From positions 7,251,705-7,315,704 of the forward strand of contig NC_049981.1 of NCBI RefSeq assembly GCF_000003815.2: 64,000 nt of DNA. Direction: 5' to 3'. Position numbers and translations under genes: made by a program. Origin of the DNA: Branchiostoma floridae. Its lineage: Eukaryota > Chordata > Leptocardii > Amphioxiformes > Branchiostomatidae. The first letter of the stretch is position 1, and each line of letters opens with the position of its first letter. Positions 1 to 64,000 of this stretch are shown piece by piece. The notes below the pieces were generated by a model that was not told where the DNA came from, ran no database searches, and saw only the letters and a program-made list of their open reading frames with translations.

Positions 1-1437
1 CCAACTATACGGTTATCTGCATTTCCATTTTCATAGGACCTAGGTAATCTGCAATATCATACAAAAAGTACAAAAAGATCGAATCATGTGTCTGAGATGA
101 AAGGTTTGGTGACGTCCACTCTGTAATGTCGTCTTGCCTGGACTTTCTGACGTCGCCTCATGCATTACACCTTTCTCACGCGGCGGCCATGATAGATCTA
201 AAACGAGTTCAATGAGGCAAACAAAAGTCTGTCCATCATAATTAGTTAGCATTAGCAGTTCAACAAATGATAGCATGGAAATTAGAAAATCGACCAATAA
301 GAGAATGGCTGCATGTCTATCAAATATTTGCATCATTATGTGTTTTTTCATCTCTTAAGGGATAATGGGATCAGTCTATGCTACTCTAAATTGCTATATC
401 TGTCGATGCATAACACTACTATAATATTTATTATTTAATCTTATACTGTAAATTTTTTTGTGTTTTTAGGGAAAACTAAATGGGAGTTGATTTTGGAAAT
501 AAGTTTTGTCTGTTTGCCTCATTGACCTCGTCTTCAATCTATCATGGCCGCCACGTGAGAACTGTCGTGGCGTATCACGTGGCAGAACTACTGAAGCGTT
601 CGTATGATTCGTCTCTTGACCAGCAACGATGCGATGTGGGTCGACAATTTAATACTACTCCCTGCATATATTCTTTCTTCTTCTTACTAGTAATGACCTA
701 GTGACGGTGCAACTGTAGTTGGTGTACTGTAGGACTTTGTGAAATTTCAGGGTTACCTTCTAGTTTACCACCAGAGATTTGTGGTATTTTCTGATTTATC
801 ATGCAAATCTTATGTATATTCGTATTCAGATGCCGTACCCATTGCACACCTCTGAGCTCCCACCATGCACCACTACTTTTTTTACTTGGTTTGGTCCATT
901 TTCAACTTTTGATATATTCCATTTCGTAAAGGAAATATGAGCAAAATATGAACCGATTTCGATTTAGAATGATATAGACAGTGCCTTCCCCAACATGTGG
1001 TTTTTTCCACAAGATAACCTTTGACATTCTGAGAAATTTCCCGCGCTTTCTGTGTCACTTGCGTATTCCGACTGAGGAGACTCATCAGCTGCGCGGACTG
1101 TACGTACATCTCGTCTGCAGATTTCCAGTTTCCTACCTTCCCTGGAAACAGAAGTAAGAACTGCTACAGTGCCAGGTAAGCACAAACTGCTGTTGATACC
1201 AGTGATTATTGGACTACTGTAGTAACATTTCTTGAAACTGAGAAGAACAGTAAATGGCAACGTTACCGGTTTTCTGTAAATTGAATTTTTAAGAGACCAT
1301 GCATATCCAACACCTGGTGCTACAAGAAAACGCGTGACTTGATATACTCTTGTTTTAAGTTTCTATGTCCGCAAGGAAATGGGCACCTATTCTGTATCGA
1401 AAATTTTGTATTTTTCCATTTGTTACACCACTTGATA
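1..1437. other. Non-coding flank with a spaced inverted repeat
   Basis: No gene recognised. The short open frames here have no family motif. Bases 175-231 and 503-559 are inverted copies of each other (about 57 bp, roughly 80% identical by eye) with a spacer of about 270 bp. The right arm contains TTTGCCTCATTGACCTCG and ATCATGGCCGCCACGTGAG. This could be a foldback element or two opposed copies of one repeat. Confidence 0.5.
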
Positions 1438-1445
1438 CACACAAC

Positions 1446-1863
1446 TAGGGCTGGCCATGGGTACCGGTACAGAAAATTCAGGTCCAGGTCCGGTTCAGGT
1501 CCAAAGGATCAGGTCCAGGTCTGGACCTGAACCTGGACCTGATGCAGTATGACCCATACCAATGGTCCATTTCACTACAAAGAAATCTGTTTGGTGGAGT
1601 ATTAGACTTACACTGACGTTTTAAAATCCTACAACGCTAACTGCACCTGTACGATTGACTGTAAAACTCTACTCTACTTCACTCTTGTTATTTTCTTCCA
1701 CCTGCAAGCGTCAAAACGTGTGAATGCCTGATAAAATAATCTGTTAATTTTCTAATCGGTCCAACATCCGATCCACCTATTTTTTTCAGGTCCGGTTTTT
1801 CTGGACCGGTCCAATAAGAAAAACCGGTTTTGTACCGGTACGCTGTACCGATACCCAGCCCTA
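1446..1863. mobile_element. hAT-type non-autonomous transposon (MITE), complete
   Basis: This 418-bp element has inverted ends resembling TAGGGCTGGGTACCGGTAC (left end slightly diverged) and CCCAGCCCTA on the right. It is flanked by a perfect 8-bp duplication, CACACAAC, at 1438-1445 and 1864-1871. An 8-bp duplication with a TAGGG-type end is characteristic of the hAT superfamily. The subterminal region is built of repeated AGGTCCAGG and GGACCTG words and is itself palindromic. It has no transposase frame. Related copies lie at 7545-7842 and 27248-27702, with a lone end at about 10165. Confidence 0.9.
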
Positions 1864-1871
1864 CACACAAC

Positions 1872-2255
1872 GGCTTTACCTCAGTCACACATTCCATCCA
1901 GCCTCCGTCGGTCGATTTGCATAACAATGTTTGACGTGTTTTCCAATCCGAGAAGCAAGAAATTAGATTTTATGTGGTCCGACAGTCATTCGATGTACAT
2001 GAGAAAAGAAGTTAACATTGGGGTTTTCAGTGACCTCACTAAAATTGTGATCATGATGGAAAAGAGTATGATCTAAACTATTTTGTTCATTTTGTAAAAG
2101 ATGATTTAGCACTAGGACTAAGCAGACTTTCAGGCAGATACCAGTCATCAAATGCAGGTTTAAGCAATTCAGTCTCTCAGTGTTTTCGAGTTTCGTTTGC
2201 CACCTGATCACCTTGCTACCTTGTTCTGATTGATACTATTTTGCATTACAGAAAT
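1872..2255 (+). other. 5' flank of the Kelch gene with a likely splice acceptor
   Basis: No coding sequence recognised. Bases 2241-2251 read TTGCATTACAG, a plausible 3' splice site, and leave only AAAT before the ATG at 2256. The gene therefore probably has an upstream non-coding exon joined here. The branch point and upstream exon cannot be assigned from sequence alone. Confidence 0.5.
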
Positions 2256-3608
2256 ATGGATACGATACCAACAGCAGCGCAGAGGCCAAAGCCGTCACTT
2301 GACGTTTGCCATGACACACACTCAACCGCCCTCTTGCAGGGTTTGCAGGAACTGCAGTCGGAGAACCTGCTGGTAGACGTCGTCCTTTGTGTCTCTGAGA
2401 AAGAAATCCTATGCTACAGAAATTTACTCGCTGCTTGTTGTGGATATTTTCGCGCAATGTTCTGCAATGGACATCGTGAGAACAAGGAGCATAAGGTAAC
2501 CATTCACGAGGCCAGTGACAGCATTGTGCAGCTTCTTGTAGACTACGCCTACACGTCAAAGGTTACCATCACAGAAGACAACGCTGTAGACCTGTTGGAA
2601 GGTGCCAGCTTCTTCCAGTTTCAACCGGTCATCAGAGATGCCTGCACAAAGTTCCTGTGTGACACTCTATGCGTCACAAATTGTCTGGAGAGACTGAACG
2701 TAGGGAACATGCTGATGAACCACCATCTGGAGAGCACTCCATTGTCGTACGTCATGAAAGAGTTTTCAGCTGCTAGCCAAACACCAGATTTCCTTGATTT
2801 GACAAAGGAACTCCTCATCACACTCATCTCATCAGATGACCTTGACGCTCCTGAAGAAACTGTGTTCATGGCGGTGATGAAGTGGATCAACCATGACACC
2901 AGGAAGAGGAAGAAGGAGATGAGAGAGCTGATGGAGCTGGTTAGGTTCCCCTGGATGGACAAGATGTACTTCATACAGAAGGTACAGACTGACAAGACCC
3001 TGCGTAAGTGCTGCCCGGATATTGTGTCAGAAACACTGAAGTATCAGGCCTACCCAGGGGAGGTACAGTCACCCCGCACCCATCCCCGCCATGCCAGTGG
3101 TTTGAGGGAGGCAATAGTGGTCATTGGAGGGACAGAGACATTAGGAAGTGAAGTAGGAAACCGTACTGTTGACAGCAATGACATCTTGATGACTCATTCG
3201 TCTACACCGTCAAACACAACCTGGGTTTCTATGACCACAATGAAGACGAGTGATGACTTTGGATTTGCTGTGGCTGTTTTGGGCACAAGTGACATCATGG
3301 TGTCTGGTGGTGAGCTTCAGTGCAGGGACGTTTGGCTGTATCAGGCAGGACTTGACTGCTGGTCTAATCTTGCTCCAATGAACACAGCAAGGTGCTGTCA
3401 CAAGCTGGCAGTGTTGCAAGGCAAAGTCTATGCTATTGGTGGCAGAATTAGCTTGTCACCACGTCGTGTAACAGCAGCTGTAGAAGTCTATGACCGAAGC
3501 CTGAACAAGTGGGCTGAAGGTGTTCCACTCCCACAGCCAAGGTTAGACCATGCAGCTGCAGTGTTAGATGGTAACATATATGTGATAGGTGGAATTGGCG
3601 CTGACTAA
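2256..3608 (+). CDS. BTB-BACK-Kelch (KLHL-family) protein, 450 aa, truncated propeller
   Basis: Members of this family are substrate receptors for cullin-3 ubiquitin ligases: the BTB domain binds CUL3 and the Kelch propeller binds the substrate. Visible order: BTB about residues 26-133 (SENLLVDVVLCVSEKEILCY, then FRAMFCNGHRE), BACK about 138-240 (ending FPWMDKMYFIQKV), then Kelch blades from about 284, with the double-glycine motifs VVIGG, VSGGE, YAIGG and YVIGG. The reading frame is uninterrupted by introns. The ATG at 2256 is chosen because it follows a splice acceptor at 2251; the few upstream codons have no ATG. The family normally has six blades and about 570-600 residues, whereas this frame stops at a TAA (3606-3608) in the fourth or fifth blade. 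Blade-like sequence continues past the stop, so this is either a recent pseudogene, a truncated product or an assembly error. The paralogue cannot be named. Confidence 0.85.
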   Translation: MDTIPTAAQRPKPSLDVCHDTHSTALLQGLQELQSENLLVDVVLCVSEKEILCYRNLLAACCGYFRAMFCNGHRENKEHKVTIHEASDSIVQLLVDYAYTSKVTITEDNAVDLLEGASFFQFQPVIRDACTKFLCDTLCVTNCLERLNVGNMLMNHHLESTPLSYVMKEFSAASQTPDFLDLTKELLITLISSDDLDAPEETVFMAVMKWINHDTRKRKKEMRELMELVRFPWMDKMYFIQKVQTDKTLRKCCPDIVSETLKYQAYPGEVQSPRTHPRHASGLREAIVVIGGTETLGSEVGNRTVDSNDILMTHSSTPSNTTWVSMTTMKTSDDFGFAVAVLGTSDIMVSGGELQCRDVWLYQAGLDCWSNLAPMNTARCCHKLAVLQGKVYAIGGRISLSPRRVTAAVEVYDRSLNKWAEGVPLPQPRLDHAAAVLDGNIYVIGGIGAD

Positions 3609-3844
3609 ATCTCAACATGTACAGTGTACCGGATCAGCCCAGGAGACTCCCAGTGGTATTCAGCAAGAGACATACCGAACAAGAGTTTTTACTCCATTAC
3701 TGCTTTGAAGGCTATGAAGACAACAATGGAAGTGGAACAAATGAAATTTTGTGGCTTGATCGCCAAGACGACTCACTAAAGCAGGTGGGAACCATGCCCA
3801 AGGGTCTGTTTGGACATGGCTGTGTCACTATACTGAAGGGCTAA
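3609..3844 (+). pseudogene. Out-of-frame remainder of the Kelch propeller
   Basis: Immediately after the TAA at 3606-3608 the same frame reads like a Kelch blade (TVYRISPGDSQWYSARDIPN, then SFYSITAL) until about 3711. The match then switches to another frame, which gives EGYEDNNGSGTNEILWLDRQ and ends GLFGHGCVTILKG before TAA at 3842-3844. This is a typical KLHL C-terminus. Around 3707-3715 the expected strand carrying the GG motif is missing, so a small deletion of non-triplet length probably caused the shift. Two independent lesions (one stop, one frameshift) favour pseudogenisation over a single sequencing error. Confidence 0.75.
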
Positions 3845-3964
3845 GGTACTACTTCTAACTAAGACTTCTAACTAAGACATCACTGATAACTCTTGTTGTA
3901 AATGTAGATACTGTACAATTTCATAATTAAGTCCCTTACCCCTTCAGTATAGTGACACAGCCAT
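3816..3964. repeat. 31-bp inverted repeat around the Kelch 3' end
   Basis: Bases 3816-3846, which encode the last residues and the final stop, match the reverse complement of 3934-3964 at 30 of 31 positions, with an 87-bp spacer. A transcript through here would form a long hairpin. The arm carries coding sequence, so the distal arm is probably a local inverted duplication of the gene end. Confidence 0.85.
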
Positions 3965-4051
3965 ATCCATGCAGACGTCAGGATGTTGAAGAAAATTTAT
4001 GATAAAGAGATTCATGTATACGTAGTTTGCAAGTGTTCATCACTTGGCTGG

Positions 4052-4057
4052 AATAAA
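4052..4057 (+). terminator. Candidate polyadenylation signal AATAAA
   Basis: AATAAA lies about 210 bp after the last Kelch-like stop at 3844 on the same strand. The spacing fits a short 3' UTR, but a hexamer alone is weak evidence. Confidence 0.35.
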
Positions 4058-4311
4058 AACATAAAAGTACTGGTATATGATCTTTTTTTGATAACACGTT
4101 CAAATATTTAGTTCAGAAGCATATTCGTATATTTTCACCATGAATTCTCAAACATTTGTTTATTATGCCTATTATGTGTAAGGAAGAATATTGTTCAATG
4201 TTATACATTATCATAATTGGTGCTTAACAGATCTATGAGCATTGCAAATATAGCCTGTACACTCAGGCCACATCAATTGAATTTGTTGCAAGGAAAATAA
4301 AAGGGCATCTA

Positions 4312-4588
4312 ATTGAAAGATGAAAACCGCTTTTCAATCGGATGTTTTCTTGGCGAGATATTCCTGATCGTTTGCACTCTTGACCTAACCGCGCTACACT
4401 TAACCGAATGCATTCCGCAAAGGGATAGGGTGCGGTGATAACTTTATTCTGCGATTTAAGCTAAGTGTTCAAGTTCCAGCCCAGTAAAGTTGATATCATT
4501 AGAGAGATCCCTCAGTGCCAAATTGAAAGATGAAAACCGCTTTTCAATCAGATTATTTGTTGGCGAGATATTCCTGACCGTTTGCACT
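4312..4588. repeat. Direct repeat pair of about 67 bp
   Basis: Bases 4312-4378 and 4522-4588 are nearly identical direct copies 210 bp apart. Each begins with a small hairpin (ATTGAAA to TTTCAAT) and continues GGCGAGATATTCCTGA. The second copy abuts the zinc-finger relic, so a segmental duplication or element ends are possible. Confidence 0.8.
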
Positions 4589-4591
4589 TGT

Positions 4592-4864
4592 ATCTACACT
4601 CCCCACACGTAGGGTTTCTCTCCAGTATTTTGGTTCAGTATTTTGTTCGATCGTCTTCCAAAGTGGATTTCCCTGCTGCGAAGTAGTCACAATTGTAGCT
4701 TTTCTCCTGTATGGGTTCTTATAATACTAGTATGGTGGGTTAAATTGAACTTTACAGCTGTCTGGTGCTTACACTATACACTCCCCACACACGTAGGGCT
4801 TCTCACCGGTGTGCATTGCTAGATGGTGTTGGTTCAAAGTATGCTTTATGGCAACAGTTTTGAT
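4592..4864 (-). pseudogene. C2H2 zinc-finger relic, about three degenerate fingers
   Basis: Read on the minus strand, 4864 to 4778 gives KHTLNQHHLAMHTGEKPYVC followed by GEC. This is a finger end with the H-x3-H ligand pair, the TGEKP linker and the next C-x2-C. Further down, a second piece reads TAVKFNLTHHTSIIRTHTGE. A third contains CDYFAAGKSTLE in another frame and ends TGEKPYVWG near 4600. Stops and frameshifts separate the pieces. Intact genes of this type are DNA-binding proteins with tandem fingers; this copy cannot encode one. It was too broken for open-frame detection. Confidence 0.8.
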
Positions 4865-6384
4865 CTGCAGTTTAGACTAATCTTGTATGGAGGCGCCTTT
4901 GAAACGTCTATCCACAGATACCAGTCATCGAATGACAGGAGAGAAATCCCTAGCCTTTTAAACACACACACACGCAGTTAATTGCGTTTCTTGAGCGTAC
5001 AGAGGGTTGAAGCCTTATGGGTTCCGCCGAATACGGGACCTAATGATTGTCTTATTCCATAGAACATAAGTTCTATCCATTCTTTCATTTTTGATTGTCG
5101 TTGCTATTTTGTGCTGGAAAAAAACTACTGGCATGAGAAAGAATTTCATCGCTGGTCAGCAAATGCCAGCCGGGTCGGTCTTTTTTTCAATTGCGAGTCA
5201 TCTATTGATGAAAATAAATACAAGGTAGCAGAACTCAGTATTAATGGGCGAACCCCGGGTCCATGACGCGGGTACATAACAGTAGTACGATTAAACTTGT
5301 TGAAGGAGAGGTAAAAAACCTTATTAGAGGGGCAGCCAGATATAACCTGTGCTGCGTGGTTACGGAAGGTGTCGACTCTGAGACTGTATGATTTAGATTA
5401 TGAAAGTTTTCCATGTTGTGTATAAATGAGCCCCATTACGCAACTGCCCTTCCAGTGTCAGCCGGCTGCAGTTATATGACCTCCGCAAAGCGGCGTTTCA
5501 AAGTGGGCGTGAGAAGGCGATGCGCCGACAGGATTTTGTTGTTTTTCAATATTTTGTGCCTTGTACCTTGAACTGAAACATATCCGATTTTGGTATTCCT
5601 AAAGTGCACCCTACTATATTTTTTTCAGCGTCGAAGGCAGTCACCTTGAGGCCCTGAACTATAGAAATCCCCATATAGGTCTGTGTTCTGCTACCACAAG
5701 CCTCCGTTGCAGGCTTCGAACGGGAAGGGGCAAAAATACCTTACACGACAAACTCCTTTCACAGCAAACTCCCTTCCTCGGCAAACTCCTCTTCTCGGCA
5801 TAAGAGAACCTAACCAACGTAAATCGCGAACCTGCCCCCCCCCCCATAAAAAGATGAAAAAAGCAGACCCCGTTCGGAGACTGCCACGGAAGCTAAATGG
5901 GTACCATATGCATGTTTTACCGTTGTCCAATACGAGAGAATACACTACTAAATAAACACTACCATATATCTACTTGGGTACTAGACGACAACAACCCCTA
6001 ACTTTAAATGACATCTTTCATTATTACTGCGTCCTAACTGTCTCGGCATATCATCTAATCTAACACGGAAGGTCGCTAAGGACTTCTTACAACCGAGAAG
6101 TCAAGTTGAACTACATTTGATGGGATCAATTCAATCCTTAATAGGTGATTTAGAGGGTCTTAATCCGACCTTAATCAAACAAATCGACAGCAGTGGTCGC
6201 GACCAGAAGCGTCCTGGTGGAGTAATTGTACGTCTGGGAGCACGGAATCGTCTCCAAGGCGGCAAGACAATTTCTTTAATTTCCAAGGAGTTGTTGGGAT
6301 CGGGAGGAAGATCATGGAAAGTTTCTTAAGGTTGACATTGTAAGTTCTGAGACTCACAAATAGAAATGGTTGTGGGATGTCGGT
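4865..6384. other. Non-coding stretch, no gene recognised
   Basis: No domain or RNA gene seen. At 5745-5800 a short word, CAAACTCC, recurs three times at about 18-21 bp spacing. A 12-C tract lies at 5826-5837. Short open frames at 5659-5955 and 6117-6357 overlap on both strands and show no family motif. Confidence 0.5.
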
Positions 6385-6386
6385 TA

Positions 6387-6593
6387 CTGTAAATGCAGAA
6401 ATGTTCGCGGTGGATTAATATTCGCGGTTTTCGCGGTGACCACTTCACCGCGAAATTAAAACCACCGCGAACATTTTTCTATCATGGTATTAGACTGCAG
6501 TCTATGGTGTTACCGCGAACTTAAATCCACCGCGAAAAGTCCTTTTCCCGCTACCGCGAAATTAAATCCCCGCGAACTTAAATGCATTTACAG
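6387..6593. mobile_element. CTGTAAATGCA-family MITE, copy 1
   Basis: This 207-bp element has inverted ends CTGTAAATGCA and TGCATTTACAG and is flanked by TA on both sides (6385-6386, 6594-6595), as for Tc1/mariner-type insertions. The interior consists of alternating TTCGCGGT and ACCGCGAA words that fold back. It is non-coding. Other copies are at 21712, 28257, 29853 and 34358. Confidence 0.9.
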
Positions 6594-6595
6594 TA

Positions 6596-7215
6596 TTCAA
6601 ACATGTCCCAGCTCCTAAGTAAAGCCCACATATTCAACAACATTTTTAAATATAAAAATATATTTACATTCAGGGTACTTCAAATGCTACCTTCTTTGTT
6701 TTTTCAATAATGTTCTATGCACCTATGATTTGCTATTAATATATCGTTCTGTATTGATTTGTTATTAGCCTATTAGATAACTCCATTTATGTTGTGATAG
6801 TTACTATAATTCTATGTCGTTAAGCCTTTCATATGTCAATTATTTCATTCGAATTTGTCAATATTTGTAAGGAAAAGGGCCTGTATAAGCCTATTTGGCT
6901 TCTCCCTCCCCCCGCACTGTATTTATACGTTATATTTCAACTTTACGCTGTACTTTCTTTTTATGTGCAAATAAATCAAATCAAATCCGTTCCCTTAATA
7001 AAAGAGTGGCGTTTTTTTTCCCTAGTCATCTTTACACATAATCTGGATTTCTATAGTGCGGTGGCCGATTGGCATTGTTCATCTTTATTCAAGATCTATG
7101 AAACAATTATCAACACATAAACAAAGAAACGAAAATTCGCGGCTTTCCCCGCAGTACCAAGGACACCTACCAAATATGATAATGATCCATCTGCAGCTTT
7201 TCGGGTTATGTTTTT
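6596..7215 (+). other. AT-rich stretch with a possible LINE 3' tail
   Basis: No gene recognised. At 6968-6987 the sequence CAAATAAATCAAATCAAATC combines an AATAAA-like signal with a short (AAATC)n tail. This is a common form of non-LTR retrotransposon 3' end, here on the + strand. No reverse-transcriptase motif is visible upstream. Confidence 0.35.
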
Positions 7216-7340
7216 CACACCCATGCACACATGTGCATACACACAAACACAAACACACACGCGCGCGCGCACACACACGCACAAGCGCGCGCTCGGCACT
7301 TGCATGCACACACATACATACACAAACATGCACACACACT
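7216..7340. repeat. (CA)n/(CG)n microsatellite
   Basis: Alternating purine-pyrimidine tract of CA, CG and CATA units, with a pure (CG)n core at about 7259-7270. Open frames through it are low-complexity artefacts. Confidence 0.95.
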
Positions 7341-7544
7341 ATTCTATAAAGGTGATAAGCGCCATACAGTGACTTGGTTTCTTTTACTAAAACAATAATA
7401 TCAAGAGACGACATTGTTTTATATTATATATCATATTTGATTTACATAAAATTTACATATTTCATGCCTAAACTTTAAGATTATTTAGCAATTCTAACCG
7501 AGTTTACCCCACAGATACAGGCGACGTTTGGGGGCTTACCGGCC

Positions 7545-7842
7545 GAGGAAAAATAACAAGAGCGAAGTAGAGTAGAGTCTATAGTCATTTCTACAAAGTT
7601 TTACAGTCAATCGTACAGAGGCAGTTATAGCCTTGTAGGATTTCAAAGCGTCAATGGTAGTCGAATACTCCACAAAACAGATTTCTTCGTAACGAAATGG
7701 CCATTGTTTTGAGTATCGTCCATTCACAAGTTACTAGTATCACATACTGAATCAGGTCCAGGTTCAGGTCTGGACCTGCACCTGATCCTCTGGACTTGAA
7801 CCGGACCTGGACCTAAATTTTCTGTACCGGTACCCACCCCTA
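7545..7842. mobile_element. hAT-type MITE, 5'-truncated, inverted relative to the 1446 copy
   Basis: The reverse complement matches the 1446-1863 element: GTAGAGTAGAG, GCGTCAATGGTAG and the AGGTCCAGG/GGACCTG block. It ends in GTACCGGTACCCACCCCTA at 7842. The opposite terminal repeat is missing, so this copy is truncated near 7545. Confidence 0.8.
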
Positions 7843-7878
7843 GCGCCCACCACATCGACACCGTGTCGCACTCGTGGC

Positions 7879-8336
7879 GTAGCCTGGGTACCATCCGTAT
7901 TCTACCGGGCTCCTTACACCCAGACTACTGGTGGCGCGCTTGTCTGGTAGTCGCGGCGACGGAAACGGCCGCAGACGACAATTACAATTTGGCTCGCTTA
8001 GCATGGCTAGCAGACCGGTTAGTCACAGACCACACCCCGCAAAAGATGTTACGAGCCAAAATCGTTAGTCTCTACCAGACTCCGGTTCGCTGGAAAACCG
8101 GAAAACCGTATTAGAAATGGAACAAATAGAGGAGTATAAAGACGGCAAGAGGAGTATAGCCGGCTAGGGAACAGCACGCGACCCGGAGTCTGGTAGAGAC
8201 TACAAAATCGTTGCGCCTTTCCTAGTTGTAATGTTACGGCTACGGGGGTAGTTACTGGTGCATGTAGGCCCTGGAGCCGAGGAGCTGGTTTGTTTTTAAT
8301 ACTCAGTCTTTTTGCGGGAGTCTCTACCAGACCACC
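7879..8336. repeat. Composite foldback: AGTCTCTACCAGACTCCGG arms
   Basis: Bases 8067-8085 and 8183-8201 form a perfect 19-bp inverted repeat, AGTCTCTACCAGACTCCGG, enclosing about 97 bp. A third related copy of the word is at 8319-8336. At 7879 lies GTAGCCTGGGTACCATCCG, a single end of the element found complete at 14519. The block looks like nested short DNA transposons. A short open frame at 7863-8114 has no recognised family. Confidence 0.65.
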
Positions 8337-9457
8337 GCCTGGCAGAATAGCTAGGGGACTTTGGCCAAGTTAGGAATAAAAGCCTGTAGGAGTTTAATGG
8401 TCTAGGTGTGTTTCATCAGATTGGTGGGATATAGGATATGGGAATTCTTTTTACACAACCAGCAGGTACTTACATTGCTTGGGCGATACGGAATACACCG
8501 TGTTGTATTCTATATTTATTTCTTCATTATGCAATTTACCAACCTAGATGAACTTTTATCCATGTAGGCGGTCTGTGACGCTAACTGAGATCGCCAGCTC
8601 CACAAGACTGTCGCCAAGACGTTTCCGGGCGAAAGTTGATAAACTGTCGTCTGGCCGCCTGGAGACGAGAAGCGCAGCAGACACTAATCTCGTTCCCAGA
8701 CCACTCAGACCTTATCAAAGTTCCTTCCGTTTTTTGTACATATCTATTAATCCGTTTGTCGACTTGCGTTATTGAATCAGAAAGGCTGCCAAGAATGCTG
8801 GTAACCACCCAGTTTTTCCTAATATTGCACTAGTAAATGATTGTAAGTATTTGTATGTGCTACGTTATGTCATGTGTGTACTATCATATATGTCCAGGAA
8901 GACTAGCAGCGTACAATATTTTCTTTGCATCACAGCTAGTGGACAAGTAAAGCCTCTCTCAAAGTCTCTCTCTTATATCAAAAATAATTGTGAATGCCGC
9001 CAACGTTTGTAAATATGCATATACTTTATATTAGCAAAAAACCAAACCTCCGATAAATATGATATGAGTAAAAGTGACACGGCGTTTGGAAATTCTGAAA
9101 AAGGAAATTTTGTACAGTTCTTTGTACAAGACTGTTTTCAAAATATATAAAGAAAAATAAAATATATTGAAATTTTCGTGTCCGTTTTTTTAGGGAAGGG
9201 GTAAGATGTTGAACTTCTGTTACTTCTGATATCATTCAAAGTATTTAGAAATATCATTTTCAACCTAGCGGCGAATTGAAATGGACTGTAGCGCTAGCCC
9301 TTTGCAATAGCACATTCCTGCCAAAATGTAGGCCTTATAAATTACTTTCTTGTGTGGCGTATTTACTTCCTATTCTCACATTAGATCTCTAGAGCATGCC
9401 ATGGTTGTTATGGTTTTCTTGTTATTGTTACTTAACTTTTTGCAGCAATAAAAGCTT
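8337..9457. other. Non-coding stretch, no gene recognised
   Basis: No domain, RNA gene or clear repeat seen. Short overlapping frames on both strands at 8548-8833 have no family motif. 8840-9250 is AT-rich. Confidence 0.45.
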
Positions 9458-9667
9458 TAACACTTTTATCTTTAGGGTAACCTTTATCCGTTTTTAAAGA
9501 ACAATGTATTTAGGGAGGGGTATCAAGTCGACATGTGGTGGTTTCAAACTGCAATATTTTGAAAATATCAATTTGAAACTACCGTCCATCGACTTGATAT
9601 TCCTGGATACCCTGTTTAGCAGCACAACGGATATAGGTTACCCCGCGGATAAAGGTGAACTAACGTT
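9458..9667. mobile_element. TTCACCTTTATCCG-family MITE, copy A
   Basis: The right end is well kept, with ACGGATATAGGTTACC then GATAAAGGTGAACTAACGTT. The left end is diverged but retains GGTAACCTTTATCCG. The middle has the family's inverted core, GGTTTCAAACTGCAATATTT against a distal GAAACTACCGTCC, around the word TCGACTTGATATTCC. About 210 bp, non-coding. Confidence 0.75.
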
Positions 9668-10357
9668 ATACGTAGATTTTAAAAACGTTGTTATTTCGAC
9701 CCGTAAATTTGACTTCTTTCGTTCTCAATGATATAGTTCCAGATTGAATAAAGAGTTCCTCGCAGTCAATTGTTTCACCCTTAATTACATTACGTCGGGT
9801 GGAGTCCTCTCCGAGGTGAATTAGGCCGTCACTTAACTTGTCTTTTCTGATATGGAAAAATAATATCTTCCTTCCGCAACGTAATAACGACGTCGTTTTA
9901 GGTAAAATTGATATGAACAAACTACTGTCAGTTTCAAATATACTCAAGCTGAGACCTCTAGGTATACTTACAAGAGTGAAGAAAAAGTCTATGTAATCTA
10001 GATAGACTGTATGTAATTTTTATAGACACAACAGTAGTACAGTGATTTTCGTAAGGTCTTTTACATCTATGCAAACATACACACAAGTGGAGGAACATAC
10101 AGGTATATAAAGATGTTAACATGTCAACATGTTGAGTTTTGAAAAAAAAACATATAGTTTACACTAGGGTTGGGTACCGGTACTTCATAGTGATTCGCGA
10201 GTATCACATAATGTTCGTACGAATCTCATTGTGTGTCGTGCAAATGCTTAGACACCTTTGTTCAATGTACAGGGAGATTTATACAAGTCCAAATGTGGGC
10301 TGAAAAATAGTAGAAATAGCTGACCTTTTCAAAGGTTTGGTCGGTCATACGAATATG
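9668..10357. other. Non-coding stretch with one isolated hAT-like end
   Basis: No gene recognised. At 10165-10183 there is TAGGGTTGGGTACCGGTAC, matching the terminal repeat of the 1446 element, with no partner end nearby. Confidence 0.5.
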
Positions 10358-10635
10358 AAGCTAAGGGCACAACCCGCCGTACGTGCAAATACGTGCTGTC
10401 TATGTGCCAAAACGTGGACAATCTTTTGGGATCCGTAACTGGTAAGTACCGCCTCCGTACGAACTCGTAGGGAATCCGACGGATTTTAGAGTACGCAAAC
10501 ACGCCATAGAACTTTACATGCAGGCAACGCGCCTGCCCTGTACAGCCGCAACCTTTTCAGAAATACGTGGCGGACGTAGCCTCCAAAAAAAGCGTACGGA
10601 CAAATTGCACGTACGGTGGGTTGTGCCATTAGCTT
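10358..10635. mobile_element. ACGTAC-rich MITE, copy I
   Basis: Inverted ends AAGCTAAGGGCACAACCCGC and TGGGTTGTGCCATTAGCTT bound about 278 bp rich in CGTACG and ACGTGC words. It is non-coding. Two larger copies lie at 18047 (same orientation) and 22688 (reverse). Confidence 0.85.
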
Positions 10636-11158
10636 GAGTAGGAGTGTCTGTTTCGAACGACCAAAACTGGAATAAAGTGGTATTCCTCTGCTAAAGTTAT
10701 GTCTTCTGTATTATTTTCAGAAGCGTAGTTGATACTACAACTACAAAAGCTGACAATAATCCGTCCTGAAATGTCTGTTCCGCATGCGACCCACATACAT
10801 GTCCGTCCATTACGTCAAATACGTTTACGTTACTTAAATTGACGTGACGCCCAATTTTCGCGTCGTTTCGGCGGCGGGAACGAGATTTGCGCCAACCACA
10901 TTCGGCGGGGAACGAGATTGGGAGAAACCACTTTATGGCGCTAATTTGTCGCCGCCCTTCTCGTCCCCAGGGAGTCTGCGCACTGTCTACCAACGGGTGT
11001 CCACCAGATTCAAGGGATTTTTTTTTTTACAAACAATTTACAGGTAACAGATAACCTCATCTGCTACTGTTGGTCTCCATTTCCGTATTAAAATTGTCGG
11101 AAATCACAGTGGGCACAAACGATGAGAATTGTAGAACTAAAGACTACGACAGTAATCG
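10636..11158. other. Non-coding stretch, CpG-rich middle
   Basis: Bases 10845-10975 are CpG-rich with the word GGGAACGAGATT repeated in variant form at about 10876 and 10909. No gene recognised. Confidence 0.4.
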
Positions 11159-11338
11159 TACTCTCCAAGCAGAGGTTCGCCGGCTCCGGCTGCTTTTTTT
11201 TTTCTTCTTTTGCCGCGAGACATAAAGAAAACGGCAGAAAATAGAAAGCCCAAGAAAACACCCAAAAAAACGTAAAATCGCATAAGAAAACACTTTTTAA
11301 AAAAAAACAGCCGGAGCCGAACCCCTGCTTGGTGAATA
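11159..11338. mobile_element. TCTCCAAGCAGA foldback element, about 180 bp
   Basis: The left end, TACTCTCCAAGCAGAGGTTC, continues as GCCGGCTCCGGCTG. The right end is the reverse complement with few changes (CAGCCGGAGCCGAACCCCTG). Flanks CAGTAATCG (11150-11158) and TAGCAATCG (11339-11347) match at 7 of 9 positions, consistent with an aged 9-bp target duplication. No coding capacity. Confidence 0.75.
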
Positions 11339-11518
11339 TAGCAATCGTAAAAAGTGTATTATCGGCATAAAATCGACACATTGAAGCACTAATGAAGAAC
11401 TTTAAATTCATATTAGATGAAATACAACAACCTCCATAAGATACATATTCTTCATAAATCGTCAAACAGATATAGAGACCAGCTCATTGTCAGGCGTTTT
11501 GCAAAGTTTGGTGCACAC

Positions 11519-12218
11519 TTTCAGTACTAGTAGAAATCCTAGTAGTCTATTCTGCCAAGTGTACTTCTTCAGGCATCGCCTAGCCTCGGAGCCTGCTTGA
11601 AGCTGTACAGATGGTAACATCCAGTAGCCACGGGGGTCTGAAGCCAGCCTAGTGAAGTGTCCTGTTGAGTCTCCGCTAGCCTCCATAAGGCCTTTCAGTA
11701 CTAGTAGAAATCCTAGTAGTGATTCCGCCGAGTGTACTTCTTATCGCCTAGCCTCGGAGCCTGCTTGAAGCTGTACAGATGGTAACAGCCAGTAGCCACG
11801 GGGGTCGACGTCTGAAGCCAGCCTAGTGAAGTGTCCTGTTGAGTCTCCGCTAGCCTCCATCAGGCCTTTCTGTGAGGTTTATGGATGATAAAATTTGGCA
11901 AAAATAAGGCGAATAAATTTCCAGGAGACTCAGTCCGTGGGAGGGCATTTTTCCCAACAGAAGTAACACGTGTGCTCCTATCATGGCCAAACCATTCTCC
12001 CCAATCTCCCCATAGCCAGCGCACTTAGTTTTGTTACCTAACATCTGCTTGGAGATAAGTTTAGAGAGCTGTACAGATGGCCACAGCAAGTAGCCGCAGG
12101 GGGCTGGAGCCAGATTAGGCAGGTGGCCTGGTTTAGTCACAGCTCTACTGTCCTCTCGGGGATGATAAAACAGCGAAAATTGGCCTAAACACGGAAATAA
12201 TTTTCCAGTGGAGTTTAG
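11519..12218. repeat. Tandem duplication of 174-bp units plus diverged copies
   Basis: Units 11519-11692 and 11693-11866 are close direct copies starting TTTCAGTACTAGTAG. A diverged third copy is at 12064-12155 (GCTGTACAGATGG, then AGTAGCCGCAGGGGG). A second word set, GGATGATAAAA with TTTCCAG, recurs at 11882 and 12161, so a larger unit of about 280 bp was also duplicated. On the minus strand the copies share a peptide-like run ending PSVQL, but no known family is evident. Confidence 0.8.
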
Positions 12219-12920
12219 CTGGCCAGAGGCTTACGGTTAAATGTTAGAATAAAAAGATCTAAAGAAAATGTTATGTTTTCATTAGTGATGTGCTTTATGC
12301 GTTTCTGCAAGTGTTTGCCTGTTGTATACTCAAGTAAAGTACCCTGCTTGCGTCTACTAAAGTATACTGGCAGAGATTTGACTGTGGCCTACTTTGGATA
12401 GTATTTAATGCGTTTTGTTTGGCTTACTGTTTTGGTTAGCTTTCCTTTGTGTAACCTTATATATAGGACCTGTAACGATGTGGGTAACACTGACAAATAA
12501 AAAGGCCGACAAAAACGCCTGAAACTAGTGAAAGATGTCTAGCCGAACCTCTGTTTGGGGAGTGTCCGCTTCCTTTAGTGTATTGACCATTATAAAGCTT
12601 AATACTATGATAGCAATTGTTATATGCTGCATCTTTTGAAATGAAAAGACAAAAAAATCATGAAATGCGATAAAAATATAAATCTACGTTCTGTGCGAAT
12701 AGAATTGTGAAACAGTGAAAAATATGACAGAAATAGTCTACGGAGGTCCAAGAAAGCACTTCGTTCATTCAAACAGGTCAAATCCTCCTTGGTTCATTTT
12801 GACGTGTAAATGTTATTATTATGTAACATCCTGAAATATAGATATCTAGATCTTTGTGCTTTATTTCAATATCCAAAATTTTAGTGCCTTTTCCAACACA
12901 AAAGAAATAGTTATATTATA
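12219..12920. other. AT-rich non-coding stretch
   Basis: No gene recognised. At 12543-12558 there is CCGAACCTCTGTTTGG, a mutated single end of the TCTCCAAGCAGA family. Confidence 0.4.
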
Positions 12921-12923
12921 AGA

Positions 12924-12965
12924 AGTTTATTTGCAAGTTCGTGCCCGAGGGCTAATTGCAAGTAC
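12924..12965 (-). mobile_element. Putative LINE 3' end with terminal hairpin
   Basis: On the minus strand this reads GTACTTGCAATTAGCCCTCG, then GGCACGAACTTGCAAATAAA. It has a GCCC/GGGC mini-hairpin followed by an AATAAA signal. The same layout occurs at 34984-35035, which suggests 3' ends of a related non-LTR family. No coding part is identified. Confidence 0.45.
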
Positions 12966-14518
12966 ATAGTATACACATAGTGACAATGGACAGTCATAAA
13001 CAATGTTCTGATCTAATAGTAGTGTTGGCTAATAGTAATACCGCACCTTGCCTTAGAAATCTTCATTTGGAGAAAGATTGTTCTATAGTGTCTTTAGAAA
13101 CCAAGCTTGCTACATGCCATTTTTACGATATTATTTTGCAATGCCCTGCCATGAGAGATTTTGCAATATCCACAGACATAACTAGCGGCAATTTTCCACG
13201 TTTCTGTCAACAGTATTTATGCTTCTTTGATACACAAAGTATATATCTATTTCATATCGTGTAACGCATAATCATCATTTTGTGTATGACTCTCAGATCT
13301 GGTCTGTGTCACTGGTGTCACATCCAGTGGCTAATGTTTTCGGCGATAATTTCATTTCGGAAATTGAGAAAACCTAGACTCAGACGCTCGGCCTCGACCC
13401 CCCGCCAAAATCTGGCGCCAACACAAAAACGTCGTCCGACTCATCGGCGGTTGTTTCCTCATGACGTCACTGCTTTTCTCCCGCCCTCGCCAGATGGTTG
13501 GGGGAGAGGCGGAGGGGGGTGTTTGTTTGTTGGAACAGCCAGGAGGCTAGCGGAAAGCGAAACATGCGGAAAATGAGATAAAACATATATCGACCGACGC
13601 CTGGCGGTTTGGCGCTTTTTTTTAGAGACAACAAAGTCTCTCTTGTCTAAGATTTGAAACTCGTCGTGTACAGACTTTTTGTGCCTTTAGGTTAGCTTGT
13701 CAAGTTAACTTCACAGAACGAGCGAAAAGATGAGAAACTGAGTCGAGACCACACATCTTTTTGATTTTGATGTTAATTGCATTTCGTTATCCATCTTGAA
13801 TGTTTTATGTATATTAAGTAATTGATTTTCTAATGCAAAGCAATAGTTTTATATATTGGGTTTGAGGAGAAAGATTCTTAGGAGCCTTTTGATTTTGTAA
13901 ATGAGTGTGGATAAAACTATGTAAAATCCTATTGAAAATGAAAACACTCCGGATACACTGTTACACTGATTATAATATTTTGCTATATTGGTTATAGCAT
14001 TTTATTAATATTTCAGACTTCAATGAAGAATCGTCTCAAGGGTTTAAAAACTACTACAAATAATGTTTTCGATAAATAAATAAACTGAAACTGATGTTAG
14101 AAATGTTTCTAATATGTCGGAATACAGTAAAGAATATTTAGAAAGTCTGAAAAATGTTAGAAACTTTTCAAAACAGTTGCTTTTCTCAGGTACACATTAC
14201 CAAGGTTTTGAAAATATTAGAACAAACACCTACTCGGTAATTCTGGAATTGACACTTTCTAAAAAAACAAACCAATTCGAAAATTTTATAATCTTTCCTC
14301 TCAACACCTCCGTTTAGGGTGGTAAATTTGACAGGTACGGGCAGGTATACACGAACCATCTCTCGTACAGGTGAGTCGGCCAGGTGAACCGGACAGGTAG
14401 ACAGATTATTTCCAGGTGAGTGGCCGAGACGCCCGCACGAGTCCCACGTGGCGGCAGGTCTGGCGCCAGACAAGATATTAGCTACGATCGTAATATTTTC
14501 TCACTTCCAGATTTTTTA
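12966..14518. other. Non-coding stretch with an orphan CpG-rich segment
   Basis: Bases about 13370-13570 are GC/CpG-rich and contain a perfect cyclic-AMP response element, TGACGTCA (13462-13469), plus TCTCCCGCCC. No downstream coding exon is recognisable. Elsewhere the stretch is AT-rich. The open frames at 12956-13264 and 14114-14317 have no family motif. Confidence 0.4.
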
Positions 14519-14683
14519 TAGCCTGGGTACCATCCGGATAGTAGTTCGCTCCTATGTTCGCTTCTGCTAAGACAACAGAGAAGCGATATATATAGTGTAT
14601 GATGAATGTCGGAGCTAGAAGCGACTGTATATAGTATGTAATGAACGCCGGAGCGAACTACTTTCCAGATGGTACCCAGGCTA
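14519..14683. mobile_element. hAT-like MITE, 165 bp palindrome
   Basis: The ends TAGCCTGGGTACCATCCGGA and its inverse (TCCAGATGGTACCCAGGCTA) continue inward as AGTAGTTCGCTCC/GGAGCGAACTACT. Flanks ATTTTTTA (14511-14518) and GTTTTTTA (14684-14691) agree at 7 of 8 positions, suggesting an 8-bp duplication. A single end of the same type is at 7879. Confidence 0.75.
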
Positions 14684-17175
14684 GTTTTTTAGTCATGTCG
14701 TTTGCAAATTCGAGCTTCCAGCTCCGAACCAACTATCAGACAGCGGTAGTAGATACACAACATGATAATGTTGAAGTGTGGATCCTGCGGTTTTAGCTAA
14801 TATGTTCTGGTTCGGGCTCTACGGTGGATTTCTTTTTGCCTAAACTATCAATGTCAGTTGCAGTCACACTTACAATTCAGTTCCCCATGATTTGAGTAAA
14901 CATTTAATTTACTCCTTCAAATATATATATATGAAAATCGAAGTGATCAAAACTACGAACAGAAACAAGACAAAAGCCAACACCCAGGAGAAATTTGTTA
15001 AATATTCAGTTACAAGGCTTGTTTGGTTATTGGAGAACATATTTGTCAGCCCTTGGATGCAAATAGTATGTACTATATGTAGTCTATATATGTGGCCCGG
15101 TAACTTTTATAGCAGCCAATTTCGACTTTTTTATTGCAACCTAGTCTGGTAGTGACTACTTTTATCAATCGCATCGTGCACTAACAAACTCATTTGTTAT
15201 ATTGTCTGTCAGTTTGGCAGATTTCTACCATTTTTCCTGTGACGTGTGGCGTCTGCTTGGGACTACCAAACACCTGCTTTTTGTGCATTGATTGATACGC
15301 ACTGAGAGCAGCGACATCTTACGACATATTACAAAACTGCAGGTACCCATATCCACCTCCGGTGTCTGCCTGAGAAGAACGCCCGAGGAAAAAAAAGGCG
15401 CCAGGACGACCTGAATAAATCATTACCGCTGCAGCCCGGGTCCGTGTAGGACAAATGGCGCGATGCGTGTTAACAGGGGAAGATTACAGTCATCAAGAAA
15501 TGACGCCAGCTTTCCCGCCGGACCCGCCATAGGGGTCACGGGGTCACCAACGGGACTACCTCTGAACTTTTCACCTGTTCGCTGAAGCATCTCCAAGCAG
15601 ATGTGGGGAGGCAAGGATCGCAGGGCTCTTATAATATTGACAAAGAAAGGACACCATGAAATTTCCTAAATGTTTTGCTATTCAAAGGAATTAAAAAATT
15701 GAGAAAATGGGGGAGGGCAGTATCGCAGAACTCTTATAGGTTTTTTTTATTTGTTCGTTTGTCTGTTTCCATTTATCAATTCATAGAAAACTGAAATCAG
15801 CTTTTCACTGATTTCATGAGAGAAATGGTAAAAGATAACGTCATGAAGATACCAAAGATTTGATAAATCTATAAACACCATTCCTATAGTATTGGAACAC
15901 ACTATTAAAGATATAAAACATTTTCTCGCCTGTTATGTTTGTTTTTTTTCTTCTTCTTATGACTGGTAGAGCAATGTGAACAACAATTTACTAAATGATG
16001 TGTCCGTTTAATAATATACACCTTTTGCCATCCCATAAAAGAGTCCCAACGATTTTGCTCTTTGTAAAAGAGGGGGGGGGGGCGTTTCCTTGTCGGCTCT
16101 TTAGGCTTTAATACAAAGAACCGGTGGCTTAGTGTTTTCTGTTTGTCTATTAGCCAAACCAAAAAAGGACATCGTTATTACTTTGTAATATGGCAAAACA
16201 CATTTTAACCGCCCTGTTTTCTGTGTGTTTTCTATTCATTCCCTTAGAAAGAGCTATGAGAGCCGTCTGCACTCTACAAACCGGGTCAGTCACGCTTGGC
16301 GCCAGCTAGATTCCAACTCTCAACAATTCTGCAAATAACCCCGTCTAGGACAAAGCTACGTCTCGATATATTGCGGACATTATACTTATAGCCCCGCTCT
16401 AGTGTTTCCTGTATACTGCCATAGCTCACAAAGGAGGATAAAATAGAGCGCTCCTAACGGCCACCAAAGAGGCGGTGGCGGTTATTTCTCGATGACTCCA
16501 CGTTTGTTTGAAACCGTAGCTCCCAGGCGACACCGCGACGACAACTGTCACAGCGGGAGCCCGCGACCCTAAGACCTGAACTCCAAGCAGATGATACGTG
16601 GATCCGGCTTGTTTTACATTCGTCCTTTTGGCTTGTACTTGACTTTGACTTTGTTAGGATCCACAGTATTATATAGCTCGACATTTCTGTGGTCGAATAC
16701 AAGTAACACATTGAAGAATACAATCACATAAGAGAGAGCGACTACCAAATCAACCATACGTAGCATACAATTAACGAAAATACAGAAATGAAGTACAATT
16801 TCATATCATAACTGTCATGAAATGTCGTGTAACATTCCGTTGATGAGACATGCGGCAGACAAAGCACATATTTTAGCATCTTTTTTATTGCAACATATAC
16901 TAAGTAAGTCCATATCATAATAATGGCGGCACACTCAAGCTCAACATGCTTATTTTCGTGTCGTCATCAGAAACAAACTGAGAGTACAAAAGAACATTGA
17001 AAATTTGAAACAAATACAGATAAGCAAAGTATATAGCAAAAGTAATGTTTAGTAAACCACATAAAAAAATCGTACAATGTAAGAAAAATACACTTGTTTA
17101 CAGGTGGATTATGGACAGGTACTTCGGGCCAAGCTGACGTATAGGAGAGACAGGGCCTAGGATAGAAGTTTAGTT
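14684..17175. other. Long non-coding stretch, no gene recognised
   Basis: No domain or RNA gene seen. Isolated TCTCCAAGCAGA-type ends occur at about 15591 and 16581. An 11-G tract is near 16071. The minus-strand open frames (15905-16162, 16454-16723) carry no family motif. Confidence 0.4.
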
Positions 17176-17430
17176 ACCTCCATGAAATGTCATGGAGGTT
17201 ATATTTTCAGTAGCGTTTGTCTGTCTGATAACTCAAGAACGGCTGGATGGATTGGTTTCATACTTGGTGTGTTGGTGGGATGTGATGAAAGCTGAAAATG
17301 ATTAGATTTTGGGCTCCCTAGCGGCATCCCTTGGTACTGCAGCGCAACTTCTGGTTTTGCTATCCTGTGCTCTGAACAAGCTATGGTCACGAATTTTAAG
17401 TATTAGATAGCTCTTGTGCTCTTGAATAAG
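17176..17430. repeat. Dispersed repeat with an ACCTCCATG terminal hairpin, copy 1
   Basis: It starts with a perfect hairpin, ACCTCCATG(AAATGT)CATGGAGGT, at 17176-17199. It then has GTCTGTCTG, AACTCAAGAACGGCTGG and ATTAGATTTTGGGC, and ends near TAGATAGCTCTTGTGCTC. The same order recurs at 23364-23640, and the tail alone at about 33965-34045. The class is uncertain. Confidence 0.75.
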
Positions 17431-18046
17431 TTATAGCGTCCACACGTGGTAATCGCTCAAACTAGCCTTACATAGATAACCTAGCAGTATTACTTGTATC
17501 ATAGCCTGATATCACAGACCGTACGACTGCTAGTCAAGCTGTAAACACGGATCGCCTCTGAAGTCAAAGTTACCTGTATCGTTAATACTGTATATATTTT
17601 TGACAGCCCCTCCACTATACTAAAAAAAAAAATCAGGGAAGAACCCTGTATCTACTTGGAGCTAGCTCCTCGCCCGACCACGCCGATAATGTGTCGGGAT
17701 GAAAACAGATCCGAGAGAAAATATTCCGCTGATGTTCCGGCGGGACGTGAGTTGTTCCTGTCGGACATTTCTGAAAACATGCCACGCTTTACGACTTGGT
17801 TAGTCTGGTAACCATGCCATCGGGGGCTCCCCGGATCTTATACGGTGCTGGGAGTGTTGTCCGCCGGCCAATGTCATTACCGAACACCGGTGATTTTTGT
17901 ACGGAGCTGGTTTCAAATATAAGTAGGCCCTGAAAGCAGCCTGGCATCCAGGCTATAGAGTCAGTAATTTTAGAAAGGCCGCCTGGAAATGTACTGTCAG
18001 AAAACACCTTATGCTTGCTAGAATGAGGCCACTGTCCAGACCACCG
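17431..18046. other. Non-coding stretch, no gene recognised
   Basis: No gene or complete element identified. The 169-residue minus-strand open frame at 17789-18298 runs into the ACGTAC element and has no known domain, so it is treated as chance. Confidence 0.45.
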
Positions 18047-18384
18047 TAAAGCTAGGGGCACCACGTGCACAACCCGCCGTACGTGCAAATACGTGCTGTC
18101 TACGTGCCAAAACGTGGGCAATCTTTTGGGATCCGTAAAGTGGTAAGTACCGCCTCCGTACGAACTCGTAGGGAATCCGACGTATTTTGGAGCACGCAGA
18201 CACGCCGTAGAACTTGAGGTGCAGGTAAAACTTTGTGTGTGCCATCGGGCTGCAGATTCGCTCCCTGTACGTGCCAGTACGGGCGACGAGCCTGCCATGC
18301 AGCCTGAACGTTTTCATAAATACGTGGCGGACGTGGCCTCCCAAAAAACGTACGGACAAATTGCACGTACGGCGGGTTGTGCCT
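18047..18384. mobile_element. ACGTAC-rich MITE, copy II
   Basis: Starts TAAAGCTAGGGGCAC and contains CACAACCCGCCGTACGTGCA. It ends with the inverse, TGCACGTACGGCGGGTTGTG. The interior matches copies I and III (GCCTCCGTACGAACTCGTAG, ATTTTGGAGCACGC). Open frames on both strands reflect its palindromic GC-rich composition. Confidence 0.85.
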
Positions 18385-18446
18385 GCAATTTTTATTATTA
18401 TTATCTTTTATTTCAGGCACTACAGGCCCATAACAATATAGGCCGA

Positions 18447-20562
18447 CTTTGTAACAAACTTTTCCAACGAGCGACTAGCACACGTACACGGTTCGCGCCA
18501 AAAACTCTAGATACCAAGATCTGTTTTGTCCATGCCGTGGTTTTGGGGTGGTACTAGTAGCTTTCTTGGAGCCCTTGTAGCTTTTCTATACACTAGAACG
18601 ACATTTTTATTCTGGGAACAAACTTTAGAGGGGCGACTAGCGCTTGTAGTACGCGCCAAAAACTCCGCTCTAAATCCTAACGCCGACAACTTCAATCTTG
18701 CGGACTCCAACTTGTCTAGATGCTTCCATATCAGTCCCGTCTCGACAGATGCAGTTTACGGTCGTCGATACAGATTCTCTTTCTATCAAGTGTGTCAGTA
18801 GGACCAAGGCCACACTCCGGCCCCTAGCGACTCTCTTTGGTTGTGCAGGGAAGTCATAGTTCTGTTTTAAACATGTCATGGTTGGTAGTAGATAACTTTC
18901 TTGGCGTAAATAGAAGTTTGGCGCCATTGTACCTCGTAACTATCTTGGACACTAGAACGACATTTTTATTTTGTGAACAAACTTTAGAGGGGCGACTAGC
19001 GCTTGCAGTACGCGCCAAAAACTCCGCTCTAAATCCCAACGCCGACAACTTCAATCTTGCGGACTCCGAGTTGTCTAGATGCTTCCATATCAGTCCCGTC
19101 TCGACATATGCAGTTTACGGCCTTTCCTGAGGATTCGCTTTCTATCAAGTGTGTCATTAGGACCAAGGCCACTCCCGACTCCTGGCGACTCTCTTTGGTT
19201 GTGCAGGGAAGTCATAGTTCTGTTTTTAACATGTCATGGTTGGTAGTAGCTAACTTTCTTGGCGTAAATATAAGTTTGGCGCCATTTTACCTCATAACTA
19301 TCGTGGACACTAGAGCGGCATTTTCATTTTGGAAACAAACTTTAGAGGGGCGACTAGCGCTTGCAGTACGCGCCAAAAACTCCGCTCTAAATCCCAACGC
19401 CGACAACTTCAATCTTGCGGACTCCGAGTTGTCTAGATGGTTCCATATCAGTTCCGTCTCGACAAGTGTATCAGTAGGACCAAGGCCACTCCCGACCCCT
19501 AGCGACTCTCTTATTGGTTGTGCAGGGAAGTCATAGTTCTGTTTTAAACATGTCATGGTTGGTAGTAGCTAATTTCTTGGCTCCAATAGATGTTTGGCGC
19601 CATTGTACCTCATAACTATCGTGGACACTAGAACGGCATTATTATTTTGGGAACAAACTTTAGAGGGGCGACTAGCGCTTACAGTACGCGCCAAAAAATA
19701 AATCCAAACGCCGACAACTTCAATCTTGCAGACTCCAACTTGTCTAGATGATTCCATATCAGTCCCGTCTCGACAGATGCAGTTTACGGCCTTTCCTGAG
19801 GATTCTCTTTCTATCAAGTGTGCCAGTAGGACCAAGGCCACACCCCGCCTCCTAGCGACTCTCTTTGGTTGTGTAGAGAAGTCATAGTTCTGTTTTAAAC
19901 ATGTCATGGTTGGTAGTAGCTAACGTTCCTGGCTCAAATATAAGTTTGGCGCCCTTGTACCTCATAACTATCGTGGACACTAGAACGGCATTATTGTTTT
20001 GGGAACAAACTTTAGAGGGGCGACTACCGCTTACAGTACGCGCCAAAAAATAAATCCAAACGCCGACAACTTCAATCTTGCAGACTCCAACTTGTCTAGA
20101 TGATTCCATATCAGTCCCGTCTCGACAGATGCAGTTTACGGCCTTTCCTGAGGATTCTCTTTCTATCAAGTGTGCCAGTAGGACCAAGGCCACACCCCGC
20201 CTCCTAGCGACTCTCTTTGGTTGTGTAGAGAAGTCATAGTTCTGTTTTAAACATGTCATGGTTGGTAGTAGCTAACGTTCCTGGCTCAAATATAAGTTTG
20301 GCGCCCTTGTACCTCATAACTATCGTGGACACTAGAACGGCATTATTGTTTTGGGAACAAACTTTAGAGGGGCGACTACCGCTTGCAGTACGCGCCAAAA
20401 ACTAAATCCAAACGCCGACAACTTCAATCTTGCGGACTCCAACTTGTCTGGATGATTCCATATCAGTCCCGTCTCGACAGATGCAGTTTACGGTCGTCGC
20501 TGTGGATTCTCTTTCTATCAAGTGTGCCAGTAGGACCAAGGCCACACCCCGGCCCCACAGGC
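18447..20562. repeat. Satellite array, about 350-bp units, six copies plus fragments
   Basis: The word ACTAGAACG (one copy has ACTAGAGCG) recurs at 18592, 18951, 19309, 19627, 19979 and 20331, giving unit lengths 359, 358, 318, 352 and 352 bp. Each unit carries GAGGGGCGACTAGCGCTT, GCGCCAAAAA, AACGCCGACAACTTCAATCT, CAGTCCCGTCTCGACA and AACATGTCATGGTTGGTAG. The third unit has lost about 35-40 bp around 19463. The 19627 and 19979 units are almost identical, pointing to recent homogenisation. Shorter, more diverged fragments lead in from 18447. No function is assigned; the open frames through it are shadows. Confidence 0.95.
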
Positions 20563-20761
20563 ATCTGATCCTTGAGCACGCGCCAAAAGCAAACGCCGCG
20601 ACCCGGAGCTCTTAGGGAGAGAAACAGGATCAGCGATCACGGGCTCGGATCCTGTCGGGCCCGGTGTCAGTGCAAATATGGAGTCAGGCAGATAACCTAC
20701 AAAACATCCGGCGGTTCGGACCACCAGCGACGGTGTCACACTTTTGGCTGGCACTACTGCC

Positions 20762-20883
20762 TACTCTCCAAGCAGAGGTTGAGTCGCGTAGACATAGTAG
20801 TAGTCGGAAAAATGACACCGGCGCTCCTGTAATTTGTTCGACTACTACTATATCTACGCGACTCAACCTCTGCTTGGAGAGTA
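20762..20883. mobile_element. TCTCCAAGCAGA foldback element with perfect 9-bp flanking duplication
   Basis: The left arm starts TACTCTCCAAGCAGAGGTTG and continues AGTCGCGTAGACATAGTAGT. The right arm is its inverse (ACTACTATATCTACGCGACT, then CAACCTCTGCTTGGAGAGTA), giving arms of about 44 bp and a loop of about 35 bp. It is flanked by ACTACTGCC at 20753-20761 and 20884-20892. A 9-bp duplication with long inverted arms suggests a Mutator-like or foldback mechanism; the class is inference. Confidence 0.9.
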
Positions 20884-20892
20884 ACTACTGCC

Positions 20893-21261
20893 CACTACTG
20901 TCAGTGATTCCCCAGTCCGTCCTTCTATTCTATATAACCAGCATTTGAAGGGAGCAGCTCAAAAATATGTCCTTTGTAATGTATTGCCGTTATCAAACAG
21001 TCAGTAATCGACGGACAATAGGTGCGAAATATTCTTCCTAGACCTTGTTTCCTCGCGTGCCACCAGTTTAGTGTTAATTGGTTACTCTGCATCTGAAAGA
21101 ACCGACTTCATGGGCGTTGACCTCGCTAGAAATCTAGTTCATGTCAGTCAGAGATGAGCCCACCCCCCACCTGCCCCTCCACAACTGCACAGACAGAGGA
21201 AACCCTTAGTCTCCAAGCAGATACTGCAGGTCGTGTGCCATAAACCGTAGGTAATGTTTGA
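20893..21261. other. Non-coding spacer
   Basis: No gene recognised. A single foldback-family end, TCTCCAAGCAGATACTGC, lies at 21210. Confidence 0.4.
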
Positions 21262-21350
21262 CTCAGAAGTGCTGTTTTCAAATCCTGTCATGGTACCGAT
21301 CTTGTGTCCTTCAATGGGAAAGGCACTAAACACGAATTTCCTTAAACAGG
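21262..21350 (+). mobile_element. tRNA-derived SINE fragment
   Basis: Contains TCAAATCCTGTCATGGTACC (end of the tRNA-like head), then GGGAAAGGCACTAAACACGA and TTTCCTTAAACAG. This is the body layout seen at 24628-24797 (minus) and 30974-31060. The A-box half is not recognisable. Confidence 0.6.
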
Positions 21351-21477
21351 GCAAATCAGGTCGACAGATTTCAAACTGTCAGTCAGCAGTATTTTGAAAA
21401 TAATCGTCCGACTTAATATTCGATTGTATATTCCAAAATGCAAAACGGGCCATATCATCAGAGAAGGTAGCACGGAA

Positions 21478-21600
21478 GATCACCTTTATTCGCGGGGTCA
21501 CCTATATCCGTTGGTTTTTAAAAACAGGTTACTTAGGGATATGAAGTCGACTAACGCGTACAGCAGTGTTAAACTGGAAATACTGAAAATATGGTAAGTT
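21478..21600. mobile_element. TTCACCTTTATCCG-family MITE, partial copy B
   Basis: Carries ATCACCTTTATTCGCGGGGT, CACCTATATCCGTTGG, then TTAGGGATATGAAGTCGAC, i.e. the left half of the family. The right half is absent or unrecognisable. Confidence 0.65.
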
Positions 21601-21711
21601 TGGTATTGAAAATATTGGAGTCTGAAGCTAATGTCCCAATATTGCTAAATGGCCTATTTTTAGAATATAGGTTACGCCTGTTCTCCTCCAACCTCTGCTT
21701 GGAGAGGAATA

Positions 21712-21961
21712 CTGTACATGCATTTAAGTTCGCGGGGATTTAATTTCGCGGTGGTTGTAATTTCGTGGTAGCACCATGCACTGTAGTCTCTTACTGCCAT
21801 GGAAAAATGTTCGCGCTGGTTAAAAGTTCGCGGTAGCACCATATGCACTGTAGTCTCTTACTGCCATGGAAAAATGTTAGCGGTGTTTTTAAATTCGCGA
21901 TGAGGTGACCACCGCGAAAACCGCGAACATAAATCCACCGCGAACATTTTTGCATTTACAG
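21712..21961. mobile_element. CTGTAAATGCA-family MITE, copy 2 with internal duplication
   Basis: About 250 bp, reverse orientation, flanked by TA. It is longer than the other copies because the segment with GCACTGTAGTCTCTTACTGC and CATGGAAAAATGTT occurs twice in tandem (about 21778-21820 and 21846-21880). The ends are CTGTACATGCATTT and TGCATTTACAG. Confidence 0.85.
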
Positions 21962-22247
21962 TATACACCGACTGATGCAGCGGTAAAACCGTATCCTGTA
22001 AACCCTGTTGACCAAACAGAGACGGTGTCAGATAATCCTTCCCGCTCAAGTGGTGGGAAACACCGCAAAGTCAACAGTGGATATCTCCAAGCAGATACAG
22101 GAAGGACGATCTATTGTTGTCTGGTTGGCCAGCCTTAATTTTCTTCTGCATGAATTCATACAAGTTTTCTAGATCTGTTGGAAGCGTCCTGTTTGATGAA
22201 GACACGCCACGGGTGATGTTTTTTTTTTTGCTTCTTGCATAGCTTGT

Positions 22248-22475
22248 TACTTTCTCTACGAAAATTAGATTATCGTTTGCATTTGTTTGTTTGTTTGTCT
22301 GTCTGTCTCTCTGTCTGTCTCTCTGTTATTCTCTCTACGAATATCAGATTATCGTTTGCATTTGTTTGTTTGTTTGTCTGTCTGTCTGTCTCTGTGTGTG
22401 TGTCTGTTTGCCTGTCTGTCTGTGTGCCTGTCTGTCTGTCTTTCTGTCTGCCTGTCTGTCTGTCTGTCTGTCTGG
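22248..22475. repeat. (GTTT)n/(GTCT)n microsatellite with duplicated 76-bp unit
   Basis: Two copies of a unit with TCTCTACGAA, GATTATCGTTTGCATTTG and then GTTT/GTCT repeats precede a longer pure GTCT tract. The open frames rich in CLSV are artefacts. Confidence 0.95.
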
Positions 22476-22687
22476 AAAGCATAACTCTAGAATGGACGGA
22501 TTCTTATAACATTTGGTAGGGATCACGATAGCCAAGATCGAGTTTGAATACGAGGCCCTCTAGCGGCTTTCTACTGCGTTGTAGTGAAACTTCCCGTTTT
22601 CATATCTCTTGTTCTGGACTGTTTTGATTGTTGAGTGGTGGGTAGATAGCTGTTGTTTCTTTCTTTGTTTCTTTGAGTGATTGGTGA
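22476..22687. repeat. Dispersed repeat fragment adjoining the microsatellite
   Basis: Contains GGCCCTCTAGCGGCTTTCTA and TTGTAGTGAAACTTCC. The same order (GGACCTTCTAGCGGTTTTCT, then ACTGCAGCAGGACTT) occurs at 23686-23825. It is probably one family with the ACCTCCATG repeat. Confidence 0.55.
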
Positions 22688-23039
22688 CTAAAGCTAAGGG
22701 CACAACCCGCCGTACGTGCAATTTGTCGGTACGTTTTCTGGCCTAATTGGGGAGACCACGTCTACCACGTATTTTTGGCTAAAACGTTCAGGCTGTACAT
22801 GGCAGGCGCGTCGCCCGTACTGGCTCGCGTACGGGGGCGAATCCTCAGCCCGATGGCACACAAAGTCCGCCTGCACGTAACGTTCTACGGCGTGTCTGCG
22901 TGCTCCAAAATCCGTCGGATTCCCTACGAGTTCGTACGGAGGCGGTACTTACCACTTACGGATCCGAAAAGATTGCCCACGTTTTGGCACGTAGACAGCA
23001 CGTATTTGCACGTACGGGAGGCTGTGCCCCTAGCTTTAG
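22688..23039. mobile_element. ACGTAC-rich MITE, copy III
   Basis: The ends CTAAAGCTAAGGGCACAACC and GCTGTGCCCCTAGCTTTAG are inverse, with TGA on both sides (22685-22687, 23040-23042) as a possible 3-bp duplication. The interior is in reverse orientation relative to copies I and II. 352 bp, non-coding. Confidence 0.85.
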
Positions 23040-23042
23040 TGA

Positions 23043-23363
23043 AACCACAAGTGGGGCCCAAGACAGATCGCCTCCGCTGTTTCCCCCGCCAGAGCCCAGC
23101 CGTCAGCATGGCTGAACAACATTAACCTTGACTCGCGCGGATTTCTGCCGCAGCCACTCCAATTCCTCAAGCCTCCGCTCTCCCCCGGCACTTTCTCAGA
23201 CTCTCAAGTGGTTCATATATTCTGCTGGAGGAGCCACTAAGTCTCGAGACGAGTTCTCACTCATTTAGCCTTCTTATCAACTTGCAGGCCCTTAAATTGT
23301 TTACTATTGTTTGCATTGTGTTATACCTGGAAGGTTATGTTTCGGGTCTATATTTTGTTTGTT
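23043..23363. other. Non-coding spacer
   Basis: No gene or repeat recognised; moderately GC-rich up to 23200. Confidence 0.4.
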
Positions 23364-23850
23364 ACCTCCATGAAATGGCATGGAGGTTTGTCTGTCTGTC
23401 TGTCTGCCTGTCTGTCAACAAGATAACTCAAGAACGGCTGGGTGGATTAGTTTCATACTTTATGTGTTGGTAGGTTGTGATGAAAGCTAAAAATGATTAG
23501 ATTTTGGGCCCCCTAGCGGCTTCCCTTGGTACTGCAGCGCAACTTCCAGTTTTGCTATCTCGTGCTCTGAACATGTACAAGCTATATGGTCACGAATTTT
23601 GAGTGTTAGATAGTTCTTGTGCTCAGGAAGAAGTGACATAAGTTTGGGCCCGCTAGCGACTAGTTTGTTTGTTTGTTTGTGGACAGCATGACTCGAAAAG
23701 TTGTTGATGGATCCTCGTCACATTTAGTATGTGGGTAAGGGTCGGGAAAACAAAGTTCAAGTTCGATTATGGACCTTCTAGCGGTTTTCTACGGTACTGC
23801 AGCAGGACTTCAGGTTTTGACACCTTTGTGATAGAAAATAAGTTTTAACT
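23364..23850. repeat. Dispersed repeat with an ACCTCCATG terminal hairpin, copy 2
   Basis: Begins with the hairpin ACCTCCATG(AAATGG)CATGGAGGT, followed by (GTCT)n, AACTCAAGAACGGCTGG, ATTAGATTTTGGGC and GGTACTGCAGCGCAACTTC, in the order of the 17176 copy. After 23660 a related unit starts with (GTTT)n and GACAGCATGACTCG. Confidence 0.75.
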
Positions 23851-23887
23851 TTGACGCCTAGACATGTATAAAGCTATTACATATGTA

Positions 23888-24109
23888 ACGCTGGTTCACC
23901 TTTATCCGAGGGTAACCTATATTCGTTGTTTGTAAGAACGTAAATACGTATTTAGGGATATGAAGTCAACGGACGGTGGTTTCACATCGGAACATTTTGA
24001 AAATATGGCAATTTTGAAACCACAGTCCACAGATTTAATACTCATAAATGTGCTGCTTTTAAAGACAACGGATAAAGGTCACCCCACGGATAAAGTTGAA
24101 CTAGTGTAA
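23888..24109. mobile_element. TTCACCTTTATCCG-family MITE, copy C
   Basis: The left end, TAACGCTGGTTCACCTTTAT, and the right end, GATAAAGTTGAACTAGTGT, are inverse. The core GGTGGTTTCACATCGGAACA is mirrored by TTTTGAAACCACAGTCC. 222 bp, non-coding. Confidence 0.85.
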
Positions 24110-24280
24110 CACGAATAGGCCTTTCAGAATTCCGCCTGTCCAATATGGATTAGCGGTGAAGGCCAAGCGGAATATGAAGCGATCAAGAGAGATTTAGTCC
24201 GGATTAAAGTGTCATATTCCTGAATGAGGAGTCGAAATTTGTTTGAGTGAGATGTGGTGGGTTCATTTAACATCGACTAT

Positions 24281-24482
24281 CATAATTCCACCAAGTGCCA
24301 TAATAATGCCACCTCAAAAAACGTTAGTAGAGACGTATTCCCAAGATTGTCTTGTACACCGAATGTTAAATATCCTAAATGTAATACAATTCAGATATTT
24401 AGGTGTTGAAGACAATCTTGAGAAAGCCTTTATAACAACGTTTTTTTGAGGTGGCGGTATAATGGCACCTGGTGGAATTATG
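24281..24482. mobile_element. 202-bp near-complete palindrome (foldback element)
   Basis: The outer arms CATAATTCCACCAAGTGCCA and its inverse (GGCACCTGGTGGAATTATG) continue through CCACCTCAAAAAACGTT/AACGTTTTTTTGAGGTGG. Inner arms, AAGATTGTCTT and AGACAATCTT, pair again, so nearly the whole element could fold as one hairpin. No relation to the other families in the window was seen. Confidence 0.85.
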
Positions 24483-24627
24483 TGAATGTATGTTACATGT
24501 TTAACATAAGACTTGGGGTTCACATCCCCTCAGAAAAGGTACTTAGTGGCCCCATAGTCGTTTTAAGGCCGTATAGGGACATTGGGTTGTTATACACGAG
24601 GTCTAGGGTACGGTATTGAAAGGTAGA

Positions 24628-24797
24628 GAACCCTATTCTCCAGCCTTTACCACACCAGTCGGAGTCAGGTACCCATTTTTACACCTGGTCGAGAGTGAGG
24701 ACAGTCTTTCCCAAGAGTACAAGGTCCGTACCATGACAGGATTTGAACCCGAAACCCCTGGTTCTGGGCCAAACCCCCTGACGTTACGCCACAAGAC
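24628..24797 (-). mobile_element. tRNA-derived SINE
   Basis: On the minus strand the 5' part has an A-box-like TGGCGTAACGTCAGG and a perfect B box, GGTTCAAATCC, about 40 bases apart, as in an RNA polymerase III promoter. The body follows: CTTGTACTCTTGGGAAAGAC, TCCTCACTC and CAGGTGTAAAAATGGGTACC. Fragments of the same body are at 21262 and 30974. It is non-coding and would depend on a LINE for mobility. Confidence 0.8.
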
Positions 24798-24828
24798 CCA
24801 CATATGATATGACTCAGTGTCGCACATC

Positions 24829-24829
24829 A

Positions 24830-24880
<51 letters not shown>

Positions 24881-24940
24881 ATGTGTGTGTGAAAGAGAGA
24901 GAGAGAGAAAGAGAGAGAGCGTGTGAGAGATACAGATCAG

Positions 24941-24973
<33 letters not shown>

Positions 24974-25090
24974 GAGAGGCGGAGAGCGACTGACAGACAG
25001 ACACAGACAGGCAGCCAACAGTACAGGCAAAAACAGATTGAGTGAGTGAATGAGTGAGTGAGTGCGTGAGTGAGTGAGAGTGAGTGAGTG
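24829..25090. repeat. Compound microsatellite (TG)n-(GA)n-(CA)n-(GTGA)n
   Basis: Consecutive blocks of TG, GAGA, CA, CAGA and GTGA repeats. All open frames here are low-complexity artefacts. Confidence 0.95.
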
Positions 25091-25733
25091 ACCGCTCTTA
25101 ACAAAATGAGTGAGCCGCTTTTCAAAACCATTAGCTTAGATGAATACACAACATAACTTACCTCGTTACGAAAAAAAGTTTCCATCTCAAGCAGTGCAGC
25201 AGTAATCTACATGTGCGACGAATGAACGCCTATCGGTGACAATGAGATTAGCAACTTATCAATTTCCATCGCAGAATTCTAATGGCGGTATGCATAGATA
25301 TTAATAACCAAATCTAATTACACAAGCGAGGAAAGATACGTGCGCTTTTCAGATAAACTTGATAAGGAAATAGAAAAAAGAGCCATCAATCATATTTTTC
25401 TACTTATATTTTTCGAAGAGGAAATGAGGAAGAAAAGTCGACAACGGCAACTGGATTATAAAGTTTGTCCCATGCGACTGTTTTGCAGAAATGAACGATT
25501 TGTATTCGTTATCGCCTGTTTCTCCGAGGTGACAATTAGGGACTAATCACGTTAGTAGGACTGGCGGAGGCGTTAAGCGAGGTGCCGCTTCGTGTAAACT
25601 TGATAAACATGAAAAAACGGGTCGTTTGTCATATTTTCATAGTTTCGGAATCAAATCATACGGAGGAGGGTGAGAGAGATCACTCGGGAAATAGGCCGCA
25701 AACGCCCTTTCCTGAAGGTACATTAGCGAAGTG
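25091..25733. other. Non-coding stretch, no gene recognised
   Basis: No motif seen in the short open frame at 25340-25546 or elsewhere. Confidence 0.4.
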
Positions 25734-26037
25734 TTACGGATTAAAAACTTAATGCGAAAGTCGCACCTTTCGCTATGATTAATGATGAAGGATTCGTAAG
25801 TTTTTCTAGAGTGTACGACTTTTCAAAAGGCCAGTTCGTGGCATTAACGCTGGTTCACCTTTATCCGTGGAGTAACCTATATCCGTTACGGAGTAAAAAC
25901 TTAATGCGAAAGTCGGATCTTTCACTATGATTAATAATCAAGTATTCATCATTTTTTCTAGAGTCTACGACTTTTCAAAAGGCCAGTTCTTGGCATTATA
26001 ATGCTTGTTCATCTTTATTCGTGGGGTAACCTATATC
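25734..26037. repeat. 152-bp tandem duplication containing a MITE end
   Basis: Units 25734-25885 and 25886-26037 share TTAATGCGAAAGTCG, TTTTTCTAGAGT, ACGACTTTTCAAAAGGCCAG and a terminal piece of the TTCACCTTTATCCG family. The MITE end was therefore duplicated together with its flank. Confidence 0.85.
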
Positions 26038-26152
26038 CGTTGTTTAAAACTAGAGGGTGTTTAGGGATAGCGTGTCGACGGAAGTTGGTTTCAAAGTGCT
26101 ATATTTTGAAAATACAGTTGTTTTGCAGTTTAAAACCACCGTCCGTCGTCCA

Positions 26153-26155
<3 letters not shown>
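25998..26155. mobile_element. TTCACCTTTATCCG-family MITE, copy E, missing its right end
   Basis: Left half: TTCATCTTTATTCGTGGGGT, then TTTAGGGATAGCGTGTCGAC. Core: GGTTTCAAAGTGCTATATTT with its inverse. The expected right terminal repeat is replaced by a (TG)n tract starting near 26155. Confidence 0.75.
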
Positions 26156-26192
<37 letters not shown>

Positions 26193-26245
26193 TTGTGTGT
26201 GTGTGTTTGCCGCTGCTCGCGCGTATGTGTGCATGTTTGTGTGTG
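26153..26245. repeat. (TG)n microsatellite
   Basis: Nearly pure TG tract, interrupted near 26209-26222 by CCGCTGCTCGCGCG. Confidence 0.95.
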
Positions 26246-26579
26246 ATATAGTTATCAAATACTAACAGTATTGTACATTATGATGATTCTACAGAATAAA
26301 AAGTATCGAAAAGAGTGCTTTCGATATCACACAGTTGGTGCAATAAGGTTATATACGAAGCTATTCTTTTTTTTAGACCGGCGTGCTATTCAAATCAAAT
26401 TCTATTTCTCAACAATTGCAACGACAGTACTAGGGTCTATATAACGTACAATATTTATAGGGAACAGCAACTACATACAATCTAGTGAAGTAAAAAGTAC
26501 TAGTATGATGATCAGAAAGTACATTGTTCAGTGTAAGTTTGTGTTTGGGATAATTTTGACAGAATCTCTTTTGCGTACC

Positions 26580-27030
26580 GAGATGTAAGAGAGTGGAGTC
26601 TGGACATGACATATGAACTTTATTGCACGACATTTGTACATGGTACAATGCATGGCAACGACTATTACACAAAGTACAAAATAGTTGTATAGAATAAGAC
26701 ATCTTAATTAACATAAAAAGAAGGGCTAACACATGTCTTTGATATAGTGTTACAATCGAGTTGGGCTATCATGAGTTTCATTATTCTTGCTAATAGAAAA
26801 GCAGTCTTTGATATATTTGGCTATCTTGGCATCATGGGAGTTGTGGCATCTAAAGATATATACAAATCTGTCTGTAGCGTCGAGTCTCTTGACATCTGCT
26901 GTACTGGATTCGAGAAATGTGAATAGGTCATTACGTAAAATAGCGTATCTAGAACATTCCATTAAAAAGTGAAATTCATCTTCATGATATAAGGCCATGT
27001 TGATTTGATTATATGGATGACATCCGCGCT
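26580..27030 (-). mobile_element. LINE (non-LTR retrotransposon) 3' fragment
   Basis: The minus-strand open frame includes EDEFHFLMECSRYAILRNDL, which matches the conserved EDE-x-HFL-x2-C-x2-Y-x3-R block found after the reverse transcriptase in many CR1/Jockey-like ORF2 proteins. It then reads IFRCHNSHDAKIAKYIKDCF to a stop near 26750. Downstream on the same strand lies GTGCAATAAAGTTC, a plausible poly(A) signal. The RT core is missing, so this is a 5'-truncated copy. The N-terminal part of the open frame is low-complexity and probably not coding. Confidence 0.65.
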
Positions 27031-27247
27031 CACACCAATTTTTGGCCGTTTCCAAAAAAAAAAAAGAAGTTTTCGACCACACAATAAATTGTGCAAAGCA
27101 GCTGTAAAATGGGCACAAATATTCCTTAGATTGAAAAAAAAAAGTATCAGAAAACAGATAACTAATGCCATAGAATGCCAAAATAAATCTCAAGTCAAAG
27201 AGTAAGATGTGAAAGGACAGAAAGAAAAAAAATCTAGCTATTGTTGA
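27031..27247. other. A-rich spacer next to the LINE fragment
   Basis: Contains long A tracts at about 27053 and 27136. No gene recognised. Confidence 0.4.
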
Positions 27248-27702
27248 TAGGGGAGGTACCAGTACAGAAAATTCAGGTGTAGGTCCCGTTCAGGTCCAGA
27301 GGATCATTTCCAGGTCCGGACCTGAACCTGATTGTCAGTGGAAACTTGAGAACTGGCAATGCTCAAAACAATGGCAATTGGTCAATTTTTCTACAAAGGA
27401 ATCTGTTTGGTGGATTATTGGACTCCCACTGGTATTCTAAAATCCCATCTCCATGTAATAAAGGCTGTATCTGTACCTTTGACCGTAGAAACTTGGTACA
27501 ATTTACTATAAAATCTACTTGACTTCACTCTTGTTGTCTTCTTGGCCCCCGGTTAGACCCCAAATGCCTGCCGACATAGTGTGTTCATTTTGTAATTGGC
27601 GAAACCTGTTACTCTGATCTTTTTCAGGTCTGTTTTTTTCGGATTGGTCCAAGAAGAAAAAAAATGTTTTGCACCCGTATGATGTACTGGTCCCTACACC
27701 TA
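27248..27702. mobile_element. hAT-type MITE, aged full-length copy
   Basis: Same layout as the 1446 element: TAGGGGAGGTACCAGTAC, GTTCAGGTCCAGAGGATC, TGTTTGGTGGATTATTGGAC, then GTACTGGTCCCTACACCTA. Flanks ATTGTTGA and ACTGTTGG agree at 6 of 8 positions. Divergence is higher than in the 1446 copy. Confidence 0.75.
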
Positions 27703-27841
27703 ACTGTTGGTATACCATACTATGTGTGTTTAGTCCTATGTTCAACCTTCCTAGCCACTTTGATTTCATACTGAAGGCAACTTTTTTTTTGCCAAACTTT
27801 TTTTTTATTCGCTCGCTCGCATCAGTTTTGGAGTTCCCAGA

Positions 27842-27876
27842 GGATGTCATCCATATAATCAAATCAACATGGCCTA
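27842..27876 (+). mobile_element. Small LINE piece inverted relative to 26994-27026
   Basis: GATGTCATCCATATAATCAA and the following ATCAACATGGCC match the reverse complement of 26994-27026. Two opposed LINE pieces thus flank the hAT element at 27248-27702. Confidence 0.7.
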
Positions 27877-27945
27877 AGTAGAATGAAAATCTCTGCATTT
27901 GAATTTGCCTTGGGTATGATTATGTTCTTTGAAGATCGCAGTTTC

Positions 27946-28097
27946 GAGGAACCCTCCCCTTTCATCACATGATTTGTCCCCAGAGTTTTCCTACAGTGTA
28001 GCAGTCCCACTCAGTCTTCGAGGATCACACCCCCCCCCCATCATCACACGGTCTGTCCCTAGATTTTTCCTACAGTGTAGCAGTCCCAGTCAGTCTT
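27946..28097. repeat. Tandem duplication, units of about 75 bp
   Basis: Units 27946-28019 and 28020-28097 share TTTTCCTACAGTGTAGCAGT and CAGTCTTCG. The second contains a 9-C tract. Confidence 0.85.
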
Positions 28098-28149
28098 CGC
28101 GTGCAAGCTTATCACAACAACGGGCGTGCCGGACTAAACCGGACTCCGC

Positions 28150-28880
28150 ACAAGTTCACATACACACACGCCAACACTAAACCGCGTAAACACAAACTCA
28201 GCATCCCAGAAGTGCTCTTATTATCAAGTTAGTTCAAGCCAAAGAAATTCAAAATACTGTGTAAATGCATTTAAGTTCGCGGAGATTTAAGTTCGCGGTT
28301 GCGGGAAAATGGACTTTTCGCGGTGGTTTTAATTTCGCGGTAGCACCATGCACTGTAGTCTCTTACTGTTATGGAAAAATGTTCGCGGTGGTTTTAAATT
28401 CGCGGTGAAGCGACCGCCGCGAAAACCGCGAACATTAAACCACCGCGAAAGTTTCTGTATTTAGTACCCCTGAACAAAAGTCTCCAACATTTTTTTTGTC
28501 GAAAAATGTAGAAATGTGGTAGATGTGGTGTCTAATTTCACATACACGCACACGAGCGCTTTAAACAACGTAATTAAACACAACCTCAGAACTGCAGAAA
28601 TGCTCTTATTATCAAGTTAGTGCAAGCCAAAGAAATTCAAAATACTCCTGACCAAAAAATGTAGAAATCTTGTACATGTATATGTGGTGTCTAATTTCAC
28701 ACAAGTTCACGTACACACACACGAGCGCTTTAAACAACGTTAACACAACCTCAGCTGCAGAAATGCTCTCGTTATCAAGTTAGTACAAGCCAAAGACATT
28801 CAAAATACCGACCCTTATCACAAGTATCCAATATTTTTGTCGTTGTTGAGAAATACAGAAATGTGGTAAATTTAGTGTCT
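28150..28880. repeat. Tandem array of about 165-bp units, split by a MITE
   Basis: GCTCTTATTATCAAGTTAGT with CAAGCCAAAGAAATTC recurs at about 28213, 28601 and, with small changes, 28764. GAGCGCTTTAAACAACGT recurs 169 bp apart (28554, 28723). The first unit is interrupted by the MITE at 28257-28464. Confidence 0.85.
28257..28464. mobile_element. CTGTAAATGCA-family MITE, copy 3
   Basis: Reverse orientation, TA on both sides, 208 bp. The left end has a small insertion (CTGTGTAAATGC) and the right end is mutated (CTGTATTTAG). It sits inside a tandem repeat unit. Confidence 0.85.
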
Positions 28881-28891
28881 TATTTCACACA

Positions 28892-29499
28892 AATTAATTA
28901 TGCAAATATGGTTCTCATTTGCATAAATCATATTAGTTGATCATCTCGTCCTCATAAAAAGACGACGATCGTATCTTAAGAAAGAAGACCATACTAACGT
29001 TAAGTCGGACGACTAACTCCGCTGACATGACCCTATCGGAACAAATGTACCCCCTTTTGCAGCTTCTAAATCACGAGTCAAGTGAAGAGTATATAATATA
29101 TAACATTAGGTCACTGGGCAAAGTACGGGTCCATGTAAACCGCAAACCAAGATATATTTACAAACGTTAACAAACATAGCATACTAGTTGGAATGCGCTA
29201 AGCTAATACATGGCGCTTGTCTTGCTTTGTGGTTAAAATGGCAGAGCATTTCTTTCAGGTTTCTTCTCTTTTCAGTAATAAATACGTATACTAATGGCCT
29301 TTTAGTCTACAGAAGTACAAATTCCTGTGGCAGAAAAGTAGAAGTTGTTTGTCTAAAAGACAACTAGAGTTCCACGACCCCGTACCTTCGCCAAATGATC
29401 CTAACCTTTACAACTGCTGTATCAATTGTGTTACTCATTAGTTATGCAAATATGTTTCTTATTTGCATAAATCATATCAGTTGATCATCTCCTCCACCG
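28892..29499. repeat. Two copies of an octamer-bearing repeat
   Basis: Bases 28892-28955 and 29435-29499 share ATGCAAATATG, TTATTTGCATAAATCATAT-like sequence and GTTGATCATCTC. Each contains one ATGCAAAT and one inverted ATTTGCAT octamer about 9-10 bp apart. Downstream both have TTAAGAAAGAAG. Bases between the copies (28956-29434) show no gene. Confidence 0.75.
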
Positions 29500-29852
29500 G
29501 ACAACAGACGTACACAATCTATGTTAAGAAAGAAGGATTTTATCGCTTTTTCTGATAATTTATGTCAATGAGGATCTAATTTGCATAATCAATGTTCGAC
29601 GCTGTTCTGTGAGAAGGACAAGTTTGTCCTCATCTAACTCCTTTAGACCTTATTTGGCAAACTTCTGTATTCGAGGGGGCTCTGCCATAACTAGGTTTCA
29701 AAACCACCCGGACGTTTGTATAGAGAGAACGGCAAAACAGCTTGTATATGAATGTGTCAAAAGCCAAAAAAAAAAACGAGCAGCCCGCGTTGTAGTAGGC
29801 TTTAACAGATCCATATGTCGATGGAAAAATGTGTCTAGTAGACTAAACGATA
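29500..29852. other. Non-coding stretch
   Basis: The open frame at 29609-29884 runs into the next MITE and has no family motif. Confidence 0.4.
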
Positions 29853-30039
29853 CTGTAAATGCAGAAACTTTCTCTGTGGTTTAATGTTCGCGGTTTTCGC
29901 GGTGGTCGCGAACTTAAAACCACCGCGAACATTTTTCCATGGCAGTAAGAGACTATTGTGCATGGTGCTACCGCGAATTTAAAACCACCGCGAAAAGTCC
30001 ATTCTCAGAAATTCTCCGCGAACTTAAATGCATTTACAG
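29853..30039. mobile_element. CTGTAAATGCA-family MITE, copy 4
   Basis: 187 bp, same orientation as copy 1, flanked by TA (29851-29852, 30040-30041). It lacks part of the first GCGG block, hence its shorter length. Confidence 0.9.
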
Positions 30040-30973
30040 TATGCCATAGTTGAGAATAGCCAGCCAAAGGAATGCAGTACAAGTTTCAAAGTGTAAATTG
30101 TCTATTGGGCAAAATTCTACTATTTTTCTATCAACCCATAGAGTTCGGAAAAGACTACATGTTATAAGGTATATAAACCCGCTGAGGTAGAAACTGGAAT
30201 GTCAAGTGGACCACTTGGCGCTCGCCCCCCTCCCCAACCCTCAGTCTCAATTGTCTCGTGCCGCTTTTGTTGATGTTCAGGGCGGAAGAACTGTAGTGGC
30301 CCTGAGACGACATGCCTTTCTTCAAGATGTAAACATTAAGAAAGCAGTCTTGATGGCGCTACCGCACTGAGCGCGCTTCATTGTAAAAACTTCCGGAAGG
30401 AGTGACGATACCAACATTTTCGCGCAAACATTCTCGATACGATATCTGTGTTTTCCTGATAGGGAAATATATTGTTTTTGCTGGTGTGTTCTTTTTATTT
30501 CTTCTTCTTCATGTCTAGGACCAATCAGAGCGTCATAGTATATCAGATCACCTCGTTATTTTGTATTGTTGTTGTTCTGTCCAACGCTCCGTCCTTTTTG
30601 TGTTTATTTCCAAATCTTCTGGTTAATTCAGCACTTTGGCTCACATTTTATTTCTTTTTGCTTTTTTGACCTTTTTAATGTCTTTTTTTATGTCTGGCCT
30701 TTAAAGAGTGGTGAAATTTAAACCAGCATAAACCTTTTAGAAAAATTGCTAAAACACCTTTCATCTGCTTGGATCGACCATTTTTTATTATTTGTTCAAG
30801 AAACGAATGGTGATGTCCGTCTCAGGTTTGTTTTACAGATGTCTTTTTCTACATTGTGTAGCTTTCTGTTGTATGTTCTCTGTTCCTCTTTTGCCATATG
30901 TCGTTCAAAAATTTGAAAAAGGCAACCCAGATATTTAAATTGATATAAAACCGCATAATTTTATACTTCTTTT
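30040..30973. other. Non-coding stretch, T-rich at 30480-30700
   Basis: No gene recognised. The hydrophobic 65-residue open frame at 30472-30669 is a product of T-rich sequence. An ATCTGCTTGGA word is at about 30768. Confidence 0.4.
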
Positions 30974-31060
30974 AGCCTTGGCGCTAAAGGCACTAAACAT
31001 GACTTTCCTTACTCAGGTAGCTGACTTCGGTTGGTGAGGTGAAGGCGGTACAAGAAAAGG
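30974..31060 (+). mobile_element. SINE body fragment
   Basis: GCCTTGGCGCTAAAGGCACT, AAACATGACTTTCCTTACTC and GCTGACTTCGGTTGGTGAGG follow the order of the SINE body at 24628-24797 and related marine-invertebrate SINEs. No A or B box remains. Confidence 0.55.
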
Positions 31061-31196
31061 GTTCCACCTTCCAATATCGTATCCCAGACACAATGGATAA
31101 AAACAACCCACGGCCCCTATGGCCTTAAAAGGCTATGGGACTACCTTCACAAACCTGTCCAAGACGACCACCCGGGGGACTGGGCAGAAGCCGTCG

Positions 31197-31640
31197 ATTT
31201 GGCCAGGTGGTCGGTTAGCAGAGTATCGACTCACAACATGCCCGATGTATCCTATAAATGCTTTCCGTTGTGTTTAATGGCAAATAGCAAGCACACGTAT
31301 GTGCATCCGCCGCTATTTCTCTTTTGAACATAACATCGTAATGCTAGTCAAAATCCGACGCAAGCTGGCAGAAATTCAGCACAAAATTGCGCTAGTTATC
31401 ATTGAAACTCGACGATAACTCAAGATTTGAAAATGACGTGGTCGTTATGGGCAGGGATTTGGTCCCCATTTTTGGCGTCGGTCGTGGTCGCTTTGGTCAG
31501 GTGGTCGTTGTGAAGCGGTCGCTTAATGCTTACGTCAATGGGGAAATTTTCGGGACCAAGAAAAATCGATCGGTCGTAATGGCCAGGTGGTCGCTAAGAA
31601 GAGGTGGTCGCTTGGGCAGGTTTGACTGTACTTTACTATT
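31197..31640. repeat. GGTGGTCG-type dispersed repeat
   Basis: CAGGTGGTCGGTTAGCAGAG at 31204, then further GGTGGTCG or GTGGTCGC words to GGGCAGGTTTGACTGTAC near 31613-31630. Shorter copies are at 49300-49440 and 56512-56710. The 149-residue open frame at 31402-31851 overlaps it and has no known domain. Confidence 0.65.
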
Positions 31641-31954
31641 CTTCTTGAAACATATACATTCGACTATGCTCAACTCTACTCTTTTGTCGAGCTTTCTATT
31701 TTACCCAATTTTCTTCATGTCCGCCTGCCATGAAACGTTGCCTTCCTCAATATTGAGAGCATTTCATCGTAATACTAGGTTTTCCTCTGGTTGGCTTACG
31801 AGTGTCAAAGTCCTTGTACAGCAACTGCTTCTTCCAGCCGCTAAACTATGAAACTTTCTCGATGACAACTATATCTTTAAGCCTTCAAAACTAGTGTCCA
31901 TCGCTATCTCCTAGACTTCCACCATCCGTCAACTTTGTCCATTGCCTAGAAATG

Positions 31955-32091
31955 TAATCTCCAAGCAGATCCTACGATGGCATAAAGTGTGCATTTGCCA
32001 TCACGGTAGAGAAACACACTCCTAAGCCGGCTTCACTCCTCAACCAGCTTTTGACTATCTTATAGCTACCGTAGGATCTGCTTGGAGATTA
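31955..32091. mobile_element. TCTCCAAGCAGA foldback element, 137 bp
   Basis: The ends TAATCTCCAAGCAGATCCTA and TAGGATCTGCTTGGAGATTA are perfect inverses; inward, CGATGG against CTACCG is less exact. Flanks TAGAAATG and TAGCATTG agree at 6 of 8 positions. A lone right end of the same family follows at 32153-32169. Confidence 0.8.
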
Positions 32092-32397
32092 TAGCATTGA
32101 ACAAACCCGCTAAAAAACGACTAACGTGCGTCAAAAACCATTCGGCGCCGAACCTCTGCTTGGAGAGTAGCTGAACGGTTGGTTCAACCTGGGTTGAACG
32201 GTGTCCATCCAGTCGAAAGGGGGGCCTTCAGAATCGACCAATCAGAAGCTAGCCACTTGTCTGGTTGGAAAGCCGAAAGGTCAGTCGGGAAGGCGTCACG
32301 AGTGTGGGCGGATGTACTCAGTAACTACTTCACGGCGTCAGCCTTATCTTCAAACCGTCCGACCATTGTTGGTTCGAGTTGTGCAAAGTGCGCCACC

Positions 32398-32715
32398 GTT
32401 TTGATAGGGGGACCGCTTTTATTTTTAAGGGGGGAGGGGGGTATTGTTTAATGAAGACTTTCTCTGTAAAATAATGTCCAAATGGGCTAAGTACAGATGA
32501 TCACGCGAACTAATAAATACAACGTTTTGATAGGGGGGCCGCTTTTTTTCTTAAGGGGGAGGGGGTATTGTTTAACGACGACTTTTTATTGTAAAATAAT
32601 GTCCCAATGGGCTAAGTATAGATGGTCAGCGAACTAATGAATACAACGTTTTGATAGGGGGACCGCTTTTATTTTTATGGGGAACCGGGTATATACCGAA
32701 CTAACGAATACGACG
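32398..32715. repeat. Tandem repeat, 124-126 bp, about 2.5 units
   Basis: Units start GTTTTGATAGGGGG at 32398, 32524 and 32648, and contain GGGGGAGGGGG, TGTAAAATAATGTC and ATGGGCTAAGTA. The last word resembles the reverse complement of the LINE 3' hairpin seen at 34984, so the unit may derive from a LINE tail. A decayed relative may extend to about 32940. Confidence 0.85.
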
Positions 32716-33860
32716 GTACTGTTTGTATTACTTTTTTAGCCAAGCTCATAATCGATATCATATGCAGACCAATCAAATCAAGAAATTTAAAACTTATCTT
32801 TTCTTAAATATGATTCCTATGACATGTTCTAATAGTCGTATCTTCGAACCAGCGGCCACTGTTGTTTTTTTTTTCGAGTTGTGCGAAGAGCATTATTTTG
32901 GGGCGCGTTTAGATAGGAAAGGGTCACTTTTTTTTTTACAGTGAAATGGAAGAGGCCTAGGCTTTTTTGTAAGACTTTTGTCGTAACGCCTTGTCCCTAC
33001 AAGCCAAGTAGATTTTTCCACACCTGACAACTAGAGACTATGCAAAGAATGCAGACATACATAGAATGTTTGTATTTCTATACATTGTAAAATCGACACT
33101 CTGTCAATGTGTTCTGCTCGTGTTTAGAGAAAAACAAAAAGAACCATGGTAAAACTTCTTACGTAGCGTCGTCCCGCAACACAACATCTGCTTAGAGATT
33201 ACAGTACTAGTCGTCGGAAACGATTACAGTTTGCGACACAACATTTTGATAAGACGAAATGGCCGGTACAGCTCCAGACTATATCAAACAGAACGATATC
33301 TAGATACAGTTAACGTTGTGACGCCGTCTCGTCGCTGTAGCAAATAGTGGCAAGTGCACTTATGTTCCACAAGGGCATGTGACGTCATACAAGTCTATGA
33401 AGACTTCCAATTTGGCCCAGGACCAAAGGGGATTTTTATTTTACTCGCGTAATAGTCCAGACTGTTTGGTCCTTATCGTTTAGATTTCGTATTTGCCGTA
33501 TCGCGCCAATGTAAATTTGAGGAGAAAGCTTTAGTCTATGCAGTATGGATCTAAATGGAAACGGTGTAATCGCTAGGTGTCGTTGTTGTGAGATTCTCAA
33601 GTTCACGTATCTAAAGGTACTGCACTATCCCCTATCCAATTACAATAACAACAAACAAAGCTGATATGGACATATGGGGTAATTGATTAATTCATTGATT
33701 AATTGATCACTTAATGAGTTGGTTGATGGGTAGATTTTAAAGATATGATATTGAGCCCTATTTCCGATGTAATATTTTGATTTTCATACTTTCGTGCATT
33801 TCAACATTCAAATTTAAACACTAGAAATTTTTACTCGTATATTTGGGCCCCTCAGCACAA
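32716..33860. other. Non-coding stretch
   Basis: No gene recognised. A variant foldback end, CATCTGCTTAGAGATTA, is at 33186. An ATTGATTAATT-rich block is at 33683-33715. Confidence 0.4.
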
Positions 33861-34045
33861 GTGTGTGTATGTGCGTGCGTGCGCGCACGCGTTCGTGTTG
33901 CGTGCGCGCGTGTTCGTATCAGTGTGCTTGCGCGCATTCGCGTGTGTGCTTTTTTACCGTTTGTTCTGAACATGCCGTGGCCATGGATTTTGAGTGACAG
34001 ACATATCTAGCTGTTGAACCCAGGAAGAAGTGATCTAAAGTCTTT
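33861..34045. repeat. (GT/GC)n microsatellite with dispersed-repeat tail
   Basis: Alternating GT and GC at about 33861-33950. It is followed by TTCTGAACATGCC, GGATTTTGAGTGACAGA and AGGAAGAAGTGATC, which match the tail of the 23364 repeat. Confidence 0.7.
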
Positions 34046-34357
34046 CTCCCTACCCCGCCATCGTGTCTGTATAATTACGGTATTGTCGATAACGGTACAG
34101 GAAGCCGAGGCGAGGCGGAGACAAACTCACAGACAAATTGTCGCACTGCCGTCTCCAGTGTCAGCGTAGGGCCGACACAGCCGAAGTAAGATTGTCTTGT
34201 CGCTTACAAGTATCGAATTTGCCATCAAAGTCACCATGAACTGCGTCGGACAGACTGTCCTTACAGTTACTAGTAGTTACACAGGAATTAAGGAGAGTCC
34301 ACTACAAGCACGGATAGGGGTGGGACTCGGGTAACAAAAAGAAGAAGACAAAGGGTA

Positions 34358-34567
34358 TTCTGTAAGTGCAGAAATGTTCGCGGTGGATTAATGTTCGCGG
34401 TTTTCGTGGCGGCCGCTTCACCGCGAATTTAAAACCACCGCGAATATTTTTCCATAACAGTAAGAGACTACAGTGCATGGTGCTACCGCGAAATTAAAAC
34501 CACCGCGAAAAGTCCATTTTTCCGCTACCGCGAAATTAAATCCCCGCGAACTTAAATGCATTTACAG
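34358..34567. mobile_element. CTGTAAATGCA-family MITE, copy 5
   Basis: 210 bp, same orientation as copy 1. The right end, GCATTTACAG, is followed by TA; the left end reads TTCTGTAAGTGC. The core words TTCGCGGT and ACCGCGAA are intact. Confidence 0.85.
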
Positions 34568-34977
34568 TAGTACCCCTGTCACATATTATCCACTATCTTC
34601 GGGCGTATCGATGGAAGATCGGCCATATTTAAGATCGACAGAGGGTTGCGCGTATTTTTCACCTGAAAACCGTCCTTGTTACATATAAGCCATACTTTGT
34701 ACCTTGTACAATTGTTCTGTTGTGCAATAAAGTTATTATTGTATAAGCGAGACTCGGGCGATTGCCGCAAAATCGTCGTCCGATCGATTTTCGCCAAATC
34801 TGACAGGGGTAGTATACCACTGTTTTACGTCGTTTACATTAGCCATCGGGTATGATCTTACAATAAAGTTATTGACATTAGAATTGATATGAAAAAAATG
34901 TATTTTTGGTTACGTTATTTCAGCAATTATGCGCGCCCTTGGCGAAGCCTGCGCATGGGCTACCATCATCACCAGAA
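34568..34977. other. Non-coding stretch
   Basis: Holds two AATAAAGTTATT words (34727 and 34862), but no associated coding exon. Confidence 0.4.
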
Positions 34978-35110
34978 ATAATTAATTGTAATAGCCTTTA
35001 TTGCACATTCATGCCCTATCGGGCTAAGTACAGGCATATAGATACAAAGGGTAGTAATGCAGTAAACATGGTTTCTAAGACTAATCTAAAACATAAATTC
35101 TAAAACTATT
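34978..35110 (-). mobile_element. LINE 3' end
   Basis: The minus strand reads CTGTACTTAGCCCGATAGGG, then CATGAATGTGCAATAAAGGC. The GCCC(GATA)GGGC hairpin is followed by AATAAA. The same arrangement is seen at 12924-12965 and, in part, inside the 32398 tandem units. Coding sequence is not identifiable. Confidence 0.5.
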
Positions 35111-35256
35111 CTAATACATTTGTTCGGCTTCTTCTCGTTTCTTAGTTATGTTAAATATGTAGCTTGAGATGTGTTTGTATAATGTCGTTTGATCAAAGCT
35201 CATAAGAAAAATGAATTTTTCAACACTAGACATATATTCAAAGCGAGGGAACTTAT

Positions 35257-35281
35257 AATAATAATAATAATAATAATAATA
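35257..35281. repeat. (AAT)n microsatellite
   Basis: About eight AAT/ATA units. Confidence 0.95.
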
Positions 35282-36299
35282 GAAGAATACGGTCTCACTT
35301 CGCTGGTAAATTATTCAAAATTACATACATTTTAGCGAACAACTATACTAAGGAGACCTATAGATATAAGTGGAAAATGAAATACCCAGGCGAGCTTTAG
35401 ACAGATTGTTTCTTGAGCTGGGAAATTAATATCTATAGACCCCAGGGGTAGCGTCGGGAAAAAGGATAAACCCGCGACACTCATCTGCGTCGATAAATTT
35501 GTCAGAAGTGAAAGCGCGTTCCTCAGGCGGCGTTTGCAGACGACAATCTCTGTCAGTTGGCGACAAGTTCCCGCCAAAGCGATCAACTAGAAACTGGAGA
35601 CCAATTTGTCTAAATTTCTTCAGATTCGTGCCTTCTTCTTCTTTTTTTCTCCAATGTAGGCAAAAATACTTTTGTCATTATTGGTGGAGTTGCGCTTTTC
35701 TGTCTTGCTCACTTATTGGAGATTCCACATGCGTCGTTGCCATGGTAACAAAACGCAAAAGATCGTGCGAAGGAAGAATATTGAAAAAAAGAGCGTACAA
35801 TGGTCGTCATACTTTGATAGGGTTCAAAAATATGGGATCTAGTAGGAAAAAAAAACACACATATTTTTGGTTATCGTATCATTGAAAGTCGGTGCCGATG
35901 CGTTTAGCGGTGACTTCCAAGCAGATGTTAGGAGGTAGAGACTGCAAAACTCCTCCGGTTGTTCGGGCAACACAATTCTACCGTTTTGCAAAAAGATCGA
36001 ATAAGACATTGTTCACCATCCCGTCATACTCTGACTTAGACAAACGTTTCCAGTGACCCCAGATTTCAAAAGAAAAGTTTTCATGACATGTTTGACTTTT
36101 CTGAATGCATTTCTAGCCGTAGGGGTGATGTTAGGTAAATACAACAGCCTCTACTTTTGTCACGCGTTGATTTATTTGCTAAAATGTTACCAGACATACG
36201 CTGAGAACCGAATTGGTAAGAAGTAGAGTTTTTGATATTTTTGAGCGTTTTTAATGATTTGAATCCTTCCGAGGGAGTGCAGTCGGTTTGGCGTGACAG
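35282..36299. other. Upstream flank of the Smad6/7 gene
   Basis: No coding sequence recognised. One CTTCCAAGCAGATG foldback-type end is at 35917, the last one in the window. Distal promoter elements may lie here but none can be assigned. Confidence 0.4.
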
Positions 36300-36357
36300 C
36301 CGGTGGCCGGTAATGTGATCTGTTATTTGCGCACCCATCGGCGGAGCGCGCCAAAAC

Positions 36358-36365
36358 GTCTAGAC
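36358..36365. promoter_or_regulatory. Palindromic Smad-binding element 1
   Basis: Perfect GTCTAGAC. Immediately upstream is GCGCGCC followed by five bases (AAAAC), close to the GC-rich half plus N5 plus GTCT arrangement of BMP-Smad response elements. Confidence 0.7.
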
Positions 36366-36383
36366 GCGCTGCCGCCGCACGGA

Positions 36384-36388
36384 CCAAT
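36384..36388 (+). promoter_or_regulatory. CCAAT box
   Basis: GGACCAATCAGCG matches the NF-Y consensus (CCAAT followed by CA/GG). It lies between the two Smad palindromes. Confidence 0.6.
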
Positions 36389-36443
36389 CAGCGCGCAGCT
36401 CCCCGCCATCAGGACGGCTGCAAATTGGGGCCGTGTTTTCGGT

Positions 36444-36451
36444 GTCTAGAC
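36444..36451. promoter_or_regulatory. Palindromic Smad-binding element 2
   Basis: A second perfect GTCTAGAC in GGTGTCTAGACACT, 86 bp from the first. The vertebrate SMAD7 promoter is known to use this same 8-bp palindrome for feedback induction. Confidence 0.7.
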
Positions 36452-36781
36452 ACTCCGCAGCAGTGGAGGCAAAATCCAGCCCGGTACCGCGTCGCTTTCG
36501 TGCCTCCTGTAGTCGGATTCGAACCCAACATCCCAGGATTTTGGCACCCATCGATGCCTTAGGAAGTTGTCTGTACGGGTCTGTCGGTGTCCGGTGGATT
36601 GGAGTCCCCGATCGCGCGCGCGAGCGGAGTTAGTGCGGGGAACGCTGCGGAGACAGAGCGCGAGTCGTCCCCTGCCTGGGTGGGCACCCACCGTGGAAGC
36701 GGTAGTCTTGCTCCTGCGACTTGGAAGGTGCGGCGGTTCCCTTCGGTTCGGCTTCGCCGTGTGGCCGCAGTCGTGCCTCGG

Positions 36782-36823
36782 ATGTCCCTATGCGTGTTGC
36801 TCGGGGTGCTGTGGCCCTCCTGA
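36782..36823 (+). other. Upstream ORF, 13 codons
   Basis: The frame encodes MSLCVLLGVLWPS and then TGA at 36821-36823, ending four bases before the main ATG at 36828. If translated it would affect initiation on Smad6/7. Its presence in the mRNA is inferred. Confidence 0.45.
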
Positions 36824-36827
36824 CCGC

Positions 36828-37329
36828 ATGTTCCGGTCGCGAAGATCGGGCCTAGTCCGGCGGTTGTGGCGAGCTCGGGTGGCCCGGAGGTCCGGTGGAG
36901 ATGGGGAGGGCGAGGACGAGTCGAGCGGGTCCGGCTCCGAAGTCGGCGGCGGCTCCACATGCCAGGCCTCCGACTCTGCTCACTCCTGTGGCCAAGGAAA
37001 ACCAGAAGACGACCCCGAGCTCAAATCGGTGACTTTCTCGGTCCTGAAGAGGCTAAAAGAGCGCCAGCTCGAGTTGTTAGTCCAGACCGTCGAGTCGAGG
37101 GGAGGGTTGGAGTCGGGGTGTGTGCACTTCCCTCGGCCCGACGTCAGGATCGGGCGCAGGACAGTCGCCCCACACGTGCTAACATGCCTCTTGTGGAGGT
37201 GGACAGATCTACAACATCCTCACCAACTCAAAACCCTCATGTGCTGCCAAAGTTACGGACAACAGGACGGAGATTGCGGCCCAACAGTGTGCTGTAACCC
37301 GTACCACTACACCAGGCTCTGCGGACCAG
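36828..37329 (+). CDS. Smad6/7: Inhibitory Smad (Smad6/7) coding exon 1: N-terminus and MH1-like domain
   Basis: Inhibitory Smads block TGF-beta/BMP receptors and recruit Smurf ubiquitin ligases. The 167 codons begin MFRSRRSGLVRRLW, the conserved N-terminus of SMAD6 and SMAD7, which fixes the ATG at 36828 even though the frame stays open upstream. An acidic Gly/Ser-rich stretch follows (about 22-60). The MH1-like domain (about 62-165) contains LKRLKERQLELLVQTVESRG (74-93) and LLWRWTDLQHPHQLKTLMCC (121-140). It ends with the Cys/His cluster GPTVCCNPYHYTRLCGP (151-167), which keeps the zinc-binding Cys and His. Codon use is GC-rich. The exon ends CCAG at 37329 before GTTCGT, leaving one base (phase 1). 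The C-terminal cluster is closest to SMAD6 and the KERQLELL helix to SMAD7, as expected for a single pre-duplication gene. Confidence 0.95.
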
Positions 37330-38202
37330 GTTCGTTTTTCAAAACAACCCCTCTATTATAATCTTCCCTTTTTAACTTTACCCCCATTCAAAACCTCCCG
37401 TCTTTAAATTCCACAAACAGTTGTAACATTTTCCTACGTGTTCCTACCTCTGTTATCGAAGTTTGCCACAGTTTTGTGGCACTTTCACGAAGTTTGCTAC
37501 AAGTTGGAGAAAATGATGGATGAGCTTCAGCCAAAACATTTCAGTGACACGCCGGGGGCACAGCACAGCGCTGAACCTTAGCAAAACCTATTGATCTGAA
37601 TATGGAAATATGACCACTAATTATCACGGATTTGTACCAACCACACAAGCAGTGATTGCTCCATTTCGCAACAAAAGTAACGTTTTTATTATATTAATGT
37701 TGCAAGCTGGTAAAGTTGTAGCCTTGAAGAGAAAGGAAAGGGAAAAGTTAGTGGCTCCTCCCCCGCCTGTAACTAAATCCTGGCGGCCCCATTTTAAGCG
37801 TGCAGTGCTATCATGCCATGCTGATTAGATTAGCCAAAACATTACCGATTCCTTTACAAATTTCGCCCCTCTTACACCCCCAAACGACCCAATCTAGCCT
37901 CAAAGCGAAGAGAAAATTGATCGAATGGTAGAGTTTTTAGAAGCGGGTTTTTGTGTGTGGTTGTGTGCGTTGTTTTTCCGGGACAGGCGGGTAATTAGAA
38001 TATGAAAGCGGCGTCTGAAGATGTGAATTGGCGATGGCCGGGCCAGGGTGGCGCCAGAGAGACCGCCTCTTATCGTGGCCAAGCGACAGGCAGCAATTAA
38101 CGCCGGGCCCTGCTGGTAGGAAGGGAAAAAAAGCCTGCCTGTGTCCTACCACATCCACATTATCTCACAAAATTTCCCCTTCTTCTGTTTTATTTTTTAC
38201 AG
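37330..38202 (+). other. Smad6/7: Smad6/7 intron 1 (873 bp)
   Basis: Starts GTTCGT and ends TATTTTTTACAG. No repeat or exon-like segment recognised inside. The short frames at 37610-37828 and 38028-38202 are intronic. Confidence 0.9.
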
Positions 38203-38265
38203 AAAGTCCGCCACCGCCGTATTCCAGATTTCCGCTGGATAGACTCAGGAGCCTCAGTCCAGAAG
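38203..38265 (+). CDS. Smad6/7: Smad6/7 coding exon 2: PPPPY (PY) motif
   Basis: This 63-nt exon sits between TTTTTTACAG and AAG|GTATGG. Joined to the single G left by exon 1, it reads ESPPPPYSRFPLDRLRSLSP then E, and leaves one base (phase 1). PPPPYSR is the PY motif by which SMAD6 and SMAD7 bind the WW domains of Smurf1/2 and NEDD4-type ligases, so that they can carry these to receptors. A small separate PY exon after the MH1 exon is also the arrangement I recall for vertebrate SMAD7. The exon is too short for a simple open-frame call and is supported by homology and both splice sites. Confidence 0.95.
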
Positions 38266-40305
38266 GTATGGTGCAAAAAAGAAAAGAATTTGCAGGTTTT
38301 TAAATTGATGGGAAACGATTGAGTGCGAACGACAGTGTCCAGACGACCTAACCAACGCTAATACTTGGAATACTTTCTTCTAGGCCTGTTTAAAATCTAC
38401 TCTTATTCCCATCAACTTAAAGAAAAGTTTAAGAAACACCTGAAGAAAATGTAGGGAAAGCGATATGCAGTTGTTTTTGACATGAAATCCTTGATCAAAC
38501 AAAGATGGCTTTATCAATTTAGATAATCTAGGAGACAGTGTCTGTGGTTTTGCAAACAGTCATGTGTATTCCGAGTTGGAGACAAAACTCAAACAAAAGA
38601 ATTTTGCAAACTCATTTTTATTATGAATGCAGATTTTAGGTAGAGAAAGTTGACGGTAGCTTGGACTGGATTGAACTTTGTAGTGGTTCAACTTTTGGGG
38701 CCGTGCCAAGGTTTGGGTTGGCTTGAAGGCCAAGAAAAGTTGAACAAGTGCAAGAAAAACAATGCCAATTGTTGCATGCGCAAAGCGTTTAATCCACACT
38801 GCGAAAACTTTGTCTGTCGCTACCTTTTCAGGAAGCCATAACACCAGTTTTTCGGATGTGTTTTTGGTCAAGTTTTGTTGTCTGCCATACCAAGATTAGA
38901 ATCAACAAAATACCAGGAATAAAAGAATTGAATACAGTTATTTGCAAGAACAAAAACAAAGATTCCACAAACTCTAAACAGTGAAAACTTGAGCCAATAT
39001 CTTTACCATAGTAAAGGCAATGTCTTACAATTGCATGATTTGTCTGTTTCATGAAATGCTTAGCGACACCTGTATTTTCTGAAAGATATTTTTATATTAA
39101 AATGAAACACAACAAATATGATAAGGTGTTTAGATTCCTTGAATATAAAAGAGATTTTCTTGAAATGTATGTTATAAAAGTATTTCTCCAATTCCAATTT
39201 GAGAATGACAAAAAAGAATGCATCTAGACATACTACCAAAACTGGTTTGAAAGCGGGAACTTCTATCAATGTTACTTGCGTAGCATTCAAATATTTACTT
39301 CATATAGGAAGTATTGGTAGTTCGTAGTCTTAAAAGAAGGTTTAGTTTAAGAATGCTTAGTTTAAGAGTGAGCCAATGTTGCCGAAAACACTACATCGTT
39401 CAAAGCCTAGTCAGTAGCAACCAAAAAGACAACAGGCAAATAATGTTGGTAACTTTGTTTCAAGTCCCCTTGTTCACAAACATACTAACTTACTCACACA
39501 CACATCTAAAAGTAAAACACAATCCCTTCCAAGACAACTTGGCAGAGGTAAGAACGTCATTAAGTTTAACCACCTACATGAAAAACAATGTAGGAGTCTT
39601 GTTGGAAGACCTTGGTTGGGAGGTCAGGGTTTGTTAGGTTTTTGTGTGACCTCTGAACTACTTGTTGAGTAAATGTATGCTAATCGCTATGTCTGACCAA
39701 CCATGGAAAATGTATGGTGCAGTCTGGTCAATTACTGTAAAATCTTTAAACTTTTGCATTGGTTTCATTGTCATGGTTTTCAGAACTTTCCTCGTGACAC
39801 CAAAAATATGTATTACTGTACTACAAAATTATTTCAACTGCAAACTTAAAATACTGTTAAAACCTCATTTTCTAACCATGAAACCAACCTGTGAAAATAA
39901 ATGAACTTACAGTATTCGATTAACTTGTGATATATGTCCAAGTTATATGATTTAATTTGATGCTACTTGGATTAGGATAATGATAATAATACTGAATTTG
40001 TAGATCAACATAGATCTTTACTATATACTGAAGAGAGGTAGATTGTTTTCGTTAATGTTTTCAAGAAGACTTTTGGTAAACTGAAAGACCAAAATGAAAA
40101 CAGAATCTGAGGGGAAAAAGTTTGTACATTGTTACACAAAAAAAGAAGGGTTTGAAAAAAATTTGACTCACGTTTTCCTCCCAGCCCTCTGTTTTCATCG
40201 TGATTTCTTTTTTTAATTTTACTTTTGAGTGTCAAAAAAAGAGGGAAATGAAGATTGTTGTGTTGACGTTGTTTGATAACACATGTTTTTCCTCTGTTTT
40301 TGCAG
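38266..40305 (+). other. Smad6/7: Smad6/7 intron 2 (about 2.0 kb)
   Basis: Starts GTATGG and ends with CTCTGTTTTTGCAG. AT-rich, without recognisable transposons. Open frames on both strands here have no family motif. Confidence 0.85.
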
Positions 40306-40374
40306 AATCTGTTAGTTCTAGTACAGAAACTGGTGCCTCGCCGTCCCTCTACCCCCCTCCCCCTTCAACTTCCG
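40306..40374 (+). CDS. Smad6/7: Smad6/7 coding exon 3: linker
   Basis: 69 nt between CTCTGTTTTTGCAG and TCCG|GTAAGT. With the G from exon 2 it reads ESVSSSTETGASPSLYPPPP, then STS and a leftover base (phase 1 again). The STET core aligns with the YTET stretch that follows the PY motif in SMAD6, so position and phase fit the linker before MH2. The Ser/Thr/Pro-rich composition fits a flexible linker, and the second Pro run (LYPPPPSTS) lacks a following tyrosine. Next should come the MH2 exon or exons, which are not visible in the window. Confidence 0.85.
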
Positions 40375-41204
40375 GTAAGTTCACATTTTCTTCCGAAAAT
40401 CTTAGAAGAACATAGTAGTTAAGATTGGTGTTTCTTCTCATCAAGTTACTGCTTCTTCCAACTTCTTTGTGTGTCTCCCAAGAAGGTAGAAAGATACACA
40501 CACTTCAAGTCAGTTGTGAAGTTTACAAGGTCTTTTGATACATGGATGGGATAGGTATCGTAGTATATATTAGGTCCTGACTAAGATGTATATCTGTCTC
40601 TAGCTATCCTTAGTATTGTCTAGGTCTGCTTTCTTTAGTTGGTCTTAGCTCTGACTATTACTCCTTTTCAAGTCCTAGCAAGGAGTTCCAGCAAAAGCTA
40701 AGATATCATCCTTGTCCAAGAAAGATCATTTAAGTACAGCTTCCCCAGCTTTGATTATTGATACCTATTCTGTAAGAATCCTGTTTGTTTGTCTTAGTGT
40801 GTTAATGTTACATCTACAGTAGATAGTCTTCCCTACAATAGAAGTCATTTTTTCTGAATTCAAAGGGCATAATGTCAGAAGTCCTGAATTTCACTTGAAC
40901 TGGTAGTGGTACTGGCATATTCTTCCGTTTTTAAAAACAGTCAAAGAGTGATAGACAAGCTATAATTGTTAGACGTAGGAATGACACGTTACGACAGCTA
41001 CATTTACTTTCCTCTAGACTTCAGATGACCAGTGGTAGAGCTAACATTGTGGTTGTGGCGTTCACCACAGACACATGTAACACACATACAACATACCAGC
41101 CCACTGTCCAACATTTTACACCACAGTGCCAACAACCACTGCTTGTGTCAAGCAGTCATAGCAAGATTTTTACTCAATGCCAAAAATTATTTCTACACTA
41201 CTGT

Positions 41205-41660
41205 GAAGAATCCTTGTAAAGTTTTCATGGATTTGTAGCTCTCTCAAGGAATTATAGTTCAGGAGTTGTTACTTCAAAACTTTTAGAAATGGTTTTGTAA
41301 AGGATGGCCTGAAAATGTTTTAGACATGTTTGCTTGGTCGTATAGCACTCTTGAGAAATTATAGATAAGAAATTGCTGAAAATGTTTCATAAGACTGTAT
41401 AAGTTGTAACAAGGAGATTTTTATCCAGTTGGAATTATAGCTAAGGACTTGTCAGCAGAATCGCTCCGGTAAGACTTTGTTACAAATGTCTTGGAAAATT
41501 CATTAGCTCTTAATTGTGACAAGGAGACTTGAAGCCAGTTTTCTCGGATTTGTAGCACTCGTGAGTTCAGGAGTTGTCAGCAAAACGGCCCCGCAAAGAC
41601 TGCATTACAAATGCCCTTGCAGACTTGCGTAGCTCTAGTTCTAACAGGGGACTCAATCAC
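41205..41660. repeat. Decayed minisatellite, about 110-bp units
   Basis: Variants of GATTTGTAGCACTC, GTTCAGGAGTTGTCAGCAAA, AAAGACT-x-TTACAAATG and TAGCTCT recur at about 41230, 41340, 41430 and 41549. The copies have diverged and carry small indels. Confidence 0.6.
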
Positions 41661-43433
41661 TGGAATTGTTCGATCAATCCTGACCTAACCGAATTATCAG
41701 AACCGCTTGCAGGCATTTAGGGTGTTGTTACACGTGCTTTGCAGGGTTTCTGCAGCCCAGTGCGACTGAATATGCAATCTCTCTTCCCGTGTCGCTATTG
41801 TCATTTACATTCGTCAAAACTACTGGGTTGGAAAACTCCCAGGAATGTCAAGTGCCTGAAAAGTGGGGGCTACGCAGAGAAAGCCTTGACGAATTGAGGG
41901 CGAGTTTGTGCGAGACCTCTCTGGAAGAGGATTTTGTGGTTGTCAGAAAAGCATATTTTCCCTAAGACTCTCCGCACATGTTTGGCATACTAACATAATG
42001 CTGTTTTAGTTGACAGTTTGCCCTGTCTAAGAATTCAGGGTCTTAACTTAAGTTCAAGAGATCTGTTTGAGACTGAAATGTTTTAAATCTTCTTCTTGGA
42101 ATGAATTTACCAGAAGGCTTATTGCAAGCAGCGAGGTAGCAAAGAAAGATGGCTGTCAAGAAGGGTGTATTAGAGCTGGTCTTTAAAAGCAGCAGAAGAT
42201 GAAATCTTCTTTTTTAGATTCGAGCTTGAGAGAGGAAAGAAGGACACAATTTCAAGACTTCCTTGAAATAATTGTGCCAATAGCAAAGAATTTTAAGCTG
42301 ATCTTTTCACAACTGCTGTCCCTATTTTAGAAACATCAATTGGTGGAAATATACTAGTAACTTCTTGTGCGAAAGTTTCTTTCCTTGCCCTCTGCCTTCC
42401 TGTGATTTATCCAGGGAGGTATTTATTTGTGGAAGAAAAGGCATGGTGGCAAGGCAGGGGCTGGGCCTACATACCTGTCAGTTTGGTCCCCAGGGGGCAA
42501 GGGTCAAACTAACTTTATTGTAGGAACACAAATATCCCTTTCTTGTGGGCTAGTGTGGGGTGGAAGAGAGCACTGTAGATTGTAGTTTTGCTTCTTAACA
42601 ACAGAAACGGTATAAGACAAGTTTTAAGAACTCGTGTTCTTTCCGTTGATTACAGTTTGACCAAAGGAAGCTCCTTTTTCAAGGGGAGACGCTTTGGGCG
42701 AGTTAAAGTAGGTCAAACGAAGGTTGAAAAGGGGACGAATTCAACCGGCTTGTTTGTTTTTGTGCGGAGGAGAAAGCGTCGCCTGTGGCACAATGCACAC
42801 TGACCTCAGGCCTTTTGTTCTGTTGGACAGAACCAAGGGGTAAAGAGCTGCATTCTGGAAAGTGTTTGGGAGTGTTGGTGTATTCTCAATTCTCTCGCTA
42901 GAGCTAGGTTTAGGTCTAGAGAAGTTCGACAAAATTCCCAGACAAGCAAATTGGGAAAATATTCTCAAACCATTACCTTTGTTTGAAAATTAGTAATGCT
43001 GAGATTTTATTACCACAAAAATTATTTCATTGCTAACGAAGAGTCCCATAACAGTTCTTTTGACCTACCAGTATTATTTCAAACTAGTTCTAATACTGTG
43101 TTTTTCTTAGTGTAAGGTGTAGAATAAATAAGTTACCTATCTTTGTAGGTTCAGCAGAACTTTGGGTCATTGAACTGCATTTTTGGAAAAGCTCAAAAGT
43201 TTTTTTGTTTCCGTCTTCTAAGACTTTGCAGACCAATGTTTGTCCCAAACTTTTCATAAAGTGTTTGCAAGTTTTGTTTCTTTCTTCAGCACTTGTTCAA
43301 GAGGAATGCTCACAGTAGTTCTTGTAGTATAGGATATGTGGTCAATAAGTAACTTATGTCCTTACATAACTAGGCCCAGCATTGAGTAGCTCTAAAAGAC
43401 TGCAACACCTTATAATATGTACATGTATGTAAC

Positions 43434-43515
43434 TAAATGGTAGCCCTGGATTCGAACCCACGACTTCTTGATCCAGATGCCGGATTGGAAACTCTAGACA
43501 CCTCAACATCCAAGC
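43434..43515 (-). mobile_element. tRNA-like SINE head
   Basis: The minus strand has a perfect B box, GGTTCGAATCC, in GTCGTGGGTTCGAATCCAGG. About 50 bases upstream is the A-box-like TGGATGTTGAGGTGTCTAGA. The T stem is only partly paired and no acceptor stem closes, so this is a tRNA-derived SINE or tRNA relic rather than a tRNA gene. Confidence 0.55.
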
Positions 43516-44474
43516 CATTTTTAGTCAAAGATTATGGCCCCAAGAAGGGGCGAATGCTTCTATTTTTCCACAAGGTGCCCTCTAAGGGTTCTTCGACCAA
43601 ACTCAAGGTCATCAGGAGGTTGTGTGAAATGTGGGTTGCCATGACAACGGCACCTTGTTTTCGCCCCTTCCATTGCCAGGTCCCTTCTCATTAGCAGTGG
43701 AGCGCCTGAGGCCTTTCACTTTATACAAGCAGGGATCAAACCTTTGGGGAAACGTTGCCATTGCTAGCATGCCTGGCCTCCCCTGTGCACTGTTTCTTAT
43801 AGCCAAGTTTTTGTGTGGATGCAAAACTCCTGCAAGGGAAACCAGCTTTGCTTCAGTTCTGGAATAAAAGTTGTCTGGTGTTCTACCATTGGTAGGTTTT
43901 TGTGTTAAAGTTGGGCCATAATAATTTGATTTATCGGTTCTTCCTTGGTTTGAAAAAGATATGCTAAACTTGAAGTTCAACATGAAAATAGCGAGGGTGG
44001 AAATTTTGTAATTAGTACACAGTTTGATTCTAAGTTGTTGTTTTAAAAATATGATGGACAATACAAGACAAGGCTCAAGGAGCAACTTTGGGTTACTGTA
44101 CTGGATTTTACTCAAAGATTGTATGTAAAATTTACCAAGTTCACAGTCAACTAGAATTGGAGTAGCATCTTTGTAAGAGTCTGTGCTTTATATATCTGTA
44201 TCAACTTCACTGGCTGTTATTTTTTTTGCTGATAGGGGTCAGCTAATTTCGCCAAAGATACTTCCTTCTAAATAAGTATAGGCGGAACTCGGAGCAGGGG
44301 TTTAATAACGTCTGGCCAGCGGAGTCTCTCGGCAGCGGTTAGTCGTAGATGGGAATCTGGCGGACACGGCGGTTCCCGGGATGAGCCGGGGCAAGTTTGT
44401 CAGACTGGCTGGCTCCCGGCCGCAGACAGAAAACATTTCCCGCTAATCAGCTCACATGGGCTTCTCACTGGGAA

Positions 44475-44760
44475 TCTCTGGGGGGAAACAGGCATCTTTT
44501 GGCCACTCCAATGTCTTTCATTGTTTCACAGACATTTCTGGGGGAAAACAGGCATCTTTTGGCCACTCCAATGTGCTTCATTGTTTCACAGACATTTCTT
44601 GTAAGTTGTAGAAGACATCTTTGGCCACTGCTATGCATTACATTGTTTCTATGACATTTTGGAGTAAAATTGGGTGTTAAAGTTGTACGAGACATTCTTT
44701 TGGCCACTCCTATGCATTACATTGCTTCTATGACATTTACGAGTAAATTTGGGTGTTTTC
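44475..44760. repeat. Tandem repeats, units of about 62-88 bp
   Basis: GGCATCTTTTGGCCACTCCA with ATGT, CATTGTTTCACAGACATTTC recurs twice at 62-bp spacing from about 44490. Two more diverged units follow with TGGCCACT-x-CTATGCATTA and TCTATGACATTT-x-GAGTAAA. Confidence 0.85.
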
Positions 44761-46625
44761 TTTTGGGAATTTCTGGAGAATGTATGCATATTTGACAACT
44801 ACAGTTTGTTAACTTGATCCACAGCAATTTGTCTGATATTTCTGAGTGAAAAGGTAAAACTATTCATTTTCTTGGCTGTGTTTCTAACTGGGAGCCTTTG
44901 GCTGAATGTTGTCATCTTTGGCCCACTTTAAATTCATGTACTTGGTCCTTGGTTGACATTTTAAGGTAGGAAATTTAAGAAAGTGGACAAGATGACAACA
45001 GGAGCTAGAAAGAGAGCCTACGTCTCAAGCTCTGACAATTTCTGACTCCAGGGTGTTTGAAACCTACGGATTTAAAGTTAACTCTCAAAACATTGAAATT
45101 CATGACTTTGTAGCTCTTTTCAGAATTGATAAAGCAAGGTTTTTCAGTGTTCTCGACTGGACCTCCAAACCCACAATTTTGGCTCTCAGAAAAAACACGA
45201 AAATTACGGAGGAGAATCTTCCAAACGGAATGTTGTTGTCCACAACATAGAGAAACAGACAACAGCGCCCCTCCGCATATTGTGTTCTTTATAAACGGCA
45301 AAGGTGAAATTCTTGAGTACTGGGATTTTGGGATCAGTTGTAGGAATACACTTGACAATAGGCCAACATTCTGCAGACTACAGGGCTCCTGTATAGAGAC
45401 ACCCCTTTCCAACAAACTCATTGTTGAGCCGCGGCCAATTTTCTGTCGAAATTGATGAGATTGGGCAGGGATTTGGGGGAAGGCTCCTTGTTGGTAGGTA
45501 GTTTTGGGGGTGGGAACAGGCTTTGCTTCAGTTTTATAAAGGTTGTCTGTTGTGTTATTGCCTTCAAGGCTCAATTGGTTGGTTGTCGGATTTAGAATGA
45601 TTCCGAACTGGACGATCAACATTTTGAGAACATTTTGACAGTTTGAGAAGAAAGTATCCCTTTAAGAAGAATGTATACTTCCAGGGAGTAGATAGAGGGA
45701 TACTTTCTTCTTTGTAGATATAGTCGAAATAAAGTCAATTAACTTGCTTCCTATTAAAAACTTAAAATTGTAAATGGCTGTTTTCTTTTGTGATATCAGT
45801 AGGTCAAAGTTGAAGTCTGAAACTGATTTTTCTTACCCATTTTACCTCGTTTGTCAATGATCACCCAAACTTACAACGTATGTATAAGTAATAAGGTTCT
45901 TTGTAAATAAGTGTTTATACCACAGTATTGCCCCAATGAACACAAGATGGTCACCAAAACTCAGATTAGGTACAAATGCTTGGTTACATGTACAAAGAAC
46001 TTTGTTATCAAGTGACTTACCATTCTGAAATTGTCCATGCATCTCACAACTTTTCACTTACAGGCAGGGTTAGAGCATACAAGTCCACAGTACACTAGTC
46101 AGACATACAGACTGGGTGACTCCACTTGGTTTGGCAGGAGGTTTTCTGAGTGATGTACAGGGAATATGTGGGTGTGGGAAAGTCACCCAACTCTCAACAG
46201 TTAAACTGGCTTTTTATTGTTTCCTCAGAGTTCGTTGTGTGTTTTTTTTTTGGGGGGGAGGGGGCTGTTTGCGTGCTCAAAGGGGGTGCTTTTTTTAAAT
46301 CAGACAGCCCCTTCACCCCTCCAAACGGAAAATTTAGGTCAACTTTTGGTCTGGGAGGTAAAGAAAAACCCAGCTCAGTTGTAGACGCTTGGTTAGAACT
46401 TGTTATGGTGGTTTTAGTGGGAGGGGGGCATGTACTTTTTTTCAAATCAGCCTATTACCTCCCCTCCTAACAAGGCCTTGTATATGAGAAAATTCTATGG
46501 AAAATTATTGCTAAGGCTGTTATGATGCCTTTTTATGGCAATTTTTATGAGGATGGGAATACAAAGGGTTCAATTCTTGTCAGTTGATGTTAAATTTCAG
46601 CATTTTGATTTGAGGTGCAGTAACA

Positions 46626-46883
46626 ATGTATAGATTTCATACTCCAAGCCACTTTCCCCCTCTTGTTCGACTGATGGATAAAAAACGTTTGTCAGCGGAA
46701 GATTGTGAGGTTGCGAGGAGCCCAGTCGGACTGGTGTATGAATTACTGAGCAGAATGAAGCAGATATGCCAGCAGGCCCCTAAGGAACACACCAGAGCCT
46801 GGACTCATATATTCAATTATGGTGACTGGCTGTGGCCAAGATGTCAGAGGATCTCTCCAGACCCTGAAGACGATAGGTCGTAG
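46626..46883 (+). other. Unassigned intronic open frame
   Basis: This open frame contains an in-frame ATG at 46674 giving MDKKRLSAEDCEVARSPVGL, then VYELLSRMKQICQQAPKEHT and WTHIFNYGDWLWPRCQRISP, ending DPEDDRS and a stop. Composition is balanced and protein-like, and ATGAGGTGCAG-like sequence just upstream could serve as an acceptor. I do not recognise a family. It could be a nested gene exon, a transposon relic or chance. Confidence 0.25.
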
Positions 46884-47204
46884 GTCTTCCTGTAGCATCT
46901 CAAGGAGCGGTTGACATGAATCTTAATGTTATGATATGACTTACGATAGAATTGGCCATAAAAGAGAAATTTGTCAGGCTTAGAAGGAAGCTTTCCAATT
47001 CCACAATTCTTTATTTTAGTCTTGGGTCAACGGGTGGGTTTGTCACCTTTATCACATCTCAAGCTCTAATAGAATTTGCTCTAAACAAACGTCATGTACC
47101 TTTTCTTTTCACAGTTCACAGTATAAAAGAAAAAAGTAGCAACGGTTCCTTCCTGAAGAATTTTAGTATGATCCATACTTCCTTTAAGTTCAGAGTGGTG
47201 CAGG

Positions 47205-47300
47205 TAAAATTTGTCTGGTGCAGGTAATTTTCAAAGTTACCTGCACCAGTGCAGGTACTAAGTGCAGTTTTGCTAAAAAAAGTATTTCGAGCCCTGCTAT
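47205..47300. repeat. GTGCAGGTAA-type dispersed repeat fragment
   Basis: GTGCAGGTAAAATTTG, TTACCTGCACCAGTGCAGGT and ATTTCGAGCCCTGC. The last word is the inverse of GGGCTTGAAAT at 52521, which precedes the larger array at 52500-52885. Confidence 0.65.
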
Positions 47301-48758
47301 AAGTAGCCTTGTCAAAACTATTATATACGTCCTAATTGCACAATGGGTATTGTAGTACATCCAGTAGTCTTTAGCATTCAGGAATATCAACAGCAAACAA
47401 ACCCTTGTCTTTTTCCCTTCCAAGTCAAGCGTAGACACAATTTGTCACGGTTAAGCAGGGCTGTTATGCCGGGCTACTCAATAATGTGCGGGGCAGCGTC
47501 GCGAAGTGCGTTCGCCGCCGTTACGTTTACCCCCGCTCGCAGGCACCACTCGGGGAGAGTTATGCCCGCGCGTTAGGAAGACGTATGTCGATGTTTCTAG
47601 TAGAACGCTGATAGGACGCGACTTCACCTGAAGGGAAGATGGCTCCTCAATTATTCGGATGCTTTTATCTGGCTGAGAGGACGCGTGTCGTCGACGCATC
47701 GTTTGTCTTGTACCCCGTGTGTAAGGAGCGAGCTAGAAAATAAACCATTATCCGATTGAGACTTAAAGTGCTCTAGGAATTTTACCACGTTTGCCTGTCT
47801 TGATTTGTTGCTTTTTTGGGGTAGTTAAAAAGTTGTCACTAAATTTCATAGTATTTGGTAAGGGGTGTGCATTACAAAAGAAAATCCGATATCAACTAGT
47901 TTTCAGGGCACCTGTGCTAAAAAGAGATTGTTTCATTTGTGTTTCGTAGTTGTCTTTTTTTAAAGAGTTTAGGATGTGAAGTTTAGACTTGATTTCTTTG
48001 CTTTTGATCTGAAGACAACAAGCCTTAGCTAAGGAAAAACTGATACAACTTCGTAGCTTCTTGTACTTGTAGGTCTGTATATTATTCAGATCCTGTTTCT
48101 GTCCTGTTTTAGTGTCAGATTATATCTTTCACTTGTCCTTGGAGTGCAGAAGATATACAATCCCATCCTATATCTTGGCAAATCCGCATCAACTTCCTTT
48201 TAGGCTCTGGTGTATTCTTCTTCAAAGAAGACAAGTTTGCGTTGTCGGCTCTCCTTTTTCTTGAGCTCGTATAATTGGCACTTGGCATTAGGGGTGGCGT
48301 CGAGAAGTATATCTTCGCAGGCTCTTGTCAATAGTTATAATTACAAGCCCCTAATGCCTTGCTCGGTGAACTGGCGTTGTAATTTGTCTGGAGCGTACAG
48401 GCCTTGAGGAAAACTCAATTTGCAGTCAGCGAAAATCTTACTGGCCCCTCGACGGTGCGATGCTTGCGTCAGAGGCGCGGCCATAAATACAGAGAGCATT
48501 TCTCGGCAAACACTTCAGTCTGGCTTGATTTACGACTCGGAGCTCATTTCTTGAAGAAGATGGCCTTCTTCTCGCACCTGGAGACAGGGTCTTATGTTGA
48601 CGGGGCTCAAATAGGGTCAAAATTGTGAGGAGACAACTCAAAGGACTGGGAATATGTGGACTGGTGATTGCTATAGACAGGATTCAATGGTGAACTCATT
48701 GAGAAATCACCAAAGAGTGGATTGTGTGTGTTGAAAAAAACTAGTTATAATAAAATCT

Positions 48759-48761
48759 CTT

Positions 48762-48793
<32 letters not shown>

Positions 48794-48822
48794 CCCCTCT
48801 CTCTCTCTCTCTTCTCTCTCTC
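48759..48822. repeat. (CT)n microsatellite
   Basis: Nearly pure CT tract with a few T and C interruptions. Confidence 0.95.
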
Positions 48823-49299
48823 ATGTTTTGGTTTGACTCTCTTTCTCATGTTCTGGTTTGACTCTATCTAGAGGTAATCACTAGTACATATTTGACTCTG
48901 AAGAAAGTCTTTGTACTTTGAGTTTGAAACTACTTGCAGCACTGCAGGGAATTTTGATCCCTGGTGCGTTAATATTTTACAGGAATTTACAGGGAATTCC
49001 TTCACCTTATAAATGATATGTCCAGATTGATATACAGTTTGCTTGCTTTGTCAGTGGAGGGCCAATATCTTCTAGGCAATCCAAGATGCAATTTAGCCTT
49101 GTTTAAACAGTACAGGGTCAGATGACACCACTTGTTAGGACGCTAGGATACAAGGAAGATAAATAAGGATGGCTTATTATGTAGTGGGCTCTGAAACTTT
49201 GGATTTAATGAATGTATTACTGAGGAAAAATGACAGTTTTTTTGCATCCAAACCTGTGTAACGTGATTTTGCAATGGGCTTGCCAAAAATGGGTTGTCA

Positions 49300-49440
49300 T
49301 TAAAGAAAGCTTACGTCAATGGGGAAAATTATCTAAGGGAAAGAGGCACTAACGTGGAGGTAGTCAGTTGTACAGGTTTGACTGCATATCAGCGACCAGG
49401 TGGTCGTTATGCAAAGGTGCTCATTATTTTAAGTTGAACT
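49300..49440. repeat. GGTGGTCG-type dispersed repeat fragment
   Basis: GCTTACGTCAATGGGGAAA, CAGGTTTGACTGCATATCAG and CGACCAGGTGGTCGTTATGC parallel the 31440-31640 copy. Confidence 0.6.
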
Positions 49441-52400
49441 GTAAATTTTGAGCATATTGAGTCACAAGAGGGTTTCTTTTTTGTAGGAGCAAGCTGAAAT
49501 GGAACCTTTTAGACTCCACTTAGCTGCACAAATGAGAGAAATCCACTCATAACTTCAGCCCCTCCCAAGAGATACAAAACTGCATTTTGTGTCAATTTCC
49601 TTGTCGCTCGCGATTTGCCAATCTCGGGGAGATCACAGGTTTCCAGGCTGAACAACTTCGCAATAAAGCAAGCCGAGGCCGGAATCGTTTGTAGCTCGTT
49701 TCCACTATTGACCGGTGAGCGACTCATAGCAGACGTCCGCGCAATCTTTGCGCCAGATTCCTGACAAGGAACGATGTGAGTCCTAAACTCGGGATCTCGC
49801 TGCAAAATGGGTAGATGGGTTATCGTTTGTACACGGCTCAGGCGGTCTCAAAACCAATTCTGTCAGCGGCGCGGGGGGACAAAGTCAAGGGGAAATAGCC
49901 AGCCAGGATTTAAACCATGAAGGCGACTACCCACTAGTGTTCGTTCAGCCTATCTAAATAACCTACGGTCTGCCAATTTATCAAGATTGTCTGCAGTTGC
50001 CCCCGTAGAGGCGTTGCAGAATACATACATGAAGAAGAAACATGGTGTGGGTCCCTATCTCTCTCAAGATCGCATGTGAGCGGCGAATTTCGTCTCCGAA
50101 TGAGCGGATAAAAGTGGGCATTTTGCGTACGGGTTTATGAATCGTGGGGTGGCCGCGCTATCAGTGCGTAGCGTATGCGGAGGCGCTAGGCAGGGCTTTG
50201 CTGTTAATGGGAGGAACAGGTCGCCACTTTGCAGGGGTGGATGGGGGTGCTTGCAGACTTGCCCTCTGGAGAAGTTGGGGTTAGGTACAGGGTTGGGGGG
50301 TAAGCTAAAGGGAAATGCTACCAGATATAAATCCCAGTAACCCTGCACAGAAATTCTGAGCAAAGATTTAACTCTAGGGAGAACAAAACTCCTTCCAAAC
50401 ATGCGAATATTGATGAATTTGACCAAAACTAATACCTGAATTTAAAATATGTGCTGAAATTTTATGGTACGTAGTGTAGCATCATATTCCATTGCCTAAA
50501 ATGATCAACAAATAACTTCAGGGCCTGAAATCCTTTTCAGTTTTTGGTTGAATATTGGGCAACCAGGGTTGAGTTTTAGGCTGCATAATATTGCTGTATA
50601 TCTAAATGTTACAATGCCTATTGTAGAAGGACCTTACAGACTTGCAAATTTGAAGATAAGGTGTGTAACTGTCAGAATGCCTGCCAGGCAAGTGTGAGAT
50701 CCTTAAGAGTTTAACAATCACTCCATCTGTGTTTATAACCTTATTACGTCAAACAAAAGCGAGCTGCCTAAAGAATCCGTATTTCAGACACTTAACCTTT
50801 GCGACACCTTGAAAATCAAACAGAGCTTCTTTCTGCCTTGAGAACCCAGAAATAAGACTTATTTTTGCTACACTAACCTAAGAATTGGACTCGGTCCAAG
50901 ATTTCCCAGTTGATACACAGAGTCTGAAGGTATTCTTGTATGTGGGTAGTTGACATGAAAAATTCCACTGTCCTGAGCAACCAAGCATTTCGCCCCTTGG
51001 TTCAAATTGTTTAACAACAAGTTGGGCTCATGCCTAGAATAACTTTTTAGTTGGCAAATTCAAACTAGCTCAAGTTGTTACACATTTCTCAGTACGCAGA
51101 TTTTTCAACACGATACAATATTTATATTATGACTTTTCTTGTCACAACAATTGCTGGTTTATGTACTATCGTTATTTTCCCCCATAAACTTAATTTATGT
51201 TCATTACAATAAATTCAGTCTTGTAAACGAATTGATATCCAGCTTATATACAGTCACGTTGGCTCGACTCCATATTACTGAAAGTATTTCAACTTTATTG
51301 GCAGGGAATCTACACTGTATAACCATTTTACAAGTGCCGTATTGTGCATACCTTAGCAAGGTACGATTTACTAGGTATCACATATTTTCCTAAGTAGTTA
51401 AAGTTGAAAGATAGACTTTGCTAAGAGTATTGACAGTCTCTCTGTTGGGCTAACGATCTGATTCTGAACGGTAACTGAAGTAAGAAAGTGCGCTTTTGTC
51501 GTTCTTTTGTCGATAATCCGTATATTATGGCGCGATAAACCTCCAAACGTCTTTCCTTTGGCGAACGGCCTGTAAAACAACTGAGTGAATTAGGGGGCGT
51601 TAAAGATGGAATTTGGGTGGAAGTAACAGTAATGCTATGAAATGCAAATGAACCGGTTTTATCAGAAGTCAGTTGACCTTGGTTATTGGTAAGGAATTTT
51701 AATCGGTTCTCTGATACCGTCTGTTTTGTCAATACTGTAATGACTTTATACTTGAAATTCATCTAGATACTTATCTATAAGAGCAGCTTCTGTATATGAA
51801 AATCCTTGAATAGTTGCCACTGTTCATCATTGTTCACAGGTAAATTCTTTTCTTTGGTTGTGCAAGGAGACTGATATCCTTAAAATTTTTTGAGTCAATC
51901 TTTCCATTTATTTGAAGCAAGACTGTTTGAATATTTTATGCCTGGTTCAAGAACTGAACTCCTCAGTAATTCTGGCACTGCTGTCAGACCCACTACCATC
52001 GTACAATAATTGATGACAATTTTAAGCTTTCAAGTAATCATATGCTCTCAGAAATGCGATTAGCAGGGATTTCAATAATTACAGCGAACAGGAGTGAGTT
52101 GAGAGTGTTGGCCTGAATTCCCTGATTCCGTTATGTGATGAATATGGAGTGCACCGCTATAGACAGCACCTCACGACCCATCCCTGACCCGACGGCCCCA
52201 AAATTGATCGAAATGACAGCCGGGGATGGAATTTCTAGCGAAGGGTAACAATTTTCCAAACCCATGATGGCACCCTGATCTTTATTGAGGAGGGTACGAT
52301 CATAGCCTGGCCTTTAAAAAAAATGTGAATTCAGAATATTTTCTATGTTGACAAAAAATATGGCAGGAAAGAAAAGGGTTGACGTTTATGATTTCTCAAA

Positions 52401-52499
52401 TTCTTGATAGAATCATGAGCCATATTGAATAGTATACGATGTAGCATTATCATAGTTGTCCATGTGTTACACGGTATCCTATTCTTTGTATTTGTGTAT

Positions 52500-52885
52500 A
52501 GAATACTGGTATATATACTGGGCTTGAAATACCAACTGATTGTACAGGTTAGTGCAGGTAAAATTGGAGTTGTGCAGGTATTTTTGGTGTCTACCTGTAC
52601 CTAACCTGCACTGGTCCATGTACAGGGTATATACTGATTAGTGCAGGTAAAATTGGAGCTGTGCAGGTATTTCTGGTGTCTACCTGCACCGTTCCATGGG
52701 CTGGGTATATACTGATTAGTGCAGGTAAAATTGGAGCTGTGCAGGTATTTCTGGTGTCTATTTGCACCTAACCTGTACTGGTCCATGTACTGGGTATATA
52801 CAGGTTAGTGCAGGTAAAATTGGAGCTGTGCAGGTATTTCTGGTGTCTATTTGCACCTAACCTGCACTGGTCCATGTACTGGGGA
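52500..52885. repeat. Tandem repeat of GTGCAGGTAAAATTGGAG units, 78-89 bp
   Basis: GTGCAGGTAAAATTGGAG starts at 52552, 52641, 52719 and 52808. Each unit contains GTGCAGGTATTTCTGGTGTC, an inverted ACCTGCAC or ACCTAACCTGCACTGG, and CCATGTACTGGGTATATAC. The third start follows a shorter, 78-bp unit. Each unit can fold as a GTGCAGGTA/TACCTGCAC hairpin. Confidence 0.9.
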
Positions 52886-53735
52886 TTAATTTTTCCCCAA
52901 CTGCATTTCTGGGCATCTGATTATTTAAGAATCATACAGCAATGTCGCAGGAAGGTCTAGATGCTTGACGTTACCCTCTGTGTATTTAGGAATGTTGGTA
53001 GACCGCAGTAATAATATTCGACATCCAAATTCTATTATTGTGCCACGAGAGACCTGGATAACAACATTACGCATGATTTGTTGCCCCTTATACTGCCTAA
53101 AAGGACTATCGCAGGCATTACTTATCTATAAGAATTATGTTATGATGCGACGTTTTCAGAATGCTTGATTTACGTGGGGCTCAAATGGCACTTTTGGTTA
53201 AATTACTGCTTTTGAAGAGATGCATAGATATGCTCTGTGTATTAACAACACATTTACAACTATGAACTTTCCACAATGAAGGCATTTGATACAGTAAAGA
53301 TACACATTAACCAAACATGAACCAAGTTGTAAATGCATAAAAATGTTATTTTCTTGTCAAATGTACAATCTAACGAAGCGGTAACCCCAGCCATGCTTTA
53401 TTTATCGTTGATGTATCGCCGTGTCGTGTAGCGCGGCACTTTTGTAGCCTTCGGCGCCGATGCAGTTGTAGCAGATATGAGTTGTTGCTTCACTTAGTCG
53501 CTACATACTATATGTTAGGACCCTCGTGAGAGTTGTAAAAAACATATAAGAGTGCAATCCATGCGACATTAGCGAATACAAACGATACATGTTGAGTTCC
53601 CAGATTGCTGAATTTTCAGTTTGATGTTGAGATTTGTATCAACACTTAAAACTTCAGACAATCTTCCATATATTTCAGGTAAAAAAGATTCCGTAGATAA
53701 CATTTAGTTATGCTTCAGCAAGTTAGCGGACGGTA

Positions 53736-53835
53736 NNNNNNNNNNNNNNNNNNNNNNNNNNNNNNNNNNNNNNNNNNNNNNNNNNNNNNNNNNNNNNNNN
53801 NNNNNNNNNNNNNNNNNNNNNNNNNNNNNNNNNNN
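53736..53835. other. Assembly gap (100 N)
   Basis: Exactly 100 N, the usual placeholder for a gap of unknown length. Exonic sequence could be missing. Confidence 0.99.
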
Positions 53836-54154
53836 CGTACAATGTTTCCGTAAGATTTTCCATGATTTGACGATACGCTTATCAAATTATCAACGCACAC
53901 AGAACACTTGTACGTTTAGTAATCAGACTTACGGAAAAGCTTTGCTTTAAAGAACAACACTGTACAGAATTCTCCCTCAAGGTCAAGAAGTGTGACCTTG
54001 ATGGGAACAGAACATTATGCAGCAGCAAAGCAGCTTGGGAGATATACAGTGATACTCAGGGGTTATAGTGTCTCGTAAACCCTGGATGGGAGAAAGCCAG
54101 GATTTGCATTTCACCTCGCAATGTACCGTTTTATGTCTCCGACGTTCCCATGGG

Positions 54155-54510
54155 TATTGTTTGGCCTCTGTTGCATACAAAACGTCAAGCTCCTTGTATA
54201 CCGAAGAGGACACAAAAATGTCCACGTTGATAGATTCTCTTCGATAACAGATTGCTTTGTCACATGGCATACAAAGATGGGGTTAAACTCTTATGCAAAA
54301 GTGGACACAAAATTGTGCATGTTGATAAATTTTCTTTAAAAAAAACAACTTTTGATACCACACTGTAGCCTACTAGGTCCTTGTATATTGAATAGGAAAA
54401 AAATTTCTTTGATATTATCTTTCACATTGCTTTGGCTCTATTGAATACAACATGCACACTGAAAATGATACAGAACTATCTGTTTTGGAAGATCATACTT
54501 TGTATGATTC
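54155..54510. repeat. Decayed minisatellite, about 95-bp units
   Basis: Four diverged units can be laid end to end, starting near 54157, 54250, 54345 and 54425. Shared words are ATTG-x-TTTGGC-x-CT-x-TTG, CATACAAA, CTCCTTGTATA, GGACACAAAA-x-TGT and GTTGATA-x-ATT-x-TCTT. Confidence 0.55.
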
Positions 54511-56511
54511 AGAGTTGCACTTGTTTAAAGAATACAACATTAGTGTGATTGAGATGGGTAGATTTGTTAGTGTAATAAAGAAGAAAAGTGCAAGCACTGA
54601 AACTCAATAGTTTGTAATATAAATTCTACTAACAAGGAATTTTGACGGTTGTACCCTTCTCGAAAATTTAATATTTTCACATTTTTATCTGCAAGTACAG
54701 TTTTCATATGTGGGTACGTGGTGCCCAAATATTATGCTATTAGTGTATTCCCCTATTGCTGCATTGTCAAGTCTTGTAACAGCCGTTATATTATTCACAG
54801 TGCAACACATTGAATAATAGCCCCTGTGATATTGGGAGACTAGTAAGGATTAAATTGTGAATAGCACACAACAATGTTGTCACTACCAGTACAATTGCAT
54901 GGTAATCCCCCATTGTTATGGGTATTAAATACTGAAAGAGAATTGTTCATTCTCAGCACTCGGTGTGTAAAGAATGGCTTTCGTATCAACAATTGAACGT
55001 TGGTGGGTTTTGATAGATGTTTTGGCGCGTGTAGAAGTATGTTTGGGTGCGTATGAGCATATGTCTGTATCTTGCCGATACATTAATAACTGGATATGAA
55101 GAATGTTCACTTAGATGAGAAAATGGAATTGCAATTTCTAGCGATAAAACAAAGTCAACCCGTTCCATTATTATTTGTTCAGTGATTCTGTATTGAAGAC
55201 TAAGCTTCAAATATGGAAGGTAGCCACTACCATACCTTAGATTGACTTTATGTATAGAAAATCATATAGAAAATACAACTATTTATTTATTTATTATAGA
55301 ATATACCATCATATTACAAACATAACATATAGTTCAATGTAAAAACAGCTTATGTATATATACAGTCTACAAATTACTCAAGAGTGAATAGTTGTATGTA
55401 TGCTATATTGCAGACATTGATGTCAGCATTCATATCTTGAATGGTGCCTGAATTACGTTGTCTTGAAGAAGTGTATCTGACAGTGACTGTCATCCTTTAC
55501 ATTTCTCAAGAAATTTTACACCTTTTCCTTCAAGAAAGTGTGTTCAGGATGTCAGGTTGATTGATCAGCGTCAATCAAGTGGAGTTGGATTTCAGGCATG
55601 GTGGAGAAATGCAGGGGTCAGCCCCAGAACAAATGGCTCCATTCACAGGATGGTGTTGTGTTTGTTTGACCCCTAACCTTTAACCCCAGGACAGAAAAGC
55701 GGTACACAAGCCCCACATGCCTTTGCACTTGCCCTCTTTCATCAGAATACTAAATCATTATATGGGAAAAGGCATGTGTATTCACTATTCAGTCAACTGC
55801 ATGTGGAAAAGTTCAATCAGAGATTTTGATATTTTTGCTTTAGAAGGTCCACGGGCATTGACAAGTGCTGTGGAAAAAATGATAGTATTTTGCAGCGCCC
55901 AGCATTTTATTTCTATAAATATACAATTCACAGCCTGTTAAGCAGTTTTTTTGTTATGGCGGTACATTTTTACTGACAAATTTTTTACTCTTGACTACAA
56001 TATTATTGATTTTTTTTTGCAACAGTGCAGAAGACTTAATAAAAATTTCCTTTCCTTGAGAAGAATTAAATGTAGTTCTGACGTTTTCTCAAATTTGGCT
56101 GCAAGGTTTGTCACACGATGAACCTCAGTATATTCTGACTGACATTTTCACTCTACGGCGCACTATTTTCCCCCGCCGATGTTTATAACAGTGTAAGAGA
56201 CTCGATGATGTCACTTCCGAGCTGAGGGCCAACTGAGCAGCTCAGAGGAATTTCTCTAACAGTCGCTAGATAAACACTGGGGGTAATGCAACTTGTCAGC
56301 TGCCGCCGCCACCTCAACCCTGGATTCCAACTAACCTGGTTGGCGCTCCGCTAGACAAAGCTTGGGCTCAATTTTCAGACAACTGCACTGCTAAAGAACT
56401 CCTTTTAAATGTTTTAGCGTGGAAAGCTTTGTAGGCAGCCTTATTGTGAGGAAACTTCATGTCTTGGTGGTGGTTTTGTCTTTATCTAGCTTAGTTTAAT
56501 TTCTTGGGCTT

Positions 56512-56710
56512 ATTTTACGGACGACCACCTGAGTGCTACAGTGAAACCTGTTGAAGAAGACCACTCGGTCACAGTTTGTTTTATGTTTGCAGGTAGCCCT
56601 AGGGTTCTTAAAATGTTTGTGTTAACACGAAACATTATCAAAAAGTGGTCATACTGGCTATGTGCTCCTTATGTAGAGGATGTAACTAAAACAAGTTTGA
56701 CTGTACTGTC
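56512..56710. repeat. GGTGGTCG-type dispersed repeat, inverted fragment
   Basis: GACGACCACCTGAGTGCTAC, AGTGAAACCTGTTGAAGAAG and ACCACTCGGTCACAG, with AGTTTGACTGTACTG at its right side. The same words appear in the 31197 copy. Confidence 0.55.
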
Positions 56711-58721
56711 AAATAATGATATGTTATAGTGTGACAGACTTTGCAAACAACGTTTTACTTACAAAATTTTCTTGTCTTTGTAACATCTTTGTTTCATCTT
56801 GGGTAGTTGTTTTATGTCTAAAGGAATTTTACACCTGAATGTTTCAGCAGACTTCATAATGTGCATTTTCTTGGTTTCAATTCTTTGAAAATTACTAGTT
56901 TGCAAAGATTGTTGTCAAAGAATTGTCACAAGTTCTGCAGACAACTTCTTGTCTCAAAAATTCTTAAGACATCTCAGCCTTGCATCAAGGCATGTGTTAA
57001 GGTTTCCGAGAACAGAGGAAGTTTGTGTGGAGGGTGGGGGAAACGTTGGAGGCTGGAGAGTCTCTGGTGGCGGTGCCTGTCCAGTGTTTCTCTCACCCTC
57101 TGTCAGGATGAATTGTGATGATCATAACCAGTAGACTCTCGGCTAGACAACAGCGCACTGGACCAGGGGCCCGGGGTGGGAAGTTCGAAGCCCACAGAAA
57201 AAAAGTAGACTTTCTTTGAAAACAATACCAAGGTAGTTTGTTTTCTGTGAGAAAGGTTCTGTAAGAAGAAAAGGAAAACTGGAATTGGGAGATCATTATG
57301 AAAATAAGTCTGAAGAAAATAAGGCACACCTTGTTTTTTTCTTGAATAGGGAAAGTTTTCTACAAGTGATCACACTCGTCAGTTAAATTGTAGGAAAACA
57401 GTTCTAAAGGATTTGGAATCTTCAGAAATGTTAAATTTTTGCCTACGAGTGCAATATCAGCTGAAAGCTCTCTCCGTCATAAAAGTAATAGTGTCAAAAT
57501 TATTAGTCAATGATGTTCACAGCTTTAGATATGATTATTTGATAAAGTCATAGTCTTCATGAAGTTTTGGTGAAGGTTTAGGGAATTCCAGTCAAAATTC
57601 TATCTTACTTTTTTAAGTTTCACTTTCAGACTTTTTGATATCAATGATGATAATGTTCAAAGGTGAGGAAGTAGTTACTCCAAGTTGCTAACAGATCGAT
57701 AGACCAAAGGAAGTTTCCAAGGCTCGATTTTCTACGGTAAACGTCGTCTGTATCATTGAGTAACCTTCGAGCGTTCTCAACTATCGCCCCCAAATTTCAC
57801 GGAAGTTTGTATAACAATATCAGCAACAAAGCCGAAGTGGTTACCGTGGAATTTCCAGCTAAAAGCTTGCGGTTTGGGAGCAGTGCTAAATTCAGGGGAA
57901 GTTTAGACTCCCAGGAAAACCTCAGGTATCCGCGGCCATTCTCTGCTCATAAATAGTGTGTTCTGTTATGTTTTGGTGGCCTTTGTTTGATCGCTGTTAG
58001 CCGGATGTGACCCAGAAAACTTAGGAAGTCTGTTTTCTTACTGGTGGAGAGAGGAAAGGAAGATAGACCGTTATATTTGATACTATTAAGGCCTGTCCAA
58101 TGTTGTTAGTTGGCTCTCAGGCATTGCTTATAGAAACAAAAAGAGTTGAACTAGAAGACAAATATGAAAACAGATTCTGAGAGGAAAGTTTGTAGTTTAA
58201 TATACACAGTTTTAACAAGTATGATCAGGTACAACTTTTCCTCGAAACCCTCTGTTTTCATGTTGACATGTTTCAAATCTTTTACTTCAGAATGTCTAAA
58301 AACATACAAGGAAATAAAATGGTGTTTTTTTTATGACAGCACTATTAACTTTTAGTAACTCTTCACAGTTTCGACAAAATAGAAATGACAGTTGTCAATG
58401 CTCAAGAATGAATGGTTGAGGTTGTGCTTTTGGAGTGCAGAAACATATTGACCTACTTAGGTGGATATAGGAGCTGGCGTTGTCAGGCAGGCTTTTAGCA
58501 AAGTTTACAGTAAGGGTGGTAAAAAGCAATGAAATGTGTCTAACGGGTTGAATTAGGGGTAGTTAGAGCTGCCACGACGTGACGCGTGCACAATCACGGT
58601 CTACGTTCTTTGCACAAGTTCTTCTCCTCTCTTGACTTGACCCTCAAATGTAAATGTGTATATTTGTTCTGCTGTTCTTTGGTCTTTGTGAAACTTTGTC
58701 TTTCTGAGGGCCAAGGTGAAG

Positions 58722-58937
58722 TAACGGTAATTCACCTTTATCCACATGGTAACTTATTTCCGTTGTTTTTAAAAACGAGGTGTTTACGTATATAGTCGAC
58801 AACGTTATTTTCAAATTGCAATATTTTCATAGCACTCCAGTCTGAAACAGCAGTCTGTCGACTTGACATCCCTAAATACTCCAATTCTATATACAACGGA
58901 TAAATGTTACCCCGCGGATAAAGGTGAACTAGCGTTA
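58722..58937. mobile_element. TTCACCTTTATCCG-family MITE, copy F
   Basis: 216 bp from TAACGGTAATTCACCTTTAT to GATAAAGGTGAACTAGCGTT. Core: TTTTCAAATTGCAATATTTT, with the distal GTCTGTCGACTTGACATCCC. Confidence 0.9.
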
Positions 58938-59246
58938 ATACAGGTCTTTCTCACATCAGGGCAACAAGGAAGAAGGAAAAGTCTTAGGAAGAGCGGTACC
59001 ATGTCTTGCCAACACAAGTCTTGTAAAGTTCTGGAGTGAAAAGTTCATCTCCTTCCCATGTGGTTACAAATGAAACATGTTCTTGCCCTTCGACCCCTCC
59101 TGGCTCCAATGCTTATACAAGGACCAGAGTTCTGAGTACTGAGACACATCTGGTCTCACTTCTGCTACCTTAGGGGGGGAGGGGGGCACAGGCCAACACC
59201 TTTGATAACACCACTGGTAGAAATAGAACTTGGCGGTCTTCTTGGA

Positions 59247-59463
59247 TAACGCTAGTTCACCTTTATCCGCAGAGTAACCTATATCCGCATTATGGGTATT
59301 TAGGGACATCAATGGGACGGACGGTGGTTTTAACCTGCAAAACAACTGTATTTTCAAAATATAGCACTTTGAAACAAACTTCTGTCGACTTGATATTCCT
59401 AAACACCGTCTAGTTTTAAACAACGGATATAGGTTACCCCACGGATAAAGGTGAACTAGCGTT
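59247..59463. mobile_element. TTCACCTTTATCCG-family MITE, copy G
   Basis: 217 bp with the best-preserved ends: TAACGCTAGTTCACCTTTAT and GATAAAGGTGAACTAGCGTT. It lies only 309 bp from copy F. The minus-strand open frame at 59064-59549 runs through it and is not a gene. Confidence 0.9.
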
Positions 59464-60420
59464 GACTGAGGTTTGTTCCTTAGGCCACAATTGTTTGTTT
59501 CCACGGTTTTCAGATATTTTATACTGAAAATCAAACAAACAGTTAACAAACAACATTAGACATTGAAGACATAGATCTAGCAAAACTTAATTTTGTGTAC
59601 CCAATTCATATGGCGTGTAGTACATTGCATATACTTGTCTATTCAGCTGATATTAATGCCCCTCGGACATGTGTACCTGATATCTTGCCTAACGTACTGT
59701 AATAATTCGCAAGAAGTAAAGATATCTGTTCACAGAGCTTTTGCCTTATCTTTTTCGTTAATGCAGCTTACAAACATTTTAAAGATAGACGTGGTCAAAA
59801 TTTGTGTACAGAACGATCGATAAATGCGAGAAAGTTGCGACAGCAGACATGGACAGCTGATGCGAATTGCGATCACTGTTATCGCGATCATTCCCGTGTC
59901 CAAGAACGGCGCTTGTCGTGGTCTTTATTGCGTTTTACCGAGACGGGCATCAGAAGTGTCTTTCAGATAATCTACTTAGAATGCGGGACAGGGACTGAAT
60001 GCATTGGGGCTGATATTATCGGAAGAGGTTATTGAGTTGGTATTGAAGCATAATTACTTAATATCATCGCCCATGACTTTTCCTATGGCAGGGGAATTCT
60101 GAAGATCGAAGCGAAATAAAGCGTTAGAGGGTCACTTCTTAAAGCAAGGAGTTTGATCCTTGTGTTGCATTTTAAGACACAAGTAAAACTCAGAGTCAGA
60201 TACCATATTTTCACTCAAGACAAGAAAGTCACAGATCTCAAAGATGACAACTACATATATGACAAAAGTTGTAAACATTTTTTTTCAGATTCTAAATACA
60301 AAGATGAAAACACTAAAAAGACGATTGCTTATATATAAGATAACTGAACAAACTTGATCAGGTACAAGTTGAGGTTCACCCCCATACCTGTGTGTTTTTT
60401 TAGGTACATAATGTTGCGAT

Positions 60421-60461
60421 CGTTGGTTGGTTGGTTGGTTGGCTGATTGATTGATTGATTG
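60421..60461. repeat. (GGTT)n(GATT)n microsatellite
   Basis: Five GGTT-type units followed by GATT units. Confidence 0.95.
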
Positions 60462-60958
60462 ACAACCCAAAACATTGACAAATAAGAAGAACCCCTCAGA
60501 ATGCCAACTTTTTATCATACATTTTTCAAATCTCATAACCAAAAAAATGGCCAGGACCCATATTCCACACCATCCCCCAAATTGGTTGCTTCTGTACCTC
60601 TACTATTACATTAGAGTAAAATCCTGACCAGAACCCTGTGCAGTTAGCAGAAAGGAATTCCTGGTCATGCGATAGCCTAATTGTGTGGAATGGTTTGGTT
60701 TCACCTCGGCCAGTCTCCTGTCAAATCTGCGTGGCAGAACCTCCGTTCGGAGTCGCTAAGTCATTACCGAGGGTGTTGCGAGAAACATGGCCCACGCTCA
60801 GGGCGAAAACAATGGCCACGCTCAGGGCGAAATTGGGCTTGCGTGTTTCATAACCCGGGAGAAAAGTCTCCTGATCCCGACAATCCTGCCTTTGGAGGAA
60901 GCTATATTGGTAGATAGGTAGGTAGGTATATTGGTAGATTGTCCCTCCTCCTGTCAAG

Positions 60959-61234
60959 TAGAGCTGTGTACCTAAAGAAATTTTAGGTACCGGTAAGGTA
61001 CACGGGTTTAGGTACAGGTCCGGACCTTTACCTGTACCTAAACGGGTTGGATCAATTATCTGTAAGTTGTAAATGTGGCCAACTCTTTTTTTTAGTGAGA
61101 AATTGTTATTTTTGTATGAAGATTTAGATATTTGAACCTCAACACAAAGTTTTCTTAATTTTCAACTGCAATATTATCACAAATGTCATCCTTGAGGTAT
61201 GGTACAGGTACGGGTATTTAGGTACACAGCACTA
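60959..61234. mobile_element. hAT-type MITE, second family, complete
   Basis: 276 bp with ends TAGAGCTGTGTACCTAAA and TTTAGGTACACAGCACTA (inverse, one difference). It is flanked by a perfect 8-bp duplication, CTGTCAAG, at 60951-60958 and 61235-61242. It carries subterminal GGTACAGGTCCGG and ACCTGTACC words, like the 1446 family, although the terminal sequence differs. Non-coding. Confidence 0.9.
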
Positions 61235-63345
61235 CTGTCAAGCCATAGGGATAAGAAAGGGTTGCTGTAAAACTTGTACTTTATCTCTGTACTATAAAAA
61301 AAGGTCCCGTCTTCAGCATTTTTTTCGTACGATTCATCTTAAATCGGTAGTATACACCCTTAACAAGGAAGTTAAAGACGTGATTGTTTGTGTGAGACTG
61401 TATAATTTCATGCTTAAGTTAACATATTAGATGTCAGTGTTTGAAAAAAGATGAGCAAGCTTAATTTGCAAGCAATCAACTAAACTGTAATAGTAGGTAG
61501 TCTTGTGAGCAACCAAATATTTCCAAAGCTTGTCAATGAAATATATTCACTTATTACATTTTAGAATTTTCCAAGTTGCAAAGAATGTTTTATTGTACAA
61601 TGTTATGAAAATATATACGTTGGTTGCCAAAAGTTCCATCCAGATTGCTACAGTATATCTAGTTTCCAAGGAGGTAGAAAGTTCTTTCTTGAAATGCTGT
61701 AACAGTTTTTGCGCTTTTGATGTTAGATTGAGCTTGATATGTATTTACCTCTCAATACTGGAGCTTGCGAGGGAATGGGAAATCTGTTCTGTATCTATTT
61801 GTACATCTACATTGTGTATCACCTCGGTTGACCCCTCGTATTTCCAAAATAGCGCAGAAATGCACGGGCGTTAGCCAAATGTCTCGCTGATTGTTGTGGG
61901 GAACATTCAGGAAAATTGGGGGATACATCATAAGAATGTTTGGCGCCAGAGTAGAAACTGTTGAAAGCTTTGATATGATGATAAAAGACTTGGGAAATCA
62001 CCTCCCGCGCTGAGAAACGTCCGAAGAGAGCCGTTTACAAGTCTTGAATGTCTTCCTTTAAAACCCTCGCAATTGTTAGGCTGTTTTATGATGATTGTAT
62101 ATTTTTCTTCCACATTCGTTTGTGACATTGCCGTCTTGGGGAAATGAAGTACGCAATTTTTTCTCAGTCTGGTTAAGAAAAGAGTTTGTAGAAGATATTA
62201 TCTTTGATTTCAACAACTTCATGTGTCATTTTTTCTCAACTAATTACAGGGCTTGAAATACTATTCCTGGAAGACATTTTGGCTTTTTTTTGTATTCTAA
62301 CTTCTGAAGAAACTTGTACAGCAAGTTACAATCATGGCAATCACTGACAATTTTGCGATAAAACAACCGGCGTTTGTGTTATCGTACGCCGTTCGTCGTG
62401 TTTCGTATCAACTGGCAACTGTCAAAAATATCTGGTGTCCTGTTGTGTGGCGACAATACTGGCGACAAAAAGCGATGCTATCGTTACCGGGGTGATGCTA
62501 TCGTGCTCTGGGCCGAGTCAACTGCTCTGTCTCCGTCTAACGATTTCCCGTCCCGGTGTCTCCGCCCTGACCTTTTGACACCCGCTATTGTGGAGTTGGT
62601 GTAATGGGGCAGGCTCTCTGCCTGGGGGAGTTTTCCTCCAAGCCTTGCAGGAACCCGCCTACCAGTCTGTTGGGAATTGTTGTCACTTGTTTCACCTCCC
62701 CTAGGCCAAACCAGTTTCATTTCTTGGTTCTCGGATTTTGTAAAAAAAAGACTAAACCAGAAGCACAACTTGAAAATAGAGTCAGAGGGAAGTTTGTACG
62801 TTAGTAGTTGGTACGCACAGTTTGGAGGAGCCAGGTTCGAGTTTACCTCCCAGCTCTATGTTTTAGTCCTGACCGCTCACGGAAGTTTTGCTAACAAATG
62901 CCTAAGAAACAAGAAAGTGAATTGATAGAGCTTTACACATAGTTTCAGTCCTTGTATCCATGTTTCTGTGTGCGTCTAGTTGGGGGAATGGTTTATGTAG
63001 GGAGTGTTGGTGTCCTTGACTGGGGATACAAGCCAGCCAGGGTACGGCAAATACACCCTTTGTGCAGGACTTGGGCATGGTGTTTGATCACGTTTTACAA
63101 TCGCCACTTTGTGTGGTGGGAGCCGGGGCAAAGCTTCACTCCAGGCAATTTGGTGGCAAAGGAGCTGCGGCTTTGAGAGGGCGTCAAAACCCTGTATTTA
63201 GCGTGCACGGGGTATCCGGCAGTTCCAAAAGGGGCGAATCACGTCGCCAACTGTTGCGCTGAAAGGGCGAAGCGATGATGTCATAGTGGGGAAGAAAAGA
63301 ACGAGGGTCCCCCTGCCTAAATTGGGGCACAGCCGGGGCATCCTT

Positions 63346-63445
63346 NNNNNNNNNNNNNNNNNNNNNNNNNNNNNNNNNNNNNNNNNNNNNNNNNNNNNNN
63401 NNNNNNNNNNNNNNNNNNNNNNNNNNNNNNNNNNNNNNNNNNNNN
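63346..63445. other. Assembly gap (100 N)
   Basis: Exactly 100 N; gap length unknown. It lies within Smad6/7 intron 3, so an exon could be concealed here. Confidence 0.99.
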
Positions 63446-64000
63446 TGGCGTTTGATGGATTATTAGGCTGTCTTGTAGGGTACGTGAAAAGGAGTGTTGC
63501 AATTTGTTGCAAGTGTTTCTCGCTCTTTGTCTGTGGCAGACAAGTTTGGTACAAGACTCGTGGCGCAAAACGAACACCTTCATTAAATGCCTCATAGACA
63601 GATGTAAAGTCAAGTAAGTCGAGGGATGTTCCGAGGTAAGTAAGACTGGATTTCGCGGAAATTCGTCGGATTTTTTGCGGTGATATTCATTTGACTCGTG
63701 TATTGTGTGGCCCGGCTCACTGGAGTTTGGGTAACAAAGGCCTTTATCTGTCCACAGATATTCTCTTCTTTGTGACGGGGCACAATAGCAGGTAATAGTG
63801 GCTGCCCATCCACTGTTGACAAAAGGCTCAGGGAATTTTTCAGCTCAGAAGATGTCTCAGTTCCGGGCACACGGCCAAAGTTGTCCAGCCAGGAGAAGTT
63901 TGCGAGGATTTTCTCCAAAGTTTTGCCTAGCAGCAAATTCCACGGAACCTAGAGGGGCTTGGGGTAACACAAAGGCGGCCCTCTCTGCCGAGGTCGGCCA

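Follow-up and report, generated by a model that had tools for sequence, protein, structure and literature searches.

The proximal promoter of the amphioxus inhibitory Smad (I-Smad) gene, Smad6/7, carries two perfect copies of the palindromic Smad-binding element (SBE) GTCTAGAC, placed 86 bp apart, and the first of them is framed by GC-rich half-sites of the kind that accompany GTCT in BMP-responsive elements. Judging from this arrangement, we consider it likely that 36347-36451 forms the Smad-responsive part of the I-Smad proximal promoter and serves negative feedback, site 1 receiving input of the BMP type and both sites input of the Smad3/4 type. Smad6/7 is thus probably switched on by the very pathway that it restrains, as is vertebrate SMAD7, which would not be surprising. 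Positions refer throughout to the window, the whole 64-kb stretch of amphioxus DNA that was analyzed.

Palindromic Smad-binding elements upstream of Smad6/7

The two palindromes anticipated by the original prediction were both found in their expected places (Table 1), and with the Smad6/7 ATG located at 36828, the predicted distances of 470 and 377 bp to the start codon are also right. They are the only perfect copies of GTCTAGAC in the window, and the same two remain the only ones across 114 kb of contiguous sequence (10 kb 5' of the window, the window itself, and 40 kb 3' of it). As a whole, the observation is confirmed and proved somewhat stronger at site 1 than had been claimed.

Table 1. 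Coordinates of the Smad6/7 promoter elements and coding exons (window positions)
Feature	Position	Strand	Basis or remark
GC-rich promoter and first exon	36251-37250	.	GC 0.58-0.69 vs 0.38 and 0.45 in the adjoining 250 bp
Composite CGCGCC-AAAAC-GTCT (differs from GGCGCC-N5-GTCT at position +1 alone, G to C)	36347-36361	+	sequence match
Site 1, palindromic SBE GTCTAGAC	36358-36365	.	sequence match
Composite GGCGGC-AGCGC-GTCT (full GRCGNC-N5-GTCT match)	36362-36376	-	sequence match
CCAAT box	36384-36388	+	sequence match
Second CCAAT box, opposite orientation	36424-36428	-	sequence match
Site 2, palindromic SBE GTCTAGAC, inside the 11-mer GGTGTCTAGAC	36444-36451	.	sequence match
First coding exon of Smad6/7, N-terminus and MH1 domain	36828-37329	+	splice end by eye
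GGCGCC palindrome (38050-38055), GGCGCCA-N4-GNCV on both strands	38041-38064	.	sequence match
Second coding exon, PPPPY linker	38203-38265	+	borders by eye
MH2 exon, outside the window	77579-78091		tblastn

Gene identity and promoter surroundings

The assignment of the downstream gene to the inhibitory Smads is borne out by its domain architecture. Coding begins with MFRSRRSGLVRRLW..., and exon 1 encodes a SMAD6/7-like N-terminus followed by an MH1 domain (PF03165, E 1.1e-26), while exon 2 supplies the PY linker as PPPPYSR. The MH2 exon, recovered by tblastn with human SMAD6 and SMAD7 queries, lies about 39 kb downstream of exon 2, and the gene spans about 41 kb. Here the SMAD7 match covers 77579-78082, and the SMAD6 match (57% identity), whose first part extends into the intron, runs to 78091. 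The exon ends in ...WVEVLLNINR followed by stops, without the SSXS phosphorylation tail, so that the MH1 and MH2 domains, the PY linker and the missing C-terminal SSXS together mark the product as an I-Smad. Published accounts place a single ancestral I-Smad before the vertebrate duplications and give one I-Smad as the typical number in invertebrates (PMC3413983, PMC12865960).

Both palindromes fall inside the GC-rich proximal promoter of this gene. Where the original prediction had placed one CCAAT box between them there are two, at 36384 and, in the opposite orientation, at 36424; the former we take to be a candidate NF-Y site. Judging by where these boxes lie, transcription may begin near 36450-36530. 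No E-box or AP-1 partner was detected beside the palindromes, as judged by CANNTG, TGACG, CGTCA and TGASTMA in 36301-36520 and by TGASTCA in 35900-38300, and the nearest CACGTG found lies at 37173, in exon 1. Closer to the start codon, two short upstream open reading frames occupy 36782-36855, one of 13 aa at 36782 and one of 21 aa at 36790 that overlaps the Smad6/7 start; if included in the mRNA, they may dampen Smad6/7 translation.

Chance expectation and genome-wide background of the palindrome pair

Shuffling of the window gave a mean of 0.84 copies of GTCTAGAC per 64 kb. At least two copies appeared in 22 of 100 shuffles, and a count of two is therefore ordinary when taken alone. With one mismatch allowed, the window holds 33 occurrences vs 18.6 expected, a number reached in none of 100 shuffles, and 11 of the 33 lie within 18714-20478, inside tandem arrays. 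These arrays extend over 18590-20551 and consist of units of about 352-358 bp with 93-96% matches. The clustering of two perfect copies 86 bp apart within a promoter, by contrast with their mere number, is not ordinary: using Markov models of two orders, trained on sequence without the two sites, at least two copies within 500 bp 5' of the ATG occurred in 0 of 20,000 simulations under each order, and within 1000 bp in 0 and 2 of 20,000, respectively.

Over all 256 palindromes of 8 bp, the window contains six pairs of identical copies no more than 100 bp apart, the GTCTAGAC pair included, and a pair of some palindrome somewhere is therefore not rare; the argument rests on the identity of the word, a Smad site, and of the gene, one of Smad feedback. 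Across the genome, GTCTAGAC-N65-95-GTCTAGAC was found in at least 12 places in nine loci, compared with at least 59 pairs for a reversed control word in the same search (repeat counts are lower bounds, and very common words were left out), indicating that a pair of an 8-bp palindrome is in itself no rarity. Judged by eye from their flanks, seven of the nine loci belong to repeats (tandem, inverted or other), leaving the Smad6/7 promoter and C3:24025525 as the non-repetitive ones. Simple arithmetic from the shuffle mean (about 6,700 GTCTAGAC sites) predicts about 2.7 chance pairs in the 513-Mb genome (431 contigs); set against the two non-repetitive pairs, this means that pairs as such are not enriched and that it is the location that counts. 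Among the repetitive loci, C10:6390637-6390823 is an array in which GTCTAGAC and its near variants are densely packed; the 3.1-kb locus holds six perfect copies.

BMP-type composites at site 1

Site 1 reads CGCGCC-AAAAC-GTCTAGAC on the plus strand and GGCGGC-AGCGC-GTCTAGAC on the minus strand, so that GC half-sites ending in C flank it on both sides, each exactly 5 bp off. The original prediction had noted one GC-rich half-site five bases upstream and an approximation to the BMP-Smad arrangement; that half-site is present, as CGCGCC, albeit one mismatch from GGCGCC, and the arrangement is better than claimed owing to the second half-site, GGCGGC, on the other strand. Site 2 has no GC half-site flank at 5 bp.

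In human-cell reporters, a BMP response requires a spacer of exactly 5 bp separating GTCT from the GC half-site, and the two motifs must each have their first G adjoining that spacer, on opposite strands; the C at the sixth base of GGCGCC is essential, a change of the +1 G to A or C reduces the response, and any substitution in GGCGCC lowered or abolished it (PMC11907993). The plus-strand composite alters only the first base of GGCGCC, to C, and the minus-strand composite keeps the essential C and alters the fifth base. As both half-sites depart from GGCGCC, neither composite is expected to equal the ID-gene element in strength. Relative to that element, GGCGCC-N5-GTCTG (PMC11907993), the amphioxus composites retain the 5-bp spacing and the essential C beside the spacer, but differ in their half-sites, in reading GTCTA rather than GTCTG, and in having GTCT within a palindrome, whose core is thus shared by two overlapping composites. 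The human-cell reporters did not respond to BMP when they carried paired palindromic SBEs, and working TGF-beta reporters had their sites 3 or 5 bp apart (PMC11907993), compared with 78 here. Since Smad4 recognition of GGCGC holds down to Trichoplax (PMC5727232), the Smad binding rules should be transferable to amphioxus.

Exact GGCGCC-N5-GTCT does not occur in the 114 kb. GRCGNC-N5-GTCT, quoted as the GC-rich BMP-Smad element (PMC12259022), occurs once in the window, and once in the 114 kb, as the minus-strand composite of site 1; with 0.45 expected in the window and at least one in 34 of 100 shuffles, it is ordinary on its own for 64 kb. GCGCC-N5-GTCT likewise has its single occurrence in 114 kb at site 1. 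Against a simulated local background, GRCGNC-N5 on any flank has P=0.016, and GCGNC-N5, a form picked after the sequence was seen, has P=0.045 on any flank and P=0.0008 for two or more flanks out of four. In the 513-Mb genome, GCGNC-N5-GTCTAGAC gave 22 strand hits vs 16 for the reversed control, a small excess. Two of the 22 share site 1, the sole palindrome among them that is framed from both sides; at the other 20 loci, several of which are repeat copies, no BMP target was recognized by eye from the first residues of 175 ORFs.

Intron 1 (37330-38202, borders by eye) contains a further element built on GGCGCC, whose nearest other occurrences are at 32144 and 53453. It matches GGCGCCA-N4-GNCV, the consensus of the fly activating element (quoted in PMC11907993 and PMC12259022), in full on both strands. 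The window holds three matches to this consensus vs 0.13 expected, and three were reached in none of 100 shuffles, although two of the three fall on one palindrome and are therefore not independent. PMC4321984 cites a first-intron BMP response element for Smad7, and we regard 38041-38064 as a candidate second BMP element.

Comparison with known Smad-responsive promoters

The 8-mer is also present in the published SBE probe of the SMAD7 promoter, AAGCGACAGGGTGTCTAGACGG (PMC5918965). We take this probe as mammalian, given that the article treats the human promoter and the group from which the reporter came is cited for the mouse promoter. Like amphioxus Smad6/7, vertebrate SMAD7 is an I-Smad gene with a perfect GTCTAGAC in its proximal promoter. 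The probe reads AGCGAC-N5-GTCTAGAC, placing GCGAC at spacer 5, and thus resembles site 1 in having a GCGNC half-site 5 bp off, on one side only in the probe as printed; it also has the 11-mer GGTGTCTAGAC in common with amphioxus site 2. These common words are short and suggestive only. In contrast to the vertebrate promoter, where an E-box and AP-1 accompany the SBE, the amphioxus promoter has two palindromes and two CCAAT boxes, with neither partner nearby. The SBE/E-box pair is described as being conserved between zebrafish, mouse and human (PMC4321984), and deletion of the AP-1 site lowers SMAD7 promoter activity (PMC5918965). In view of the absent partner, homology of the amphioxus and SMAD7 elements is unproven, and an 8-bp site can easily arise anew. 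The interpretation given in the original prediction is thus supported in part: the I-Smad gene, the proximal-promoter position of the sites, the 8-mer in common with SMAD7 and the BMP-type arrangement all stand, and function as a feedback promoter is plausible, whereas the proposed common ancestry goes beyond these points of agreement.

I-Smad control by BMP is also documented in a non-vertebrate deuterostome, the sea urchin, where BMP4 induces smad6 under a translation block and the gene is likely a direct BMP2/4 target, with no element named in the accessible part of the report (PMC3009687). It follows that an I-Smad feedback antedating the SMAD6/SMAD7 split is to be expected and is no novelty, and that the feedback loop probably predates chordates. 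In the sea anemone, BRE enrichment is reported at pSMAD1/5 sites, in an article whose accessible part contained no mention of I-Smad or SMAD7 (PMC10849676). A literature search on amphioxus and GTCTAGAC returned no report, and the accessible parts of PMC12865960, PMC13121700 and PMC13193452 do not mention the amphioxus Smad6/7 promoter.

Proposed function and alternative explanations

From the layout of the element, we envisage that at site 1, on either strand, activated Smad1/5-Smad4 complexes would sit back to back over GTCT and the GC half-site 5 bp from it, and that Smad3/4 complexes could engage both palindromes through their GTCT halves. The promoter would be kept open by factors bound to the intervening CCAAT boxes, and the resulting Smad6/7 would block the receptors, closing a negative-feedback loop. 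Such a promoter would work like that of vertebrate SMAD7, with the addition of a BMP-type composite joined to its palindrome. Should the element prove functional, it would provide a concrete, mutable sequence for asking how one I-Smad promoter serving both BMP and Nodal/Activin came to be split between SMAD6 and SMAD7 following duplication of the genome, and whether an invertebrate chordate obeys the same 5-bp rule of BMP spacing as human cells and flies.

The most general alternative is chance, by which two 8-bp words and GC-rich flanks simply met in a GC-rich promoter, with the true BMP input lying elsewhere, for example in the intron 1 GGCGCC element. The genome-wide pair counts, which do not exceed expectation and are surpassed by the reversed control, are compatible with this account, as is the ease with which GC half-sites come in GC-rich DNA; the intron 1 element, with its consensus on both strands and its excess over expectation, and the first-intron element cited for Smad7 add to it. 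We nevertheless consider coincidence unlikely, for the pair stands in the promoter of a gene known as a Smad target in other animals, the local simulations rarely or never place two copies there, and both GC flanks of site 1 lie at exactly 5 bp. An origin of the two palindromes as copies of a repeat or mobile element would accord with the repetitive appearance of seven of the other eight pair loci, but the flanks of sites 1 and 2 are unlike each other, and the 16-mer starting in site 1 was found once in the genome. We therefore rejected a repeat-derived pair, which is very improbable.

The fly Dpp silencer carries a G after GTCT, and the absence of that final G from site 1 weighs against the notion that the palindromes are mainly Smad4-Ski/SnoN repressor sites, keeping the gene off without signal, with induction amounting to de-repression. 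Site 1 does match the silencer consensus GNCGNC-N5-GTCT in full on the minus strand (PMC11907993, PMC12259022); in addition, Smad4 favors GTCTAGAC over the CAGA motif in vitro, and a Smad4-c-Ski complex represses the SMAD7 promoter without ligand (PMC11063908). As the principal role of the sites, repression appears improbable, although it would be compatible with the feedback reading. In a stronger form of the latter, the amphioxus element would correspond directly to the SBE of the vertebrate SMAD7 promoter, both having persisted since before the SMAD6/SMAD7 split. The shared 8-mer, its promoter position, the GCGNC-N5 on one side and GGTGTCTAGAC at site 2 speak for such descent, and the missing E-box or AP-1 neighbor and the shortness of the common words against it, and we regard it as rather unlikely. 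More speculatively, and with little confidence, site 1 could be a symmetric two-way Smad switch, GC-N5-GTCTAGAC-N5-GC, in which two overlapping BMP composites both take their GTCT half from the palindrome, itself also a Smad3/4 site. The single pre-duplication I-Smad would then have answered BMP and Nodal/Activin there, and what the SMAD6/SMAD7 split left of this switch would be the SMAD7 SBE, flanked by GCGAC-N5 on one side only.

Additional features of the window

A scan for bacterial sigma-70 promoters returned one weak match, which is meaningless for this DNA. Elsewhere in the window, a 466-aa open frame at 2208-3608 carries BTB, BACK and Kelch domains.
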